DNA of 64,000 nucleotides, taken from Solirubrobacter deserti. Lineage in GTDB: Bacteria > Actinomycetota > Thermoleophilia > Solirubrobacterales > Solirubrobacteraceae. The stretch lies in the NCBI RefSeq assembly GCF_027587175.1, contig NZ_JAPCID010000042.1, forward strand, positions 1 to 64,000, given 5' to 3'. The notes beneath the pieces were generated by a model. The model had not been told where the DNA came from and made no database searches. It was given only the letters and a program-made list of their open reading frames with translations. Of the stretch, positions 1 through 64,000 are shown piece after piece; the stretch's first letter is position 1, and every line of letters starts with the position of its first letter. The translations under genes and the position numbers were made by a program.

Positions 1-62
1 GGCGCGGTGAGCCCGTGCGGCGGCGCGGTGAGCCCGTGCGGCGGCGCGGCGAGCCCGTGCGG
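1..62. repeat. Three tandem 21-bp repeats, possibly the tail of an upstream gene
   Basis: Three near-identical 21-bp units start at 1, 22 and 43; the first two are identical and the third differs at two positions. Read in frame 1 they encode a seven-residue repeat (G-A-V/A-S-P-C-G), and that frame runs to a TGA at 88-90, two bases before the GTG of the next gene. This could be the repetitive C-terminus of a gene entering from the left. Only about 30 codons are visible, so the coding reading is weak. Confidence 0.5.
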
Positions 63-91
63 AGCGGGCGCGCGCCGAGGGCGGCGCTGAC

Positions 92-1111
92 GTGTTCGCG
101 CCGGCGGGCGCCCATCACGGGCGTGACCCGGGACGGCGGCTCGCGCCGCGCCGCGTGACGGCCGCTCCCGCGGCCCTGCCGGTGCTCGTGCGCGAGATGG
201 TCGAGCCGCGCTGGCCGGCGTTCCGGCTCGCGCCGCCGACACTGGACGGGCTCACGCGCCGGCACGGCAACGGGCTCGTGCGGCTGCTGCACGTGGACGG
301 CGCGCCGGTCGTCGTGGCCGTCTCCGGCACCGTGTTCGCGGCGCGCGCCGCCACCGAGGAGGCCGCGCGGGAGGGGATCGCGCGGATGCGCTTCGCCACC
401 GGCATCGACGACGACCTCGCCGGCTTCCACGCGCGGTTCCGCGACGACCCGCTGCTCGGCCGCGCGATCCGCGCCCGCCCGTGGCTGCGTGTGCGCCGCA
501 ACCCGACCCCGTTCGAGGCGCTCGCCTGGGCGATCACCGAGCAGCTGATCGAGCTCGTGCGCGCGAAGGCGATCCAGCGCCGCCTGATCGCCGCGCACGG
601 CCCGCGCCACGGCGCGTTGCGGGACGCGCCGGACGCCGCGACCGTGGCCGCGCTCGCGCCCGCCGAGATCGACGCCTGCGGCCTGGCGCCGAAACGCACG
701 ATGGCACTGCGCCGCGCCGCCCGCGAGGTGGCGGCGGGACGGGCCGCGCTCGTGCGGGCTGGGTTTTCGACCGCCACGGTGGAAAACCCGTCCCACGGGC
801 GCGACTTCGCCCGGTTACTCGCGATCCCCGAGATCGGGACGTGGACGATCGAGATGCTCGCGCTGTACGGGCTCGGGCGGCTGGACGTGGTGCCCGCCGG
901 CGACCTGGGCTACCTGAAGCTGGTCGGGCGACTCGCGACGGGCAACCCGCGCGCCGTCGCCGATGAGGACGAGGTGCGCGGGTTCTTCGCGCCCTATGCG
1001 CCGTACGCGGGGATGGCGGCGCTCTACCTCAGCCGCGCGATCCCTGCCCAAGCCCCTCGCCCGGCAGGAACTCGTTGGTCACCGGGCTCGCCTCGGAGGG
1101 CGGCCGCGTGA
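92..1111 (+). CDS. DNA-3-methyladenine glycosylase II (AlkA-like, HhH-GPD superfamily)
   Basis: Base-excision-repair glycosylase that would remove alkylated purines from DNA in the cytoplasm. The HhH-GPD core is clear: a helix-hairpin-helix around residues 243-262 (L-L-A-I-P-E-I-G-T-W-T-I-E-M) followed by the P-A-G-D-L-G-Y segment, whose Asp271 matches the catalytic aspartate of AlkA. Residues 135-165 hold the conserved helix before it (N-P-T-P-F-E-A-L-x-W-A-I-x-E-Q). The start is a GTG; another GTG at 155 would remove an Arg-rich, poorly conserved lead of 21 residues and may be the true start. The family fold ends near residue 315, and the last 25 or so residues are read through 83 bp that also encode the tail of the convergent thiamine-precursor binding protein. 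The family is clear; the exact substrate is not. Confidence 0.85.
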   Translation: MFAPAGAHHGRDPGRRLAPRRVTAAPAALPVLVREMVEPRWPAFRLAPPTLDGLTRRHGNGLVRLLHVDGAPVVVAVSGTVFAARAATEEAAREGIARMRFATGIDDDLAGFHARFRDDPLLGRAIRARPWLRVRRNPTPFEALAWAITEQLIELVRAKAIQRRLIAAHGPRHGALRDAPDAATVAALAPAEIDACGLAPKRTMALRRAAREVAAGRAALVRAGFSTATVENPSHGRDFARLLAIPEIGTWTIEMLALYGLGRLDVVPAGDLGYLKLVGRLATGNPRAVADEDEVRGFFAPYAPYAGMAALYLSRAIPAQAPRPAGTRWSPGSPRRAAA

Positions 1112-2105
1112 GCAGGTTCTCCGCGCGCATCCAGCGCTCGTAGGCGGCCCACTCGACCGGCTCCTGCCAGCCCCACGGCAGATCCCCGGTGCGCTGGGGC
1201 GCCAGGGACGGCGCGGCGCGGTCCTCGCGCGCCGGGACCGTCGGGAAGAACACGGGCAGCGTGGCCTTGATCTGCGCTTCGAGCAGCTCGGGCTCCAGGC
1301 CCTTGTCGGCCTTCACCAGCGCGTCCACGCCCGCCTGCGGGGTCTTGCGCAGCAGGCGATGGCCCGCGGCGGTCGTCGACAAGAAGCGCCGCAGTCGCGA
1401 GGCGCCCGCCGCGTCCAGGTCCTGCCGGCGGGCGACGAAGATCAGCTCGTTGTAGGTCGGCACGCCGATCTCCTCCATGCGCAGGATCACCGGCTTCTGG
1501 TCGCGGCGCTGCAGGTCGACGCCCTCGACGTTCCAGAACGAGCCCAGTGACGCGTCGGCGCGCTTGGAGAGCATCGCCTGCGTGAGGTTGAAGCCGACGT
1601 TGATCGTCTGGACCGCGTTCGCCTCCACGCCCGCCGCCTTCAGGATCGTCTTCAGGTAGGCGTCCTGGTAGGGGATGCCGGCCGTCGCAACGCGCTTGCC
1701 CGACAGGTCCTTGGGCGTCCGCACGCCGCCGCTCGGCAGCGCCATCAGCGAAGTGAGCGGCTTCTGGACGAGCGCGCCGACCGACACGATGTTCTCCTCG
1801 CCCTGGTCGCGCGCGAGCAGCAGCTCGGGCTGGTAGGAGATCGCGACGTCCGCGCGCCCCGCGGCGAGCAGCCGCAGCGGCGCGGCCGGGTCCGGCGGCG
1901 GCTGCAGCTTGACGTCCAGCCCGGCCTGCTCGTAGAGCCCGGCCTCCAGCGCCGCGTACAGCCCGGCGTGGTCGGCGTTGGGCACGTAGTCGAGCATCAC
2001 CGTGAAGGGCTCGAGCGGTGGGGCCTCGTTCCCCGTCGGCTCGGACTTCTCGCCGCACCCCGCGAGCACCCCCGCGACCACCGCGAGCAACAACAAACGC
2101 TTCAT
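1029..2105 (-). CDS. ABC transporter substrate-binding lipoprotein, NMT1/THI5-like (ThiY-type)
   Basis: Extracytoplasmic binding protein predicted to capture a pyrimidine precursor of thiamine (HMP or formylaminopyrimidine). A lipoprotein signal peptide ends in the lipobox L-A-G-C at about residues 17-20. The body matches the NMT1/THI5 fold, starting at the segment L-D-Y-V-P-N-A-D-H-A-G-L-Y and continuing with G-R-A-D-V-A-I-S-Y. It is the third gene of an operon: its ATG overlaps the TGA of the permease gene (ATGA). The role is supported by the TPP riboswitch that heads the operon, since the protein family alone also includes nitrate/taurine-type binders. The 3' end overlaps the convergent AlkA-like gene by 83 bp. 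Confidence 0.9.
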   Translation of the reverse strand: MKRLLLLAVVAGVLAGCGEKSEPTGNEAPPLEPFTVMLDYVPNADHAGLYAALEAGLYEQAGLDVKLQPPPDPAAPLRLLAAGRADVAISYQPELLLARDQGEENIVSVGALVQKPLTSLMALPSGGVRTPKDLSGKRVATAGIPYQDAYLKTILKAAGVEANAVQTINVGFNLTQAMLSKRADASLGSFWNVEGVDLQRRDQKPVILRMEEIGVPTYNELIFVARRQDLDAAGASRLRRFLSTTAAGHRLLRKTPQAGVDALVKADKGLEPELLEAQIKATLPVFFPTVPAREDRAAPSLAPQRTGDLPWGWQEPVEWAAYERWMRAENLLTRPPSEASPVTNEFLPGEGLGQGSRG

Positions 2106-2842
2106 GAGACCGTCCTTGGCGACCAGGAGACAACCCGCCGCTCCAGCGCGCTGAACAGCGCGTACAGGACGACGGCTTCGAAGATGAGCAGCGCGGTGGC
2201 GGCGAACGCCCGCGCGCTTTCCAGCTGTGCGTTGGCGGTGACGACGAGGTGGCCGAGCCCGGAGGTCGAGCCGGCCCACTCCGCCAGCACCGCGCCGATC
2301 ACCGCGACCGCGGCGGCGATCTTCAAGCCCGTGAACCCGGACGGCAGCGCGGACGGCGCCTCCAACAAGCGCAGCCGCTGCCAGCGCGAGGCGTGCAGCG
2401 ACGCGAGCACGCGGCGCGCGTCCGGGTCGGTGTCGCGCAACCCGTCGGCCACGTTGACCACGATCGGGAAAAAGCACACGAGCGCGACGATCAGGATCTT
2501 CGGCGCCAGCCCGAACCCGAGCAGCAGCACCACCAGCGGCGCGAGCACGGGGATCGGCACGGCCTGCGAGCCGACCACGAGCGGGCGCAGCGCGTCCTCG
2601 ACCGCGGGCACGAGGTGCATCGCGACCGCGAGCGCGACCCCGACCACCAGCGCGGCGGCGAGCCCGAGCACCACCTCGTAGCTCGTCACGGCCAGGTCGG
2701 GCCCGAGAATCGATCGGTCCTCCCACAGTGTGCGGGCGACATCACTCGGCGCGGGCAGCAGCAGCTCGTTCACGACGCCCGCGCGCACGATCAGCTCCCA
2801 CGCGCCGCACAGCAGCGCGAGCACGATCAGCGGCGCGATCAC
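2102..2842 (-). CDS. ABC transporter permease, ThiX-type
   Basis: Membrane subunit of the thiamine-precursor importer. The 246-residue protein begins with a hydrophobic helix and contains about six membrane segments. The BPD_transp_1 (EAA) loop is present near residue 145 in the form of a D-P-D-A-R-R-V-L-A-S-L-H-A-S-x-W-Q-R-L stretch followed by P-S-A-L-P. The GTG start was chosen because it overlaps the TGA of the ATPase gene (GTGA) and because residues further upstream in frame lack permease character. The gene lies between the ATPase and the binding protein and ends in an ATGA overlap with the latter, so all three are probably translationally coupled. Confidence 0.88.
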   Translation of the reverse strand: MIAPLIVLALLCGAWELIVRAGVVNELLLPAPSDVARTLWEDRSILGPDLAVTSYEVVLGLAAALVVGVALAVAMHLVPAVEDALRPLVVGSQAVPIPVLAPLVVLLLGFGLAPKILIVALVCFFPIVVNVADGLRDTDPDARRVLASLHASRWQRLRLLEAPSALPSGFTGLKIAAAVAVIGAVLAEWAGSTSGLGHLVVTANAQLESARAFAATALLIFEAVVLYALFSALERRVVSWSPRTVS

Positions 2843-3594
2843 GGCTGCAGCCCCAGCGCGGTAAGCGCCCGCTCGCGCAGCTGCACCACGGCGGCGTCCG
2901 TGCGTACCCGCGGCCGCGGCAGCGCGACCTCGAGCACGGACACCACCCGCGCCGGCCGCGGCGAGAGCAGCACGATGCGGTCGGCGAGCAGCACCGCCTC
3001 TTCCACGTCGTGCGTGACCAGCAGCACCGTGCGCGGGTCCCGCGCGAGCGCCTCGGCCAACCACGTCTGCGCCTGCGCGCGGGTCAGCGCGTCGAGCGCC
3101 CCGAACGGCTCATCAAGGCACAGCAGCGGCCGTCCAGCGAGCAGCGTGCGCAGGAACGCGACGCGCTGGCGCATGCCGCCACTCAAGGCCGCCGGTCGCG
3201 TCTTCTCGAACCCCTCGAGCCCGAAGCGCACGAAGTGCGAGTGCGCCGCGGCCCGCGCGGCCGCCTTCGACGCGCCACCCACCCGCAGCGCGAGCGCCGC
3301 GTTGTCGAGCGCGCTCAGCCACGGCAGCAGCCCGTCGCGCTGCGGCATCAGCGAGGCTTCCGGAGCATCCACGGTTCCCGCGTCCGCCGCGTCCAGCCCG
3401 CAGACGATCGACAGCAGCGTGGACTTCCCGCACCCGCTCGGCCCGACCACCGCGACGACCTCACCCGCCGCCGCCCGCAGGTCCACGCCGTCGAGCGCGA
3501 CGACGTCCCCGTACGCCTTGCGCACACCGGACACGGTCACCCCGGCTTGAACACGAAGAGGCTCCGTCGACGGAGCCTCGACTTCAGTCTGCAT
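2839..3594 (-). CDS. ABC transporter ATP-binding protein, ThiZ-type
   Basis: ATPase that powers the thiamine-precursor importer. It has all the ABC motifs: Walker A G-P-S-G-C-G-K-S-T (51-59), Q-loop Gln85, signature L-S-G-G-M-R-Q-R (138-145), Walker B L-L-C-L-D-E-P (157-163) and the H-loop T-H-D. It groups with the nitrate/taurine/THI subfamily. First gene of the operon; the ATG lies only five bases after a G-G-A-G-G-G-A-G Shine-Dalgarno that is also the 3' end of the TPP riboswitch. Expression should therefore fall when thiamine pyrophosphate is plentiful. Confidence 0.92.
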   Translation of the reverse strand: MQTEVEAPSTEPLRVQAGVTVSGVRKAYGDVVALDGVDLRAAAGEVVAVVGPSGCGKSTLLSIVCGLDAADAGTVDAPEASLMPQRDGLLPWLSALDNAALALRVGGASKAAARAAAHSHFVRFGLEGFEKTRPAALSGGMRQRVAFLRTLLAGRPLLCLDEPFGALDALTRAQAQTWLAEALARDPRTVLLVTHDVEEAVLLADRIVLLSPRPARVVSVLEVALPRPRVRTDAAVVQLRERALTALGLQP

Positions 3595-3599
3595 CCGCT

Positions 3600-3690
3600 C
3601 CCTCCGCGGGCATTACCCCGACCAGGTTCTAAGGGTCAGCGCCGGTGCGGGGCGCTATCTCAGCCGGGCGATCCTCCCAGCCCCCCTGTT
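3600..3690 (-). promoter_or_regulatory. TPP riboswitch (THI element)
   Basis: Read on the minus strand, the leader of the transporter operon contains the THI-box hallmarks in order: CTGAGA (3663-3658) closing a G-C stem, then ACCCTT-AGAACCTG (3635-3623), GGTAATGCC (3617-3609) and GCGGAGGGAG (3608-3599). The P3-like stem pairs GCTGGG with CCCGGC. The terminal GGAGGGAG is also the ribosome binding site of the ATPase gene, which points to control of translation initiation rather than a transcription terminator; no U-run is seen. Confidence 0.95.
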
Positions 3691-3719
3691 TGACGAAAAA
3701 CGCCCGCATAGCCTACCGT
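3690..3719 (+). promoter_or_regulatory. Promoter of the NTF2-like gene, probably leaderless
   Basis: TTGACG at 3690-3695 and TACCGT at 3714-3719 are separated by 18 bp. The -10 box lies seven bases before the ATG at 3727, so transcription would start at or next to the start codon. The promoter diverges from the riboswitch-controlled operon. Confidence 0.5.
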
Positions 3720-3726
3720 GGCGCCG

Positions 3727-4161
3727 ATGCTCCCCGACCGGCTCCGAGAAGCGTTCGACTGGATGGAGACCGTGGTCGCGCTGCCGCCCGCGACCGCGGT
3801 GGAGGTCGAGTGCCCGCTCGTGCACCGGCTCTACACCACGCGCGAGTGGGAGCAGACGCGCCCGATGCTCGCCGACGACTTCGTCCTCATCGGCCCCAAC
3901 GGCGGCCGTGCCGGCCTCGACGCGCTGCGCCGCACGAACGAGCTGATGGCCGGCGCCTACGAGGACCTGCACGCCGAGATCGAGACCGTCGTGTCCGACC
4001 CGGCCGCGCCGCGCGTGCTCTACGTGCGCGACCACTCGCGCGGTCGCGCGAAGGACTCCGGCGAGCGGCTCGACGTGCGCGCCTGGTCGCGCGTCGTGCT
4101 CACCGAGGACGGCACGCAGGTCCGCGAGCTCGGACCATCCAGCGTCATCAACCGCGCATGA
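3727..4161 (+). CDS. NTF2-like / SnoaL-type small protein
   Basis: A 144-residue cytoplasmic protein with the cone-shaped NTF2-like fold signature: an N-terminal helix with E-V-E-C-P-L-V-H-R-L-Y, then W-E-Q-T-R-P-M-L-A-D-D-F-V-L-I-G-P-N-G-G-R-A-G and the central strand-rich half. Family members include DUF4440 proteins and SnoaL-like isomerases, but nothing here identifies a substrate. The ATG is preferred over the in-frame GTG at 3718 because the likely promoter places the transcription start at the ATG. It is followed 18 bp later by the adenylate cyclase gene, so the two may be co-transcribed. Confidence 0.75.
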   Translation: MLPDRLREAFDWMETVVALPPATAVEVECPLVHRLYTTREWEQTRPMLADDFVLIGPNGGRAGLDALRRTNELMAGAYEDLHAEIETVVSDPAAPRVLYVRDHSRGRAKDSGERLDVRAWSRVVLTEDGTQVRELGPSSVINRA

Positions 4162-4179
4162 GAGATACCGTCCCGGTCC

Positions 4180-5277
4180 GTGGACTGGGACGCCGAAGGA
4201 CTCTGCGAAGGGCTCGAGGACGACCGCGCGCGTGAGGCGCGCCGGCGCCTGCTCGACGAGCTGCACGAGCAGGGGATGGACGTCGAGGAGCTGCGGCGCG
4301 TCGTGGCCGAGGACAAGCTCGTGCTCGCGCCCGTCGCGCGGGCGCTGAGCTCGGAGGCGCGTTACACCGCGCGCGAGATCGCCGAGCAGGCCGGAATCGA
4401 GCTGGAGATGTTCACCGCCAGCCGGCGGGCACTGGGCCTCCCGACCCCCGGCGATGACGAGCGCGTGTACGGCGAGAAGGACCTGGAGGCCGCGCGCCTG
4501 GGCACGGCACACCGGCAAGCTGGCTTCGCCGACGAGGACGCCCTCGAGGTCGCGCGCGTGCTCGGCCAGGGCATGGCGCGCTACGCCGAGTCCACCCGCG
4601 CGCTGGTCGCCCGCACGTTCCTGGAGCCGGGGCTGGACGAGTACGAGCTCGCGCACCGCTACCGGGTCGTCGCCGAGCAGCTGATGCCGCTCGCCGGCCC
4701 GTGGCTGGAGCACGTCTTCGCGCTCCACCTGCAGCAGGTGCTGCGCTCCGACGCGCTCACGCAGGAGCAGCGCCGCTCCGGCCGGCTGGACGACACCCAG
4801 CAGGCCGTCGTCGCCTTCGCCGACCTGGTCGGCTTCACCGAGCTCGGCGAGCAGCTGCCGGTCGAGGAGCTGGGCAGCGTCGCGGGGCGGCTCTCACACC
4901 TGGCGGGCGAGGCGCTCGAACCGTCCGTCAAGCTCGTGAAGCTGATCGGCGACGCGGTCATGCTCGTCGCGCCCGAGCCGGAGCCGATGCTCGAGAGCAC
5001 ACTCCGGCTCGTGGAGATCGCCGAGCGCGACGAGAACTACCCGCCGCTGCGCGCCGGCGTCGCCTGCGGCCAGGCCGTGCACCGCTGGGGCGACTGGTTC
5101 GGCACGCCGGTGAACCTGGCGAGCCGCCTGACCGCCAAGGCGCGCCCGTCCACGGTGCTGGTCTCCGCCGAGATCCGCGACTCCGTCAACGACGGCTTCG
5201 AGTTCTCCGACGCGGGCCGCAAGCGCCTCAAGGGCTTCTCGGCGCCGGTGCACGCGTACCGAGCTCGGCGCGTCTGA
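4180..5277 (+). CDS. Adenylate cyclase, class III, with Rv1264-type N-terminal regulatory domain
   Basis: Soluble cAMP synthase. Residues 1 to about 200 form an all-helical domain resembling the autoinhibitory, pH-sensing region of Mycobacterium Rv1264 (L-L-D-E-L-H-E-Q-G-M-D-V-E-E-L and R-Y-T-A-R-E-I-A-E-Q-A-G). The catalytic domain follows, with metal-binding Asp215 (F-A-D-L-V-G-F-T) and Asp258 (L-I-G-D-A-V-M), the probable purine-specifying Lys254, and transition-state residues Asn312 and Arg316 (N-L-A-S-R). All catalytic residues are intact, so an active homodimeric enzyme is expected. The GTG start gives the full regulatory domain. The final 50 bp overlap the convergent HAD gene. Confidence 0.88.
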   Translation: MDWDAEGLCEGLEDDRAREARRRLLDELHEQGMDVEELRRVVAEDKLVLAPVARALSSEARYTAREIAEQAGIELEMFTASRRALGLPTPGDDERVYGEKDLEAARLGTAHRQAGFADEDALEVARVLGQGMARYAESTRALVARTFLEPGLDEYELAHRYRVVAEQLMPLAGPWLEHVFALHLQQVLRSDALTQEQRRSGRLDDTQQAVVAFADLVGFTELGEQLPVEELGSVAGRLSHLAGEALEPSVKLVKLIGDAVMLVAPEPEPMLESTLRLVEIAERDENYPPLRAGVACGQAVHRWGDWFGTPVNLASRLTAKARPSTVLVSAEIRDSVNDGFEFSDAGRKRLKGFSAPVHAYRARRV

Positions 5278-5860
5278 CCTCGTCCATCGAGCCGTAGACG
5301 GCGTCCGCCGCCGACAGGTCCTCGGGCGCGTGCGACGTCGTGACGGCGACCACGCGCATCCCGGCGGCCCGCGCCGCCGCGATGCCCGCGGGCGCGTCCT
5401 CGATCACGAGGCACGTGTCCGACTCGGCGTTCATCGCCGCCGCGGCCTTCAGGTACGGCTCCGGGTCCGGCTTGCCGCGGGTGATGTCGTCGGCGGAGAT
5501 CAGCACCTCGGGGATCGGATGGCCGACCGCGCGCAGCCGCCCGAGCGCGAGCTCTCGCCCGCCGGACGTCGCGATCGCCCACCGCGGCGCGGCCTCGATG
5601 CACTCGCGCGCGCCCGGGATCGCCCGCAGTGCGCCCTCCTCGGCCATCTCGTAGGCCGTGATGGTCGCGACCTCGGCCTCGACGTCCAGCGCGGGCGCGA
5701 ACTCGGCGACGAGCTCGCGCCCCGGGCGCCCGTGCAGGACCGGCCGCAGCGCGCCCCAGTCGACGTTCCGCTCACCGGCCCACCGGCGCCATGAGGCCTC
5801 GACGACGGGCGCGGACTCGACCAGCACGCCGTCGAGGTCGAAGATCACCACCTCACGCAT
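5228..5860 (-). CDS. HAD-superfamily hydrolase (beta-phosphoglucomutase/phosphatase-like)
   Basis: Small cytoplasmic phosphatase or phosphomutase, 210 residues. Motif I is D-L-D-G-V-L-V-E-S (Asp8, Asp10), motif II is T-S-G-G, motif III is the lysine in G-K-P-D-P-E-P-Y-L and motif IV is E-D-A-P-A-G-I-A-A-A-R-A-A-G-M. The helical cap between motifs I and II matches subfamily IA. The substrate is unknown. It is the last gene of the TetR-MoxR-VWA operon: its ATG lies eight bases inside the VWA gene. The 3' end overlaps the convergent cyclase gene. Confidence 0.85.
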   Translation of the reverse strand: MREVVIFDLDGVLVESAPVVEASWRRWAGERNVDWGALRPVLHGRPGRELVAEFAPALDVEAEVATITAYEMAEEGALRAIPGARECIEAAPRWAIATSGGRELALGRLRAVGHPIPEVLISADDITRGKPDPEPYLKAAAAMNAESDTCLVIEDAPAGIAAARAAGMRVVAVTTSHAPEDLSAADAVYGSMDEVRRAELGTRAPAPRSP

Positions 5861-7226
5861 GCATCGGGCGCGTGAGCGCCTTGACGAAGTCCTCGAGCTG
5901 CTTCGTGGTCCAGCACTCGTGCGCTTCGCAGTAGGGCTCGTAGGCGGAGATCACCGAGTCGCCGTAGTTCCAGTACAGGCGCGGCTCCGGGTTCAGCCAG
6001 AACGTGCGGCCGGCGCGCTCGGCCACCCGGGCGAAGATGTCCGCGCGCGGGTCGCGGCCGTTGGTGCGCGCGTCGCCGAGCACGATCACCGTCGCGCGCG
6101 GGTGCAGGTCGTCCTCGACCTGCTCGAGGAACTCGCGCCACACGCGGCCGTAGTCGGTGTAGCCGGACACGTCGGCCACGCCGGCGTCCTTGGAGATCGC
6201 GTCGCTCACGGCCTTGAAGGAGCGCTCGGTGGCGAACACGTCCGTCACCTCCGAGATGCGCTCGACGAACACGAACGAGCGCATGCGCCGGAACGAGTCG
6301 TGCAGGGCGTGCAGCACGCTCAGGAAGAACACGCTCGCGCTCGTCACCGAAGTCGACACGTCGCAGAGCACGTACAGCTCGGGCCGGCGCGGGCGCTTGG
6401 GCTTGTACTTCAACACGACCGGCACGCCGCCCGTCTCCAGCGAGGCGCGCATGGTCCGGCGCACGTCCACGTGCGCGTGCCGCTTGTTCCCGCGCGCCTG
6501 ATGACCCTGCGTCGCGAGCCGACGCTTGAGCTGCATGACGACCCGGTGCACGGCCGCGAGGTCCTGCGCGGGCCCACTCGGCAACGCGCGGTCGAGCTCG
6601 TTCAGCGGCCGCGCCGCCGGGAGCGTCTGCGTGCGCTCGATCTGCGCACGCTCGAGCTCGCGCCGCAGCAGCGTCTCGAAGCGCCGGATCTGCTCGCGCG
6701 TGAGCGGGAACTCGACCGAAGCGCCCTCGCCCTTGGCGAGCTGCCCCGGCTCCGATTTCAGGCCAAGCGCGCGCCGGATCCGCTGGACGTCGACGCCGAG
6801 TACGCCCGAGCCCTGCCCCTGACGGCCGAAGGCCGCGATCGCCAGCCGCGCCAGGTCGCGCAGCGCCGCCTCGTCGCCGGCCCGAATCGCCTCCATGATC
6901 TGCTCGCGCAGGGCCTCATAGTCGATGCGCTCGGCCCCTTCCTCCGACAGGCCGCCGCCCGGCGCGTCCGCCTCGCGGATGCCGGCCTGCAGCGCGGCGC
7001 CCTCGGTCGCGCGGAAGAAGTAGCGCTCGAACACGAGCTCGAACACGCGCCGGTCGTCCGGCGACTTGGCCAGCGTCGCGGCCAGCGCCTCGCGGAACGG
7101 GCCAGGGGAGGTCCAGCCGACCTCGCCGAGCGCGGCGAACGCGTCGTTCAATTCCGACGTCCCGATCGCCACGCCCTCGCGGCGCAGCTCGTCGCCGAAG
7201 CCGACGAGATGCCGCGGCAGGCTCAT
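5853..7226 (-). CDS. VWA domain protein, CoxE-like
   Basis: Partner of the adjacent MoxR-type ATPase. The 457-residue protein has a helical N-terminal part and a C-terminal von Willebrand factor A domain whose MIDAS motif is D-V-S-T-S (Asp289, Ser291, Ser293), preceded by Y-V-L-C. The CoxE family is known to work with MoxR AAA+ ATPases as metal-ion or protein-complex maturation chaperones; the client cannot be inferred here because no CO dehydrogenase or similar enzyme is nearby. The ATG directly abuts the stop of the ATPase gene, so the two are translationally coupled. Confidence 0.88.
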   Translation of the reverse strand: MSLPRHLVGFGDELRREGVAIGTSELNDAFAALGEVGWTSPGPFREALAATLAKSPDDRRVFELVFERYFFRATEGAALQAGIREADAPGGGLSEEGAERIDYEALREQIMEAIRAGDEAALRDLARLAIAAFGRQGQGSGVLGVDVQRIRRALGLKSEPGQLAKGEGASVEFPLTREQIRRFETLLRRELERAQIERTQTLPAARPLNELDRALPSGPAQDLAAVHRVVMQLKRRLATQGHQARGNKRHAHVDVRRTMRASLETGGVPVVLKYKPKRPRRPELYVLCDVSTSVTSASVFFLSVLHALHDSFRRMRSFVFVERISEVTDVFATERSFKAVSDAISKDAGVADVSGYTDYGRVWREFLEQVEDDLHPRATVIVLGDARTNGRDPRADIFARVAERAGRTFWLNPEPRLYWNYGDSVISAYEPYCEAHECWTTKQLEDFVKALTRPMHA

Positions 7227-8096
7227 CTACGCCGCCAGCCGGACGCCGACCCGCTCCGCGACGGTGTCGAGGTCCGTGCGGTGCTTGACGATGATCGACA
7301 TCGTCTCGCGGAACATCTGCTGGTCGATGTCCTCGGCGCCGAGCAGCAGCAGCGCGCGCGCCCAGTCGATCGACTCCGCGATCGACGGCGGCTTCTTGAG
7401 GTCGAGCTCGCGCACCATCCCGACGACCTCGACCAGCCGCCGCGCGACCGTCTCCGGCAGCTCCGGCGCGTGCATCCGGACGATCTCCAGCTCGCGCTCG
7501 GCGTCCGGGTAGTCGAGCCACAGGTACAGGCAGCGGCGCTTCAAAGCCTCGGTCAGCTCTCGCGAGTTGTTGGAGGTGAGCAGCACGACCGGCATCGTGC
7601 GCGCCTCGACGCGCCCCAGCTCCGGGATCGTGATCTGGAAGTCGCTCAGCAGCTCGAGCAGCATCGCCTCGAACTCCTGGTCGGTCTTGTCGATCTCGTC
7701 GATCAGCAGCACGACCGGCTCCTCGGAGGAGATCGCCTGCAGCAGCGGGCGAGTGAGCAGGAACTCCTCGCCGAAGATGTCGTCCTGCACGGCCTGCCAG
7801 CCCGTGCCCTCCGCTTCGGCCTGGATCCGCAGCAGCTGCTTGCGGTAGTTCCACTCGTACAGCGCCTTGGCCTCGTCCAGGCCCTCGTAGCACTGTAGGC
7901 GGACCAGGTTGCGGCCGAGGTACTCGGCGAGCTTCTTGGCCAGCTCGGTCTTGCCGACGCCCGCTGGCCCTTCCACGAGCACGGGCTTGCCGAGCCGCGC
8001 GGCGAGGTAGGCCACCAGCGCCGTGGACTCGCCCGGGAGGTACCCGGCGGCCTGCAGGCCGCCCGAGACGTCGTCGACGGAGCCGGGAACGATCAC
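7227..8096 (-). CDS. MoxR-family AAA+ ATPase
   Basis: AAA+ chaperone-like ATPase of 289 residues. Walker A is G-P-A-G-V-G-K-T (43-50), Walker B V-V-L-L-I-D-E (128-134), sensor I T-S-N-N, and an Arg-finger region R-R-C-L-Y-L-W-L follows. The long stretch around residues 70-120 (Y-E-G-L-D-E-A-K-A-L-Y-E-W-N-Y) is typical of the CoxD/NorQ-like branch. Start is GTG, five bases after the stop of the TetR gene, and the VWA gene follows with no gap. It presumably remodels or inserts a cofactor into an unknown target together with the VWA protein. Confidence 0.9.
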   Translation of the reverse strand: MIVPGSVDDVSGGLQAAGYLPGESTALVAYLAARLGKPVLVEGPAGVGKTELAKKLAEYLGRNLVRLQCYEGLDEAKALYEWNYRKQLLRIQAEAEGTGWQAVQDDIFGEEFLLTRPLLQAISSEEPVVLLIDEIDKTDQEFEAMLLELLSDFQITIPELGRVEARTMPVVLLTSNNSRELTEALKRRCLYLWLDYPDAERELEIVRMHAPELPETVARRLVEVVGMVRELDLKKPPSIAESIDWARALLLLGAEDIDQQMFRETMSIIVKHRTDLDTVAERVGVRLAA

Positions 8097-8101
8097 CGAA
8101 C

Positions 8102-8689
8102 TCAGTCTATGAGGCGCGCGATGAGGTCCTCATACGCGGTGATCAGGGCGTCCAGCGACAGCCCACGGACGTGGCGGTGGTAGATGAACGTCGTCGCGGC
8201 GAGCGGAGCCATCAGCACGTCGGCGAGGTAGGGCGCGGAGTCGCCGCAGTCGGCCTCGCGGAGCAGCAGCGTGAGGTGCGTGCGGTAGAGCGTGTAGACC
8301 GTGCTGATCAGCCGCACGCTCTCCGTGCCCTCGGCGTGGCGCACGAGCGCGGAGTGGCGCTCGAGGAAGCGCAGATAGGCGATCCCGAACGCGATCAGCC
8401 GCTGACGCGCGGGGGCGCCCGGGCCCAGCGGCGGCGCGCCGCGGATCATCTGCTCCTGCATCTCGGCCTCATAGGGGGAGATCACCGCGCGCGCGAGCCC
8501 TGCGCGGTCGCCGAAGCGGCGGAAGACCGTGCCCTTGCCGACGCCCGCCGCGGCTGCGACGGCCTCCATCGTCACGCCGTCCGGGTCCTCCTCGAACAAC
8601 CGCTCGGCCGCCTCCAGCACGCGCTGGCGGTTGCGCGCGGCGTCCGCCCGCTCGGGCGGCTCGGCGTTCAGGACGGGGAGGGCGGTCAC
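8102..8689 (-). CDS. TetR-family transcriptional regulator
   Basis: A 195-residue repressor-type protein. The N-terminal helix-turn-helix is clear: R-N-R-Q-R-V-L-E-A-A-E-R-L-F at residues 19-32, then V-T-M-E-A-V-A-A-A-A-G-V-G-K-G-T-V-F-R-R-F. The C-terminal ligand domain is of the common type and does not reveal a ligand. It is the first gene of an operon with the MoxR, VWA and HAD genes and faces the YceI/FMN-reductase operon across two copies of a palindrome, so it probably controls both directions. Start GTG. Confidence 0.88.
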   Translation of the reverse strand: MTALPVLNAEPPERADAARNRQRVLEAAERLFEEDPDGVTMEAVAAAAGVGKGTVFRRFGDRAGLARAVISPYEAEMQEQMIRGAPPLGPGAPARQRLIAFGIAYLRFLERHSALVRHAEGTESVRLISTVYTLYRTHLTLLLREADCGDSAPYLADVLMAPLAATTFIYHRHVRGLSLDALITAYEDLIARLID

Positions 8690-8705
8690 GCCTCAACATG
8701 ATAAC

Positions 8706-8763
8706 TGGACCACGGTCCACTTCCTGTGCTACGCTCCCTCCAACAGAAACGGACCACGGTCCA
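8706..8763. promoter_or_regulatory. Two TetR-type operator palindromes between tetR and yceI
   Basis: The palindrome GGACC-AC-GGTCC occurs at 8707-8718 and again at 8751-8762, each followed by ACTTC, so a 17-bp block is repeated exactly. The centres are 44 bp apart, close to four helical turns, which would place two dimers on the same face. The second copy lies just ahead of the yceI ribosome binding site. Confidence 0.8.
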
Positions 8764-8779
8764 CTTCGAGAGGAACACC

Positions 8780-9328
8780 ATGACCGCCATCGCCACGAAT
8801 CCCGTCCCCACCAACTCGACCTGGACCGTGGATCCGGTCCACTCGAACGTCGGCTTCGCCGTCAAGCACATGATCGTCTCGACCTTCCGCGGCCGGTTCG
8901 AGGACTACGACGCCACGCTCACGGCGGCCGAGGACGGCACGCTGCGACTGACCGGCCGCGTCGCCGCGAGCTCGATCGTCGTCAAGGACCCCAACCTCGC
9001 CGCCCACCTGCAGAGCCCCGAGTTCTTCGACACCGAGCGCACGCCGGACATCACGTTCGACTCCACGCTCGTCCGGGCCGAGAACGGCGAGCTGATCGTC
9101 GACGGCGAGCTCACCATCAAGGGCGTCACCCGCCCGATCGAGGCGCGCGGCACGATCACCGAGCCGGCCGTCACCTTCGACGACCTCGAGAAGATCGGCG
9201 TCGAGCTCGAGGCGATCGTCGACCGCACCGAGTACGGCCTCAACTGGAACGCGCCGCTGCCCAAGGGCGGCTTCGCGCTCGCCAACGAGGTCAAGCTGGT
9301 GGCCACCCTCGAGCTCGCACGCGCGTAA
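8780..9328 (+). CDS. YceI family protein
   Basis: Lipocalin-like beta-barrel protein that binds amphiphiles such as polyisoprenoids. The 182-residue sequence starts the fold with W-T-V-D-P-V-H-S-N-V-G-F-A-V-K-H and shows the family's G-R-F-x-D-Y-D, S-I-V-V-K-D-P-N-L, S-P-E-F-F-D-T and T-I-K-G-V-T-R-P-I segments. There is no signal peptide, so unlike E. coli YceI it should be cytoplasmic. The ATG at 8780 was chosen because a GAGAGGA ribosome binding site precedes it and an operator covers the region just upstream. The FMN-reductase gene follows after seven bases. Confidence 0.9.
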   Translation: MTAIATNPVPTNSTWTVDPVHSNVGFAVKHMIVSTFRGRFEDYDATLTAAEDGTLRLTGRVAASSIVVKDPNLAAHLQSPEFFDTERTPDITFDSTLVRAENGELIVDGELTIKGVTRPIEARGTITEPAVTFDDLEKIGVELEAIVDRTEYGLNWNAPLPKGGFALANEVKLVATLELARA

Positions 9329-9335
9329 GGAAGCC

Positions 9336-9896
9336 ATGAAGGTCCTCGGTCTCTCCGGCAGCCTTCGCGCCGGCTCCCACAACGCCAAGCTCCTCCGGGC
9401 GGCAGGCGACCTGCTGCCGCCGGAGGCCGACCTGACCATCTTCGACGGCCTCAAGGCCATCCCGCCCTTCGACGAGGACGACGAGCACACGCGCCCGGAC
9501 GCCGTTCAGGCGCTCTTCGACGCGATCGCCGAGTCGGACGCCGTGCTCGTCGCCACGCCCGAGTACAACCACTCGATCCCGGGCCAGCTCAAGAACGCGC
9601 TCGACTGGCTGTCCCGGCCCCTGGCCGAGTCGCCGCTGCGCAACAAGCCCGCTGCGGTGGTCGGTACCTCGACCGGCCTGTTCGGCGCCGTCTGGGCGCA
9701 GGCCGAGGCGCGCAAGGTACTGACCGCGATCGGCGCCCGCGTGCTGGACCGTGAGCTGCCCATCGGCTTCGCCGACGACGCCTTCCACGAGGGAGGCCTG
9801 GCCGATCCCGATCAGGCCCTCGCGCTTGCGGGCATCCTCGCCGAGCTCGCCGGCGAGGCCAAGCCGGCCGCTAGGCCAGCTCTAGCTGCTTCGTGA
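9336..9896 (+). CDS. NADPH-dependent FMN reductase family protein
   Basis: Flavodoxin-like oxidoreductase of 186 residues that reduces quinones, azo compounds or flavin with NAD(P)H. The FMN phosphate loop is [12 protein letters not shown] (residues 5-16) and the isoalloxazine loop is [18 protein letters not shown]. It is the second gene of the TetR-controlled yceI operon, a combination often seen in quinone or electrophile stress responses. The last 26 bp overlap the convergent chemoreceptor gene. Confidence 0.9.
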
Positions 9897-11403
9897 GCTC
9901 GGACAGCGCCTCGGACTGGCTCGAGAGCTGCGCCACGGAGGAGACGATCTCCTGCGTCGCCGCGTTGGTCTGCTGCGTCGTCGCCGACATCTGCTCGGCC
10001 GACGCAGCGGTCTCCTCGGCGTAGGCGGCGATGTCGGTCGTGAACTGGCTCATGCCACCGAGGCCGAGCGTGATGCGGCCGACGGCGCCGTCGATCTCCT
10101 CCAGCGCCGTGCGGGCGCGGTCCGAGGCCTCGGTGCCCGCGTGCGTGCGGTTGGCGGCGTCGCGGACGAGCTCCACGGCGTCGTTGGTCTCGGCCTGGAT
10201 CCCGGCGATGATCCCACCCGCGTTGGCCGCGGACTGGGCGGCGCGCTCGGCGAGCTGACGCACCTCGTCGGCCACCACGGCGAAGCCCTTGCCGGTCTCA
10301 CCCGCGCGGGCGGCCTCGATCGCGGCGTTCAGCGCGAGCAGGTTCGTCTGGCGCGCGATCTCCTGGATGGCCTCGACGATCCCGCCGACCTGCTCGGAGC
10401 GACCGGCGAGCGCGGTGATCGCCGTCGCGGCCTCCTCGATGCGGCCACGCGCGTCGTTGAGGGAGGCGGTCGCCTCCATCGCGGCGTCGATGCCGTTGCG
10501 CGAGAGATCGGTGGCGCCGGTCGCGGCCGCGGAGGCCTCGTCGACGGCCTGGCGACCCTGCTGGGCGATGTCGGCCTGGCGCGCCGCGCCCTCGGCGACC
10601 CGCTGCGCACTCAGCGCGAGCTCGTTGACGGCCTGGCCCGTCTCGCCCAGCGAGCGGTCCATGCCCGAGCACATCTCCTGCACGACGAACGTGGAGTCGT
10701 TGAAGCTCTTGAGGGTGTCGTGCATGGTGTTGCGCACGTGGGCGAACAGGTCGGAGATGTCGCGCCCCGGGCCCGCCTCGCCCATCGTCTTGAGGTTCAC
10801 GCCCATCGCGGTGAACGTGTCGTAGTAAAAGGACTCGACGATCGCCTGCGAGTCGTAGTTGAAGACCCGGCTGACGGCGCGCTCGATGTCGGCGATGACC
10901 TTGTAGTCGACGCTTTCCGAGCTGCGGCCGAAGCTCTTCTTGCTCACGCGCGCGGGCTCGGGCACGTCGGCCAGCATCGCCTCGTGGACAAGGTCCACGA
11001 ACACGGGGTAGGTGCCGAGGAACCACTTCAGCGGCAGGTTGATGCGGCTGTGCAGCGCACCGACGCCCAGCAGACCTTCGAAGTAGGCGACGCCGAAGCC
11101 GCCCGGCTTGCCCGCCTCGCTGAAGATGGCCTTGAAGTGGCCGGCCTGCGCCGCGCCCCAGCCGCGCTGGAGGTCGGACACGCGCATGCCCTTGCCGTTG
11201 GCGTAGTCGGTCAGGAACTGGCCGGAGGAGCTGTGGCCGAAGGTGTGCTCGGCGAGCTTGGCGCCGATGGCGTCGGCGTTGCGGGCCGCCCACGCCTGCA
11301 TCCCGGAGAGCAACTCGAGCTCGGCGGCGGTCATGCCCATGTAGGTGCGGCGCAGCTCGAGCCCACGCTCGTCGATCTGGTACAGGGTGGCGGAAAGGTT
11401 CAT
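9871..11403 (-). CDS. Globin-coupled sensor, methyl-accepting chemotaxis protein
   Basis: Cytoplasmic oxygen-sensing chemoreceptor, 510 residues. Residues 1 to about 180 are a protoglobin domain; His118 in [12 protein letters not shown] matches the haem-ligating proximal histidine of HemAT. Residues 250-510 are a coiled-coil signalling domain with the conserved hairpin tip [21 protein letters not shown]. No membrane segment is present. The ATG at 11403 follows a GAGGGGAG ribosome binding site; reading further upstream only adds low-complexity Arg-rich sequence. No che or flagellar genes are visible here, so it may signal to a remote array or act in a non-motility pathway. Confidence 0.92.
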
Positions 11404-11444
11404 CTCGCTCCCCTCATCGGCAGATCGGCGTGAGGTTTGAAGCC

Positions 11445-12191
11445 CTAATGTTCGGTTTCGTCCTCCCAGAGACGTTCGGTGACCTCCGGGCGGCGTTCGC
11501 GGCGTGTCGGCGCTTCGGAGGGATCCTCGGGCAGGCGCGTGGTCGGCGCGTCGTCCAGGCGGGTGGTGCGCTCGTCGCCGAGGCGGGTGGTCGGCGCGTC
11601 GCCGATGTCGCCCTCCCACGAGGGACGGTCGCGCAGGAACTCGGTGACGGCGGTCGCGTCACGCGGCTTGCGGTCCGGCGTGCGCGGACGCTCGCGGCGC
11701 GGAGGTGCGACCCAGCCGGCGTCGTCGGCCGCCGGGTTCGGCGGCTCGGGCGCGTCGATCGCCTTCACGCGCAGGCCGGCGGCGATCAGCAGGCCGGCGG
11801 CGGCCATCGCCCCGAAGATGCCCCACTGGATGCCCATCGTCGCACCCACGCCCTCGATGTCCGGCTTGTCGAACAGGCGGTAGACGAGCAGGAGCATGGC
11901 CCAGCCGCCGGCGAGGACGATCGCGACGCCGTCACCGCCCGGCAGGTGGAAGCCGCGCTTGCGCAGGCGCGCGTAGACGAGGAAGCCGATCGCGACGGCG
12001 ACGAGCAGGATCGCGGCCTCCACGAACGTGAACGCCCCGAGCGCGGACACGTTGCTCTGCACGAACTGGCTGTTCTCCGCGACCGACTTCTGGTACCAGG
12101 GCAGGATGAAGCTCAGGACCAGCAGGCCCGCCGCGGCGGCGGCGAGCTGCAGCTCCTTCGGCAGGCGGAACTCCTCCCGGCGCGGGCTCAT
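11445..12191 (-). CDS. Four-helix membrane protein with C-terminal octapeptide repeat
   Basis: I do not recognise this 248-residue protein. It has four hydrophobic segments (about residues 16-32, 53-74, 86-104 and 117-140) and a long charged cytosolic tail. Residues 198-221 hold three copies of an eight-residue repeat, D-A/E-P/R-T-T-R-L-x, visible as a 24-bp DNA repeat. T-T-R-L places a Leu three residues after a Thr, a pattern that FHA domains can bind after phosphorylation, but that is speculation. Its ATG overlaps the stop of the 108-residue gene, so it belongs to the Get3-like ATPase operon and may be that ATPase's membrane partner. Confidence 0.75.
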
Positions 12192-12514
12192 GTGATCGGG
12201 ATGTCCTCCACGTCGCGTGGCTCGGGCACGGGCCGTTCGAGCTTCTCGATCGAGTGGTCGAGCACGGCGCGCAGCGCGATCAGCAGCTCGCGCAGCGCGT
12301 CCGCGACCTGGCGCAGCAGCTCCGGTGGCAGCGTGCCCTTGGCGGCGTCCAGCAGCGCGAACAGCGCGGTGAAGTCCGGCGTGTTGGTGGCGGCGGTCGC
12401 GGCCCAGCCGTTCGCCGGCGCGGCGGCGGCAGCGGCGCGCGCGGCCTCCTCGGCCTTGGCGTGCGCCTCGCGCACGAGCCGCTCGGCGGCTTCGTAGGCC
12501 TCGCGCTCAGACAT
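12188..12514 (-). CDS. Small helical protein in the Get3-like operon
   Basis: A 108-residue protein of unknown function. The first 35 residues are a charged Ala/Glu-rich helix (E-A-Y-E-A-A-E-R-L-V-R-E-A-H-A-K-A-E-E-A), followed by a second amphipathic helical region with L-P-P-E-L-L-R-Q-V-A-D-A-L-R-E-L-L at about residues 61-77. It overlaps the ATPase gene by eight bases and the membrane protein gene by four, so the three are probably translated together. No enzymatic motif is seen; an adaptor role is possible. Confidence 0.72.
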   Translation of the reverse strand: MSEREAYEAAERLVREAHAKAEEAARAAAAAAPANGWAATAATNTPDFTALFALLDAAKGTLPPELLRQVADALRELLIALRAVLDHSIEKLERPVPEPRDVEDIPIT

Positions 12515-13724
12515 AACTGGAGGTCGGATGATCGGGGTGGGGTGGAGGGGCTGCGTTGCCTTCGAATTGGACGGTCAACGCGCCTTCTTCGAGTGTGGCA
12601 CTCGTCGGCTTGTACCCCGCGAGCGCGCCCGGGAGGACGATCGTGCGCTTGTGCGCGTCCACGCGGACGATCAGCTCCAGCCCGATCTTCTTGAGCTGGA
12701 TGTCGCCCTTGGTCGCGAACGGGAGATCCAGCTCGAGCGTCGCGTGGCCGTTGTTGACCGACAGCCGCTGCGCGAGGCGATCGTGCAGGACGGCGGCGGG
12801 CTCGTGCTGGGTGAAGAGCGCATCGGCGAGCTCGTCGAGGCGGGCGGTGCCGATCACCTCGTGCGCGAAGTACGGCGCGTGCAGCACCGGGACGGGGGAG
12901 AAGCCCGCGCCGACACGCTCCAGCTGATCGCGCTGGGCGGCGTGCCAGGCGCCGAAGTAGCCCTCGGCCAGCTCGTCCGGGAAGACGCGGTTGACGATCA
13001 CGGCGTCCGTCAGGTACCCGTACAGGTTCAGGTAGGTGAAGGTGCGCATGGCCTCGGCGACGACCATGCGGTCCGGCGTCATCACCAGCCGCATGGACAC
13101 GCGCGTGGTGTCCCGCAGCAGCTCGTGCATCGCGACGAGATTGCCGACCAGCCGCTGGACCTCGGCGATGACCTTCTCGTCGGGCAGCTGGACGTCCAGG
13201 AACATGCGCGCGAGCGGGCGGGCGGCGTTGAGCATCGTCTGCTCCTTGCCGAGCACCTTGTCCAGCCACCAGCGGGCGGCGTCCGGGAAGCTCAGCAGGC
13301 GCAGCGTCTCGCCGGTGGGCGCGCAGTCGACGACGATCACGTCGTACTCGCCGGACTCGACGTGCCCCTTGAGCACGAGCAGGCTGAACAGCTCGTCGCC
13401 GCCGGGCGGGACGGTCAGCTCCTCGGCGGCGATCCGGTCGGTCCCACGCTCCATCAGCAGCGTGCCGAACCAGTCGCTGACGGCGCTCCAGTGCGCCTCC
13501 ATCTCGTCCTGGGCCTGCACCTGCTGGGCGTGCAGGTGCGGCGCGACCGCGGTGGGCCGGCGCTCGACGGGCGCGTCCAGGACGTCCGCGAGCGAGTGGG
13601 CGGGGTCGGTGGAGACGACGAGCGTCCGGGCGCCCGCGGCCGCGCACCGGCGGGCGGTGGCGGCCGCGACCGAGGTCTTGCCCACCCCGCCCTTGCCTGT
13701 GTAGAGGATTGTCCGCGGCCGCAT
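12507..13724 (-). CDS. ArsA/Get3-family ATPase
   Basis: Cytosolic P-loop ATPase of 405 residues. It has the deviant Walker A G-K-G-G-V-G-K-T-S (10-18), the switch I region S-T-D-P-A-H-S-L, the switch II V-D-C-A-P-T-G-E-T-L-R-L-L-S-F-P and a C-terminal all-beta ArsA_HSP20-like domain (about 325-390). The fold is shared by arsenite-pump ATPases and by Get3, which inserts tail-anchored membrane proteins. No arsB, arsR or other arsenic gene is near, so a chaperone-like role is more plausible than arsenic resistance. First gene of a three-gene operon with a small helical protein and a four-helix membrane protein. Confidence 0.88.
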   Translation of the reverse strand: MRPRTILYTGKGGVGKTSVAAATARRCAAAGARTLVVSTDPAHSLADVLDAPVERRPTAVAPHLHAQQVQAQDEMEAHWSAVSDWFGTLLMERGTDRIAAEELTVPPGGDELFSLLVLKGHVESGEYDVIVVDCAPTGETLRLLSFPDAARWWLDKVLGKEQTMLNAARPLARMFLDVQLPDEKVIAEVQRLVGNLVAMHELLRDTTRVSMRLVMTPDRMVVAEAMRTFTYLNLYGYLTDAVIVNRVFPDELAEGYFGAWHAAQRDQLERVGAGFSPVPVLHAPYFAHEVIGTARLDELADALFTQHEPAAVLHDRLAQRLSVNNGHATLELDLPFATKGDIQLKKIGLELIVRVDAHKRTIVLPGALAGYKPTSATLEEGALTVQFEGNAAPPPHPDHPTSSYV

Positions 13725-13804
13725 CCGGACGTCTACTCTACGGCGAGCATGCCGACCGGCTGCGCCCGTGGCGATGGTCGCTTTGGAATCGCTTCGCGGA
13801 TTCT

Positions 13805-15187
13805 CTAGCCCCGCTTCTTGACGGTGATCACTCCGGTCGTGGTGGCGGCGTTGTTGTTGAGGTCGGTGGCGCTGATGGTCACGTCGTAGTCGCCCGACTC
13901 CTTCGGGGCGGTCCAGCGCACGGACTTGGTCCCGCGGTACAGGACGCCCGGGCTGAGCACGGCGATCTGCTTGCCGCCCTTGGTGATCCGGAGCGTGACG
14001 CGCGAGATCTTGTCCAACTTGAAGCGCACGTTGCCGGCCTTGCGGGCGGTGATGGTGCTCGTCAGCGACTGGAGCGTGGGCGGCGTGGCCAGGTACTCGC
14101 TGAAGTGCTGCTCGGCGGCGCAGTACTCGACCGCGGTCGTGCGCTTGCACAGCTGCGTCAGGAAGTCGCGCAGAAGCTTGTGGTAGCCGAGGTCGGACTC
14201 CTTGGTGACGGGCGCGCCGCGGCTGTAGAGGCTCCAGGCGCCGGTGTCGAACGTGGCGATCTCGGCGCGGCCGGCGCGGTCGCCGTCCTCGAACAGGGAC
14301 TGGGCGGTCGGGTCGCCGGTCAGCTGGGCGAGGTCGAACAGGCCGTTGAGCGACTGGATGAAGCCGTTGGCGACCTTGAACTTCGGCAGGCCGGAGTACT
14401 GCAGGTAGTGCGCCCCGGTGCCGGAGGGGATCCGCACCCCGGCGGGCGGCTCGGTCTTGAAGATGCCGAGGCCGGCGAGCGCGACCGGGAAGACGTCGGC
14501 CTGGCGGTTCAGGCGCGTCGCGGAGCGGGCCATGGCCTGCAGGCCGGTGCCCTGGGCGAGGGAGGAGACCCACGGCGGCTGCTGGCCGTCGAACGGGAAC
14601 AGGTACTCCCACGCGAGCCCGCCCGCGCGCTCGGCCGCCAGGCCCTTGATCTCGTCGAGGAGGGAGGAGGCGCGGGCGTCGAAGCGCTTGCCGCCGCTCC
14701 AGTAGCCGTTGAGCTTGCCGAACGTGCCGAGCCACTGGATCTGGATGCCGTGGCCGGGATAGTGCTGGAAGACGAGCTCGGAGCCGCCGAAGCCGACGCG
14801 CTCACCGCTTGAGAGGAGGCGCTGCGTCGTCCACCACTCCACGTTGCGCTGGAGCGTGAGGAAGAGGCTCGGGAGCCTTGAAGCCGTGAGCTGGCGCCGC
14901 GCCGCCATCCCCTCCAGGTCGGTGACGACGCCGCCGAGCTCGACCTTGCGCGCGCCGGTCAGCCGCTTCACGCGCGCGCGAGCGTCGGTGTAGGTGGCGC
15001 GGTAGGTGCCGATCGCCGCCGGATCGACGCCTTCGGCCTGTAGACGCTCGAGCTCCTGCGTGACGGTCGGCTTCTTCTGCGCGTGCGCGGCCGGCGCCGC
15101 CAGCGCGAAGAGGCTGCACAGAATCGGCACAAAAACTGAACAAAGTGGGCGTCTCACGCGGAATCTCCAGTGGTAACTTCGTCGCAT
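13805..15187 (-). CDS. Secreted D-glucuronyl C5-epimerase-family protein
   Basis: Exported protein of 460 residues with a cleavable signal peptide ending around A-P-A-A-H-A. The central part carries the (alpha/alpha)-barrel motifs of the C5-epimerase C-terminal family: Y-P-G-H-G-I-Q-I-Q-W-L-G-T-F-G-K-L-N-G, W-E-Y-L-F-P-F-D-G, P-P-W-V-S-S-L-A-Q-G-T-G and S-R-G followed by D-L-G-Y-H-K-L. The last 90 or so residues look like an Ig-like beta domain. It may epimerise or bind uronic acids in a surface polysaccharide. The ATG used here overlaps the start codon of the divergent lipoprotein gene; a GTG at 15157 with a GGAG box seven bases upstream is an equally good start and gives a shorter signal peptide. 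Confidence 0.82.
   Translation of the reverse strand: MRRSYHWRFRVRRPLCSVFVPILCSLFALAAPAAHAQKKPTVTQELERLQAEGVDPAAIGTYRATYTDARARVKRLTGARKVELGGVVTDLEGMAARRQLTASRLPSLFLTLQRNVEWWTTQRLLSSGERVGFGGSELVFQHYPGHGIQIQWLGTFGKLNGYWSGGKRFDARASSLLDEIKGLAAERAGGLAWEYLFPFDGQQPPWVSSLAQGTGLQAMARSATRLNRQADVFPVALAGLGIFKTEPPAGVRIPSGTGAHYLQYSGLPKFKVANGFIQSLNGLFDLAQLTGDPTAQSLFEDGDRAGRAEIATFDTGAWSLYSRGAPVTKESDLGYHKLLRDFLTQLCKRTTAVEYCAAEQHFSEYLATPPTLQSLTSTITARKAGNVRFKLDKISRVTLRITKGGKQIAVLSPGVLYRGTKSVRWTAPKESGDYDVTISATDLNNNAATTTGVITVKKRG
15174..15179 (+). promoter_or_regulatory. Candidate -10 box of the lipoprotein gene
   Basis: TAACTT ends six bases before the ATG at 15186 and there is no ribosome binding site, so a leaderless transcript is likely. 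No clear -35 is visible. Confidence 0.4.
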
Positions 15188-16022
15188 GCGTTTCCTCGGT
15201 GTTCTGCTTGCAACCGCTCTGGTCCTCGTGGGTTGCGGTTCTGATGGATCTGAGCGTGCGAGTGCAACGTCCGATGCGCGTCAGCTGCTGAGCGCGACGG
15301 TCGACAACTTCGCGCAGCTGCGTTCCGCCACCCTCGACGCCTCGGTGCAGGCCACGGCGGGCGCCGAGCAGTCCACCGTCAAGCTGCGCGGCCCGTTCGA
15401 GGTCGGCGAGAAGGGCGAGGCGCCGCGCTTCGCGCTGTCCGCGGACATGACCGCTGAGGGCCGTACCGAGTCCGCCGGCGTCGTCTACACGGGCGAGAGC
15501 GCGTTCGCGACGCTCGACGGCACCACCTACGAGGTCCCGTCCCTGCTGGCCGGCCAGGTCACCGCCGGGATCGAGCAGGCTTTGGCCAAGGGCGGCCCGC
15601 TCGTCGGCATCGACCTCAAGCGCTGGGTCCCGAACCCGACCAACGCCGGCACGGCGAACGTCGCGGGCACCGAGACGATCAAGCTCACCGGCCAGGCCGA
15701 CGTCAAGCGCGTCATCACCGACATCAACCTGCTCGCCGGCCAGCTGGGGACCATGCAGGTCCCGGGCATGAGCGGCGCGCCGAAGCAGATCCCCGCCGAC
15801 GCGGCCGACCACGTCAAGGATCTGACGGTCTCGATCTACACCGGTGCGGACGACCAGATGCTCCGCCGCCTTGTCGTCGACGGCACCGTCGCCGAGGGCG
15901 CGCAGTCCGGCAACGCGCTGCTGGACCTCACCCTGACGAAGGTCGGCGAGGACCAGGACATCGAGGCCCCGGCCGGCGCACGGCCGTTCAACGAGCTGCT
16001 GCAGCAGTTCCAGACCCGCTAG
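15186..16022 (+). CDS. LppX/LprG-like lipoprotein
   Basis: Membrane-anchored lipoprotein of 278 residues. The signal peptide ends with the lipobox L-V-G-C (Cys17). The mature part is a single beta-rich domain (S-A-T-L-D-A-S-V-Q, F-A-L-S-A-D-M-T-A-E-G, Y-T-G-E-S-A-F-A-T-L-D-G-T-T-Y-E-V) that resembles the LppX_LprAFG family, whose mycobacterial members carry lipids across the periplasm; cargo here is unknown. The start codon shares bases with that of the divergent epimerase-like gene (CATG at 15185-15188). Confidence 0.8.
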   Translation: MRFLGVLLATALVLVGCGSDGSERASATSDARQLLSATVDNFAQLRSATLDASVQATAGAEQSTVKLRGPFEVGEKGEAPRFALSADMTAEGRTESAGVVYTGESAFATLDGTTYEVPSLLAGQVTAGIEQALAKGGPLVGIDLKRWVPNPTNAGTANVAGTETIKLTGQADVKRVITDINLLAGQLGTMQVPGMSGAPKQIPADAADHVKDLTVSIYTGADDQMLRRLVVDGTVAEGAQSGNALLDLTLTKVGEDQDIEAPAGARPFNELLQQFQTR

Positions 16023-16085
16023 CCGCGGGAACGGCGAGCACACCGTCTGACGGCGCGCTCCTGGGCTGGCCAGGCCGTGCGCGCC

Positions 16086-16135
16086 GGGGTGGTCGACGCT
16101 AGTCGCGCATAGCGAGAGTTTCGTCCTCCACCCCC
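16086..16135. repeat. REP-like long hairpin element, copy 1 (degenerate)
   Basis: A 50-bp imperfect inverted repeat with outer arms GGGGTGG...CCACCCC and an inner core TCGCGCATAGCGA. Its reverse complement aligns over its whole length with the element at 41971-42021, with about eight mismatches, so the two are copies of one mobile or dispersed sequence in opposite orientation. It lies in the 202-bp gap between the lipoprotein gene and the antiporter gene. Confidence 0.75.
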
Positions 16136-16209
16136 ACCTTGCCCGTCGTCGTTCACGGCGCTCGTGGTCAGACGATCTCTCACCCAAGTCTCATCTGGCA
16201 CAAGACTCC

Positions 16210-16215
16210 TAAGCT
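16210..16215 (+). promoter_or_regulatory. Candidate -10 box of the antiporter gene
   Basis: TAAGCT lies nine bases before the ATG at 16225; no ribosome binding site is present, consistent with a leaderless or very short leader. Confidence 0.35.
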
Positions 16216-16224
16216 GCCGCTCCA

Positions 16225-17355
16225 ATGAGCGCGACGGCGGAGCCCTTCAACCTGCGGCGGTTCCTGTTCAGCGGCTCCGGGTGGCCGTATCTGCTGGTCC
16301 CGTTCATCGCGATCGCGGTCGTCCTGGACCTGCTCGAAGCCGACGCGATCCTCGTGTTCTTCGCGTCCGCGCTGGGCGTCGTGCCCACCGCGGCGCTCAT
16401 GGGGCGCGCCACCGAGGAGCTCTCGCACCGGGCCGGGCCGGGCATCGGCGGGCTGCTGAACGTCACGTTCGGCAACGCGCCGGAGCTGATCATCGCGCTG
16501 TTCGCGCTCAACGCAGGGCTGCACGAGGTGGTGAAGGCGTCGATCGTCGGCTCGATCCTCGGCAACCTGCTGCTGGTGATGGGCGCGGCGTTCCTGATCG
16601 GCGGGTGGGGGCGGGAGCGCAACCGGTTCGTGGCCGAGGCGGCTTCGGCGCAGGCGTCGATGTTGCTGCTGGCGGTGGTGGCGATGGTGCTGCCCGCGAT
16701 GTTCCTGCTCGCGCGCGGCGACGAGCTGCCGGCGCTGGGCGAGGAGGCGACGAACTTCCCGGCGAGCGTCGAGCACATGTCGTTCGCGGTCGCGATCGTG
16801 CTGCTGCTCTCCTACTTCGCGGGGCTGTGGTTCTCGCTGCGCACGCACCACGACGTGTTCAATCCCGACACCGAGGAGGAGGCGCCGGAGGGCGCGTGGA
16901 GCGTCCGGCGCTCCGTGCTGATGCTGGCGGGCGCGGGTGTCGCCGTGGGCCTCATGTCGGAGATCCTCGTGGGGTCGATCGAGGAAGCGTCGGAGGGGAT
17001 CGGGCTGTCGCCGTTCTTCGTGTCGCTGATCATCGTCGCCGTGGTGGGCAACGCGGCCGAGCACTGGGTGGCCGTGTACTTCGCGGCGCGCAACAAGATG
17101 GACATCGCGATCTCGATCGCGATCGGGTCCAGCGCACAGATCGCGCTGTTCGTGATGCCGGTGCTGGTGCTCGTCAGCTTCCTGATCGGGCCGTTCCCGC
17201 TCGCGATGGAGTTCAGCTCGATCGAGATCGGGGCCGTGCTGCTCGCGGTGCTGATCGCGTCCCACGTCTCCCAGGACGGCGAGTCGACGTGGTTCGAGGG
17301 CGTGCAGCTGCTCGCCGTCTACGTCGTGCTCGGCATCGTCTTCTACTTCGTCTGA
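16225..17355 (+). CDS. Calcium/proton antiporter (CaCA family, Cax type)
   Basis: Inner-membrane antiporter of 376 residues with about eleven hydrophobic segments. The two inverted alpha-repeats each carry the family signature: G-N-A-P-E-L-I-I-A-L-F-A-L at about residues 86-98 and G-N-A-A-E-H-W-V-A-V at about 276-285, with the ion-coordinating glutamates present. An acidic loop (T-E-E-E-A-P-E) separates the two halves. It should export Ca2+ in exchange for H+. The 3' end overlaps the convergent TetR gene by 13 bp. Confidence 0.93.
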   Translation: MSATAEPFNLRRFLFSGSGWPYLLVPFIAIAVVLDLLEADAILVFFASALGVVPTAALMGRATEELSHRAGPGIGGLLNVTFGNAPELIIALFALNAGLHEVVKASIVGSILGNLLLVMGAAFLIGGWGRERNRFVAEAASAQASMLLLAVVAMVLPAMFLLARGDELPALGEEATNFPASVEHMSFAVAIVLLLSYFAGLWFSLRTHHDVFNPDTEEEAPEGAWSVRRSVLMLAGAGVAVGLMSEILVGSIEEASEGIGLSPFFVSLIIVAVVGNAAEHWVAVYFAARNKMDIAISIAIGSSAQIALFVMPVLVLVSFLIGPFPLAMEFSSIEIGAVLLAVLIASHVSQDGESTWFEGVQLLAVYVVLGIVFYFV

Positions 17356-17990
17356 GCGCGTTCGAGCGCGCCCAGGATCAGGTCCAGCCCGAAGGCGAAC
17401 TCGGTCGCGTAGTCGTAGCCGGCGCGCGCCATCTCGGTGAAGACCTCGACCAGGTACGGGAACGGCGTCAGGTCCGGGACCGCCGCCTGCTTGGCCTCGA
17501 CGACCTCCGCATGATCCTGCGCGGTGTCGAACGGCAGGCTTGCCTCCTGCAGCGCGAAGCCGTAGATGTAGGCGTCCAGCAGCGAGGAGGCGTGCACGGC
17601 CGCGCGGAACGCGAAGCCGGCCTCGCGCAGGCACCCCATGACCGCGTTGTGGCTGCGCAGGTTCGCCGGCCCGGGCCGCATCCGTGACTCCATCAGCCCG
17701 ACCGCCCAGCGGTGGCGGTTGAGCACCTCGCGCACCGACACCGCCCGCCGGCGCATCTCGCCCTTCCAGTCGGGCGCGCCCGGCACCGGGAGGTCGATCT
17801 CCGCGAACACCAGGTCCACGAGCCCGTCGACCAGGTCCTCCTTGTTCGCGACGTGGTTGTAGAGCGACATCGCCTCCACGCCCAGCGCGGTCGCGACCTT
17901 GCGCATCGACAGTGACTCGAGCCCGCCGGCGTCGGCGAGCTCGAGCGCGGCGGCTAGCACGCGCTCGCGGGTGAGTGGCGCACGTCTCAT
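17343..17990 (-). CDS. TetR-family regulator (TetR_C_1 type)
   Basis: A 215-residue regulator. The DNA-binding domain reads L-T-R-E-R-V-L-A-A-A-L-E-L-A-D (6-20), then L-S-M-R-K-V-A-T-A-L-G-V-E-A-M-S-L-Y-N-H-V, the pattern of the TetR(D)-like subgroup. The C-terminal domain matches TetR_C_1. It faces the DUF4386 gene across two palindromes that overlap a strong promoter for that gene, so it most likely represses DUF4386 and itself. The ligand is unknown. Confidence 0.9.
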   Translation of the reverse strand: MRRAPLTRERVLAAALELADAGGLESLSMRKVATALGVEAMSLYNHVANKEDLVDGLVDLVFAEIDLPVPGAPDWKGEMRRRAVSVREVLNRHRWAVGLMESRMRPGPANLRSHNAVMGCLREAGFAFRAAVHASSLLDAYIYGFALQEASLPFDTAQDHAEVVEAKQAAVPDLTPFPYLVEVFTEMARAGYDYATEFAFGLDLILGALERAQTK

Positions 17991-17993
17991 CGC

Positions 17994-18045
17994 TTGACAA
18001 CCTTACGGCGTAAGCGTACCTTACGCCGTAAGCATACAGCGTAAG
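17994..18045 (+). promoter_or_regulatory. Strong promoter with two overlapping TetR operators
   Basis: TTGACA (17994-17999), 17 bp, TACCTT (18017-18022). The 13-bp palindrome CTTACG-G-CGTAAG sits in the spacer at 18002-18014, and its mirror form with central C lies at 18020-18032, over the -10 and start. The copies are 18 bp apart; a half-site GCGTAAG follows at 18039-18045. Bound repressor would block RNA polymerase directly. Confidence 0.85.
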
Positions 18046-18057
18046 TCAGGAGCCGCC

Positions 18058-18711
18058 ATGACCTCTCCGAAATCCACCGGGCGCCTCGTCGGGGTGCTCT
18101 TCGCCCTCACGTTCGTCACCGGGATCGCCGCCGTCGTGCTCTACACGGACGACCCGCGCGGGGTGTCGGACACCCGCCTCGCGTTCGGCGCCGTGATCGA
18201 GGTGCTGCTGATCGCGGCCAACCTCGGCACCGCGCTGGCGCTGTTCCCGCTGCTGCGCCGCCGGCAGGAGGCGCTGGCGCTGAGCTACGTCGCGGCGCGC
18301 GTGGTCGAGTGCACGTTCATCGCGGTCGGGCTGCTCGCGCTGCTCGCGATGACCGACGCGCGCGGGGACGGCGCGGTCGCCGACGCGCTGGTCGCGATCA
18401 AGGACTGGACGTTCCTGCTCGGCCCGAACTTCGTCGTCGGCCTCGGCAACGGCCTGCTGCTCGGAGTCCTGCTCTATCGCTCCGGCCTCGTGCCGCGGCA
18501 GATGGCGCTGGTCGGCATCTTCGGCGGCCCCGTCCTCACGCTCGCGGCCGCGGCGACCGTCGTCGGCGTGTTCGACAGCATGCCGTCGATCGCGGCCGCG
18601 CCCGAGATCGTGTGGGAGGGCTTCCTGGCGATCTACCTGACCGTCAACGGCTTCAAGGCCGCTGCGGTCGCGAGCGACCGGGCTCCGATGGTCCCGGCCG
18701 TCGCCGTCTAG
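18058..18711 (+). CDS. DUF4386 family membrane protein
   Basis: A 217-residue polytopic membrane protein with six hydrophobic segments. It matches DUF4386 from its start (S-T-G-R-L-V-G-V-L-F-A-L-T-F-V-T-G) through L-G-P-N-F-V-V-G-L-G-N-G and Y-R-S-G-L-V-P-R. The function of the family is not known. The GGAG ribosome binding site is seven bases before the ATG. Expression is almost certainly controlled by the divergent TetR. Its last four bases overlap the convergent acidic-protein gene. Confidence 0.88.
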   Translation: MTSPKSTGRLVGVLFALTFVTGIAAVVLYTDDPRGVSDTRLAFGAVIEVLLIAANLGTALALFPLLRRRQEALALSYVAARVVECTFIAVGLLALLAMTDARGDGAVADALVAIKDWTFLLGPNFVVGLGNGLLLGVLLYRSGLVPRQMALVGIFGGPVLTLAAAATVVGVFDSMPSIAAAPEIVWEGFLAIYLTVNGFKAAAVASDRAPMVPAVAV

Positions 18712-19022
18712 TACTCGTCGTCGTCCGGATCGGGCTCGAGGTCGTCTTCCTCGTCGACCTCGTCCTCGTCCGGATCCTCGCGGGCGGAGGATCGGGCGCG
18801 ACGGGTCTCGAACGCCTCGACGATCTCGTCGCGCTTGTGTTCATCGATGGCCGGGTCGTCACCGAGGAGAATCCACTCGGCGCCGTCCTCTTCTTCCTCG
18901 AGCAGCTCGAGGTCGACATGAGCCGAGTCGTCCACGATCAGGACGATCTCGGTCTCCGGGTTGAAGTAGGTCCCCGGGCGGGTGAGGAGCTCATCCACGT
19001 CGAAGCGGCGCAGGGCTGGCAT
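18708..19022 (-). CDS. Small acidic protein of unknown function
   Basis: A 104-residue protein with a folded-looking first half (M-P-A-L-R-R-F-D-V-D-E-L-L-T-R-P-G-T-Y-F, then E-I-V-L-I-V-D-D-S) and a strongly acidic, probably disordered tail rich in Asp and Glu. It is ten bases downstream of the 96-residue membrane-protein gene and in the same direction, so they may be co-transcribed. I do not recognise a family. Confidence 0.7.
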   Translation of the reverse strand: MPALRRFDVDELLTRPGTYFNPETEIVLIVDDSAHVDLELLEEEEDGAEWILLGDDPAIDEHKRDEIVEAFETRRARSSAREDPDEDEVDEEDDLEPDPDDDEY

Positions 19023-19032
19023 GCGCGGGAGG

Positions 19033-19323
19033 CTACCCGTCTCGGCGATCTAGGCGCAGCTCGACCTCGGCCTCGACGTCCAGCGGCGGCTGGCCGCGCG
19101 CGATCCGGCGCTCGTTGGCGGCTTCCACGAAAGCCCGGACTTCGGCGCGTAGGTCGTTCGTCGACCGCTCCGCCTCGTGGTCGAACGTGATGTCCGAGCG
19201 TCCGATCTGGTCGTAGGTGCCGCGCGCGGTGAACGCCAGCGCGACGGCGACCACCCCGGCGAGGAGGACGACGGCCACGGTCACGATCGGCAGCAGATCC
19301 TGCACGAAGGTCGATTGTGCCAA
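19033..19323 (-). CDS. Small single-pass membrane protein
   Basis: A 96-residue protein with one N-terminal transmembrane helix (about residues 11-32) and a charged cytosolic domain ending in E-A-E-V-E-L-R-L-D-R-R-D-G. The start is a TTG three bases after GGAGG; the spacing is short, but no better start exists upstream. Family unknown. It diverges from the acyl-CoA dehydrogenase gene. Confidence 0.68.
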   Translation of the reverse strand: MAQSTFVQDLLPIVTVAVVLLAGVVAVALAFTARGTYDQIGRSDITFDHEAERSTNDLRAEVRAFVEAANERRIARGQPPLDVEAEVELRLDRRDG

Positions 19324-19354
19324 TCGCCTCCAGACCGGCTAACCTAATCCCGTG

Positions 19355-19370
19355 TTGACTGACCAGTCAA
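19355..19370. promoter_or_regulatory. Palindromic operator ahead of the acyl-CoA dehydrogenase gene
   Basis: TTGACTG-AC-CAGTCAA is a perfect 7+7 inverted repeat with a two-base centre, the geometry of many TetR-family fatty-acid regulators. TAACCT at 19340-19345 could be the -10, which would put the site just after the transcription start. No regulator gene is adjacent. Confidence 0.7.
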
Positions 19371-19395
19371 TCTGGACGCTTGGCAAGGAGTTCCG

Positions 19396-20562
19396 ATGGT
19401 CGATTTCACGCTGACCGACGAGCAGATCGCTCTCCGCGAGATGGCCCACGACTTCGCGGAGAAAGAGATCCGCCCGGTCGCCTGGGAGTTCGACAAGGAC
19501 GGCACGTGGCCGGCCGCGATCCTCGAGAAGGCCTGGGAGCTCGGCCTGATGAACTCCCATGTCCCCGAGGAGTACGGCGGACCTGGCGTCTCCTACCTCG
19601 AGGGTTGTCTGATCGAGGAGGAACTGTGCTGGGGCTGCTCGGGCATCGGCACGTCGATCGGGGCCAACGGCCTGGCGACGGCGCCGCTCGCCCTCGGCGG
19701 GTCCGAGGCGCTCAAGCAGAAGTACTTCGGCATGCTGACCGAGGAGCCGCTGTTCGCCTCGTTCTGCCTCACCGAGCCGGACGCCGGCTCAGACGTGTCG
19801 GGCATGCGCACGACCGCCACGCGCAAGGGCGACAAGTGGGTGATCAACGGCTCCAAGTGCTTCATCACCAACGGCAGCCACGCGTCGTTCTTCACCGTCT
19901 ACGCCAAGACGGACAAGGAGAAGGGCCACCGCGGCATCTCGGCGTTCATCGTCCCCAAGGACGACACGGTCACGGTGGACAAGAAGGAAGACAAGATGGG
20001 CCAGCGGGCGTCCGACACCGCGACCATCACCTTCAACGACACCGAGATCCCGCTCGATCACCTGATCGGCGAGGAGAACAAGGGCTTCAAGCTCGCGATG
20101 ATGACCCTCGACCGCACACGCCCCGGCGTGGCGGCGATGGCCACCGGCATCTCCCGCGCCGCGTTCGAGTTCGCGACCAACTACTCCAAGGAGCGCGTCC
20201 AGTTCGGCGTGCCGATCGCGATGCACCAGGGCATCCAGTTCATGATCGCCGACATGGCGACCAAGGTGCACCTGTCGCGTCTCGCCGCCTGGCACTCGGC
20301 CGTCCTGCTCGACCAGGGTCGCCGCAACACGCTCGAGTCCTCGCACGCCAAGCGCTTCGCGGCCGACTCCGCGATGGAGGTCACCACGGACGCCGTCCAG
20401 GTGTACGGCGGCTACGGCTTCATCAAGGACTACCCGGTCGAGAAGCTGATGCGCGACGCGAAGATCATGCAGCTCTACGAAGGCACGTCGCAGATCCAGC
20501 GCCTGGTGATCGCGCGCGAGACGCTGCTCCCGCGCCGCATCGAAGAGCCGACCGCGGTCTAG
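19396..20562 (+). CDS. Acyl-CoA dehydrogenase
   Basis: FAD enzyme of 388 residues that oxidises acyl-CoA to trans-2-enoyl-CoA, the first step of beta-oxidation. The family landmarks are complete: L-T-E-P-D-A-G-S-D (FAD/substrate binding), W-V-I-N-G-S-K-C-F-I-T-N, R-V-Q-F-G-V-P-I, Q-V-Y-G-G-Y-G-F and the catalytic base Glu362 in Y-E-G-T-S-Q-I-Q, matching short/medium-chain enzymes. An AAGGAG box is eight bases before the ATG. The upstream palindrome suggests control by a fatty-acid-responsive repressor. Confidence 0.95.
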   Translation: MVDFTLTDEQIALREMAHDFAEKEIRPVAWEFDKDGTWPAAILEKAWELGLMNSHVPEEYGGPGVSYLEGCLIEEELCWGCSGIGTSIGANGLATAPLALGGSEALKQKYFGMLTEEPLFASFCLTEPDAGSDVSGMRTTATRKGDKWVINGSKCFITNGSHASFFTVYAKTDKEKGHRGISAFIVPKDDTVTVDKKEDKMGQRASDTATITFNDTEIPLDHLIGEENKGFKLAMMTLDRTRPGVAAMATGISRAAFEFATNYSKERVQFGVPIAMHQGIQFMIADMATKVHLSRLAAWHSAVLLDQGRRNTLESSHAKRFAADSAMEVTTDAVQVYGGYGFIKDYPVEKLMRDAKIMQLYEGTSQIQRLVIARETLLPRRIEEPTAV

Positions 20563-20577
20563 TCCAGTAGCTCGAAC

Positions 20578-21165
20578 TCAGGCCACGACCGCGGCGGTCA
20601 GTCGCTGCGGTCGTGTGAGCACGGGCATGTCCTCGTGGTGGCGTCCCGCGCGCCGCGAGGCCAGGGTGAAGCGCTGGCGCAGGTCGGGATCGGGGACGCG
20701 GCGGTCCTCGATCGTCAGCGCCCGGCCGAGCCGGCGCTCGGCCGCCTCCGCCGTCCGCTCGGCCGCGCGGCGCGCCGCGACGACGGCTTCGGCCAACAGC
20801 GTCTCCATCAACGGCCCGGCCTCCGGATAGAGCAGCGCCGGACCCGCCAGCTCGTCCGCGCCGGCCTGGAGGGCGGCCGTGGCCAGCGCGCCGGCGTCCG
20901 CGATCGGCGCGATCGCGCTCACGGACCCGCTGGCCGCGCGGCGGCCGGTCATCTTGCCGGAACGGTCGTCGTATTCCTCGCCGACCTCCACGGCACCGGT
21001 CGCGACGTCCGCCGTGTCGAGAGCGGCGGTGAGCGCGGCCAGCCGGTCGGCGCAGCGGCCGAACGCGTTGCGCGCGTCGCGGTCGACGGCGTGCACGGTC
21101 AGCGTCCACAGCACGCGGTCCGGCTCGAGCTCGCCGCTCGCTTCGCCCAGGACGGTCAGGGTCAT
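20578..21165 (-). CDS. SIMPL domain protein (DUF541)
   Basis: A 195-residue protein with the SIMPL/OggA-like fold: T-L-T-V-L-G-E-A-S-G-E-L-E-P-D-R at the N-terminus, R-R-A-A-S-G-S-V-S-A, and a long helix A-V-V-A-A-R-R-A-A-E-R-T-A-E-A-A that normally precedes a conserved loop. No signal peptide is present, so it looks cytoplasmic. The ATG at 21165 was chosen because AGGA lies eight bases upstream; ATGs at 21174 and 21186 are also in frame, and the last would share bases with the start of the divergent gene. The function of the family is unclear. Confidence 0.75.
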   Translation of the reverse strand: MTLTVLGEASGELEPDRVLWTLTVHAVDRDARNAFGRCADRLAALTAALDTADVATGAVEVGEEYDDRSGKMTGRRAASGSVSAIAPIADAGALATAALQAGADELAGPALLYPEAGPLMETLLAEAVVAARRAAERTAEAAERRLGRALTIEDRRVPDPDLRQRFTLASRRAGRHHEDMPVLTRPQRLTAAVVA

Positions 21166-21184
21166 CCGCGTCATCCTGTCAGCC

Positions 21185-21622
21185 ATGAAGCCGGTGCGCG
21201 CCCAGTTCGTCGTGGAGGCGCCCGGCGTGGAGGCCGAGCAGCTGTGGCACGACCGGTCGCGCTGGGCGTCGTGGATCGACGGGTTCACGCACCTGGAAAA
21301 GCTCGAGGGCGAGTGGCCGCTGGAGGGCGCGCGGCGCGTGTACTCCTCGCGCGTGACGGGGCGGGCGCTCGTATCCGAGCGGGTGTTGCGCTACACCGCT
21401 GGCGACGGGCTCACGTTGATGGTCGAGGACGAGCGCACGACCGCCACGCAGCGCGTGCGCTTCGAGACCGACGGCGTGCGCACGCGGATCACGGTCGAGG
21501 TCGAGGCCGAGCCGAAGGAGAAGATGCCGCCCGGGCAGCGCTGGTGGTGGCGGCGCAAGCGCGGAGAATCGCTGCAGCGGACGCTTCAGCGCTTCTCCTA
21601 CGAGCTGGCGGCCGAGCGCTAG
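21185..21622 (+). CDS. SRPBCC-family protein
   Basis: A 145-residue START/Bet v1-like protein (polyketide cyclase/dehydrase and lipid transport superfamily). It starts with V-R-A-Q-F-V-V-E-A-P-G-V-E-A-E-Q-L-W and has the family's W-A-S-W-I-D-G-F and L-R-Y-T-A-G-D-G-L segments. A ligand cannot be named. The stop TAG is also the beginning of a -10-like TAGGGT ahead of the next gene. Confidence 0.75.
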   Translation: MKPVRAQFVVEAPGVEAEQLWHDRSRWASWIDGFTHLEKLEGEWPLEGARRVYSSRVTGRALVSERVLRYTAGDGLTLMVEDERTTATQRVRFETDGVRTRITVEVEAEPKEKMPPGQRWWWRRKRGESLQRTLQRFSYELAAER

Positions 21623-21632
21623 GGTCGAGGCC

Positions 21633-23095
<1,463 letters not shown>

Positions 23096-23099
<4 letters not shown>

Positions 23100-23842
23100 C
23101 CGGCGCCGAGCGCCTGGCGGAGCTGATTCGGACCAGCGGCCCGGTCGTCGTGCTCACGGGCGCCGGCGTCTCCGTGCCGTCCGGCATCCCGGACTTCCGG
23201 ACGCCGATGACCGGCATCTGGGAGAACGTCGACCCGATGGAGGTCGCGCACATCTCCGTCTGGCGCCGCGATCCTGCACGGTTCTGGTCCTTCTACGGTC
23301 AGCGCTTCGCGGCCCTCGAAGGCAAGGCGCCCAACGGCGCCCACCGCGCGATCGTCGAGCTCGAGCGGCGCGGGCTGGTGACCGGCGTGATCACGCAGAA
23401 CATCGACGGCCTCCACGCCCGCGCGGGCACCGAGGACCCGATCGAGGTCCACGGCTCCATCCGCACCGCCTCCTGCCTGCGCTGCGGCGCCTCCTACCCG
23501 CTCCAGGAGACGCGCCGGCGGCTCGGCGAGGAGGCCGACGGCGTCCCGCGTTGCGACTGCGGCGCGCCGCTGAAGCCCGACGTCGTGCTGTTCGGCGAGC
23601 TGCTGCCCGAGGACGCGATCAACCGCGCGACCGCGCTCGCCGCGACCGCCGGCCTGATGCTCGCCATCGGTTCGTCGCTGGAGGTCCACCCGGTGGCCGG
23701 GCTGCCGCAGGACACGCTGCTCAACGGCGGCCAGCTGGCGCTCGTGACCATGGGCCCGACGCCGTACGACGCCCACGCCGCCGTCAAGCTCTCCGGCGAC
23801 GTCGTCGAGGAGCTAGACGCCGTCCTCGCGGCCCTCGGCTGA
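23096..23842 (+). CDS. NAD-dependent protein deacylase, Sir2 family
   Basis: Sirtuin of 248 residues that removes acyl groups from lysines using NAD+. Motifs: L-T-G-A-G-V-S (20-26), P-D-F-R, T-Q-N-I-D-G-L-H (100-107), catalytic His119 in V-H-G, and a zinc site formed by Cys127, Cys130, Cys153 and Cys155. The GTG start overlaps the stop of the beta-oxidation fusion, so synthesis is coupled to it; deacylation of acyl-CoA enzymes is a reasonable role. The 3' end overlaps a convergent gene by 30 bp. Confidence 0.93.
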
Positions 23843-24652
23843 GTAGATCGCGCGGGCCCGCAGCGCCGCTTCAAGCGTCTCGAGCGCGCGCGTCAGCGCT
23901 GGGAGCGTCTCGGGCTCGAGCCGGCCCTCCCGCGCCGCAGCCGCCGCTGCGGCGACTATGTCGGCGCAACCCTCAAGCTCAACTAGACGCTGAGCAAGGT
24001 CGCCGAAGGACCCCCAGGCCGCGAGCTCGGCGCGGGCGGTGGCGAGCGCGGCCTCCAGCTGGATCGCCGCCTCGCGAGCGCGCGAGCGGTCGAGGTCGAG
24101 CCGGGCGCGCAACGTCAGCTCCTCGCTCGCCAGGATCGCGTCACGGGCCGACAGCAGCGCGACCAGGCGGTCGGTCCGGCGCTGCTCGGCGCGGCGCTCC
24201 TGAGGCGAGACGGTCAGCGGCGGGAGCTCACGCGCCTCGGTCCACTCGCCCTCGGCCACCTGCTCGCCGCTGCCGTAGCCGATGCGCGTCCGCCACGCGC
24301 GGGCGACGTCCACATCGGCGAGCAGCGGGTCCGCGGACGCGACGCGGAACGCCGCCACGAGGCGGTCGAGAACGGCGGTGAAGCCGGGCGTGACGTCGGC
24401 GGTACGCAACCACTCGCCGGCGGTCGCGTCGTCGGTGAGCGGCTCCGCGTCGATGATCGTGATGCGCGTCACCGGGACGGTGTCGCGCGGCTCACGGCGC
24501 CGGACGCGGCGCGGGGCGACGCCCTCTCCGATCACCACGACCGACTGCGCGTCGTCCCCGGCGTAGCGGCGGACGACGTAGCGGCCGGGCGGCGGGCCGA
24601 GCCGGCCCGGAAGCTCCCATTGGACGAAGCGGAAGCGCTGCTCGGACGTCAG
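23813..24652 (-). CDS. Uncharacterised protein coupled to a cell-wall hydrolase gene
   Basis: About 279 residues, not recognised. The N-terminal part (F-R-F-V-Q-W-E-L-P-G-R-L-G-P-P-P-G-R-Y-V) and V-V-V-I-G-E-G-V-A-P-R-R look like strands of a compact domain; the second half is a long helical, Ala/Arg/Glu-rich coiled coil. No ATG, GTG or TTG lies near the likely N-terminus. The only codon that keeps the conserved-looking start is a CTG whose last two bases begin the TGA of the preceding gene (CTGA), so coupling through a CTG start is proposed. An internal GTG around 24535 would discard about 38 residues. Confidence 0.6.
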   Translation of the reverse strand: MTSEQRFRFVQWELPGRLGPPPGRYVVRRYAGDDAQSVVVIGEGVAPRRVRRREPRDTVPVTRITIIDAEPLTDDATAGEWLRTADVTPGFTAVLDRLVAAFRVASADPLLADVDVARAWRTRIGYGSGEQVAEGEWTEARELPPLTVSPQERRAEQRRTDRLVALLSARDAILASEELTLRARLDLDRSRAREAAIQLEAALATARAELAAWGSFGDLAQRLVELEGCADIVAAAAAAAREGRLEPETLPALTRALETLEAALRARAIYSAEGREDGV

Positions 24653-27123
24653 TCGGTGCCGGTCGGGTCGGTGACGCGCAGCGCGGACTTCGACGGGTTC
24701 AGCGGGACGATCGGGTTGTCGATCTCGCCCAGACGCTGGATCAGGCGGTCCCACTGATCGGGCTTGAGGACCGCGGACAGCTGCTCGGACGCCTCGGCGT
24801 TCTCGCCGTACTGCGGCTTGAAGCCGACGTGGATGTGATCGTCGTGATCGCCCATCGCCAGCGTGTTGTCCGCGCCCTTGAACTTCATCAGCGAGATGAT
24901 CTGGTCGGGCTTCATGTTGCCCTGCAGCGTGAGCAGCGACTGGATGACCTGCTCGGTGATCGAGCCCTTGCCCTGCGTGGAGGGCGAGATGATCTCGCCG
25001 TTGACGGCCGCGATGTCCACCGCGCTGCCGACCGAGTGCTGGGAGACGTTGCCCGACGCGGTCAGGTAGGAGTGGCCGCACTGCAGGGACGAGATCGTCG
25101 GGTTGAAGCCGTTGGCGACCAGGAACTCGAGCATCGCGAGCACGCGGCGGTCGATCTGGCCGGCCTGGATGTCCTGCCGGCCGCAGCCGTAGATCTCGAT
25201 GCGCGGGTTGTTCAGGACGCGCTGGATCAGCGTGTCCTTGTCCATCAGCAGGATCTGGCCGACGGTCGCGGCGGCGTCGGCGGCGACGAACGGGTTCGCG
25301 CCCTGCGCGCGGTAGATCGCGGTCGACTCGAGCAGCTTCCAACCGTCGAGGATCGGCTTCGGGTCGATGCGCGGGGCGCCGGAGCCGGCGGGGCGGACCT
25401 CGAAGCGCACGTGCGGGTGCTTCTTCGAGGACGCGGTGCCGATGCGGCCGAGCACCGTGCCGGCCGGGACCTGCGAGCCCTCGCGCAGCTTCTTGATGAC
25501 GATCTGGTCGCGCGCGAGGCCGAGCGCCAGGCCGGGGGTGAGCGCGCCGTCGACGCGGCCCGTGCGCAGGAACTCCTGCTGGGCGCCGCCGGCGGCGGCC
25601 GCGTTGGCGCGCTTCGGGTTCGCGAACAGGCGCTGCTTGACCGGCACGCCGGCCGCGGCCGCGGCCGCGGTCGTCGCCGGCGTGGCGTCCGGCGTCGCCT
25701 CGACCGTGGTCGACTTGGGCGCGGGACGGTCGGTGCTGGACGCGGCGCGCGTCGGCTTCTTGTCCTTGGGCGCCTCGGCGACCATGCGCTTGACCTCGGC
25801 CGGGTCGACCTTCTGCGGCTTGGGCGCGGCGTACTGCTGCGAGATCTTCGCGAGGCGGCCGTAGGTGTACGTGTTGCCGTACGCGTCCTGCACGCGGATG
25901 AAGCGGCCGAGGCGCTCGCTGACGCCGATCTTGGTCACCTTCACGTCGCTGACCGCGATCACGGGCGCACCCGCGTCCGCGTAGACCGACACGCCGGTGC
26001 GGTTGGCGTCGCCCTCGACCGTCAGGTTCTTGGCCTTCTTACGCTTGCCGCTCAGGTCGCGCGTGGACACCTCGTCGGCGTAGGTGGCCTTGGCGGCGAC
26101 CGGGAAGCGGCCCTCGGTGAGGCCGGTCAGCGACGACACCAGGCTCGTCGGCATGCCGCCGATCACCTGGGCGCGCATGATCACCGAGTCCACGTACCAG
26201 TCGGCGTGGTTGTAGGCCCAGATCGCGGCGCGCAGGTCCTTGTCGGCACCGGCGGCCTTCAGGTAGCGCGCAGCGGAGAAGATCGCGTCGACCGGGTTGT
26301 ACGGGTCGGCGAGGCCGTCCTTGTTGCCGTCCACGCCGTAGGCCTTCCACGTCGCGGGCATGAACTGCATCCAGCCCTGCGCGCCGGCGCTCGAGGTGAC
26401 GTTGTTGAGCCGGCCGTAGTTGGTCTCGATCTCGTTGATCGCGGCCAGGATCTCCCAGCGGATGCCGTACTCGGTGCCCGCCGCCTGGTAGATCGGCAAC
26501 AGGAACGGCGGGATCTTGAACCGGTCGATGAAGAAGTTCGGGACGCCGGCCTTCGCGGGGCCGGGCTCGGCCAGCGAGAACGTCGGATCGTCCTGCGAGG
26601 GCGGGTCGACCTGCGAGTCCGGGACGGGTGTCGGCGTGGGGGTCGGCGTCGCGACCTTGCCCGTCAGCGACTCGGTGTTGGCGTCGCCCGAGGCCTTGTT
26701 GGCGTTCTCCTGCTCCTCGGCGGCCTGCTGCGTGTCCTCGGTGACCGGGTCCTCGGCGGGCTTGTCCTTGGAGTCCTTCTTGGACTCGGTCTTGCCCTTC
26801 TTGGAGCCCGGCGTGGCGCTCGGGGTCGGGGTGGGCGTCGCGGTCGCCGTCGGCTGGACGGTCGGGGACGCCGTGGCGGTCGGCGTCGGCGTGCTGTCGG
26901 TCGACCCGAGATCCACGATCGAGGCGATCGGGGCCGGCAGGCCCGGGATCTGCAGCTGGTCGAGCGGCGTGCCCGGCGGGATGTCCACCGTGATCGTGAG
27001 CTGCTGACCGTTCGTCAGGGTCACGCGCACGTAGTGCGTCTGGGCGTTCGCGTTCGTCACGAAGATGCCCGCATAGAAAGCGGACGCGGCGAGCGCGATG
27101 GCGATCGGTCGGCGTGAGGTCAT
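24649..27123 (-). CDS. Secreted three-domain peptidoglycan hydrolase (SLT, M23-like, M15-like)
   Basis: Exported protein of 824 residues. After a signal peptide (A-S-A-F-Y-A-G-I-F-V-T-N-A-N-A) and a Thr/Pro- and charge-rich linker, a lytic-transglycosylase domain occupies about 210-335, with catalytic Glu in A-I-N-E-I-E-T-N-Y-G and G-A-Q-G-W-M-Q-F-M-P. A split M23/LytM-like domain follows (I-R-V-Q-D-A-Y-G-N-T-Y and, after an Ala/Lys linker, H-P-H-V-R-F-E-V-R-P). The C-terminal part resembles M15 peptidases: S-Q-H-S-V-G-S-A-V-D-I and D-H-D-D-H-I-H-V-G-F. Such an enzyme could cut both glycan and peptide. The ATG is preferred to a TTG at 27165. Confidence 0.85.
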   Translation of the reverse strand: MTSRRPIAIALAASAFYAGIFVTNANAQTHYVRVTLTNGQQLTITVDIPPGTPLDQLQIPGLPAPIASIVDLGSTDSTPTPTATASPTVQPTATATPTPTPSATPGSKKGKTESKKDSKDKPAEDPVTEDTQQAAEEQENANKASGDANTESLTGKVATPTPTPTPVPDSQVDPPSQDDPTFSLAEPGPAKAGVPNFFIDRFKIPPFLLPIYQAAGTEYGIRWEILAAINEIETNYGRLNNVTSSAGAQGWMQFMPATWKAYGVDGNKDGLADPYNPVDAIFSAARYLKAAGADKDLRAAIWAYNHADWYVDSVIMRAQVIGGMPTSLVSSLTGLTEGRFPVAAKATYADEVSTRDLSGKRKKAKNLTVEGDANRTGVSVYADAGAPVIAVSDVKVTKIGVSERLGRFIRVQDAYGNTYTYGRLAKISQQYAAPKPQKVDPAEVKRMVAEAPKDKKPTRAASSTDRPAPKSTTVEATPDATPATTAAAAAAGVPVKQRLFANPKRANAAAAGGAQQEFLRTGRVDGALTPGLALGLARDQIVIKKLREGSQVPAGTVLGRIGTASSKKHPHVRFEVRPAGSGAPRIDPKPILDGWKLLESTAIYRAQGANPFVAADAAATVGQILLMDKDTLIQRVLNNPRIEIYGCGRQDIQAGQIDRRVLAMLEFLVANGFNPTISSLQCGHSYLTASGNVSQHSVGSAVDIAAVNGEIISPSTQGKGSITEQVIQSLLTLQGNMKPDQIISLMKFKGADNTLAMGDHDDHIHVGFKPQYGENAEASEQLSAVLKPDQWDRLIQRLGEIDNPIVPLNPSKSALRVTDPTGTD

Positions 27124-27133
27124 GAACCGGCTT

Positions 27134-27152
27134 CGGGAGGTTGGCCCTCCCG
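27134..27152 (-). promoter_or_regulatory. Hairpin just ahead of the cell-wall hydrolase start
   Basis: CGGGAGG and CCTCCCG form a perfect 7-bp stem with a five-base loop, ending 11 bases before the ATG on the minus strand. It could mask the start region. It does not match a c-di-AMP riboswitch consensus that I can recognise. Confidence 0.45.
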
Positions 27153-27180
27153 AGTTGTTGGGCAAGCTAGCGACAGCATC

Positions 27181-27232
27181 AGTGTGACTGCAACACTTGT
27201 GAACGTCACATCGTGACGGCTCTGACGTTCAC
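27181..27232. promoter_or_regulatory. Cluster of inverted repeats between divergent genes
   Basis: Three overlapping palindromes: AGTGT/ACACT (27181-27197), GTGAACGTCA/TGACGTTCAC (27199-27232, 10-bp arms, 14-base loop) and GTCAC-ATC-GTGAC (27205-27217). They lie in the 231-bp gap between the cell-wall hydrolase and the coiled-coil gene, and TGTGA/TCACA halves recall CRP-like sites, without the right spacing. Probably a regulator-binding region. Confidence 0.5.
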
Positions 27233-27354
27233 GCGCCGCAGTTGAATTTGGTCTTTCGTACAGCTCAACCTGCAGTCGAGGTCGAGCTACCTCGTTCCTC
27301 GGCGCCTAAGCTACCGTCCGCTACATACAGGTTCGATAAGGAGTTGTGTACGCG

Positions 27355-27861
27355 ATGGCAGACGATGAGGGCGCCGGCCTCCGCGACCGGCTGTCCAAGC
27401 AGGGCGAGGAGGCGCTGGGCAAGCTCGCCTCCGACCTGCTCGAGAACCCGCTGATCAACTCCGCGATCGGCCGCGCGTTCACCGCGCGCGAGAAGGCGGT
27501 GCAGGCCCAGGAAGCCGCCATGGGCGCGCTCAACCTGCCGTCCGCGGCGGACATCGACCGGCTCACGCGCCGGCTGCGCACGGTCAGCAACCGGCTGGAG
27601 GGCATCGAGGAGGCGATCGATCGCCTGCAGGAAGGCGTCGACCGGCTCAGCGCCAAGTTGGGCTCCGACGCCGCGCTCGTGGACCGCCTGGCCGCGCTCG
27701 AGGGCCAGTTGGCCAAGCTCACGCACGACGTCTCGCACGTGTCAGACGCGATTGACGCGGTGCCGCCGCCCGTGCCGCGCGAGCAGGAGCGGCTGGCCGT
27801 CGACGAGACCCCGGCCCCGAGACCCGCGCGCAAGCGCGCGGCAGCGAAGAAGAAGTCCTAA
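27355..27861 (+). CDS. Coiled-coil protein with basic Lys/Ala tail
   Basis: A 168-residue protein, mostly helical. Residues 60-125 show heptad-like spacing (I-D-R-L-T-R-R-L-R-T-V-S-N-R-L, then L-E-G-I-E-E-A-I-D-R-L), and the tail ends R-K-R-A-A-A-K-K-K-S. It resembles phasin-like or nucleoid-associated helper proteins, but no specific family is recognised. An AAGGAG box is 11 bases before the ATG; a GTG nine bases earlier is too close to that box. The next gene starts 15 bases later and has a similar tail, so they may form a pair. Confidence 0.72.
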   Translation: MADDEGAGLRDRLSKQGEEALGKLASDLLENPLINSAIGRAFTAREKAVQAQEAAMGALNLPSAADIDRLTRRLRTVSNRLEGIEEAIDRLQEGVDRLSAKLGSDAALVDRLAALEGQLAKLTHDVSHVSDAIDAVPPPVPREQERLAVDETPAPRPARKRAAAKKKS

Positions 27862-27876
27862 TAAGGTTCGCTCGTC

Positions 27877-28521
27877 ATGGCCAAGAAGGACAAGGACAAG
27901 AAGAAGAAGAAGGACGACAAGGGCGCCGACGATCCCGTCGCTGCTCTGCGTGCCGCGGTGGAGGGCACCCTGCGCGCGTCCGCCGAAGGCGCCTCCGCCA
28001 CACGCGAGCGCACGCGCGAGATCGTCGACGAGATCGCCGCGGCGGCCGGGCGCTTGCGGCACACGCTCGAGGACATGCGTGTCCTCGACGAGGTCAAGCG
28101 CCTGCGCAGCGAGGTCGAGGGCCTGGCGGCGCGTGTCGCTTCGCTCGAGCTCAAGCCGGGCGGCGCCAAGCCCGCGGCGGCCGAGCCCGCTGCGCCCGCG
28201 CCCGCGGTGAAGAAGCCGGCGGCGCGCAAGCGCTCGGCGGCCAAGAAGCCGGTCGCGAAGGCCCCGGCGGCGACGCCCACCGTCGCGGCCAAGAAGGTCG
28301 CGGCGCGCAAGCCGGGTGCGGCCAAGAAGCCGCCGGCGCCCAAGCCCGCGATCGCCAACAAGCCGGCGGCGGCGAAGAAGTCGGCCGCGAGGAAGCCGTC
28401 CGCGGTGGCGAAGAAGGCCGCGGCCAAGAACCCGGCGGCGCCGAAGCCCGCCGTGACCAAGCCGGCGGCGGAGTCCGCGAAGCCGGCGGCCGAGGCCCCG
28501 AAGCCGAAGCCGACGCCGTAG
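27877..28521 (+). CDS. Histone H1-like Lys/Ala/Pro-rich protein
   Basis: A 214-residue protein with three parts: a very basic N-terminus (K-K-D-K-D-K-K-K-K-K), a helical coiled-coil segment at about 20-95 (R-E-I-V-D-E-I-A-A-A-A-G-R-L and V-L-D-E-V-K-R-L-R-S-E-V-E-G-L), and a low-complexity tail of A-A-K-K-P / A-A-R-K-P repeats like bacterial histone H1-type and HupB tails. DNA or polyphosphate binding is likely, but a phasin-type role is possible. Follows the previous coiled-coil gene with 15 bases between and precedes SCP2 by two bases. Confidence 0.75.
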   Translation: MAKKDKDKKKKKDDKGADDPVAALRAAVEGTLRASAEGASATRERTREIVDEIAAAAGRLRHTLEDMRVLDEVKRLRSEVEGLAARVASLELKPGGAKPAAAEPAAPAPAVKKPAARKRSAAKKPVAKAPAATPTVAAKKVAARKPGAAKKPPAPKPAIANKPAAAKKSAARKPSAVAKKAAAKNPAAPKPAVTKPAAESAKPAAEAPKPKPTP

Positions 28522-28523
28522 CG

Positions 28524-28949
28524 ATGGGCGCCTCGTTCGAATCCGCGAAGGAGCTGCGTGAGGTCATCGACGCCGTCTTCTCGATGATGGACGCGGACTC
28601 GGAGATGGGGCCCAAGCTGCGTGACGCCGACACGCCACAGCGCTTCGAGTTCAGCGACTTCGACGTGGTGGTCAACATCCGCGCGGCGGGCCAGGACGAG
28701 GAGGGCAACCTCCACTGGGAGTGGTCCGACGACGTCGACTGGAAGTCCAAGGTCCAGATGACGATGTCGTCGGAGGTCGCCAACCGCTACTTCCAGGGCA
28801 AGGAGAACGTCCCGATGGCCGTCGCGCGGCGGCGGATCAAGACCGGCGGCGACATGAAGGCCGCCCTCGCGCTGATCCCGATCACGAAGCCGATCTACGA
28901 GCAGTACCGGCAGTACCTCGAGCGGGAGAAGCCGCACCTGCTCGTCTAG
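28524..28949 (+). CDS. SCP2 sterol-binding domain protein
   Basis: A 141-residue cytoplasmic lipid-binding protein. The SCP2 fold is visible in F-S-D-F-D-V-V-V-N-I-R-A and in W-K-S-K-V-Q-M-T-M-S-S-E-V-A-N-R-Y-F-Q-G-K (split across about residues 72-93), followed by R-R-R-I-K-T-G-G-D-M-K-A-A-L-A-L-I-P. Bacterial members bind fatty acyl or other hydrophobic ligands. It sits two bases after the histone-like gene and 13 before the cyclase gene, in one probable operon. Confidence 0.85.
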   Translation: MGASFESAKELREVIDAVFSMMDADSEMGPKLRDADTPQRFEFSDFDVVVNIRAAGQDEEGNLHWEWSDDVDWKSKVQMTMSSEVANRYFQGKENVPMAVARRRIKTGGDMKAALALIPITKPIYEQYRQYLEREKPHLLV

Positions 28950-28962
28950 CTTGGGGCGCGCC

Positions 28963-30129
28963 ATGGCGGACTCGCTGACCGACGTCGCCCGCGCGCTCTC
29001 CGTCTCGCCCGCCACCCTGCGCCGCTGGGTGGCGGAGGGGATCGTGCCGCTGCGCGACGGGCGGTGGACACCGGCGGCGCTTGCCCAGGCGCGGATCGTC
29101 GCGCGCATGCGCTCGCGCGGGCACTCGCTCGAGCAGGTGCGCACTGCGGCCAAGACCGGCCGGCTCGCCTACGGGTACCTCGAGCACCTGTTCCCGGACC
29201 GCGGCGGCGCGGCGCGGACGCTCGAGCAGGCGGTCGACGAGACCGGGATGGAGGCCGAGCTGATCCGCCGCATCTGGGCCGCGGCGGGGTTCCCGGCCGC
29301 GTCGCTGGCCGCGCTCAGCGAGGACGACGTCGAGCTGCTGCGGCGCTTCGGCGCGGTGCTGGACGCCGGGCTCCCGCTGGTCGCCTTCCTGCAGATCGTG
29401 CGCGTGTACGGGCAGGCGCTCGCCCAGATCGCCGACGCCGAGGTCAAGCTCGTGCACCTGTACGTGCACGAGCCGATGATCCGCGACGGAGCGCCCGTGC
29501 TCGACATGGCGGAGGAGCTGTCGGACCTCGCGAGCGAGCTGCTGCCGCTGGCGGGGCCGATCATGGAGTCCGTCCACACGCGGCTGCTGCACCACTTCAT
29601 CGAGCAGGACGTCGTCGGGCACCTCGAGGTGGTCGCGGACGAGGCGGCGCTGGGACGCATGCGAGTGGCGATCGCGTTCGCCGACCTGGCCGGCTACACG
29701 CGGCTGACCGAGGAGGTGGGCGAGGAGGAGGCGCTGGAGGTCGTCGAGCGCTTCGTCGAGCTCGTGACCGAGACGCTCCCCGACGACGCGCGCGTGATTA
29801 AGACGATCGGCGACGAGGTGATGGTCGTCGGCACCGACCTGGGCGCGCTGGCCGACTGGGCCGTCGGGTTCCAGACGATGCAGACCGAGCGGCCGCTGCC
29901 ACGGATCGGCCTGCACGCCGGGTCGGTGCTCTACCGCGACGGCGACTACTACGGGCGGGCCGTGAACCTCGCCTCCCGAGTGGCGGCGCGCGCGACCGGC
30001 GGCGAGGTCCTGGTCACGCGCGAGGTGCGCTCGGCCGCCGGGCGTCACCTGGTGTTCCAGCCGATCGGCGAGGTCAAGCTCAAGGGGTTCGACGAGGCGA
30101 CCGAGCTGTTCCTGGCGGCGCAGCGATGA
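28963..30129 (+). CDS. Adenylate/guanylate cyclase with MerR-type helix-turn-helix
   Basis: A 388-residue class III cyclase. Residues 4-60 form a MerR-like winged helix (L-T-D-V-A-R-A-L-S-V-S-P-A-T-L-R-R-W-V). A helical linker (about 70-225) contains a Y-V-H-E-P region. The cyclase domain has Asp241 (F-A-D-L-A-G-Y-T), Lys280 and Asp284 (I-K-T-I-G-D-E-V-M) and N-L-A-S-R, all intact. Whether the N-terminal domain binds DNA or a ligand is not known. The ATG is preferred over a TTG at 28951. Its stop overlaps the tilS ATG. Confidence 0.88.
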   Translation: MADSLTDVARALSVSPATLRRWVAEGIVPLRDGRWTPAALAQARIVARMRSRGHSLEQVRTAAKTGRLAYGYLEHLFPDRGGAARTLEQAVDETGMEAELIRRIWAAAGFPAASLAALSEDDVELLRRFGAVLDAGLPLVAFLQIVRVYGQALAQIADAEVKLVHLYVHEPMIRDGAPVLDMAEELSDLASELLPLAGPIMESVHTRLLHHFIEQDVVGHLEVVADEAALGRMRVAIAFADLAGYTRLTEEVGEEEALEVVERFVELVTETLPDDARVIKTIGDEVMVVGTDLGALADWAVGFQTMQTERPLPRIGLHAGSVLYRDGDYYGRAVNLASRVAARATGGEVLVTREVRSAAGRHLVFQPIGEVKLKGFDEATELFLAAQR

Positions 30130-31397
30130 CCGACGTCGCGGCACGGGTCGCGGCGGGCGGGTTGCTGGCCGGGCCGGTGGTGGTGCTGCTCTCGGGCGGG
30201 CGCGACTCGGTCTGCCTGCTCGACCTCGCGGTGCGGCTGGCCGGGCCGGTGGTGGCGCTGCACGTCAACTACGGGTTGAGGGAAGCGGCCGGCGCTGACG
30301 AGGCCCACTGCCGCGCGCTGTGCTCGCGCCTCGGCGTGCCGCTCGAGGTCGTGCGCGCGGGCGACCCGGAGGGCAACGTCCAGGCGTGGGCGCGCGAGGT
30401 GCGCTACGCGGCGGCCGAGCGGCTGGAGGGGGCGATCGCCGTCGGGCACACCGCGACCGACCAGGCCGAGACCGTGCTCTACCGGCTCGTCGCTTCGCCG
30501 GGCCGGCGGGCGCTGCTCGGGATGCCGGCGCGCGCGGGTCGCGTGATCCGGCCGTTGCTGGAGCTCACGCGCGCGGAGACGACCGCGTACTGCGAGGTGC
30601 GGGGGCTCCCGTGGCGCGAGGACGCGAGCAACGCGGCGTCGGCGCGCGGTCGGCTCCGCGAGGTGCTCGCGCTGCACCCGGCCGCGGAGGCGAACGTCGC
30701 GCGCACGCTCGCGCAGCTGCGCGACGAGGCGGCAGTGCTGGACGCGCTGATCGACGTGGACGCCGACCTGACGACGCTCCCGCCCGCGCTGGCGCGGCTG
30801 ACGGTCCAGCGGATCGCCGAGCCCGCCCCGGTCGCCGAGCACATTGACGCGATCCTGGCGCTCGCCGCGCGAGGAGGGACGGGGCACGTCGACCTGCCCG
30901 GCGGGCTCCGCGTGACCGTGGAGTACGGCCGCGCGCGGGTCGCACGCCGCGAGGGCGCGGTGGCCCCCTCCGTGCGGCTCGGAGTGCCCGGGCGGGTGGC
31001 GTGGGGCGAGGGCGAGGTCTCCTGCGAGGTGGGCGCGTTCGCGATCGCGGACGGGACGCTCGACGCGGCGGCGCTCGCCGCCGACCTGGAGGTGCGCCCG
31101 TGGCGGCCCGGCGACCGGATGCGGCCGCTCGGCCTTGGCGGCTCCAAGTCCCTGCAGGACCTGTTCACCGATCGAAAGATCCCGCGGGAGGAGCGCCACC
31201 GGCTGCCCGTGGTGGTCTCCGACGGGGACATCGCATGGGTTCCGGGCGTCGCGACGGGTGAACGATTCCGTGCGCGCGGCGACGGGCCGCGCGTGCGACT
31301 CACGTGGTGCCTAGACTCCGCGGCCGATGAGCGAAGAGATCGGCGAGATCCTCGTCCAGGCGGACGACCTCCAGCACAAGATCAAGGAGATGGGTGA
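30126..31397 (+). CDS. tilS: tRNA(Ile)-lysidine synthetase
   Basis: Essential N-type ATP-pyrophosphatase that attaches lysine to C34 of tRNA-Ile(CAU), so it reads AUA. The PP-loop is S-G-G-R-D-S (23-28), followed by H-V-N-Y-G-L-R, G-H-T-A-T-D-Q-A-E-T-V and R-P-L-L. The C-terminal domain includes R-P-W-R-P-G-D-R-M-R-P-L-G and D-L-F-T-D-R-K-I-P. The normal end of the family is near residue 400; the reading frame continues 71 bp into hpt, adding an Arg/Asp-rich tail. The ATG overlaps the cyclase stop (ATGA). Confidence 0.95.
   Translation: MTDVAARVAAGGLLAGPVVVLLSGGRDSVCLLDLAVRLAGPVVALHVNYGLREAAGADEAHCRALCSRLGVPLEVVRAGDPEGNVQAWAREVRYAAAERLEGAIAVGHTATDQAETVLYRLVASPGRRALLGMPARAGRVIRPLLELTRAETTAYCEVRGLPWREDASNAASARGRLREVLALHPAAEANVARTLAQLRDEAAVLDALIDVDADLTTLPPALARLTVQRIAEPAPVAEHIDAILALAARGGTGHVDLPGGLRVTVEYGRARVARREGAVAPSVRLGVPGRVAWGEGEVSCEVGAFAIADGTLDAAALAADLEVRPWRPGDRMRPLGLGGSKSLQDLFTDRKIPREERHRLPVVVSDGDIAWVPGVATGERFRARGDGPRVRLTWCLDSAADERRDRRDPRPGGRPPAQDQGDG
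31312..31317 (+). promoter_or_regulatory. Candidate -10 box for hpt
   Basis: TAGACT lies nine bases before the hpt ATG, inside the 3' part of tilS, so hpt may have its own start in addition to readthrough. Confidence 0.35.
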
Positions 31398-31860
31398 GCA
31401 GATCACCCGCGACTACGAAGGCAAGAGCCTGCTCCTCGTCGGCGTCCTCAAGGGCGCCGTGCTGTTTCTGGCCGACCTCATGCGCCACCTGGACGTGACG
31501 TGCGAGATCGACTTCATGGCGGTCTCGTCGTACGGGTCGTCGACCGAGTCCAGCGGCGTGGTCCGGATCCTCAAGGACCTCGACGCGCCGCTCGAGGGGC
31601 GTCACGTCCTGGTCGTCGAGGACATTGTGGACAGCGGTCTGACACTCCAGTACCTGCTGCGCACGCTCGAGGCGCGCGGGCCGGCGAGCCTGGAGGTGTG
31701 CGCGCTGCTGACCAAGCCGAGCCGCCGCACCGTGGACCTCCCGGTCCGTTACACCGGATTCGAGATCCCCGACAAATTCGCCATCGGCTACGGGTTGGAC
31801 TATGCCGAGCGCTACCGGGGTCTGCCGTACGTGGCCACGCTGACCCTCACCGACGACTAG
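31327..31860 (+). CDS. hpt: Hypoxanthine phosphoribosyltransferase
   Basis: Purine-salvage enzyme that makes IMP or GMP from hypoxanthine or guanine and PRPP. The 177-residue protein carries the PRPP loop V-L-V-V-E-D-I-V-D-S-G-L-T (94-106), the G-V-L-K-G-A pyrophosphate loop (39-44) and the purine-contact segment K-P-S-R-R-T-V-D-L and Y-T-G-F-E-I-P-D-K-F. It sits in the conserved order tilS-hpt-ftsH found in many Gram-positive and actinobacterial genomes. The start lies 71 bp inside tilS. Confidence 0.95.
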   Translation: MSEEIGEILVQADDLQHKIKEMGEQITRDYEGKSLLLVGVLKGAVLFLADLMRHLDVTCEIDFMAVSSYGSSTESSGVVRILKDLDAPLEGRHVLVVEDIVDSGLTLQYLLRTLEARGPASLEVCALLTKPSRRTVDLPVRYTGFEIPDKFAIGYGLDYAERYRGLPYVATLTLTDD

Positions 31861-31995
31861 CTGAACGTTCGATTAGCCGCGCCATAGGAAGGCGCACCAC
31901 ACTGCGCCAACCCCCTTAGGACCCGCGATTCCCCTGGTAGCCTTGATTCCCTTGACTCGCCGTGCCACCCCCGCGCGCTGGATGCGCGCTCATTC

Positions 31996-33990
<1,995 letters not shown>

Positions 33991-33995
33991 CACTG

Positions 33996-34027
33996 AAAGG
34001 GCCGCTGCTAGCGGCCCTTTCTTGTTC
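33996..34027 (+). terminator. Rho-independent terminator of ftsH
   Basis: AAAGGGCCGC and GCGGCCCTTT pair over 10 bp around a five-base loop, followed by CTTGTTCT. It lies six bases after the ftsH stop and its reverse complement would also serve the convergent small gene. Confidence 0.9.
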
Positions 34028-34245
34028 TAACCCCAGTTGCGGCCACTGAGTTCACCGCGGAAGGTGGCGATCTCGGTGACGGCGGCGCCGACGAACGCCG
34101 CGTGCGAGCGGGCGATGTCGGCTTCCAGGTCGGCCATGTAGGAAGCGATGTGCGCCACGCCGGTCTCCTCGGCGAGCGCGCGCTCGGCGCGAAGCTCGAG
34201 CAGCTGGTTGTGGAGGTCGTAAGCGGTCATCGTGGGATAGAGCAT
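34027..34245 (-). CDS. Small hypothetical protein
   Basis: A 72-residue (or 67-residue, from the ATG at 34230) helical protein: L-L-E-L-R-A-E-R-A-L-A-E-E-T-G-V-A, then Y-M-A-D-L-E-A-D-I-A-R-S-H-A-A-F-V-G-A-A-V and T-E-I-A-T-F-R-G-E-L-S-G. The regular pattern and codon use suggest a real gene. Neither start has a convincing ribosome binding site. Function unknown. Confidence 0.55.
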   Translation of the reverse strand: MLYPTMTAYDLHNQLLELRAERALAEETGVAHIASYMADLEADIARSHAAFVGAAVTEIATFRGELSGRNWG

Positions 34246-34325
34246 CGCGCCCGGCCCCGTGATACGGCAGGGGGCGACCCCGCGTCTTCACGCGGAGCGA
34301 CCCCACTCGCCAGGTGTGGCTAGCG

Positions 34326-34496
34326 CTACTTGACCAGCAGCTGCTGCGCGGCGGCAGACAGCTGGAGGACGACGTCCGCGTGCTGCGCCGGCGTCGTGGC
34401 GTGGGCCTGCTGCGCCTGGGCGGACGCCATCGTCTGGCGGACCGCGTCCAGGCTGTTGGCCTGGATCATGAGAGCGGCGCTGGCTTGGATCTCCAT
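34326..34496 (-). CDS. YjfB-like small protein
   Basis: A 56-residue protein: M-E-I-Q-A-S-A-A-L-M-I-Q-A-N-S-L-D-A-V then M-A-S-A-Q-A-Q-Q and V-V-L-Q-L-S-A-A-A-Q-Q-L-L. The start resembles the YjfB family of short, putative motility-related proteins, but the match is only to a short helical pattern. AGGG lies five bases before the ATG. It is 22 bases downstream of the Lrp gene and in the same direction. Confidence 0.5.
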   Translation of the reverse strand: MEIQASAALMIQANSLDAVRQTMASAQAQQAHATTPAQHADVVLQLSAAAQQLLVK

Positions 34497-34518
34497 GCCC
34501 TGAAGATCGGCGGCGGCG

Positions 34519-35013
34519 CTACGACGCTCGACGCGATTGGACGGATGTAGCACGCAGCGGCAGCGGCGATGAAGGCTTGATCTCGCCGAGTCGCAGCAGC
34601 GTGATCAGCCGCTGCGCGCCTGCGCGCGTGGACAGCCGGGAGAGCACGACCTGGAGCTCGGCGACGTCGCGCGCGGCGATCATCAGCAGCGCGTCCGTCT
34701 CGCCGGCCACCCCGTCCGCAGCGATGATGTTGTCGATCGCTGCCACTTCGCGGTTGAAGCGGTTCTCGGCCGCTTCGTCGTGACGGGCGAGCGTGACCAT
34801 CACGTAGACCTGCAGCGTGAACCCGGCCGCGGCCGAATCCAGCCGCGCCGCGATCTTGCGGATCACGCCCGACTCCTTCAGCCGCCGCACGCGGTTGAGC
34901 GTCGCCGCGGGCGAGAGCCCGACGATGCGCGCCAGCTCCACGTTGGGCCGGTCGGCGTCCGCCTCCAGCTCCCTGAGCAGTCGGACGTCGATTTCGTCAA
35001 GTTGGACCGCCAT
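34519..35013 (-). CDS. Lrp/AsnC-family transcriptional regulator
   Basis: A 164-residue regulator. The helix-turn-helix is L-D-E-I-D-V-R-L-L-R-E-L-E-A-D-A-D-R-P-N followed by L-A-R-I-V-G-L-S-P-A-A-T-L-N-R-V-R-R-L, and the C-terminal RAM domain (about 65-150) is present, so it should sense an amino acid or similar small molecule. It is divergent from an EamA exporter, the usual layout for a regulator and its exporter target. The ATG at 35013 gives a normal-length protein; TATCCT lies eight bases upstream. Confidence 0.9.
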   Translation of the reverse strand: MAVQLDEIDVRLLRELEADADRPNVELARIVGLSPAATLNRVRRLKESGVIRKIAARLDSAAAGFTLQVYVMVTLARHDEAAENRFNREVAAIDNIIAADGVAGETDALLMIAARDVAELQVVLSRLSTRAGAQRLITLLRLGEIKPSSPLPLRATSVQSRRAS

Positions 35014-35021
35014 GTCACCAA

Positions 35022-35049
35022 AGGATATTTCGTCTAAGCGGGTATCCAA
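35022..35049 (-). promoter_or_regulatory. Promoter of the Lrp-type gene
   Basis: On the minus strand TTGGAT (35049-35044), 16 bp, TATCCT (35027-35022), then eight bases to the ATG: a probable near-leaderless promoter. The opposite strand has GATAAT at 35082-35087, nine bases before the EamA ATG. Confidence 0.45.
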
Positions 35050-35096
35050 GTGATCCACACAAGTCGCAAGCGCTTGGCGCCGATAATCGGCTTGTC

Positions 35097-36107
35097 ATGA
35101 AGCTGGTCCGCCGTCATTCCGCGCTTTTCGCGCTCATCGCCGCCGGGCTCCTGTGGGGGCTCACCGTTCCGCTGTCCAAGCTCGCCCTCGAGTGGCTTCC
35201 GGGTGGCTGGTTGACGGTTGTGCGGTTCGCGCTGGCCGCGCCGCTGCTCGCGGTCGTCGCGCGCAAGGACCTGCGCCGGGCCGTCACGCCCCAGATCCTG
35301 TTCGCGGGCGCCGTCGGCTACGGCATCGTCATCCTGCTGCAGAACGCCGGCATCCACGCGACGAGCGTGAGCCACGCGGCGCTGATCGTCGGCGCCGTGC
35401 CGGCGCTGGTCGCGCTGATCGCGGCGGCGACCGGCAAGGGCTCGACGGGTCCGGCCGCGTGGGTGGGCTTCGCGCTCGCGCTCACGGGCGTCGGGATCGT
35501 CGCGGGAGGCGGTGGGGGCGGATCCACGCTGGGCGGGGACGCGCTCGTGTTCGCGTCCGTGACGCTCAGCGCCACCTTCGTCGTCGTCCAGCCGCGGCTG
35601 CTGCGTGGGCAGAACCCCATGGCCGTGACCGCCGTGCAGATGGTCGCGGGCGCGCTGATCGCGATCCCGAACGCGGCGCTGGAGGGCATCCCGGCCGCGC
35701 CGGCGACGCTCACGCCGGTGGTCGCGCTGGTCGCGCTCATCCTCGCGGGCACGCTGCTCCCGTTCGCCCTGTTCGCCTACGGGCAGTCGCGGGTGTCGCC
35801 GGAGCTCGCGGGCGCCTTCCTGAACCTGGAGCCGCTCGTCGGCGCCGCCGCGGGGGCGCTCGCATTCGGTGACCCGTTCGGCCCGGTGCAGCTGCTGGGC
35901 GGCGCGGTGATCATCGCGGGCATCGCGCTCAGCACCGCGCCGCCGCGGCGCACGGTCACGCCCGTCACGGACCGCCGGCACGCGGGCCGTACCCACCGGG
36001 TGCGGAGAGCCGCACCGCGGGACGCCAGGCAACACCCTCACACGGAGGGGCCCAGGAGCGGAGACTACGTATCAAGCAGCACCCCTCCTCACTCCTCACA
36101 CTCATGA
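35097..36107 (+). CDS. EamA/DMT-superfamily exporter
   Basis: Inner-membrane metabolite transporter with ten transmembrane segments in two EamA repeats (first from residue 7, second from about residue 148). Typical features are G-L-L-W-G-L-T-V-P in helix 1 and the G-A-F-L-N-L-E-P-L-V-G-A segment in helix 9. Related proteins export amino acids or other metabolites. After A-P-P-R-R at about 285 comes a 45-residue hydrophilic, His/Ser-rich tail not typical of the family. It diverges from an Lrp regulator that probably controls it. Confidence 0.9.
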   Translation: MKLVRRHSALFALIAAGLLWGLTVPLSKLALEWLPGGWLTVVRFALAAPLLAVVARKDLRRAVTPQILFAGAVGYGIVILLQNAGIHATSVSHAALIVGAVPALVALIAAATGKGSTGPAAWVGFALALTGVGIVAGGGGGGSTLGGDALVFASVTLSATFVVVQPRLLRGQNPMAVTAVQMVAGALIAIPNAALEGIPAAPATLTPVVALVALILAGTLLPFALFAYGQSRVSPELAGAFLNLEPLVGAAAGALAFGDPFGPVQLLGGAVIIAGIALSTAPPRRTVTPVTDRRHAGRTHRVRRAAPRDARQHPHTEGPRSGDYVSSSTPPHSSHS

Positions 36108-36194
36108 CCCTCCTCCTCCCCCGAACCTCCCGCAGCCTGACTCCCCACACCTATGCGGTCCCCGTGGTTCGGGAACTCCCCTCCTCCTCCAACC

Positions 36195-36277
36195 CGGCTA
36201 CCGGAACCTCCTCCTCCGTCTGGTAGCCGCTCCCCGAAACCCGCAAGACCCGCTCCGGCCACCCATTGGGTGGCCGG
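36195..36277. repeat. Two hairpins ahead of folP
   Basis: CGGCTACC/GGTAGCCG (36195-36202 and 36222-36229, 8-bp stem, 19-base loop of mostly CTCCTC) and CCGGCCACCC/GGGTGGCCGG (36255-36264 and 36268-36277, 10-bp perfect stem with a three-base loop). The second ends 14 bases before the folP start. No U-run follows. The 184-bp gap between the exporter and folP holds no gene. Confidence 0.6.
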
Positions 36278-36291
36278 TAGCGTTTAAGCGC

Positions 36292-37119
36292 GTGGAGTTC
36301 TCGATCATGGGCGTCGTCAACGTCACGCCCGACTCGTTCTCGGACGGCGGGCAGTTCGACGACGCGGCGCAGGCGGTCGCGCACGGTCGCCGGCTCGCCG
36401 CCGAGGGGGCCACGATCCTCGACGTGGGCGGTGAGTCCACGCGGCCCGGCGCGGACCCGGTCCCCGCGGGGGAGGAGCTTGCTCGCGTGGTGCCGGTGGT
36501 GGAAGGGCTGAGCGGGGTCGCGCAGGTCTCGATCGACACGATGAAGCTGGACGTGGCGCGCGCGGCCGTGGACGCGGGCGCGAGCTACGTCAACGACGTC
36601 AGCGCGTTCCGGCACGATCCCGAGCTGGCCGGCTTCGTCGCGGACCGCGGGCTCGACTGCTGCCTGATGCACATGCTCGGCGAGCCGCGGACCATGCAGA
36701 AGAACCCGCGCTACGACGACGTCGTCTCGGAGGTCAAGGCGTTCCTGGTCGAGCGCATGGAGGCGGCGGTGGCTGCGGGCGTGCCCGAGGAGCGGATCCA
36801 GCTCGACCCCGGGATCGGCTTCGGCAAGACGCTCGAGCACAACCTGGAGCTGCTCGCGCGGCTGGACGAGCTGGCCGAGCTCGGGCGCCCGCTCGTGATC
36901 GGGACCTCGCGCAAGACGTTCATCGGGCGGCTCACCGGGCGGGACGTGACCGAGCGCGTGCACGGCACGGTCGCGACCTGCGTGATCGCGCTGGAGCGCG
37001 GCGCGCGCGTGTTCCGCGTGCACGACGTCGCGGCGGTCGCAGACGCGCTGAAGGTCGCGAGTGCTACTTTCGCCGCATGGCCGACGAGCCCGAAGACGAG
37101 TACGAAGACGACGATCTAG
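36292..37119 (+). CDS. folP: Dihydropteroate synthase
   Basis: Folate-pathway enzyme that joins 4-aminobenzoate to hydroxymethyl-dihydropterin diphosphate; target of sulfonamides. The 275-residue TIM barrel has V-N-V-T-P-D-S-F-S-D-G-G near the N-terminus, G-G-E-S-T-R-P-G (45-52), S-I-D-T, D-P-G-I-G-F-G-K and G-T-S-R-K. The GTG start is the first in-frame codon and places the motif correctly. The reading frame runs 43 bp into folB, giving a tail not conserved in the family. Confidence 0.95.
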   Translation: MEFSIMGVVNVTPDSFSDGGQFDDAAQAVAHGRRLAAEGATILDVGGESTRPGADPVPAGEELARVVPVVEGLSGVAQVSIDTMKLDVARAAVDAGASYVNDVSAFRHDPELAGFVADRGLDCCLMHMLGEPRTMQKNPRYDDVVSEVKAFLVERMEAAVAAGVPEERIQLDPGIGFGKTLEHNLELLARLDELAELGRPLVIGTSRKTFIGRLTGRDVTERVHGTVATCVIALERGARVFRVHDVAAVADALKVASATFAAWPTSPKTSTKTTI

Positions 37120-37511
37120 ACGAGGACGACGACGAGGAAGGCCTCGAGGTCGGCGTCACGATCGAGATCACCGGGCTCTCGCTCTACACCCACCACGGCG
37201 TCACCGCCGAGGAGCGCAAGGTCGGCCAGCGGATCCTGCTGGACGTGCGCTTCGACGCGGGCGAGCCCGACGCGCTGATCACGGACCGCGTCGAGGACAC
37301 GATCGATTACGGAGAGGTCTGCCAGGTGATCGCGCTGATCGCCCAGCAGCAGTCCTACCGGACGCTGGAGCGGCTGTGCGCGGTGATCGCCGACCGGCTC
37401 GCCTCCCAGTTCGGCGCCGAGAGCGTGACGGTGAAGGCCTCCAAGCCCGAGCCGCCGATCCCGCTGCCGGTCGAAGAGGTGTCGGTCGAAGTCTGGCGGG
37501 AAGAACGTTAG
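37077..37511 (+). CDS. folB: Dihydroneopterin aldolase with acidic N-terminal extension
   Basis: Cleaves dihydroneopterin to hydroxymethyl-dihydropterin. The 144-residue protein has the family's I-E-I-T-G-L-S-L-Y-T-H-H-G-V-T-A-E-E (about 28-45), D-T-I-D-Y-G-E-V and the late V-K-A-S-K-P motif with the catalytic lysine region. The first 22 residues are an Asp/Glu-rich extension not needed for the fold. The start lies 43 bp inside folP. The stop codon is part of the operator of the next gene. Confidence 0.9.
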   Translation: MADEPEDEYEDDDLDEDDDEEGLEVGVTIEITGLSLYTHHGVTAEERKVGQRILLDVRFDAGEPDALITDRVEDTIDYGEVCQVIALIAQQQSYRTLERLCAVIADRLASQFGAESVTVKASKPEPPIPLPVEEVSVEVWREER

Positions 37512-37522
37512 TGGTCACTAAC
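37507..37522. promoter_or_regulatory. TetR operator spanning the folB stop codon
   Basis: GTTAGTG-GT-CACTAAC is a perfect 7+7 palindrome. Its TAG is the folB stop codon. TAACAT at 37519-37524, nine bases before the TetR ATG, may be the -10, so the regulator would repress its own gene and MMPL. Confidence 0.8.
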
Positions 37523-37533
37523 ATCTAGGGCGC

Positions 37534-38022
37534 ATGGCCCGGATGTCAGCTGAGGAGCGGCGTGCCGAGGTTGTCGGCATCGCGTTCCGCCACTTCGCCG
37601 AGGGCGGGTACGACGGCACCTCGACCGAGGCCATCGCGCGCGAGGCCGAGGTGTCCCAGCCGTACCTGTTCCGCCTCTTCAAGACCAAGCGCGGGCTCTA
37701 TGAGGCGTGCGTGGACCAGTGCTTCGCGCGGGTCGAGGGCGTGTTCACCGCCGCGGCCGCCGGCGACACGCCGGAGGAGCGGTTCGCGACGATGGGGCTC
37801 GCGTACGGTCAGGAGCTGTTACCCGACCGGCACGCCTTGCTCTTCCAGATGCGCGCCTACGCGGTCGCGGACCCGGAGATCCGCGCGTACGTACGGCGGA
37901 AGTTCGAGCACCTGCGCCAGACGGTCGCCGACCTCGCGGGCGTAGCCCCCGTCGAGACGTGGAACTTCTTCGGGGAGGGCATGCTGCTCAACGTCGTCGC
38001 GATGCTCGACTTCGAGTGGTGA
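37534..38022 (+). CDS. TetR-family regulator of the adjacent RND exporter
   Basis: A 162-residue regulator with the HTH E-R-R-A-E-V-V-G-I-A-F-R-H-F-A-E-G-G-Y and T-E-A-I-A-R-E-A-E-V-S-Q-P-Y-L-F-R-L-F. It ends in an overlap with the MMPL gene (GTGA), so the two are coupled. The palindrome just upstream is its likely operator. A ligand cannot be deduced. Confidence 0.9.
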   Translation: MARMSAEERRAEVVGIAFRHFAEGGYDGTSTEAIAREAEVSQPYLFRLFKTKRGLYEACVDQCFARVEGVFTAAAAGDTPEERFATMGLAYGQELLPDRHALLFQMRAYAVADPEIRAYVRRKFEHLRQTVADLAGVAPVETWNFFGEGMLLNVVAMLDFEW

Positions 38023-40067
38023 TCTTCCGCCGGCGCAAGCCGATCCTGCTCGGCTCGCTGATCATGGTGCTGGTCGCGGCGGTGTTCGCGCTGCCCGTCT
38101 TCGGCGAGCTCGGCAACGAGAACGACTTCGACGACCCGTCGGCGGAGGCGGTGGTCGCGCGGGACGCCGTCGTGGCGGCGACGGGGACGTACGCGGCGCC
38201 GCAGCTGGTCGCGCTGGTCCGGCTCGACGCTCCGGCCTCGAGCGCCGCGGGACAGGCGCGCATCCGCGCGGTCGCGCGGGAACTGCGGCACCCCGGCGTG
38301 GCGGCGGTCACGGCCTACGAGCCGGGCGGAGACGAACGGCTCGTCTCCCGCGACGGGCGCTCCACCTACCTGCTCGCCACCTACAAGGAGGACCCGCGCG
38401 GCGCGACGGAGGCGATCGAGGACCGGATGCGCGCGTTCCCATGGGTGACGCTCGGCGGCGGCGCGATCGCGGCGCCGCAGGTGGGCGACCAGGTGTCGGC
38501 GGACATCCTGCGCGCGGAGATCATCGCCTTCCCGCTGCTGTTCCTGCTCTCGCTGCTCGTGTTCCGGAGCGCGGTGAGCGCGCTGCTGCCGCTGGCCGTG
38601 GGTGGCGCGACGATCCTGCTCAGCTTTCTCGCGATCCGGCTGATCAACGCGCACGTGAACCCGATGTCGGTCTACGCCCTGAACCTGATCAACGGACTCG
38701 GGCTCGGGCTGGCGATCGACTACTCGCTGTTCATGGTCTCGCGCTTCCGGGAGGAGCTGGCCGCGGGCCGGTCGCGCGAGGAGGCCCTGCGCGTGACGCT
38801 GCGCACGGCGGGGCACGTCGTGTTCTTCAGCGCCGTGACCGTGGCGTGCGCGCTGGCTGCGCTGATCGTGTTCCGCCAGCGGTTCCTGTACTCGATGGGC
38901 ATCGGCGGTGCGTTGTGCGCGCTGATCGCCGCGGGCGTCTCCTTGACGCTGCTGCCGGCCTTGCTGGGCGCGCTGGGCGAGCGCGTGAACGCGGGCGGGC
39001 CGCGACGCTGGAAGGACGCCATCGCGCGCGAGGCGGCCGGCGAGCGGTCGGGCTTCTGGTACCGGCACTCCCGGCGGGTGATGCGCCGGCCGGTGCCGTA
39101 CTCGGTCGCCGCGGGCGTGCTGCTCGTCGCGATGGGGCTGCCGTTTCTGCGGATCGAGTTCACCGGCGTGGACGCTTCGGTGCTGCCGAAGGAGCAGAGC
39201 GCGCGGGTCGTCGACGACGCGATCAAGCAGAAGTTCCCGCCGAGCGAGACGTCGCCGGTGTACGTCGCGGTGCCGCCGGGGACGCCGGCCGCGGAGCTGC
39301 GCGCGTTCGCGGCGCGACTGCCGGCGCCGGTCGCGCCGCCGCGGGTGGGTGAGGGGCGGATCGACCTGATCGCGCCCGGTCAGCCGCTGGGGGAGGCGGC
39401 GAAGGACTTCGTGGCCGACGTGCGCGCGGTGGACGCGCCGTTCGAGTTCTGGGTGGGCGGACAGACCGCGGGGTTCGTCGACCAGCAGGCCTCCTTGCGC
39501 GACCACCTGCCGCTCGCGCTGGCGATCCTGTGCGCGACCACCCTGATCATCCTGTTCGTGATGCTGCGGTCGGTCGTGCTGCCCATCAAGGCGCTCGTGA
39601 TGAACCTGCTCACGCTGAGCGCGGCGTTCGGGCTGATGGTGCTCGTCTTCCAGGACGGCCACCTCGACTGGCTGTTCCGGTTCGACTCGCAGGGGGCGAT
39701 CGAGTCCAGCCAGCCCGTGCTGCTGTTCGCGGTCGCGTTCGGCTTGTCCACGGACTACGGCGTCTTCCTGCTCGGGCGCATCAAGGAGCTGCACGACTCC
39801 GGGCTCTCCAACGAGGAGGCCGTGGCGCTGGGGCTGCAGCGGACGGGGCGGATCGTCACGTTCGCCGCGGCGCTGATGGTGGTCGCGCTGGGGTGCTTCG
39901 TGACGGCGTCGGTGATCTTCATCAAGCAGCTCGGGTTCGGCGTCGCGGTCGCCGTGCTGATCGACGCGACGATCGTCCGCGCGCTGCTCGTTCCGGCGTT
40001 GATGCGCATGTTGGGCGATTGGAACTGGTGGGTTCCGCGCCGGATCGCCAGACTCTTGCCGGCGTGA
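38019..40067 (+). CDS. MMPL/RND-family membrane transporter
   Basis: Inner-membrane exporter of 682 residues with the RND layout: one N-terminal helix, an external domain, five helices, a second external domain (about 350-490) and five more helices. Characteristic sequences are L-G-L-G-L-A-I-D-Y-S-L-F-M-V-S-R-F-R-E-E (Asp of the proton path) and F-G-L-S-T-D-Y-G-V-F-L-L-G-R-I-K-E. MMPL proteins export lipids, polyketides or drugs. The GTG overlaps the TetR stop. The pair sits inside the folate operon, between folB and folK. Confidence 0.92.
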   Translation: MIFRRRKPILLGSLIMVLVAAVFALPVFGELGNENDFDDPSAEAVVARDAVVAATGTYAAPQLVALVRLDAPASSAAGQARIRAVARELRHPGVAAVTAYEPGGDERLVSRDGRSTYLLATYKEDPRGATEAIEDRMRAFPWVTLGGGAIAAPQVGDQVSADILRAEIIAFPLLFLLSLLVFRSAVSALLPLAVGGATILLSFLAIRLINAHVNPMSVYALNLINGLGLGLAIDYSLFMVSRFREELAAGRSREEALRVTLRTAGHVVFFSAVTVACALAALIVFRQRFLYSMGIGGALCALIAAGVSLTLLPALLGALGERVNAGGPRRWKDAIAREAAGERSGFWYRHSRRVMRRPVPYSVAAGVLLVAMGLPFLRIEFTGVDASVLPKEQSARVVDDAIKQKFPPSETSPVYVAVPPGTPAAELRAFAARLPAPVAPPRVGEGRIDLIAPGQPLGEAAKDFVADVRAVDAPFEFWVGGQTAGFVDQQASLRDHLPLALAILCATTLIILFVMLRSVVLPIKALVMNLLTLSAAFGLMVLVFQDGHLDWLFRFDSQGAIESSQPVLLFAVAFGLSTDYGVFLLGRIKELHDSGLSNEEAVALGLQRTGRIVTFAAALMVVALGCFVTASVIFIKQLGFGVAVAVLIDATIVRALLVPALMRMLGDWNWWVPRRIARLLPA

Positions 40068-40582
40068 ACGAGATCGCGTACCTCGGACTGGGCTCCAACG
40101 TCGGCGACCGGCGGGTGAACCTGCAGGCCACCGTGGAGTGCCTGTGGGCGCACGACGTGGTGGTGCTGGCGTCCTCGTCGGTGTACGAGACCGAGCCCGT
40201 CGGCGAGGTCCTGGATCAGCGCGCGTTCTTCAACGCCGTGCTGCGCGTGGAGACCGCGCTCGGGCCGGAGCAGCTGCTGGACGCGTGCAAGGCCGTCGAG
40301 CGCGCGTTCGGCCGCACCCTGGCCGGCGAGGACGGCTACGTCAAGCACGGCCCGCGGCCGATCGACGTCGACCTGCTGCTGCTGGGTGAGCTCGAGTATT
40401 CCTCCGAGCGCCTCGTCCTGCCGCATCGCGAGGTCACTTCCCGGCGGTTCGTGCTCGTGCCGCTGCTCGAGCTCGCGCCGGGGCTGATGGTCCCGGGGCG
40501 CGGGCCCGCTGCGGACGCCTTGGCACGCATCGACGGCCAGGACGTGGTGGTCGCCGGCCCGCCGCTGGAGGTCGGGCCGTGA
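40064..40582 (+). CDS. folK: 2-amino-4-hydroxy-6-hydroxymethyldihydropteridine diphosphokinase
   Basis: HPPK transfers pyrophosphate from ATP to hydroxymethyl-dihydropterin, the step before FolP. The 172-residue protein begins A-Y-L-G-L-G-S-N-V-G-D-R and has Y-E-T-E-P-V-G, R-P-I-D-V-D-L-L-L (ATP/Mg aspartates) and L-P-H-R-E-V-T-S-R-R-F-V-L. The GTG overlaps the MMPL stop and the coaX GTG overlaps its own stop, so translation runs through. Confidence 0.95.
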   Translation: MNEIAYLGLGSNVGDRRVNLQATVECLWAHDVVVLASSSVYETEPVGEVLDQRAFFNAVLRVETALGPEQLLDACKAVERAFGRTLAGEDGYVKHGPRPIDVDLLLLGELEYSSERLVLPHREVTSRRFVLVPLLELAPGLMVPGRGPAADALARIDGQDVVVAGPPLEVGP

Positions 40583-41343
40583 GGCTGCTGGTCGTCGACG
40601 TGGGGAACACGCAGACCCACCTCGGCGTCTACGACGCGGGCGAGCTCGTGCACGACTGGCGCTTCGCGACCGTCCGCACCTCCACCTCGGACGAGCTCGG
40701 CGCCGTGCTGCGCGCGCTGCTGGGCCTGCGCGGCCTGACGTTCGCGGACGTCGACGCCTCGATCGTGTCTTCCACCGTGCCGTCCCTGCGTCCCCAGTGG
40801 ACCGGGATGGCCGAGCGCTACCTCGGGCACGAGATGCTGCTGGTCGGCCCGGGCCTGCGCACCGGCATGCCGATCCGCTACGACAACCCGCGCGAGATCG
40901 GGCCGGACCGGCTCGTCAACGCGGTCGCCGGCTACGAGCGCGTGGGCGGCGCGTGCGTCATCGTCGACTTCGGCACCGCCGTGACGCACGACGTCGTGAG
41001 CGCGGGCGGCGAGTACCTGGGCGGCGTGATCTTCCCGGGCGTCGAGATCTCGCTCGAAGCCTTGAGCGCGCGGGCCGCGGCGTTGCCGGCCATCGACCTG
41101 ACGCCGCCGCGCGCGCTGATCGGCAAGTCCACCGTGGACGCGATCCGCGCGGGCGTCTTGTACGGGTTCGCCGGGATGGTGGACGGGATCATCTCGCGCC
41201 TGCACGACGAGCTCGGCGAGTTCCAGACGCTGGCCACCGGCGGCCTGGCGGGCGCGGTCGTCCCCCACTGCACGACGATCGACATCGCGGACGAGCTGTT
41301 GACGCTGACGGGGCTGAGGATCATTTGGGAGCGCAATTCCTAG
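40579..41343 (+). CDS. coaX: Type III pantothenate kinase
   Basis: First enzyme of coenzyme A synthesis. The 254-residue ASKHA-fold protein has D-V-G-N-T-Q-T-H-L-G (7-16, phosphate loop), Y-D-N-P-R-E-I-G-P-D-R, D-F-G-T-A-V-T and the G-G-V-I-F-P-G segment. The usual Asn before the second Thr in D-x-G-N-T-N is Gln here, a minor change. The GTG start overlaps the folK stop. Confidence 0.94.
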   Translation: MRLLVVDVGNTQTHLGVYDAGELVHDWRFATVRTSTSDELGAVLRALLGLRGLTFADVDASIVSSTVPSLRPQWTGMAERYLGHEMLLVGPGLRTGMPIRYDNPREIGPDRLVNAVAGYERVGGACVIVDFGTAVTHDVVSAGGEYLGGVIFPGVEISLEALSARAAALPAIDLTPPRALIGKSTVDAIRAGVLYGFAGMVDGIISRLHDELGEFQTLATGGLAGAVVPHCTTIDIADELLTLTGLRIIWERNS

Positions 41344-41957
41344 CCTCGGTTGAGGACCTCCGCGCGGCGCTCGCGGCTGATCCGTCGTTGGCGACCGCGC
41401 GTCCGGACGGCGCGCGGACGCTCCTGCACTCACTGGTCGACTGGCCGGGGCACCGAGACCGAGCCGTGGAGCTCCTGGCGCTGCTGGTGGAGGCAGGCGC
41501 CGATGTGAACGCTCGGTTCGGTGGGCCTGAGCACGACGAGACGCCGCTGCACTGGGCCGCGAGCAACGACGACGTCTTGATGGTCGACGCCTTGTTGGAC
41601 GCGGGCGCGGACATCGACGCCCGCGGCGGCGTGATCGGCGGTGGAACACCTTTGGACGACGCGTGGGCCTTTGGCCAGTGGCGCGCGGCCCGCCGCCTGG
41701 TCGAGCGAGGCGCGACTCCGTCGTTCCTGGCCGCGTGCGCGCTGGGCCTCCCGCTCGGCGAGGGCGACGCCACCCAGGGTCTGTGGGCCGCAGCCCACGG
41801 CGGCTCGCGCGAGAACGCCGAGCTGCTGCTCGCGCGGGGAGCGGACCCGCAGTGGGTCGGCTGGGACGACCTCACGCCGGAAGCGGCGGCGCGCCGGTCG
41901 GGCTTCACCGAACTGGCCGACTTCCTGCGCGAACCGACCAAGACCGACCACGCCTAG
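41325..41957 (+). CDS. Ankyrin-repeat protein
   Basis: A 210-residue protein with about four ankyrin repeats; the clearest are L-L-A-L-L-V-E-A-G-A-D-V-N-A-R, T-P-L-H-W-A-A-S-N-D-D followed by M-V-D-A-L-L-D-A-G-A-D-I-D-A, and N-A-E-L-L-L-A-R-G-A-D. It probably mediates protein binding. No canonical start follows the coaX stop; a TTG with GAGGA four bases upstream, 19 bp inside coaX, fits best and implies coupling. Confidence 0.8.
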   Translation: MGAQFLASVEDLRAALAADPSLATARPDGARTLLHSLVDWPGHRDRAVELLALLVEAGADVNARFGGPEHDETPLHWAASNDDVLMVDALLDAGADIDARGGVIGGGTPLDDAWAFGQWRAARRLVERGATPSFLAACALGLPLGEGDATQGLWAAAHGGSRENAELLLARGADPQWVGWDDLTPEAAARRSGFTELADFLREPTKTDHA

Positions 41958-41970
41958 TCCCGGGCGCAAA

Positions 41971-42021
41971 GGGGGTGGTCGACGAAAGTATCGCTATGCG
42001 CGAGTTTCGTCGACCACCCCC
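41971..42021. repeat. REP-like long hairpin element, copy 2 (intact)
   Basis: Two perfect 17-bp arms, GGGGGTGGTCGACGAAA and its complement, flank a 17-base loop that contains TCGC-TATGC-GCGA, a smaller palindrome. With one bulge the stem extends four more pairs (GCAA/TTGC). It matches the 16086-16135 element in reverse orientation. It lies 13 bp after the ankyrin gene. The loop is not symmetrical, which lets the orientation be told. Confidence 0.85.
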
Positions 42022-42100
42022 TTGCGGCCCGCCGATAAACGATCACGCCCCGAGCGCAGGCGCCGCGCCAGCCGGTGTGCTCGCCGTTCACGAACGCTCG

Positions 42101-42106
42101 TACCCT
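42101..42106 (+). promoter_or_regulatory. Candidate -10 box of dus, leaderless
   Basis: TACCCT ends seven bases before the GTG start and no ribosome binding site is present. Confidence 0.4.
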
Positions 42107-42113
42107 TGACCAC

Positions 42114-43097
42114 GTGCGCTCTTTGACCGACCCCTGGCAGATCGGCGACGTCACCATCACCAACCGGGTGATGCTCGCCCCCCTCGCCGGGATCGGCAAC
42201 TGGTTCGTGCGCCTCCAGGCCAAGCGCTTCGGCGCCGGCCTCGCCGTCTCGGAGATGGTCTCCTCCTTCGCGATCCACTACGGGAACGAGAAGACCCACA
42301 AGGAGCTGCTGCGCGTCCACCCGGACGAGGGCCCGCTGGCGATCCAGCTGTTCGGTCACGACCCGGACGTCATGCGCTCGGCCGCGGCCGAGGTCGCCCG
42401 TGTCGGCGCGGACATCCTCGACCTGAACATGGGCTGCCCCGTGCCGAAGGTGATGAAGACGGGCGCGGGCGCGGCCATGATCAACGACCCGGACTCCGCG
42501 GTCGCGATCGCCAAGGCCGCGCGCGAGGGCTCCGGCCTGCCGGTCACCGTCAAGCTGCGCGCGTCGGTCAAGAAGGGCGGTGTCGAGGGCCTCGAGCTGG
42601 CTCGCAGGCTCGTCGACGAGGCCGGCGTCGCCGGCATCACCTTCCACCCGCGCTCCGCGGCGGTGCGCCACAAGGGCACGCCGGACTACGACCTGGCCAA
42701 GCAGCTCGTCGAGGAGCTCCCCGTCCCCGTGATCGTCTCCGGCGGGATGGAGGGCGCGGAGCACATCCGCTGGGTGTTCGAGCACACCGGCTGCGCCGCG
42801 GTCATGCTCGCCCGTGGCGCGCTCGGCAACCCGTGGCTGTTCGCGCAGGTGCTCGGCGAGCGCACGGAGGATCCGACGCCGGACGAGATCCTGGCCGAGT
42901 GGCACTGGGTGATCGACCGGGCCGAGGAACACCTCGGGCCGGAGCGAGCCGCCCGCTACCTGAAGAAGTTCCACCCGTGGTACATCGAGCGGCTCGGGGC
43001 GCCCAAGTCGGTCCAGGACGCGCTCCAGCGCGCAGACACCCTTGAGCAACAGCGCTCGGTGCTGTTGCTATCCTGCGCGCCCTCCACGGCCGTATAG
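42114..43097 (+). CDS. dus: tRNA-dihydrouridine synthase (DusB-like)
   Basis: FMN enzyme that reduces uridines in the D-loop of tRNA. The 327-residue TIM barrel shows R-V-M-L-A-P-L-A-G-I at the N-terminus, the catalytic Cys108 in L-N-M-G-C-P-V-P-K-V, K-L-R-A-S, F-H-P-R and S-G-G-M. The GTG start gives the normal N-terminus (S-L-T-D-P-W-Q-I-G-D-V-T-I-T-N-R). A terminator-like hairpin follows. Confidence 0.93.
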   Translation: MRSLTDPWQIGDVTITNRVMLAPLAGIGNWFVRLQAKRFGAGLAVSEMVSSFAIHYGNEKTHKELLRVHPDEGPLAIQLFGHDPDVMRSAAAEVARVGADILDLNMGCPVPKVMKTGAGAAMINDPDSAVAIAKAAREGSGLPVTVKLRASVKKGGVEGLELARRLVDEAGVAGITFHPRSAAVRHKGTPDYDLAKQLVEELPVPVIVSGGMEGAEHIRWVFEHTGCAAVMLARGALGNPWLFAQVLGERTEDPTPDEILAEWHWVIDRAEEHLGPERAARYLKKFHPWYIERLGAPKSVQDALQRADTLEQQRSVLLLSCAPSTAV

Positions 43098-43108
43098 GTG
43101 TGGAGTCA

Positions 43109-43136
43109 CCGGTCCGCCTGACGAGCGGGCCGTTTC
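43109..43136 (+). terminator. Probable terminator after dus
   Basis: CGGTCCGC and GCGGGCCG pair over eight positions (one G-U) around a seven-base loop and are followed by TTTCC. It ends 33 bp before greA. Confidence 0.6.
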
Positions 43137-43168
43137 CATCTTCAGCCCCGCAGAAGGACTGACGCAGC

Positions 43169-43645
43169 ATGCAGAAGGACGTCATCCTCACCCCAGAAGG
43201 CCTCGAGAACCTCAAGAAGGAGATCGAGCACCTCTCTACGACGAAGCGTCGCGAGGTGGCCGAGCGCATCAAGGAAGCGCGTGAGTTCGGCGACATCTCC
43301 GAGAACTCGGAGTACGACGACGCCAAGAACGAGCAGGCGATGCTGGAGTCCCGCATCGCGAGCCTCGAGGACAAGCTGCGCTCGGCGTCCGTGATCGATG
43401 CTTCCGAGCTGGACGCCGATGTCGTCCGGGTCGGCTCGCAGGTGCACGTCACCGACGACAAGGGCAAGTCCGCCGCCTACACGATCGTCGGCTCCACCGA
43501 GGCGAACCCGTCGGAGAACAAGCTCTCCAACGAGTCGCCGGTGGGCAAGGCGCTGATCGGCCGCAAGAAGGGCGACAGCGTCAAGGTCGTCCTGCCCTCG
43601 GGCAAGCAGCGCGAGCTCAAGGTCGACAAGATCGAAGTCGCGTAA
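43169..43645 (+). CDS. greA: Transcription elongation factor GreA
   Basis: Binds RNA polymerase and rescues backtracked complexes by stimulating RNA cleavage. The 158-residue protein has the N-terminal coiled coil with the tip residues of G-D-I-S-E-N-S-E-Y-D-D-A-K (acidic Asp/Glu pair) and the C-terminal FKBP-like domain ending N-E-S-P-V-G-K-A-L-I-G-R-K-K-G-D. AAGGA lies 11 bases before the ATG. lysS begins two bases after its stop. Confidence 0.96.
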   Translation: MQKDVILTPEGLENLKKEIEHLSTTKRREVAERIKEAREFGDISENSEYDDAKNEQAMLESRIASLEDKLRSASVIDASELDADVVRVGSQVHVTDDKGKSAAYTIVGSTEANPSENKLSNESPVGKALIGRKKGDSVKVVLPSGKQRELKVDKIEVA

Positions 43646-43647
43646 CG

Positions 43648-45090
43648 GTGTCGGAAGAGGAGACTTCCGAGCTCCTCGCTGTCCGCCGCCGCAAGCTCGA
43701 GAGCCTGCGCGAGGCGGGCATCGAGCCGTTCCCGCACGCCTTCGCGGGCGTCACGCCGATCGCCGAGGCCAAGGCGCCGCACGAGGGCCTCGCCGACGGC
43801 GAGGAGACCGACGTGCGCGTCCGCGTCGCCGGGCGCCTGCACGCGCGCCGCGGCCAGGGCAAGATGGCGTTCCTGGATCTGGACGACCGCACGGGCCGCA
43901 TCCAGCTGCAGGCGCGCCGCGATGTGCTCGGCGACGAAGCGTTCGAGCGCCTGCTCACGATGGATCTCGGCGACCTGATCGGCGCCGACGGCACGATCTT
44001 CAAGACCCGCCGCGGCGAGCTGTCGGTCCTGCTCTCCGGCTGGACGCTGCTGGCCAAGTCGCTGCGCCCGCCGCCCGAGAAGCACCACGGGCTCACGGAC
44101 ACCGAGACGCGCTTCCGCCACCGGGAGCTGGATCTGATGTCCAATCCGGAGACGCGCGAGGTCTTCGTCACGCGCGCCAAGATCGTGTCCGCGATCCGCC
44201 GCTTTCTCGACGACGAGGGCTTCATCGAGGTCGAGACGCCGGTCCTGCAGCCGATCTACGGCGGCGCGCTCGCGCGGCCGTTCACGACGCACTTCAACGC
44301 GCTCGAGAAGACGATGTACCTGCGCATCGCGACCGAGCTCTACCTCAAGCGCCTGATCGTGGGCGGGCTCGAGCGCGTCTACGAGCTCGGCAAGGACTTC
44401 CGCAACGAGGGCCTGAGCCCGAAGCACAACCCCGAGTTCACGATGCTCGAGTGGTACGAGGCGTACGCGGACTGGGAGGTCGTCGCCGAGCGGGCGGAGC
44501 GGCTGGTGCGTGCGGTCGGCGAGGCGGTCGGCTCCGAGAAGTTCGCACAGCCCTGGAAGCGCGAGACGCTGGCCGGCTCGGTGCACTCCCGAACCGGCAT
44601 CGACGTGCTCGCCAACCGCAGCCTGGAGTCCCTTCAGGGCGCGATGCGCGAGGCCGGCATGGAGGTCCCGGACGAGCCCAACTGGGCGGCGCTCGTGGAC
44701 TACCTGGTGTCCAAGCACGTCGAGCCGACCCTGATCGAGCCGACGATGCTGCACGACTACCCGGTCGAGCTCTCACCGTTCGCGAAAAGACACCGGGAGC
44801 ACGACGGCCTGGTCGAGCGGTTCGAGGCCTTTGCGGACGGCATGGAGTTCGCCAACGCCTTCTCCGAGCTCAACGATCCGGACGATCAGCGAGCCCGATT
44901 CGAGGAGCAGGTCCGGCACGCCGCGGCGGGTGACGAGAGCGCTCCGCCGTTCGACACCGACTACATCTTCTCCCTGGAACACGGCATGCCGCCGACCGGC
45001 GGGATCGGCATCGGCATCGACCGTCTGACCATGCTCCTCACCGGTCAGCGGACCATCAGGGAAGTGGTCCTCTTCCCCGCCCTGAAGTAG
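43648..45090 (+). CDS. lysS: Lysyl-tRNA synthetase, class II
   Basis: Charges tRNA-Lys. The 480-residue protein has an N-terminal OB-fold for the anticodon (V-R-V-A-G-R-L-H-A-R-R-G-Q-G-K) and a class II core: motif 1 near F-I-E-V-E-T-P-V-L-Q, motif 2 F-R-N-E-G-L-S, and motif 3 G-I-G-I-G-I-D-R-L-T-M-L-L. GTG start, two bases after greA, the same order as in many bacteria. Confidence 0.97.
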   Translation: MSEEETSELLAVRRRKLESLREAGIEPFPHAFAGVTPIAEAKAPHEGLADGEETDVRVRVAGRLHARRGQGKMAFLDLDDRTGRIQLQARRDVLGDEAFERLLTMDLGDLIGADGTIFKTRRGELSVLLSGWTLLAKSLRPPPEKHHGLTDTETRFRHRELDLMSNPETREVFVTRAKIVSAIRRFLDDEGFIEVETPVLQPIYGGALARPFTTHFNALEKTMYLRIATELYLKRLIVGGLERVYELGKDFRNEGLSPKHNPEFTMLEWYEAYADWEVVAERAERLVRAVGEAVGSEKFAQPWKRETLAGSVHSRTGIDVLANRSLESLQGAMREAGMEVPDEPNWAALVDYLVSKHVEPTLIEPTMLHDYPVELSPFAKRHREHDGLVERFEAFADGMEFANAFSELNDPDDQRARFEEQVRHAAAGDESAPPFDTDYIFSLEHGMPPTGGIGIGIDRLTMLLTGQRTIREVVLFPALK

Positions 45091-45151
45091 CCGCGGTTTC
45101 GACCGTTCGTCCAGCAGAGATCACGGCCTCTCCCCGTTGGTAGACTGGGGT

Positions 45152-45310
45152 ATGGCCAAAGACGTGCCCCGAGCCCTGATCCGGACCGGCGTGACCGCCG
45201 CATACCCGGATGAGAGCCGGGGTATTTTCGTCTTCCGGGCCTTCCGTCACTGCCCTCCCACAAACCATTTTCGAGACCACCAGAACGACCGAGCGCTAGG
45301 CGAGCACTAG
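45152..45310 (+). CDS. Possible 52-codon leader ORF ahead of clpC
   Basis: An ATG at 45152 opens a 52-codon frame (M-A-K-D-V-P-R-A-L-I-R...) ending 22 bases before clpC. TAGACT lies five bases before the ATG, so a leaderless start is possible. The composition (His, Arg, Pro, Phe) matches no family that I know and codon use is less biased than in neighbours. It could be a regulatory upstream ORF or chance. Two direct repeats GAGCGCTAG/GAGCACTAG (45291-45310) overlap its end. Confidence 0.3.
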   Translation: MAKDVPRALIRTGVTAAYPDESRGIFVFRAFRHCPPTNHFRDHQNDRALGEH

Positions 45311-45332
45311 TAGGAAGGAAGCTCCCCAACCC

Positions 45333-47930
45333 ATGTTCGAGCGATTCACAGAGCGAGCACGTCAGGTGGTCGTCCTCGCCCAGGAGGAGGCGCGGACGCT
45401 CAAGCACAACTACATCGGGACCGAACACATCCTCCTTGGTCTCCTCCGAGAGGAGGAGGGCCTCGCCGCGCGCGTTCTCGAGTCCCTGGACATCACCGTG
45501 GAGCGCGTTCGCGCCCAGGTTGTCCGCATCGTCGGTTCCGGCGAAGAAGTGACCTCTGGCCAGATCCCCTTTACGCCGCGCGCGAAGAAGGTGCTGGAGC
45601 TGGCTCTCCGCGAGGCGCTGAGCCTCGGCCACAACTACATCGGCACCGAGCACATCCTGCTCGGCCTCGTCCGCGAGAACGAGGGCGTCGCCGCGCGCAT
45701 CCTGCTCGACTTCGACGCGGATTCGGAGAAGATCCGCAACGAGGTCATCAGGATGCTGTCGGGCCCGGGTGGGCGCCGTCCTTCGGGCGGTGGCCAGGGC
45801 CAGCAGCAGGCGGGTGCCGGCGGTCAGACGGCCGAGGGCAAGAAGTCCTCGAAGCTGCTGGACCAGTTCGGTCGCAATCTGACCAAGCTGGCGGCCGACG
45901 GCAAGCTGGACCCCGTCGTCGGGCGTGAGACGGAGATCGAGCGGATCATGCAGATCCTCTCGCGGCGCACCAAGAACAACCCCGTGCTCGTCGGTGAGCC
46001 GGGCGTCGGCAAGACCGCCGTGGTCGAGGGCCTGGCCCAGCGGATCACGAACGGCGACGTGCCGGAGCTGCTCAAGAACAAGCAGATCTACACGCTCGAC
46101 CTTGCCGCCCTGGTCGCGGGCTCCAAGTATCGCGGCGAGTTCGAGGAGCGCCTCAAGAAGGTGATGAAGGAGATCACCCAGCGCGGCGACATCATCCTGT
46201 TCATCGACGAGCTCCACAACCTCGTCGGCGCAGGTGCCGCGGAGGGCGCGATCGACGCCGCCTCGATCCTCAAGCCGGCCCTCGCCCGTGGCGAGCTGCA
46301 GACGGTGGGCGCGACGACGCTGGACGAGTACCGCAAGTACCTGGAGCGGGACTCGGCGCTGGAGCGTCGCTTCCAGAAGATCACCGTCGACCAGCCGTCG
46401 CTCGAGGAGTGCGTGCAGATCCTCAAGGGCCTGCGCGACCGCTACGAGGCGCACCACAAGGTCAACATCACCGACGAGGCCCTCGAGGCGTCGGCGGAGC
46501 TGGCCGACCGGTACATCTCCGACCGCTTCCTGCCGGACAAGGCGATCGACCTCATCGACGAGGCCGCCTCGCGCATGCGCATCAAGTCGATGTCCTCCCC
46601 GCCCGTGTACCGGGAGCTCGAGGAGGAGATCGAGACGACGCGGCGCGACAAGGAGGCCGCGATCGAGAACCAGGAGTTCGAGAAGGCCGCGCACCTTCGC
46701 GATCGCGAGCGTCAGCTCACGAACAAGAAGCGCGACCTCGAGGACGCCTGGGAGTCCGGCGAAGGTGGGGAGCGTCCGTCGATCGGCGAGGAAGAGATCG
46801 CCGACATCGTCTCGATGTGGACGGGCATCCCGGTCTTCAAGCTCACCGAGGCCGAGACGCAGAAGCTGATGCGCATGGAGGAAGAGCTCCATAAGCGCGT
46901 CATCGGTCAGCACCAGGCGATCGAGGTCGTCGCGAAGGCGATCCGCCGCTCGCGTGCCGGCCTCAAGGACCCGAAGCGGCCGACCGGCTCGTTCATCTTC
47001 CTGGGCCCGTCGGGCGTGGGCAAGACGGAGCTGGCGCGCACGCTCGCGGAGTTCCTGTTCGGTGACGAGGACGCGATGGTCCGCATCGACATGTCCGAGT
47101 ACATGGAGAAGCACGCGGTCTCCCGTCTGGTCGGCTCGCCTCCGGGCTACGTCGGCTACGACGAGGGCGGCCAGCTGACGGAGGCGGTCCGCCGCAAGCC
47201 GTACAGCGTGCTGCTGCTGGACGAGATCGAGAAGGCCCACCCGGACGTCTTCAACATCCTCCTGCAGATCCTCGAGGACGGTCGCCTGACCGACTCGCAG
47301 GGCCGCACGGTGGACTTCCGCCACGCGATCGTGATCATGACCTCGAACATCGGGGCGGGCGAGATCGCGCGCAACACGCCGCTCGGCTTCGCCGTGTCGG
47401 ACGACGAGACCGGTATCTCGTACGACGACATGAAGGGCCGCATCATGGGCGAGCTCAAGAAGGTCTTCCGGCCTGAGTTCCTCAACCGCATCGACGACGT
47501 GATCGTCTTCCACAAGCTCACCAAGGAAGAGATCAAGTCGATCGTCGAGCTGCTGCTGCGTCGCATCCGGACGTCTCTGGCCGAGCGGGAGCTGCAGCTC
47601 GAGCTCACCGAGGAGGCCGAGGACTACCTGGTCGAGAAGGGCTGGGACCCGGCCATGGGTGCCCGTCCGCTGCGCCGGGCGATCCAGCGCTACATCGAGG
47701 ATCCGCTCGCGGACTTCGTGCTGCGCTCCGAGCTCGTGCCGGGTGGCACCGTGATGGTCGATAAGGCGCCCGAGGGCTCCGACGAAGAGGTCACCCTCAA
47801 CATCGTCAAGCCCGTCGAGCAGCCGGCCCCGGTCGGCGTGGGCGGCCGCAAGGAGGGCGACGAGCCCGAGGCGGTCGACGACACCGGCGCGTTGGACACG
47901 CCGCCGGTCCCACCGAGCGACACCGAGTAA
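45333..47930 (+). CDS. clpC: ATP-dependent Clp protease ATP-binding subunit ClpC
   Basis: Hsp100 unfoldase of 865 residues that feeds ClpP. Two Clp_N repeats (residues 2-75 and 78-145; [12 protein letters not shown] occurs twice), NBD1 with Walker A G-E-P-G-V-G-K-T (221-228), a UVR coiled-coil near 430-465, NBD2 with G-P-S-G-V-G-K-T (558-565), and a D2-small domain. The Val-Gly-Phe-type ClpP-docking region is not obvious by eye. AAGGAAG is 11 bases before the ATG. The 242-bp gap upstream holds the promoter and a possible leader ORF. Confidence 0.97.
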
Positions 47931-47937
47931 GAACCAT

Positions 47938-47957
47938 CGGGGGGCTGCCGTCCCCCG
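47938..47957 (+). repeat. G-rich hairpin after clpC with CTGCCGT loop
   Basis: CGGGGG/CCCCCG, 6-bp stem, loop containing CTGCCGT, starting eight bases after the clpC stop. The same hairpin with the same loop follows the penicillin-acylase gene at 51954-51975. Confidence 0.65.
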
Positions 47958-47973
47958 AGTCCCCCCGCTTCAC

Positions 47974-48007
47974 GAGAGGGCGCCCAAGTGGCGCCCTCTC
48001 TTATGTT
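47974..48007 (+). terminator. Rho-independent terminator of clpC
   Basis: GAGAGGGCGCC and GGCGCCCTCTC pair over 11 bp around a five-base loop, followed by TTATGTT. That last stretch is also the -10-like TATGTT of the next gene. Confidence 0.88.
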
Positions 48008-48013
48008 GTGGGT

Positions 48014-48844
48014 GTGGATTCGGATCTCACTGAATGGCTCGCCCGCGGGAACGAGGCGCATCTCGCCGGTGACGAGCAGGCCGCCGAGGCGGCCTACCGC
48101 CGTGCGCTCGAAGAGGGCGAGGAGGACGCCGGGTACTACCTCGGCGACCTGCTGGTGCAGCTCAACCGGGCCGCGGAGGCCGAGCCGCTGCTGCGCGAGG
48201 TGATCGCGAGCGGCGATCCCGACGGGCACGTCCCGCTCGGCAACGCGCTGTGGGACCTCGAGCGCCCGGAGGAGGCCGAGGCCGAGTTCCGCGCCGCCGC
48301 GGCCGCGGGCCAGCGGATCGGCAACCTCAACCTCGGCATGCTGCTGCGCGAGCAGGAGCGCTTCGAGGAGGCGGCCAAGGAGCTGCGGGTCGCGGCCGAG
48401 GAGGAGCCGGAGGCGCTCGTCGAGCTCGCGATCCTCTACATCGAGGACCTCGACGGCAACGAGGAGGAAGCCGAGACGCTGCTGCGCCAGGCGATCGAGC
48501 AGGGCGAGGACGACGGCGCCGTCGTGCTCGGCACGCTGCTGGTCGAGCAGGAGCGCGACGACGAGGCCGAGGAGGTGCTCCGGGCCGCCGTCGAGCGTGG
48601 GTCGGTGTCGGCCATGATCGACCTCGCCAACCTGCTCAGTGAGTACGAGGACGGCGAGGAGGAGGCCGAGGCGCTCTACCGCCAGGCGCTCGCGGCCGGC
48701 GACCTGGACGCGGAGAACAACCTCGCGGTGCTGCTGCGCGACCTGGGGCGGCTCGATGAGGCGCGCGAGCTGCTGCAGCGGGCCGCCGCGCGCGGCGACG
48801 AGCTCGCGGCCGAGAACCTCGCCAAGCTCGATGAGGAGCCTTAA
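48014..48844 (+). CDS. Tetratricopeptide/Sel1-like repeat protein
   Basis: A 276-residue, very acidic protein built almost wholly of helical repeats of about 34 residues with the TPR/Sel1 pattern (A-E-A-A-Y-R-R-A-L-E-E-G, A-E-P-L-L-R-E-V-I, A-E-T-L-L-R-Q-A-I-E-Q-G, A-L-Y-R-Q-A-L-A-A-G). Protein-protein scaffold with unknown partner. The GTG at 48014 is favoured because TATGTT ends six bases before it; a GTG two codons earlier is possible. It ends in a four-base overlap with the convergent gene. Confidence 0.82.
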   Translation: MDSDLTEWLARGNEAHLAGDEQAAEAAYRRALEEGEEDAGYYLGDLLVQLNRAAEAEPLLREVIASGDPDGHVPLGNALWDLERPEEAEAEFRAAAAAGQRIGNLNLGMLLREQERFEEAAKELRVAAEEEPEALVELAILYIEDLDGNEEEAETLLRQAIEQGEDDGAVVLGTLLVEQERDDEAEEVLRAAVERGSVSAMIDLANLLSEYEDGEEEAEALYRQALAAGDLDAENNLAVLLRDLGRLDEARELLQRAAARGDELAAENLAKLDEEP

Positions 48845-49542
48845 GGAAGAAGGCGCCTGAACACGCCTTCGAGCGTCTGCTTGCCCGCGGCGTGGGAGCC
48901 GTTGTCCGCGGTGAGGACCGCGATCGCGATCCGCTCCTCGCCGCGGACGAGCAGCGCCACCTGGTGGTCGACGGCGCCGGTGCCCGACCCCCAGCCGCCC
49001 TTGAAGTAGACGCGCCAGTCGGGCAGCGCGAGCCGGCCGACGCCCCAGCGCTGGCTCGGGACGACCGTGCGCAGGAGCCTGAGCCCGTAGGCGCGGTGGC
49101 GGGCCGGGAGCAGCGCGTCGATGCGCAGGAAGAAGCGCGTCTGGTCGCGCGCGGTGATCCGGGAATTGCCCCAGATCGGGCTGACCGGGGTGAAGCGAGC
49201 CATGCCGGCGGTCTTGGCCAGGCGGGCGAGGCCGCCCGTGCCGACGCGGCTGAAGATGACGTTCGTCGCGGCGTTGTGGGAGCGGCGGACCATCGGGTCG
49301 AGCAGCCGCTTCTCGTCGGCGCGTAGCGGCCGGTCGCGCGCCGAGCGGGTGTAGGCGACGAGCAGCATCGCCTTCAGGACGCTCGCGCTCGGGAAGACGC
49401 GGTCCGCCTCGACGCCCTCGAACGTCGTGGGCGTGCGCACGGCGAACGCGACGGTGCCGGGCCGGGACGCCGCGTAGTCGCGGGCGGCCTCCACGTTCGG
49501 AGAGGCGAGGAGCGCCGCGGAAGCGGCGAGTTCGACGAGCAT
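48841..49542 (-). CDS. Serine hydrolase of the class A beta-lactamase fold
   Basis: A 233-residue exported or surface protein. After an N-terminal hydrophobic stretch come the three active-site motifs of the penicilloyl-serine superfamily: S-x-x-K as S-V-L-K, S-x-N as S-H-N in R-R-S-H-N-A-A-T, and K-T-G replaced by K-G-G in K-G-G-W-G-S-G. Usual class A enzymes have S-D-N and K-T/S-G, so its substrate may not be a beta-lactam. It is 21 bp from, and divergent to, a penicillin-acylase gene. Confidence 0.8.
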   Translation of the reverse strand: MLVELAASAALLASPNVEAARDYAASRPGTVAFAVRTPTTFEGVEADRVFPSASVLKAMLLVAYTRSARDRPLRADEKRLLDPMVRRSHNAATNVIFSRVGTGGLARLAKTAGMARFTPVSPIWGNSRITARDQTRFFLRIDALLPARHRAYGLRLLRTVVPSQRWGVGRLALPDWRVYFKGGWGSGTGAVDHQVALLVRGEERIAIAVLTADNGSHAAGKQTLEGVFRRLLP

Positions 49543-49563
49543 CGCGGTATAGCGTGCCGCACC

Positions 49564-51951
49564 ATGTCCAGGACCGTCGCTCTCGCGGCGGTGACGTTCG
49601 CCCTGGCGGCCGCACCAGCAGCCGCCGACGACTACGCCGCCGTCGCGCGCAACATCATTGCCTCGGGTCAGTACGGGTCGGCGCCACCGCCGCCCGGGGC
49701 GGAGGAGCAGGCGCTGATGTACGACGCGCTGACGCCGCTCTTCGATCAGGTCACCAATGACGACCTGATGACGAAGTTCAAGTCCGCGGGGTTCGGCGTT
49801 GGGCCGGACGGGCCGGCGCGGCCGGAACCACTGCCGCGCGCCGGCGTGACGGTCGTGCGCGACCGCTTCAACGTCCCGCACATCACGGGCCGCTCGCGCG
49901 ACGACGTCACATGGGCGATGGGCTGGCTGCTCCAGCAGGACCGTGGGCTGCTGCTCGCGCAGGCGCGCGACGCCGCCAAGCTCGCGGCGCTCGACGCACC
50001 CAACGTCTATGCGTTCGGCCTGGTGATCAACCTGCGCCAGTACAAGCCGACGCCCGAGGTCGACCGCATCATCGAGCGCAACGGCCTGCGGGCGCTGCGG
50101 GAGGCCGGTGCGGCGGGCCGGGCGGTGCTGCACGACGTCGACGTCTACCTGCAGGGCATCAACGCGCGCCTGCGCGCGGAAGGCAGCACAGCGAGGCCGT
50201 GGCGGCGCGCGGACGTGTTCGCCGCCAACGCCGTGATCGGCGAGATCTTCGGCGAGGGCGGCGGCGACGAGGCGCGGCGCTCGCAGTTCCTCTCCGCGCT
50301 GCGCCGCGAGTACGGCACCGCGCGCGGCAACCGGATGTTCGAGGACTTCACCTCCTTCGACGACCGCGACGCGCCGACGACGATGACCCGCACGTTCCGC
50401 TACGGGACCGAGAACCTCGACGGCCCCGGCAACGTCGTCCTCGACGCGGGCTCGTTCAAGCCGACCGGCCCGCGGGGGCTCGCGAGCGCGGCCAACGTGC
50501 CCCAGTGGGCGAGCAACTTCCTGCTGGTCTCCGGGCGGCGGTCGGCCACCGGGCACCCGCTGTTCGTCGCCGGCCCGCAGATCGGCTACACGTACCCCGG
50601 TCTCACGCTCGAGGCCGACATCAGCTGGCCCGGCGGGCAGGCGCGCGGCGCGACCGCTCCGGGCTTCGCCGGCAACATCCTGATCGGACGCGGGCAGGAC
50701 TACGCGTGGTCGCTCACCAGCGCCGGCTCGGACGTGGTCGACACCTACGTGGAGACGCTGTGCGGCGGCTCGCGCACCAAGTACCGCTACAAGGGTCGCT
50801 GCCGCACGATGGGCCGCGTGGACGCGGGGACGGTCACCGGCTTCGGCCGGATCGCCTACCGCACGACCGTCCACGGGCCGGTGACCGGGTACGCGAAGGT
50901 CAACGGCCGCACAGTCGCGATCTCGCGCAAGCGGGCCAGCTTCGGGCAGGACATCCTGTGGCAGCTCGGCTTCCGCGACCTCACGACCGGGAAGGTGCGC
51001 TCGAAGGGGACGTTCCGGGCGGCGATGGCGAGCTCGCCGTTCACGTTCAACGTCGGCTACGCCGACGACCAGGACATCGCCATGTACTCGGCGGGCCGGC
51101 TGCCGGTGCGGCCCAGGTCCGTCGACCCGCGGCTGCCGGTGAAGGGCACCGGCGAGTACGAGTGGCGCGGCTTCTTGGCGCAGTCGCGGCGCCCGTACCA
51201 GGCCAACCCGCCTTCCGGGGCGCTCGTGAACTGGAACAACCGTCCCGCACCGGGCTGGGGCGCCGCGGACGACAACTGGAGCTACGGCGCGACCCAGCGC
51301 GTGCGGATGCTCGACGAAGGGCTCGCGCGGCGCGGCGTGCACGACCTCGCGTCGGTGACGGGCGCGATGAACGCGGCCGCCACGCAGGACCTGCGCAGCG
51401 TCGCGCTCACGCCGGTGATCGAGAAGCTGTTGCGCGCGCACCCCGCGGGCGCCACGCCCCGCGCGTCGCGGATGCTGGAGCTGCTCGTCGCCTGGCGCGC
51501 CGCGGGCTCCTCGCGCCTGGATCGCGAGCCCGACGGCGTGATGGACGCCGGCCCTGGCCCCGCGATCTGGGACGCGTTCTACCCGCGGCTGTGGGCGGCA
51601 GCGATGCCGGTCAAGGGCCTCCAGGACTTCGTCGGGACCAACTCCGGCCCGGCCAGCGGCTTCACCGGCGGTGGCTTCTGGTACCTCGAGAAGGACCTCG
51701 GCCGGCTGACCGGGACCCGGTGGAAGAGCCCGTTCAAGGAGCGCTACTGCGGCGGCGGCGACGCCGCCCGGTGCGCCGCCGCGGTATGGAAGGCACTGGA
51801 CGCGGTGCCGGGCGACCCGGACGCGCTGCGCGCGGACGCGAACGCGGAGCGGATCGCGTTCCGGCCCGGCCTGCTGCCGACCACCATCCGCTACACGAAC
51901 CGGCCGAGCGGGATCCAGCAGGTGATCTCGTTCGGTGGAGGCCGGAGATAG
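49564..51951 (+). CDS. Penicillin-acylase-family Ntn hydrolase
   Basis: Exported acylase of 795 residues with a signal peptide ending near A-P-A-A-A-D. The alpha chain carries R-D-R-F-N-V-P-H-I-T-G and W-A-M-G-W-L-L-Q-Q-D-R. Autoprocessing would occur before Ser317 (W-A-S-N-F-L-L-V-S-G), which becomes the catalytic N-terminal nucleophile of the beta chain. Later segments include I-S-W-P-G-G and V-N-W-N-N-R-P. Members cleave penicillins, cephalosporins or acyl-homoserine lactones; which one cannot be told. Divergent to a beta-lactamase-fold gene. Confidence 0.9.
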   Translation: MSRTVALAAVTFALAAAPAAADDYAAVARNIIASGQYGSAPPPPGAEEQALMYDALTPLFDQVTNDDLMTKFKSAGFGVGPDGPARPEPLPRAGVTVVRDRFNVPHITGRSRDDVTWAMGWLLQQDRGLLLAQARDAAKLAALDAPNVYAFGLVINLRQYKPTPEVDRIIERNGLRALREAGAAGRAVLHDVDVYLQGINARLRAEGSTARPWRRADVFAANAVIGEIFGEGGGDEARRSQFLSALRREYGTARGNRMFEDFTSFDDRDAPTTMTRTFRYGTENLDGPGNVVLDAGSFKPTGPRGLASAANVPQWASNFLLVSGRRSATGHPLFVAGPQIGYTYPGLTLEADISWPGGQARGATAPGFAGNILIGRGQDYAWSLTSAGSDVVDTYVETLCGGSRTKYRYKGRCRTMGRVDAGTVTGFGRIAYRTTVHGPVTGYAKVNGRTVAISRKRASFGQDILWQLGFRDLTTGKVRSKGTFRAAMASSPFTFNVGYADDQDIAMYSAGRLPVRPRSVDPRLPVKGTGEYEWRGFLAQSRRPYQANPPSGALVNWNNRPAPGWGAADDNWSYGATQRVRMLDEGLARRGVHDLASVTGAMNAAATQDLRSVALTPVIEKLLRAHPAGATPRASRMLELLVAWRAAGSSRLDREPDGVMDAGPGPAIWDAFYPRLWAAAMPVKGLQDFVGTNSGPASGFTGGGFWYLEKDLGRLTGTRWKSPFKERYCGGGDAARCAAAVWKALDAVPGDPDALRADANAERIAFRPGLLPTTIRYTNRPSGIQQVISFGGGRR

Positions 51952-51953
51952 AC

Positions 51954-51975
51954 CGGGGGGACTGCCGTCCCCCCG
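51954..51975 (+). terminator. G-rich hairpin after the penicillin-acylase gene
   Basis: CGGGGGG/CCCCCCG, 7-bp stem, loop ACTGCCGT, three bases after the stop. No U-run, so it may be an actinobacterial I-type terminator. Same sequence family as 47938-47957. Confidence 0.6.
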
Positions 51976-51987
51976 AGACCTCCCTGC

Positions 51988-52626
51988 TCAAGGCAGGATC
52001 TGCATCACCACACCGAAGACGCCACACACGGCCGCGGGTGTGCCGCGGCCGTCCTGGCGCACGCCGCCCTGGATGATCGCGTTCTGGCCGGCGAACTCGA
52101 TGTGGAACACGAACGTGTTCGAGCCGCCGACGCTCAGCGACGTCGCCGTCTGGTTGGCCGCGAGCGTGAGCGCGCCGTCGCCGTTGCCGACCCGGCGTGC
52201 GATGTTGATCGTCTGGCCGGACGTGTTGTTGAACGTGATGACCGAGATCGGGTCCTCGTTGCCGGGCGCCGCGTTCTGGTCGTTGCAGGTGGCGGTGAGG
52301 GTGCCAAGGCCGCGGATCGACTGGATCAGCTGCGGCGCGCCAGGAGCGTTGTCGGCGACCTCATAGCCCTTGCTGAAGGACTGCGTGCGCGCCACGTCGG
52401 CGACGAACTTGCCGGGGATGCGGCCCGCGTCCGTGCCGCCGCTGTTGGTGGCCACGAGCTTCCCACGGGCGTCCGAGAGGCTCGCGCCGGCATAGACCGC
52501 GCTCTTGCCGTCGACGGACCCGGCCCGCGCTGCGTAGTTGACCGCCGCGATGCTCGTGCCGCCCAGCGACACGAACAGGGCGATGCTCGCCACCACCATC
52601 GACGGTGAAGGTCGAGAGATCTTCAT
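51988..52626 (-). CDS. Secreted protein of Thermoleophilia type, function unknown
   Basis: A 212-residue protein with a signal peptide whose sequence (S-R-P-S-P-S-M-V-V-A-S-I-A-L-F-V-S-L-G-G-T) is a common N-terminus of exported proteins in Solirubrobacterales. The mature part looks beta-rich and ends in F-H-I-E-F-A-G-Q-N-A-I-I-Q-G-G and A-A-V-C-G-V-F-G-V-V. AAGGGGG lies eight bases before the ATG. The longer in-frame reading from 52854 adds only low-complexity Pro/Gly sequence. Confidence 0.75.
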   Translation of the reverse strand: MKISRPSPSMVVASIALFVSLGGTSIAAVNYAARAGSVDGKSAVYAGASLSDARGKLVATNSGGTDAGRIPGKFVADVARTQSFSKGYEVADNAPGAPQLIQSIRGLGTLTATCNDQNAAPGNEDPISVITFNNTSGQTINIARRVGNGDGALTLAANQTATSLSVGGSNTFVFHIEFAGQNAIIQGGVRQDGRGTPAAVCGVFGVVMQILP

Positions 52627-52703
52627 GGACTTGCCCCCTTGGTGAGGATCGATCGGTTGACCATTCCCGGAAACCCCGAGCCCAACCCGAAGGTTCGCAA
52701 ACG

Positions 52704-52737
52704 ACGAACGGCCCGCCGGGGAAGGCGGGCCGTTCGT
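52704..52737. repeat. Perfect 14-bp hairpin
   Basis: ACGAACGGCCCGCC and its complement flank GGGGAA. It lies about 80 bp upstream of the secreted-protein gene on the minus strand. On that strand the sequence after the stem is CGTTTGCG, a poor terminator tail, so a structural or attenuator role is possible. Confidence 0.7.
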
Positions 52738-52978
52738 GATGCTGAGAAGCGGTAGGCCGGGGGTCAATCGGCGTCCGCCTCGAGGCGCCGGCTGGAGGGT
52801 TGTGCCGGTGCCGTATGGAGGAGGGAATCGTGGGTCAAACGATCCCTTGTGCATGGCGAGAGAGCTGCCGAGCCAAAGTCAGCTCCCCGCCTATGTCAGT
52901 TCGACGTCCATGTCGCCGCGGCTCCCGGGGGGTCAGTCCGTCGGCCGCTGAGCGAATGATGCGCTTCTCGCGTTGCTT

Positions 52979-53012
52979 AAACCTTGGAGAAACCTTGGCG
53001 AGCCGATAGCTT
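52979..53012 (+). promoter_or_regulatory. SARP binding site and promoter
   Basis: AAACCTTGG occurs at 52979-52987 and 52990-52998, an 11-bp period. The second copy is eight bases upstream of TAGCTT (53007-53012), which is the published geometry for SARP sites such as that of AfsR at afsS. It stands in front of the SARP gene itself. Confidence 0.8.
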
Positions 53013-53024
53013 GCCGCTCACACG

Positions 53025-56000
53025 GTGGTCGAAGGCTGGGACATCCGCTTGTGCGGGCCCGTTCTCGTCGAGGCGAATGGGCGTCGACTCGACGCAGGGC
53101 TCCCAGGGCGCCAGGGGCGTCTGCTGTTCGCGTACCTGGTCCTCAACCGTAGCCGCGGCTGCCCGCGCGACGAGCTGATCGACGCCCTGTGGCCCGAAGG
53201 GCCGCCCGCCGCCGCCGACTCGGCGCTCAGCGCGCTGTTGTCGAAGCTGCGCCGCGCGCTGGGTGAAGGCGTGCTGACGGGCCGCGGCGAGCTGCGCCTG
53301 CGGCTTGAGGGCTCGGTCAGCGTGGACATCGAGAGCTCGCGGATCGCGATCGCCGAGGCCGAGGCGGCGATGGAGGCCGGCGACCACGCGTTGGCGGCGG
53401 TACGGGCGCGCGACGCGCTGCTCACCGACCTGCAGACGTTCCTGCCCGACGCCGAGGGCGGCTGGGCGGCCGAACAGCGGCGCGAGCTGGAGACGCTGCG
53501 CCTGCGCGGCCTGGAGACGCTGGCCGAGGCCGGGCTGCGGGCGGGCGGGCGTGAGCTGGGCTCGGCCGAGCAGGCGGCGCGGGCGGCGATCGCGGCGGCG
53601 CCGTTCCGCGAGTCCGCGCACCGGCTGCTGATGGAGGTCCACGAGGCCGCGGGCAACCCGGCGGAGGCGCTGCGGGCGTTCGAGGAGCTGCGGTCGCTGC
53701 TGCGCGAGGAGCTCGGCACGACGCCCGGGCCGGCCGCGATGACGGTCTTCGAGCGCGTGCTGCGCGGCGAGCCGCCTCCCACCTACCGCGGTCCGGCGCC
53801 GGTCGTCGCCTCCCCCGTCGCGCTCGAGCCCGCGCCCTGGCCCGCGCCGCTCGCGGCGGCGGTGGACCGGCACGCGCTGATCGGCCGCCGCGTCGAGCTC
53901 GCCTTCCTGGAGCGCTGCTGGCGTGAGGGCGCCGACGGGCAGCGGGCGCTCGTGCTGCTGGCCGGCGACGCCGGGATCGGGAAGACGCGGCTCGCGGCGG
54001 AACTTGCTCGCACCGCGCACGAGGACGGCGCCGCCGTGCTCTACGGGCGCTTCGACGAGGAGACCCTGACGCCGTACCAGCCCGTGGTCGAGATGCTGCG
54101 CGGCTGGTCGGCGGGCGCGCCGCTGGACGCGCTGCGCGACCGACTCGGCCCGCGCGCGGCCGAGTTGGCGATCCTGCTGCCGGAGTTCGGCCCGCCGCCC
54201 GCCGATCACGTGGGCGGCAGCGGCGTGAGCGGGGCCGAGGCCGACGCGCAGCGTTTCCGGTTCTTCGACGCCGTCGCCGCGCTGTTGGGCGAGATCGGGT
54301 CCGAGGCGCCGGTCGTGCTCGTGTTCGACGACCTCCAGTGGGCGGACCGGCCGACGCTCCAGCTGCTGCGGCACCTGGTGCGCTCGCCCGCGCCGCGGCG
54401 CGTGCTGTTCCTCGGCACCTACCGCGAGAGCGAGATCTCCGACCGCCATCCGCTGCACGAGCTGATCGGCGACCTGCGGCGCGAGGGCACGCTGCGGCGC
54501 CTGGAGCTCGGCGGGCTCGCGGAGCTCGAGGTGGGTGAGCTGGTGGCCGAGCTCGCGCACGCGCCGGCTTCGGAGTCGTTCGTGCACGCGCTCGCGGGCG
54601 AGACCGAGGGCAACCCGTTCTTCATCGAGGAGGTCGTGCGCCACGTCCGCGAGACCGCGGGCGCGTTGAGCGAGGAGGTGACGCTGGAGGAGGCGGGCGT
54701 GCCGGACGGCGTGCGCGAGGTCACCTCCCGGCGGCTGCGCCGGCTGAGCGAACCGACGCACGCCGTGCTGCTCGTGGCCTCGGTCATCGGGCGCGAGTTC
54801 GACTACGACGTGCTCGCGACGGTCGTCGACCGGCCCGACGACGACCTGGTGGAGGCCTTGGAGGAGGCCGTCGAGGCGCGCGTGCTGCGGGAGATCGGGC
54901 ACGTGGGCCGCTACGGCTTCACGCACGGCCTGGTCCGGGCGACGCTCTACGACTCGATCTCCCAGCTGCGGCGCGCGCGGCTGCACGGGCGGGTGGGCGA
55001 GACGCTCGTGTCCCTGCGTGGTGGCGACCTGGACCCGCACCTGGCGATGCTCGCCCACCACTTCGCGCAGGCCGCGCCGGTGGAGCGTCCGGATCGGGCG
55101 ATCGACTTCGCGCTGGCCGCGGCGCGGCGGGCGGACCGGCTGCTGGCCTGGGAGGAGGCCGCGCAGCACTACCGGGCGGCGCTGCGCGCGCGGGAGCTCT
55201 CGGGCGCGGTCGACGACCACGTGCGCGCGGAGCTGCTGCTGGCGCTCGGCGCGTCGGAGGAGCGCGCGGGGATGGAGAGCGAGGCGCGCGAGAGCTTCGC
55301 CGCCGCGATCCGCGTCGCGCGCGGGCTGCACGACCCGGTGCTGCTCACGCGCGGCGTGCTGGGGCAGGCCGGCCCGTGGTCGGCGCTTTCGCGCTCGGAC
55401 CCCGAGCGCGTCGCGCTGCTGGACGAGGCGATGACCGAGCTGCCCGAGGACGACTCCCCGCTGCGCGCGCGGCTGCTCGCCCGCATGTCGCTCGAGCTCT
55501 ACTACGCGGGCGAGCCGGAGCTGCGGCTGTCGCTCTCGGACGAGGCGCTGCGGATCGCGCGCCGGCTCGGCGATCCCCGGACGCTCGCCGCCTGCCTGGA
55601 CGCGCGCCACTACGCGCTGTGGCGGCCCGAGAACACCGAGGAGCGGCTCGCGGTGGCCGCGGAGCTGCGCGGCGTGGCCGAGCAGACCGGCGACCCGGAG
55701 CTCGAGCTCCAGGGCGCCGCCTGGACGATCATCGACCTGATGGAGCTCGGCGACATCGACGGCGTCGACATCCAGATCGCGGCGGTGTCGAAGTTGGCCG
55801 ACGCCCTGCACCGGCCGATCTGGCTGTGGTGGGCGGGCCTGTTCCGCGCCACCCGCGCGTTGCTGGACGGCCGCTTCGACGAGGCCGAGCAGCTCGCCCA
55901 GGAGACGCTGGCGATCGGCCAGCGCGGCCAGGCCGAGAACGCCCTGCACTACTACGCGCAGTGCATGTACTCGGTCCGCCGCGAGCAGGGCCGGCTCGCC

Positions 56001-56582
56001 GAGGTCGAGGGCGCCGTGCGCAACTTCATCGAGCTCTACCCGGCGATCCCCGCGTGGCGCTCGGCCCTGGCGCTGCTGCTGATCGAGCTGGGCCGGCCGG
56101 ACGAGGCGCGCGCGGAGTTCGAGGTGATGGCCGCCAGCGGGTTCGACATCCCGCGCGACGCCAACTGGCTCGTCGCGGTGACCGTGCTCGCCGAGGTGTG
56201 CGGCGCGCTGGGCGACGCCGCGCGCGCGGGCCAGCTGTACGCGATGCTCGAGCCGTACGCGGGCCGCAACGTGGTCGTGGGCCGCAACGCCACCTTCAAT
56301 GGGTCGGCCTCGTGGTTGCTGGGGCTGCTGGCCGCGGCGCAGGGGCGATACGAGCTGGCCGAGTCACACTTCGCCGCAGCGCAGGAGATGCACGTGGCGA
56401 TGGGCGCGCGGCCCTTCCAGGCGCGCACGCAGGTGGCGTGGGCGGAGATGCTCCTGGCTCAGGGGGACGTCGAGCGCGCGTCGGAGATGCTCGCGGACGC
56501 GATCCTGGTCGCGGACGCGTTGGGGATGGTCGTGTTGGCCGAGCGGGCGCGGTCCTTGGTGCCGGCGGCCAAACCGGCCTAG
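53025..56582 (+). CDS. Large SARP-family regulator (AfsR-like)
   Basis: An 1185-residue transcription activator. Residues 5-98 form an OmpR/PhoB-type winged helix (R-L-L-F-A-Y-L-V-L-N-R, S-A-L-S-A-L-L-S-K-L-R-R-A-L), about 100-245 the BTAD domain ending L-R-E-E-L-G-T-T-P-G-P, and from about 285 an AAA/STAND ATPase with Walker A G-D-A-G-I-G-K-T (314-321) and Walker B V-V-L-V-F-D-D-L-Q-W-A-D (about 428-439). The rest is TPR-like helices. SARPs usually switch on secondary metabolism, but no cluster is visible here. GTG start 12 bases after a -10. Confidence 0.92.
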   Translation: MVEGWDIRLCGPVLVEANGRRLDAGLPGRQGRLLFAYLVLNRSRGCPRDELIDALWPEGPPAAADSALSALLSKLRRALGEGVLTGRGELRLRLEGSVSVDIESSRIAIAEAEAAMEAGDHALAAVRARDALLTDLQTFLPDAEGGWAAEQRRELETLRLRGLETLAEAGLRAGGRELGSAEQAARAAIAAAPFRESAHRLLMEVHEAAGNPAEALRAFEELRSLLREELGTTPGPAAMTVFERVLRGEPPPTYRGPAPVVASPVALEPAPWPAPLAAAVDRHALIGRRVELAFLERCWREGADGQRALVLLAGDAGIGKTRLAAELARTAHEDGAAVLYGRFDEETLTPYQPVVEMLRGWSAGAPLDALRDRLGPRAAELAILLPEFGPPPADHVGGSGVSGAEADAQRFRFFDAVAALLGEIGSEAPVVLVFDDLQWADRPTLQLLRHLVRSPAPRRVLFLGTYRESEISDRHPLHELIGDLRREGTLRRLELGGLAELEVGELVAELAHAPASESFVHALAGETEGNPFFIEEVVRHVRETAGALSEEVTLEEAGVPDGVREVTSRRLRRLSEPTHAVLLVASVIGREFDYDVLATVVDRPDDDLVEALEEAVEARVLREIGHVGRYGFTHGLVRATLYDSISQLRRARLHGRVGETLVSLRGGDLDPHLAMLAHHFAQAAPVERPDRAIDFALAAARRADRLLAWEEAAQHYRAALRARELSGAVDDHVRAELLLALGASEERAGMESEARESFAAAIRVARGLHDPVLLTRGVLGQAGPWSALSRSDPERVALLDEAMTELPEDDSPLRARLLARMSLELYYAGEPELRLSLSDEALRIARRLGDPRTLAACLDARHYALWRPENTEERLAVAAELRGVAEQTGDPELELQGAAWTIIDLMELGDIDGVDIQIAAVSKLADALHRPIWLWWAGLFRATRALLDGRFDEAEQLAQETLAIGQRGQAENALHYYAQCMYSVRREQGRLAEVEGAVRNFIELYPAIPAWRSALALLLIELGRPDEARAEFEVMAASGFDIPRDANWLVAVTVLAEVCGALGDAARAGQLYAMLEPYAGRNVVVGRNATFNGSASWLLGLLAAAQGRYELAESHFAAAQEMHVAMGARPFQARTQVAWAEMLLAQGDVERASEMLADAILVADALGMVVLAERARSLVPAAKPA

Positions 56583-56608
56583 GGGGCGAAACCGTCCGCC
56601 TCGGGGCC

Positions 56609-56614
56609 TAGGTT
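56609..56614 (+). promoter_or_regulatory. Candidate -10 box of radA, leaderless
   Basis: TAGGTT ends seven bases before the radA ATG. Confidence 0.4.
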
Positions 56615-56621
56615 CTTCGAC

Positions 56622-57974
56622 ATGCCCCGCGCGACCACCGTCTTCGTCTGCTCCGCCTGCGCCGCCGAGACGCCGCGCTGGATGGGGCAGTGCCCCGGCT
56701 GCAACGCGTGGAACACGCTGGTCGAGGAGAACCGCGGCGCGGCCGCGAGGAAGGGCGGCGGCGGAGCGCCGCGCGCGGCGGCGACGAGGCCGACCCGGCT
56801 CGCCGAGGTCGCCGCGGAGCGCCACGCGCGCCTGCACACGGGCATCGGCGAGTTGGACCGCGTGCTCGGGGGAGGGCTGGTGCCCGGCAGCCTCGTCCTG
56901 CTCGGCGGGTCGCCCGGAATCGGCAAGTCGACGCTCACGAACATGGCGCTCGGCAACCTCGAGGGCGCGGGGCGCAAGACGCTCTACGTCTCCGGGGAGG
57001 AATCCGCGGCGCAGATCCGGCTGCGCGCCGAGCGGCTGCCCGGCGCCGCTTTGCAGGTGCCCGTGCTGGCCGAGACCGACCTGGACACGGTGCTGGCGAC
57101 GATGGAGGCCGAGGCGCCGGACGTGTGCGTGGTGGACTCGGTGCAGACGCTGCACGCGTCCGACCTCACGGGTGCGGCGGGCAGTGTCGGCCAGGTGCGC
57201 GAGGTCGCGGACCGGATCACGCGCGTGGCCAAGCAGCGCAACATCGCCGTGCTGCTCGTGGGCCACGTGACGAAGGAGGGCGCGCTGGCCGGGCCGCGTG
57301 TGCTCGAGCACCTCGTGGACTGCGTGCTGCAGTTCGAGGGCGAGCGCGAACGGACGTACCGCACGCTGCGGGCGCTCAAGAACCGGTTCGGCTCCACGAA
57401 CGACGTCGGCGTGTTCGAGATGAAGTCGGGCGGCCTGGTGGAAGTGCAGGACGCGTCCGCGCGCTTCGTCGGCGAGGCGACGCGCGCGCCCGGGAGCGTC
57501 GTGCTGGCGGCGATGGAGGGCTCGCGGCCGCTGCTGGTCGAGGTGCAGGCGCTCGTCTCGCCCTCCGAGCTCGTGCCGCCCCGGCGGGTGGTCAACGGGA
57601 TCGATCGCAACCGGCTCGCGCTCGTGCTGGCCGTGCTGGCCCGGCACGCCGGGATCGGGGCCGGAAGCGCCGACGTGTTCGTCAACGTCGCGGGCGGCGT
57701 CCGGATCGACGAGCCGGGTGCGGACCTCGCGGTCGCGCTGGCCGTCGCGAGCGCTGTGCGCGGCGTCACGATGGGTGAGAGCACGCCGATCGCGTGCTTC
57801 GGCGAGATCGGCCTCACCGGCGAGCTGCGGTCCGTCGCGCACGACGACCGGCGCCGCGCGGAGGCGGCGAAGTTCGGCCTGTCACCGGTACTGTCACCCG
57901 GTCCGGAGACACCCACTCTGCGCGCTGCGGTGCGGGCCGCACTCGGCGCTCCGCTCGCCCGTGTAGCAGCCTGA
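56622..57974 (+). CDS. radA: DNA repair protein RadA (Sms)
   Basis: RecA-like motor that promotes branch migration and processing of recombination intermediates. The 450-residue protein has the zinc finger Cys10-Cys13-Cys24-Cys27, Walker A G-G-S-P-G-I-G-K-S-T (95-104), the RadA-specific K-N-R-F-G (253-257), and a C-terminal Lon-like domain ending R-A-A-L-G-A-P-L. It lies just upstream of disA, the usual neighbour. AlkA, sir2 and this gene are the DNA-repair-linked items in the window. Confidence 0.96.
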   Translation: MPRATTVFVCSACAAETPRWMGQCPGCNAWNTLVEENRGAAARKGGGGAPRAAATRPTRLAEVAAERHARLHTGIGELDRVLGGGLVPGSLVLLGGSPGIGKSTLTNMALGNLEGAGRKTLYVSGEESAAQIRLRAERLPGAALQVPVLAETDLDTVLATMEAEAPDVCVVDSVQTLHASDLTGAAGSVGQVREVADRITRVAKQRNIAVLLVGHVTKEGALAGPRVLEHLVDCVLQFEGERERTYRTLRALKNRFGSTNDVGVFEMKSGGLVEVQDASARFVGEATRAPGSVVLAAMEGSRPLLVEVQALVSPSELVPPRRVVNGIDRNRLALVLAVLARHAGIGAGSADVFVNVAGGVRIDEPGADLAVALAVASAVRGVTMGESTPIACFGEIGLTGELRSVAHDDRRRAEAAKFGLSPVLSPGPETPTLRAAVRAALGAPLARVAA

Positions 57975-57987
57975 TTCACTTTCGTCA

Positions 57988-58027
57988 AGCCCCCCGATTT
58001 GGCTCTGGAACGGGAAAAATCGGGGCT
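57988..58027. repeat. Inverted repeat between radA and disA
   Basis: CCCCGATTT (57992-58000) and AAATCGGGG (58017-58025) form a 9-bp stem with a 16-base loop; AG-C/GCT extends it past a two-base bulge. It ends 22 bp upstream of the disA -10. Could be a radA terminator without U-run or an operator. Confidence 0.6.
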
Positions 58028-58048
58028 AAATAGCGCTTAAGTAGCTGC

Positions 58049-58054
58049 TAGAAT
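58049..58054 (+). promoter_or_regulatory. Candidate -10 box of disA, leaderless
   Basis: TAGAAT is one base from TATAAT and ends six bases before the GTG. No ribosome binding site is present. Confidence 0.5.
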
Positions 58055-58060
58055 TACATC

Positions 58061-59176
58061 GTGATGCAGCCGCGATCAGGGGAAGAGCTCAATGAGCTCG
58101 AAGCGCGGCAAGAGCCCCGGTTGGTGAAGGCCCTCGAGATGGTCGCACCGGGGACCGCGGTACGCGAGGGAATCGACAACATCGTCCACGCGCGCACCGG
58201 CGGTCTGATCGTCATCGGCGATCCCGACGAGCTGGCGTTCTTGTTCTCAGGCGGTATCCGGCTGGATATCGACTACACGCCTGCGCTCGTCTACCAGCTC
58301 GCGAAGATGGACGGCGCGATCGCGCTCAACGCCAACGCGACCAAGATCGCGTGGTGCAACGTGCAGCTGATGCCCGACCCGACGATCCTCACGTCGGAGA
58401 CCGGCACGCGCCACCGCACGGCCGAGCGCATCTCCAAGCAGACCGACGCGCTGGTGATCGCCGTCTCGCAGCGCCGCGACGTCGTCTCGCTGTACGTCGA
58501 TGGCGCGAAGTACATCCTCGAGGAGATCCCCGCGGTGCTCGCCAAGGCCAACCAGGCCCTGGCCACGCTGGACAAGTATCGCTCCCGCCTGGATCAGGTC
58601 TCCACGCGCCTCACGGCGCTGGAGTTCGAAGGCGGGGTCACGCTCCACGACGTCCTCACCGTCCTGCAGCGCGCCGAGCTGGTGACGCGCATGGCGGTGG
58701 AGATCGAGCGCTACATCGTCGAGCTCGGCACCGAGGGCCGCCTGATCGAGATGCAGCTCGAGGAGACGATGGTCGGCGTCGCGGGCGACAAGGCCGCGCT
58801 GCTGCACGACTATCTGGCCGATCCCGTCGAGGACGCGTTCGCGATGGCGCTCGACGGCATCTCGCGCCTGCCGCATCAGGACCTGCTCGACTTCGGTCGC
58901 CTCGCCGAGCTGCTCGGCTATGACCGCAAGGTCAACACGCTGGACTATCCCGTCTCGCCCCGCGGCTACCGCATCCTCGGCCGCATCCCGCGGCTCCCGA
59001 AGCTGGTGGTGCAGAACATCGTCCGCGAGTTCCGCGGGCTGGACGAGATCTTGGCCGCCACCGATCCAGAGCTGGAGTCGGTGGAGGGCGTTGGTGAAAT
59101 CCGGGCGAAGGACATCCGCGAGGGCCTTCGCCGCCTGCAGGAGATCAACCTCGTGGACCGCTACTTGCAAACCTGA
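58061..59176 (+). CDS. disA: DNA integrity scanning protein DisA, diadenylate cyclase
   Basis: Makes c-di-AMP from two ATP and slows when bound to branched DNA. The 371-residue octamer-forming protein has the DAC motifs D-G-A (84-86) and R-H-R (117-119), a linker of helices, and a C-terminal HhH domain (V-E-G-V-G-E-I-R-A-K-D-I). Start GTG at 58061; the next codon is ATG at 58064, so either may be used, and the -10 supports the first. radA, disA and carD are adjacent, linking DNA repair, c-di-AMP and transcription. Confidence 0.96.
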   Translation: MMQPRSGEELNELEARQEPRLVKALEMVAPGTAVREGIDNIVHARTGGLIVIGDPDELAFLFSGGIRLDIDYTPALVYQLAKMDGAIALNANATKIAWCNVQLMPDPTILTSETGTRHRTAERISKQTDALVIAVSQRRDVVSLYVDGAKYILEEIPAVLAKANQALATLDKYRSRLDQVSTRLTALEFEGGVTLHDVLTVLQRAELVTRMAVEIERYIVELGTEGRLIEMQLEETMVGVAGDKAALLHDYLADPVEDAFAMALDGISRLPHQDLLDFGRLAELLGYDRKVNTLDYPVSPRGYRILGRIPRLPKLVVQNIVREFRGLDEILAATDPELESVEGVGEIRAKDIREGLRRLQEINLVDRYLQT

Positions 59177-59187
59177 CCCAGCAGGAA

Positions 59188-59218
59188 GGTCCGGCAGCCG
59201 GACCCCGCTTAAAGGAGG
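59188..59218 (+). promoter_or_regulatory. Hairpin and distant Shine-Dalgarno ahead of carD
   Basis: GGTCCGG-CAG-CCGGACC is a 7-bp hairpin (59188-59204). AAAGGAGG (59211-59218) is a perfect Shine-Dalgarno but lies 17 bases before the carD ATG; an in-frame ATT at 59227 is at the ideal spacing. Confidence 0.6.
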
Positions 59219-59235
59219 AACCCCCAATTCCCGAC

Positions 59236-59808
59236 ATGGCTATTGACCTCGAGGATCTCGAGATCGAGCGTGAGATCGTCAACATCGAGTTCGAGATCGG
59301 CGACAACGTGGTCTACCCGCATCATGGGGCCGGCCAGGTAGTCAAGAAGGAGGAGAAGAACATCCTCGGCGAGGTGCGCGAGTACCTCACGATCAAGATC
59401 CTCCACAACGACATGACGGTCATGGTGCCGTGCGCGAACGCCGGCAAGGCGGGCCTGCGCCGGGTGATCGACGAGGAGACCGTCAAGGCGGTCCTCGGCG
59501 TTCTTGCCGCCGACGTGTCGGAGATGCCGAAGAACTGGAACCGGCGCTTCAAGCACAACCGGGACAAGATCAAGACCGGCGACATCTACGAGCTCGCCGA
59601 GGTCGTTCGCAATCTTGCCGTCCGCGAGCAGGACAAGGGCCTGTCGACGGGCGAGAAGCAGATGTACACCCGCGCCAAGAAGATCCTGGCGTCGGAGATG
59701 ATGTACGCGCTCGAGAAGACCGAGGACGAGGCCGAGGCCTACCTCGACGAGATTCTCCTCCGCACGGCTGACGAGCTCGCCGCCGCGTCCGCGGCGTCCG
59801 CTGAGTAA
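59236..59808 (+). CDS. carD: CarD-family transcriptional regulator
   Basis: RNA polymerase-binding factor of 190 residues that stabilises open complexes. It starts the RID with F-E-I-G-D-N-V-V-Y-P-H-H-G-A-G-Q-V (about 19-35) and ends in the helical DNA-contact domain (W-N-R-R-F-K-H-N, L-S-T-G-E-K-Q-M-Y-T-R-A-K-K-I-L). The first 18 residues are an acidic extension (M-A-I-D-L-E-D-L-E-I-E). A consensus Shine-Dalgarno lies 17 bases before the ATG. ispD follows directly, as in mycobacteria. Confidence 0.95.
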   Translation: MAIDLEDLEIEREIVNIEFEIGDNVVYPHHGAGQVVKKEEKNILGEVREYLTIKILHNDMTVMVPCANAGKAGLRRVIDEETVKAVLGVLAADVSEMPKNWNRRFKHNRDKIKTGDIYELAEVVRNLAVREQDKGLSTGEKQMYTRAKKILASEMMYALEKTEDEAEAYLDEILLRTADELAAASAASAE

Positions 59809-59827
59809 CAGGTCCGTCGCGCTCCTG

Positions 59828-60463
59828 GTGGCCGCGGGCTCTGGCTCGCGGCTTGGCGCCTCGATTCCGAAGGCGTTCGTCCCGGTCGCCGGGCGGCCGA
59901 TGATCGAGTGGTCCGTGGCCGCGCTGCGCGCGGCCGGGATCTCCGAGATCGTGGTCGCCCTGCCTGAGGGCGCCTCCGCGCCAGAGGGGTGCGTCGGCGT
60001 GCGCGGCGGCGCGACCCGCTCGGAGTCCGTGCGCGCGGCGCTGAGCGCCGTGTACTCGGCCCCCACCCACCCCGTCGTGGTGCACGACGCGGCGCGGCCG
60101 CTGGTCGAGCCGTCGCTGTTCACCCGCGTGGTGGACGCGCTCGACGACGCGGACTGCGCGATCGCCGCCGCACGCGTGACGGACACGATCAAGGAGGCCG
60201 ACGGCGATGTGGTCGTGGCGACCCACGACCGATCGCGCCTGTGGGCGGTGCAGACGCCGCAGGCCTTCCGGCGCGGCGCGCTGGAAGCGGCGCTGAGCGT
60301 GGATGCCGCGATCCTCGCGCGCGCCACGGACGACGCCTGGCTCGTCGAGCGCGGCGGCGGGACCGTGCGCGTGGTGGAGTCCTCACCCGCGAACTTCAAG
60401 GTGACGACGCCGCACGACCTGCGCGTCGCCGAGCTGCTGCTCGGAGAGCGCGTGCGATCCTGA
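59828..60463 (+). CDS. ispD: 2-C-methyl-D-erythritol 4-phosphate cytidylyltransferase
   Basis: MEP-pathway enzyme that activates methylerythritol phosphate with CTP. Motifs: A-A-G-S-G-S-R-L-G (2-10, nucleotide loop), [13 protein letters not shown] and A-V-Q-T-P-Q-A-F-R. From this GTG the protein would begin M-A-A-G and lack the first beta strand; the in-frame codons upstream (S-V-A-L-L-V) supply it exactly, but the only start there is a CTG at 59801 overlapping carD (C-T-G-A-G). The true start is therefore probably upstream. Confidence 0.9.
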
Positions 60464-60472
60464 ATCGCACGA

Positions 60473-61303
60473 ATGCTCACCGACTACCACGTGCACCTGC
60501 GGCCGGACGGCAACGACTCGACGGCCACCCGATACTTCACCGCCGCCAACGCCGAGCACTATCGCGAGGTAGCCGCCTCGCGCGGCGTCGAGGAGCTCGG
60601 CGTCTCCGAGCACGTCCACCGCTTCTCCGCCGCGCTCGACGTGTGGCAGCACCCGTTCTGGCGCCAGAGCGCGGTCGACGACCTGGACGCCTATGTCGGC
60701 TTCGTGCGCGAGGAGACCGACCTCAAGCTCGGCATCGAGGCCGACTACATCAAGGGCCGCGAGGACCGGATGGCCAACCTGCTCGAAGCGCACGAGTGGG
60801 ACTACGTGGTCGGCTCGGTGCACTTCCTCGGCGACTTCGCCGTGGACTTCGACGACGAGACCGACATCTGGCGCCAGGAGATGTCGGCGGAGCGCGTGTG
60901 GGCGAAGTACTTCGAGGCGCTCGCCGAGTCCGCCCGGTGCGGGCTCTACGACATCATCTCCCACCCCGACCTCGTGAAGATCTGGGGCAAGGCCCGGCCG
61001 GTGCCGGAGAAGGACCTGCGGTTCTTCTACGAGCCGGCCGTCGAGGCGATGCTCGAGGGCAACGTGGCGATGGAGCTGTCCACCGCCGGGCTGCGCAAGC
61101 CGGTGGGCGAGATGTACCCGGCGCGCGCGTACCTGGAGATGGCGGTCGACGCCGGCGTGCCGATCGCGCTGTCCTCGGACGCGCACATTCCCGACCACCT
61201 CGCGTACGGCTACGAACAGGCGGTCGAGCTGCTGCAGGACGTCGGTGTGAAGGAGCTCGCGGTGTTCGAGAAGCGCCAGCGCCGGCTGGAGCCGCTGGGG
61301 TGA
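60473..61303 (+). CDS. PHP-domain histidinol-phosphatase (HisJ type)
   Basis: A 276-residue phosphatase with the PHP metal motifs D-Y-H-V-H-L (4-9), S-E-H-V-H, G-I-E-A-D-Y, G-S-V-H-F, S-H-P-D and S-S-D-A-H. It matches the HisJ family that hydrolyses histidinol phosphate, the eighth step of histidine synthesis, but lies apart from other his genes, between ispD and ispF, so the substrate should be tested. Confidence 0.85.
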
Positions 61304-61764
61304 GGTCGGGGCTCGGGATCGACTCCCACCGCTTCGCCGAGGGGCGGCGGCTGGTGCTGGGCGGCGTCGAGATCCCGCACGATCGCGGGCTCGAGGGCCA
61401 CTCCGACGCGGACGTGCTCGCGCACGCGGTGACGGACGCGATCCTGGGCGCGGCGGCGCTGGGCGACATCGGCCAGCACTTCCCAGACACGGACTCGGCG
61501 TTCAAGGACGCCGACTCGATCGCGCTGCTGCGCGAGGCGGTCGCGCGGGTGCGCGCGGAGGGCTGGCGCGTCGAGTTCGTGGACGCGACCGTGATGATGG
61601 AGCGGCCGAAGCTCGCGCCGCACCGGTCCGCGATCATGGCCGTGCTGAGCGAGGCGGTCGGCGCGGACGTGCACGTGAAGGCGACGACCGGCGAGCGGAT
61701 GGGGTTCGTCGGGCGCGAGGAGGGCGTGGCGGCGTTGGCCGTCGCGACGCTGGACCGTGCCTGA
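61300..61764 (+). CDS. ispF: 2-C-methyl-D-erythritol 2,4-cyclodiphosphate synthase
   Basis: Makes methylerythritol cyclodiphosphate in the isoprenoid MEP pathway. The 154-residue trimer subunit has the metal site Asp8-x-His10 (G-I-D-S-H-R-F) and His42, plus [14 protein letters not shown]. The GTG overlaps the hisJ stop (GTGA), and the next gene begins inside its end. Confidence 0.95.
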
Positions 61765-62215
61765 GCTCTACGTCGCGCTGCTGCACATGCCGGGCGCGTT
61801 CGTCTATGCGGGCACGCAGGCCTCGAGCGTCGCCGAGGCGGTGGCAGCGTTCGGCGACGAGGTGCTCGGGATCGAGTGGCTGCAGACGTTCGACTCGCTG
61901 CCGGCGCGCGGGCAGGAGAACGAAGCGGTGCAGGCGGTGCTCGCCGGGTTGCTCGACGCGCCGGTCGTGTTCGTCGAAGGCTACGACGAGGACGAGGCCG
62001 GCGATCCGTTGGACGGGATGCGCGCGCACCTGGACCACTGGGTCGACGAGGCGGCCGAGCGCTTCGGCGAGTTCTCGGTCGGCGCGTACGGCTTCGTGCT
62101 GGAGATGCAGCTGGGCGACGAGGTCGAGCTGGGCTGGGCCTACGGCGGCGCGCTCACGCCCGGGGCGGCGGAGCTGTTCGCCCGTGCCGCCGATATGGCA
62201 CGGTTCCAGTCATGA
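61757..62215 (+). CDS. Hypothetical protein
   Basis: A 152-residue acidic protein with no recognised family. It begins [24 protein letters not shown] and has a mixed alpha/beta pattern ending [16 protein letters not shown] start eight bases inside ispF, ATGA overlap with the cupin gene, so it is coupled to both. Confidence 0.7.
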
Positions 62216-62574
62216 GCTACGACATCCATCTCGACGACAAGTTCGGGCAGTCGACGTTCATCGACGTCGCGGCCGAGGCCGCGGCGCACGAGCCCTGGTT
62301 CAACCAGACGCTCACGACCGTCAATGACAGCGTCGTGCGCCTCGGCGTGCTCGACGGCGACTTCCACTGGCACAAGCACGAGGTCGAGGACGAGTTCTTC
62401 CTCGTGCTCGAGGGGAAGCTGCTGATCGATATCGAGGGCGCCGACACGGTGACGCTCGAGCCGCACCAGGGCTACACGGTGCCGCGTGGAGTCGTGCACC
62501 GCACGCGCGCGCCGGAGGGTCGGACCGTGATCGTCATGGTCGAGCCCGCCGGGGTGCAGCCGACCGGGGACTGA
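62212..62574 (+). CDS. Cupin-domain protein
   Basis: A 120-residue single cupin. Motif 1 is F-H-W-H-K-H-E-V-E-D-E-F-F-L-V-L-E-G (three His and a Glu for metal) and motif 2 P-H-Q-G-Y-T-V-P-R-G-V-V-H-R-T. It could be a sugar or small-molecule isomerase/dioxygenase. ATGA overlap with the preceding gene. Confidence 0.88.
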   Translation: MSYDIHLDDKFGQSTFIDVAAEAAAHEPWFNQTLTTVNDSVVRLGVLDGDFHWHKHEVEDEFFLVLEGKLLIDIEGADTVTLEPHQGYTVPRGVVHRTRAPEGRTVIVMVEPAGVQPTGD

Positions 62575-62576
62575 GC

Positions 62577-63842
62577 TTGGACGCGGCCGCCGTTGAAGCG
62601 CTCGCGCCGGACGCGGCTTCGGTCGCGGCGGCGCGCAAGCTCGCGCGGCCGGCGCCGTGGAGCGAGACGGGCTTCAACGCGCGCGCGGTCTGGGGGTCCT
62701 GCCGCGGGAGCGGCGCGCGGCCGTACGAGGTGGCGGTCGACCTGGACGGGCCGGCGTACAGGTGCTCCTGCCCGAGCCGGAAGATCCCCTGCAAGCACGC
62801 GCTGGCGTTGCTGCTGCTGCGCGCGGACGGTGCGGTGGCGGAGGGCTCGCCGCCGGCCCGGGTCACGGAGTGGCTCGACGGTCGTGCGCGGCGCGTGCCG
62901 CGGGAGCCGGGCGAGCCGATCCGCGACCCCGAGGCGGCTGCGCGGCGCGCCGCCGAGCGCGAGGCGCGGGTCGCGGGCGGCGTCGAGGACCTGCGGTTGT
63001 GGCTGCGCGACGCGGTGCGCGGCGGGCTCGGCGCGCCGCGGCTGCGCGGCTGGGACGAGTGGGACGCGTTCGCGGCGCGGATGGTGGACGCGCAGGCGCC
63101 GGGCGCGGCGTCGCGGTTGCGCTCGCTCGGGAACGTCGCGGCGATGCGGCCCGACGACTGGCCCGAGCGGCTGCTGTCGGGCATGGCGATGCTGCACCTG
63201 CTGTGCGAGGCCTACGCGCGCGAGACCGAGGGGCCGCTGCGCGACGAGGTCCGCACGCTGCTGGGCTGGAACGCGTCGCGGGAGGAGGTGCTGAGCGGGC
63301 CGCGCGTGCAGGACGAGTGGTCGGTGCTGGCGCGCGTCGTGATCGAGCAGGAGCGCCTGCGCGTCCAGCGGACGTGGCTGTGGGGGCACGACCACGAGCG
63401 CGCGGCGTTGATCCTGGACTTCGCGCCCACCGGCGGGTCCTTGGCGCCGCGGCCGCCGGCGGGGCGAAGCTTCGAAGCCGCGCTGGCGTTCTACCCGGGC
63501 GCGACGCCGCTGCGTGCGCTGCTGGAGGAGCCGGGCCGGCTGCGCGACGCGCCGGGGTTCTTCGGCGTGGGCGGCGTCGAGGCGGCGTTGGGCGCGTGCG
63601 CGGGGGCGGTCGCGGCAAACCCGTGGCTCGACGAGCACCCGATCGCGCTGGCGCGTGCGGTCGCGGACGTTGATGTGGTGAGCGCGGAGGACGGGTCGCT
63701 GCCGCTGCGCGGACCGATGCGCGCGCGGTGGCGGCTGCTGGCGTTGAGCGGCGGGCGGCCGGTGTCCGTGTTCGGGATGTGGAACGGCGAGGCGCTGAAC
63801 CCGCTCGCGGTCGGGGACGGCGAGCGCACGGTGGCGCTGTGA
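62577..63842 (+). CDS. SWIM zinc-finger protein
   Basis: A 421-residue protein with a SWIM motif C-S-C-P-S-R-K-I-P-C-K-H (CxC...CxH, about 63-74). The rest is helical, Arg/Ala-rich. SWIM proteins of this size often sit in clusters with DUF5691, MoxR and VWA genes; the next gene, whose first codons are in the window, is in the right place for such a partner. TTG start two bases after the cupin stop. Confidence 0.85.
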   Translation: MDAAAVEALAPDAASVAAARKLARPAPWSETGFNARAVWGSCRGSGARPYEVAVDLDGPAYRCSCPSRKIPCKHALALLLLRADGAVAEGSPPARVTEWLDGRARRVPREPGEPIRDPEAAARRAAEREARVAGGVEDLRLWLRDAVRGGLGAPRLRGWDEWDAFAARMVDAQAPGAASRLRSLGNVAAMRPDDWPERLLSGMAMLHLLCEAYARETEGPLRDEVRTLLGWNASREEVLSGPRVQDEWSVLARVVIEQERLRVQRTWLWGHDHERAALILDFAPTGGSLAPRPPAGRSFEAALAFYPGATPLRALLEEPGRLRDAPGFFGVGGVEAALGACAGAVAANPWLDEHPIALARAVADVDVVSAEDGSLPLRGPMRARWRLLALSGGRPVSVFGMWNGEALNPLAVGDGERTVAL

Positions 63843-63879
63843 GGGCGCGCGGCGTCGCCGGGGCCGGCACGGCTCGTTC

Positions 63880-64000
63880 GAGTGCCGGCCGCGTGGTGGC
63901 CGCGGGGGCGACGCTGGCGGCGCGCGGAATGAGCGCCGGCCGCGTGGTGGATGCGGCGGCGCGACCGGCGGCGAGCGAATGAGCGCCGACCGCCTGGTGG
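63880..64000. repeat. Imperfect tandem repeats, duplicated gene start
   Basis: A 20-bp block GAGYGCCGRCCGCSTGGTGG occurs at 63880-63899, 63931-63950 and 63981-64000, about 50 bp apart. The second and third are each preceded by AT, giving two candidate starts M-S-A-G-R-V-V (63929) and M-S-A-D-R-L-V (63979). The first runs only 17 codons to a TGA at 63980-63982. Confidence 0.7.
63979..64000 (+). CDS. Start of a further gene (partial)
   Basis: ATG then S-A-D-R-L-V, cut by the window edge. Its position after a SWIM gene suggests a DUF5691-type partner, but only seven codons are visible. Confidence 0.4.

What the first reader, a model, noticed from the sequence alone, without database searches (positions are those of the whole stretch)
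52979..53012. Autoregulatory SARP site in front of the AfsR-like gene
Two AAACCTTGG repeats with an 11-bp period end exactly eight bases upstream of a TAGCTT -10, which is the reported geometry of SARP targets. The downstream gene is itself a SARP, so positive autoregulation is likely. The repeats give a concrete motif with which to find its regulon, which may include a secondary-metabolite cluster elsewhere.
Basis: partly seen in the sequence, partly recalled or inferred. Interest (0 to 1): 0.6.

Follow-up and report, generated by a model that had tools for sequence, protein, structure and literature searches.

The report
Self-targeting switch of a SARP activator
A soil actinobacterium (genus Solirubrobacter) carries, directly in front of a SARP-type regulator gene, two identical DNA words spaced one helix turn apart exactly where such regulators activate promoters, and comparison with relatives indicates that the regulator recognises its own promoter and at least one other conserved promoter; this is a well-supported new example of a known kind of switch.

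Summary
AAACCTTGG occurs at 52979-52987 and 52990-52998 (11-bp period), 8 bp before TAGCTT (53007-53012), 12 bp before the GTG (53025) of a 1185-aa SARP (DNA-binding domain + BTAD + AAA ATPase + TPR). In six Solirubrobacter genomes the 22 bp 52979-53000 are identical in front of the ortholog, the longest invariant run of the intergenic region (next 10 bp; 0 of 5000 column shuffles reach 22). Taking TAGCTT as -12..-7, they occupy -40..-19, the register of the AfsR afs box. SARP genes here carry 11- or 22-bp-phased repeats in the last 85 bp upstream far more often than other spacings, each with its own word. TTGG-N7-TTGG precedes 13 of 14 genes of this DNA-binding-domain clade and almost no other SARP gene. 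This supports self-recognition; activation is inferred from position. The regulon guess fails for secondary metabolism: the pair occurs once in the genome. One further operator is conserved in five of six genomes: a perfect ACCTTG triple before TAAGTT or TAAGGA, upstream of a DUF4097 (weakly LiaG-like) gene with a sensor-kinase frame. The protein is not an AfsR ortholog. New member of a known kind; binding, start site and sign are untested.

The parts
52979..53000 (+). predicted SARP operator: two 11-bp direct repeats AAACCTTGGAG + AAACCTTGGCG (9-bp words 52979-52987 and 52990-52998), register -40..-19
   Evidence: invariant in six species, 0/5000 column shuffles; afs-box register from PMC10936776
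52968..52976 (+). possible degenerate third repeat one turn upstream (only TTG 52973-52975 invariant)
   Evidence: alignment; matched as third unit with 2 mismatches in G000, G003, G004, G005
53007..53012 (+). -10 element TAGCTT (TAGCGT or TAGGTT in relatives)
53019..53020 (+). predicted transcription start, giving an almost leaderless mRNA
   Evidence: inferred from the afsS register; no Shine-Dalgarno is visible before GTG 53025
53025..56582 (+). large SARP gene, 1185 aa: DNA-binding domain about residues 4-95, BTAD 100-246, AAA_16 285-462, C-terminal TPR
53223..53255 (+). codons of the predicted recognition helix (residues 67-77, ALSALLSKLRR; A70 and K74 at the AfsR T88 and R92 positions)
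   Evidence: alignment to AfsR chains; AfsR base contacts from PMC10936776
52746..52969 (.). conserved, probably structured block next to the operator (several hairpins, closing stem 52746-52752 with 52963-52969); strand and function unknown
   Evidence: no Rfam match in the 1-kb query
56622..57974 (+). radA, 39 bp after the SARP gene
   Evidence: order kept in relatives
58061..59176 (+). disA, diadenylate cyclase

Best explanation
52979-53000 is the operator through which the SARP encoded at 53025-56582 acts on its own promoter. Two DNA-binding domains lie side by side on the repeats, one per helix turn, over the -35 region of a promoter with a weak -10 (TAGCTT), and recruit sigma and RNA polymerase as AfsR does at afsS. 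The transcript starts a few bases before GTG 53025 and is almost leaderless, so the gene feeds back on itself, most likely positively. The ATPase and TPR part probably gates the activity. A second target, a promoter with three ACCTTG words upstream of a DUF4097/sensor-kinase locus, is conserved in five of six species. Shown: word, spacing, -10, conservation, tracking of the word with the DNA-binding domain. Inferred: binding, start site, activation, signal.
For: Geometry identical to the afs box. 22 invariant bp in six species against 50% invariance of the intergenic region; 0 of 5000 column shuffles reach 22. Among 101 genomes the exact pair occurs only in the six that have the close ortholog, always in front of it. 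SARP genes as a class have repeats at lag 11 (14.2 of 86 groups) and lag 22 (12.1) in -85..0, other lags 3.2 +- 1.8, shuffled lag 11 mean 3.4; an earlier grouping showed no such peak at -185..-100 or -285..-200. TTGG-N7-TTGG within 150 bp upstream: 13 of 14 members of the DNA-binding-domain clade, L317, and 0 of the other 73; group level p = 0.02. The one clade member without it, L302, has Arg where the window protein has Lys74. Perfect ACCTTG triple once in five of six genomes, reversed-pattern control 0, words kept while spacers change.
Against: No binding, expression or start-site data. In several non-Solirubrobacter MAGs (L303-L308, L168, L171) the box AACCTTGGAGAAAGGTTGG lies a few bases before the start codon, contains an SD-like GGAGAAAGG and could form a hairpin, so its role there may differ. 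At group level the link between word and helix rests on few groups (p = 0.02), and the sequence-level counts are not independent. Not every SARP paralog shows a clear repeat. In the second target the gap to TANNNT differs by 1 bp, and only two of the five species have a strict TANNNT there.
Confidence: 0.75

Rival explanations
1. Another SARP or another regulator, not the gene's own product, binds the repeats, so the gene is one step in a cascade.
For: The genome has about ten other BTAD matches, and a paralog in G002 (L275/L091) has a similar word, GCCTTG twice at 11 bp.
Against: The word follows this protein's DNA-binding domain across genera and not those of other SARPs; other paralogs carry other words before their own genes.
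Confidence: 0.13
2. The repeats are an operator for a divergent transcript on the minus strand (a structured RNA in 52969-52746 or the exported-protein gene ending at 51988), and the effect on the SARP gene is secondary.
For: The conserved structured block abuts the box; in the small-SARP MAGs the box sits between divergent genes.
Against: A minus-strand -10 is not conserved, whereas the plus-strand TAGNNT at 8 bp is; the upstream flanks differ among the relatives.
Confidence: 0.06
3. The box is only a -35 region of a sigma-factor promoter without an activator; the repetition is chance or an element of another factor.
For: A single 9-bp tandem at period 11 is not rare in shuffled DNA of this composition.
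Against: Both words are frozen equally over six species; no sigma-70-type site is found by the scan; the class-wide peaks at 11 and 22 bp are unexplained.
Confidence: 0.04
4. The box represses rather than activates its own gene.
For: Autoregulation need not be positive; in the small-SARP MAGs the box lies close to the start codon.
Against: In the window the box lies at -40..-19, the activating position of AfsR.
Confidence: 0.1

Closest known systems
AfsR / afs box at the afsS promoter, Streptomyces coelicolor (PDB 8HVR, 8K60, 8JKE; PMC10936776)
   Same: two 11-bp direct repeats at -40..-19 with a -10 at -12..-7; homologous DNA-binding domain + BTAD (E 1.6e-21); a nucleotide-binding and a TPR part behind the SARP domain
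   Different: different word (AAACCTTGG against CGTT(T/C)ATCG); residues at the two base-contact positions differ (A70/K74 against T88/R92); AAA_16 instead of NB-ARC; far below the AfsR equivalog cut-off; target is its own gene rather than afsS
PimR and other SARP-LAL regulators (PMC5930380)
   Same: SARP domain followed by an ATPase part without a LuxR HTH; operators of two or three words with 11-bp spacing
   Different: word CGGCAAG there; described target is pimM; here the C-terminus has TPR matches and only a partial match to a kinase/cyclase family (TIGR03903, 189.8 against a cut-off of 705.75)
OtcR of Streptomyces rimosus (PMC4393881)
   Same: 9-nt direct repeats with 11-bp spacing, 3' repeat 8 bp before the -10, 5' repeat over the -35 region
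   Different: small SARP acting on oxy biosynthesis promoters
CcaR, an autoregulatory SARP (Santamarta et al. 2002, read only as a citation in PMC4393881)
   Same: a SARP that binds its own promoter
   Different: a cluster regulator of Streptomyces clavuligerus; its sites were not compared here

Membership tests
SARP family of activators | N-terminal OmpR-type DNA-binding domain followed by BTAD | tested here: met
   BTAD 69.4 bits (cut-off 22.1), Trans_reg_C 22.3 bits (below its cut-off of 26.2); profile match to AfsR and EmbR structures
SARP family of activators | direct-repeat operators spaced 11 or 22 bp, 3' repeat 8 bp from the -10 | tested here: met
   definition in PMC10936776
SARP family of activators | transcriptional activation through RNA polymerase contact | not testable with these tools
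   needs in vitro transcription
AfsR ortholog | NCBIfam equivalog cut-off (1430 bits) | tested here: not met
   105.7 bits
AfsR ortholog | NB-ARC-type nucleotide-binding domain | tested here: not met
   Pfam reports AAA_16, AAA_22 and a sub-threshold NACHT match, no NB-ARC
SARP-LAL (PimR type) | SARP domain + LAL/cyclase-like ATPase, no C-terminal LuxR HTH | tested here: inconclusive
   AAA_16 found and no HTH family at the C-terminus, partial TIGR03903 match; no direct comparison with PimR was run

The most novel reading that the evidence does not exclude
SARP genes in this order generally mark themselves: each carries its own target word, phased at 11 or 22 bp, in its near-leaderless promoter, so the DNA words of many uncharacterised SARPs could be read from sequence alone and related to recognition-helix residues (Lys at the AfsR-R92 position going with TTGG).
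Probability: 0.4. Interest if true: 0.6.

Novelty: new member of a known kind. Interest (0 to 1): 0.42.

Why it matters
A held-library search for papers naming both Solirubrobacter and SARP gave five hits, which by title and abstract are soil or waste microbial-community studies, so a well-defined operator with a conserved second target is a concrete entry point. If the self-marking pattern holds for the class, the targets of orphan SARPs could be predicted from their own promoters.

Tried and rejected
Secondary-metabolite regulon: pair and 22-bp-spaced patterns searched in six genomes gave no biosynthetic target; matches at 3 mismatches are about as frequent as with reversed control patterns. 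A site upstream of a gene starting MTLSLEDVQ in G002 and G005 lacks a -10 at 8 bp and is left as noticed. Triple CCTTG sites at G003:C158 and G001:C3 lie near a signal-peptide-like gene, without a -10 at the expected distance. Riboswitch idea for the upstream block and for the second target: no Rfam family. SARP-radA-disA operon: the order is kept, but radA has its own TAGGTT 7 nt before its ATG in the window, and the gap reaches about 370 bp in relatives, so co-transcription is not needed.

Full report
What is there. The reading frame 53025-56582 encodes 1185 aa with BTAD (100-246), AAA_16 (285-462) and C-terminal TPR matches; the N-terminal winged-helix match is weak in Pfam, but a profile of six orthologs finds the AfsR structures at E 1.6e-21 and EmbR at 2.7e-14. 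The window lies in a genome of the genus Solirubrobacter, judged by the named relatives that carry the ortholog.

More than chance. In the genome the pair occurs once at up to 3 mismatches. Among 101 genomes the exact pair occurs only in six, G000-G005, each time in front of the ortholog. In the alignment of the six, half of the intergenic columns are invariant; the longest invariant run is 22 bp, 52979-53000, the next is 10, and no run of 22 appears in 5000 column shuffles. The -10 keeps TAGNNT.

Register. In PMC10936776 the afs box is two 11-bp repeats at -40..-19, the upstream one over the -35 element, and SARP targets are described as repeats 11 or 22 bp apart ending 8 bp from the -10. Placing TAGCTT at -12..-7 puts 52979-53000 at exactly -40..-19 and the start at 53019 or 53020, 5-6 nt before the GTG. 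So the mRNA would be almost leaderless (inference).

A class feature. Upstream regions of SARP homologs from this genus and others were scanned for repeats at every lag from 5 to 35. In the last 85 bp, lags 11 and 22 stand out: 14.2 and 12.1 of 86 groups, against 3.2 +- 1.8 for other lags and 3.4 for shuffled DNA at lag 11; with an earlier grouping the peak was absent further upstream. The words differ between paralogs, for example CGATCAGCA, GCTGACAC, GCAACGG, CGCGGCCA. Many of these genes have TANNNT 6-16 nt before the start codon.

Word follows protein. For 88 loci with both DNA-binding domain and upstream DNA, TTGG-N7-TTGG is present upstream of 13 of 14 members of the window protein's domain clade, of L317, and of none of the other 73; at group level p = 0.02. 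The position equivalent to AfsR R92, a base-contacting residue, is Lys in the window protein; the clade member lacking the word, L302, has Arg. A caveat: in the MAGs L303-L308, L168 and L171 the box overlaps an SD-like stretch close to the start codon, so function there is unclear.

Regulon. A triple ACCTTG at 11-bp spacing occurs without mismatch once in each of G000, G001, G003, G004 and G005 and not with the reversed pattern. It lies at the same locus: words kept, spacers variable, TAAGTT (G000, G004) or TAAGGA (G001, G003, G005) 8 bp after the last ACCTTG. Upstream is a divergent PLP-enzyme gene; downstream are a DUF4097 gene with a weak LiaG-family match and a frame with Sensor, HisKA_3 and HATPase_c domains. 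About 270 bp separate this promoter from the DUF4097 start, which has its own TACGGT. G002 keeps a related locus without the triple (matched by its coding start by eye). No biosynthetic cluster was seen among the sites examined.

Neighbourhood. radA and disA follow the SARP gene in all four relatives checked; an ATP-dependent Clp chaperone gene lies upstream in three of them, the fourth record being too short. Between the upstream gene and the operator lies a conserved block, 52746-52969, with a consensus fold: 10 pairs with changes on both sides against 4.2 in shuffles, 1 of 500. Fold energies do not settle its strand, and no Rfam family matches.

Judgement. The finding is a well-supported SARP operator, most likely autoregulatory, in a genus for which I found no published SARP work. 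The kind is known. Binding, start site and sign remain to be shown.

Noticed in passing
52746-52969: Conserved block with several hairpins (loops with GGGTCA on the plus strand), covariation in six species, directly beside the operator; no Rfam family matched; strand unknown.
   Followed up: partly
L251-L261, L273, L242-L246 (for example G000:C399:282695, G000:C424:40705): A dispersed element of roughly 180 bp in Solirubrobacter starting with the hairpin GGCCGCCGCGC-TGGTCAG-GCGCGGCGGCC, with a second GGTCA hairpin and a GGGGTGA...TCACCC hairpin; nine of these loci gave no meaningful Rfam match, and some stems covary.
   Followed up: partly
L084-L160, mainly G000-G005: Other SARP genes carry their own 11- or 22-bp-phased repeat words just before the start codon, and many have TANNNT 6-16 nt before it.
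   Followed up: partly
L303-L308, L168, L171: Small-SARP MAG loci with AACCTTGGAGAAAGGTTGG a few bases before the start codon; the box overlaps an SD-like stretch, could form a hairpin, and lies between divergently transcribed genes.
   Followed up: partly
L072, L073 (G002:C4:106613, G005:C1:602980), also G004:C291:82809: TGTCCTTGGYGAAACCTTGG (TCTTTGGCAAAACCTTGG core in G004); in G002 and G005 it lies upstream of a gene starting MTLSLEDVQ (looks like FolE2 by eye, not tested).
   Followed up: no
L263, L264: Triple CCTTG words at 11-bp spacing conserved between G003 and G001 near a signal-peptide-like gene, in the opposite orientation to that gene.
   Followed up: no
56561-56640: radA in the window has TAGGTT 7 nt before its ATG, a near-leaderless promoter of its own.
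   Followed up: no
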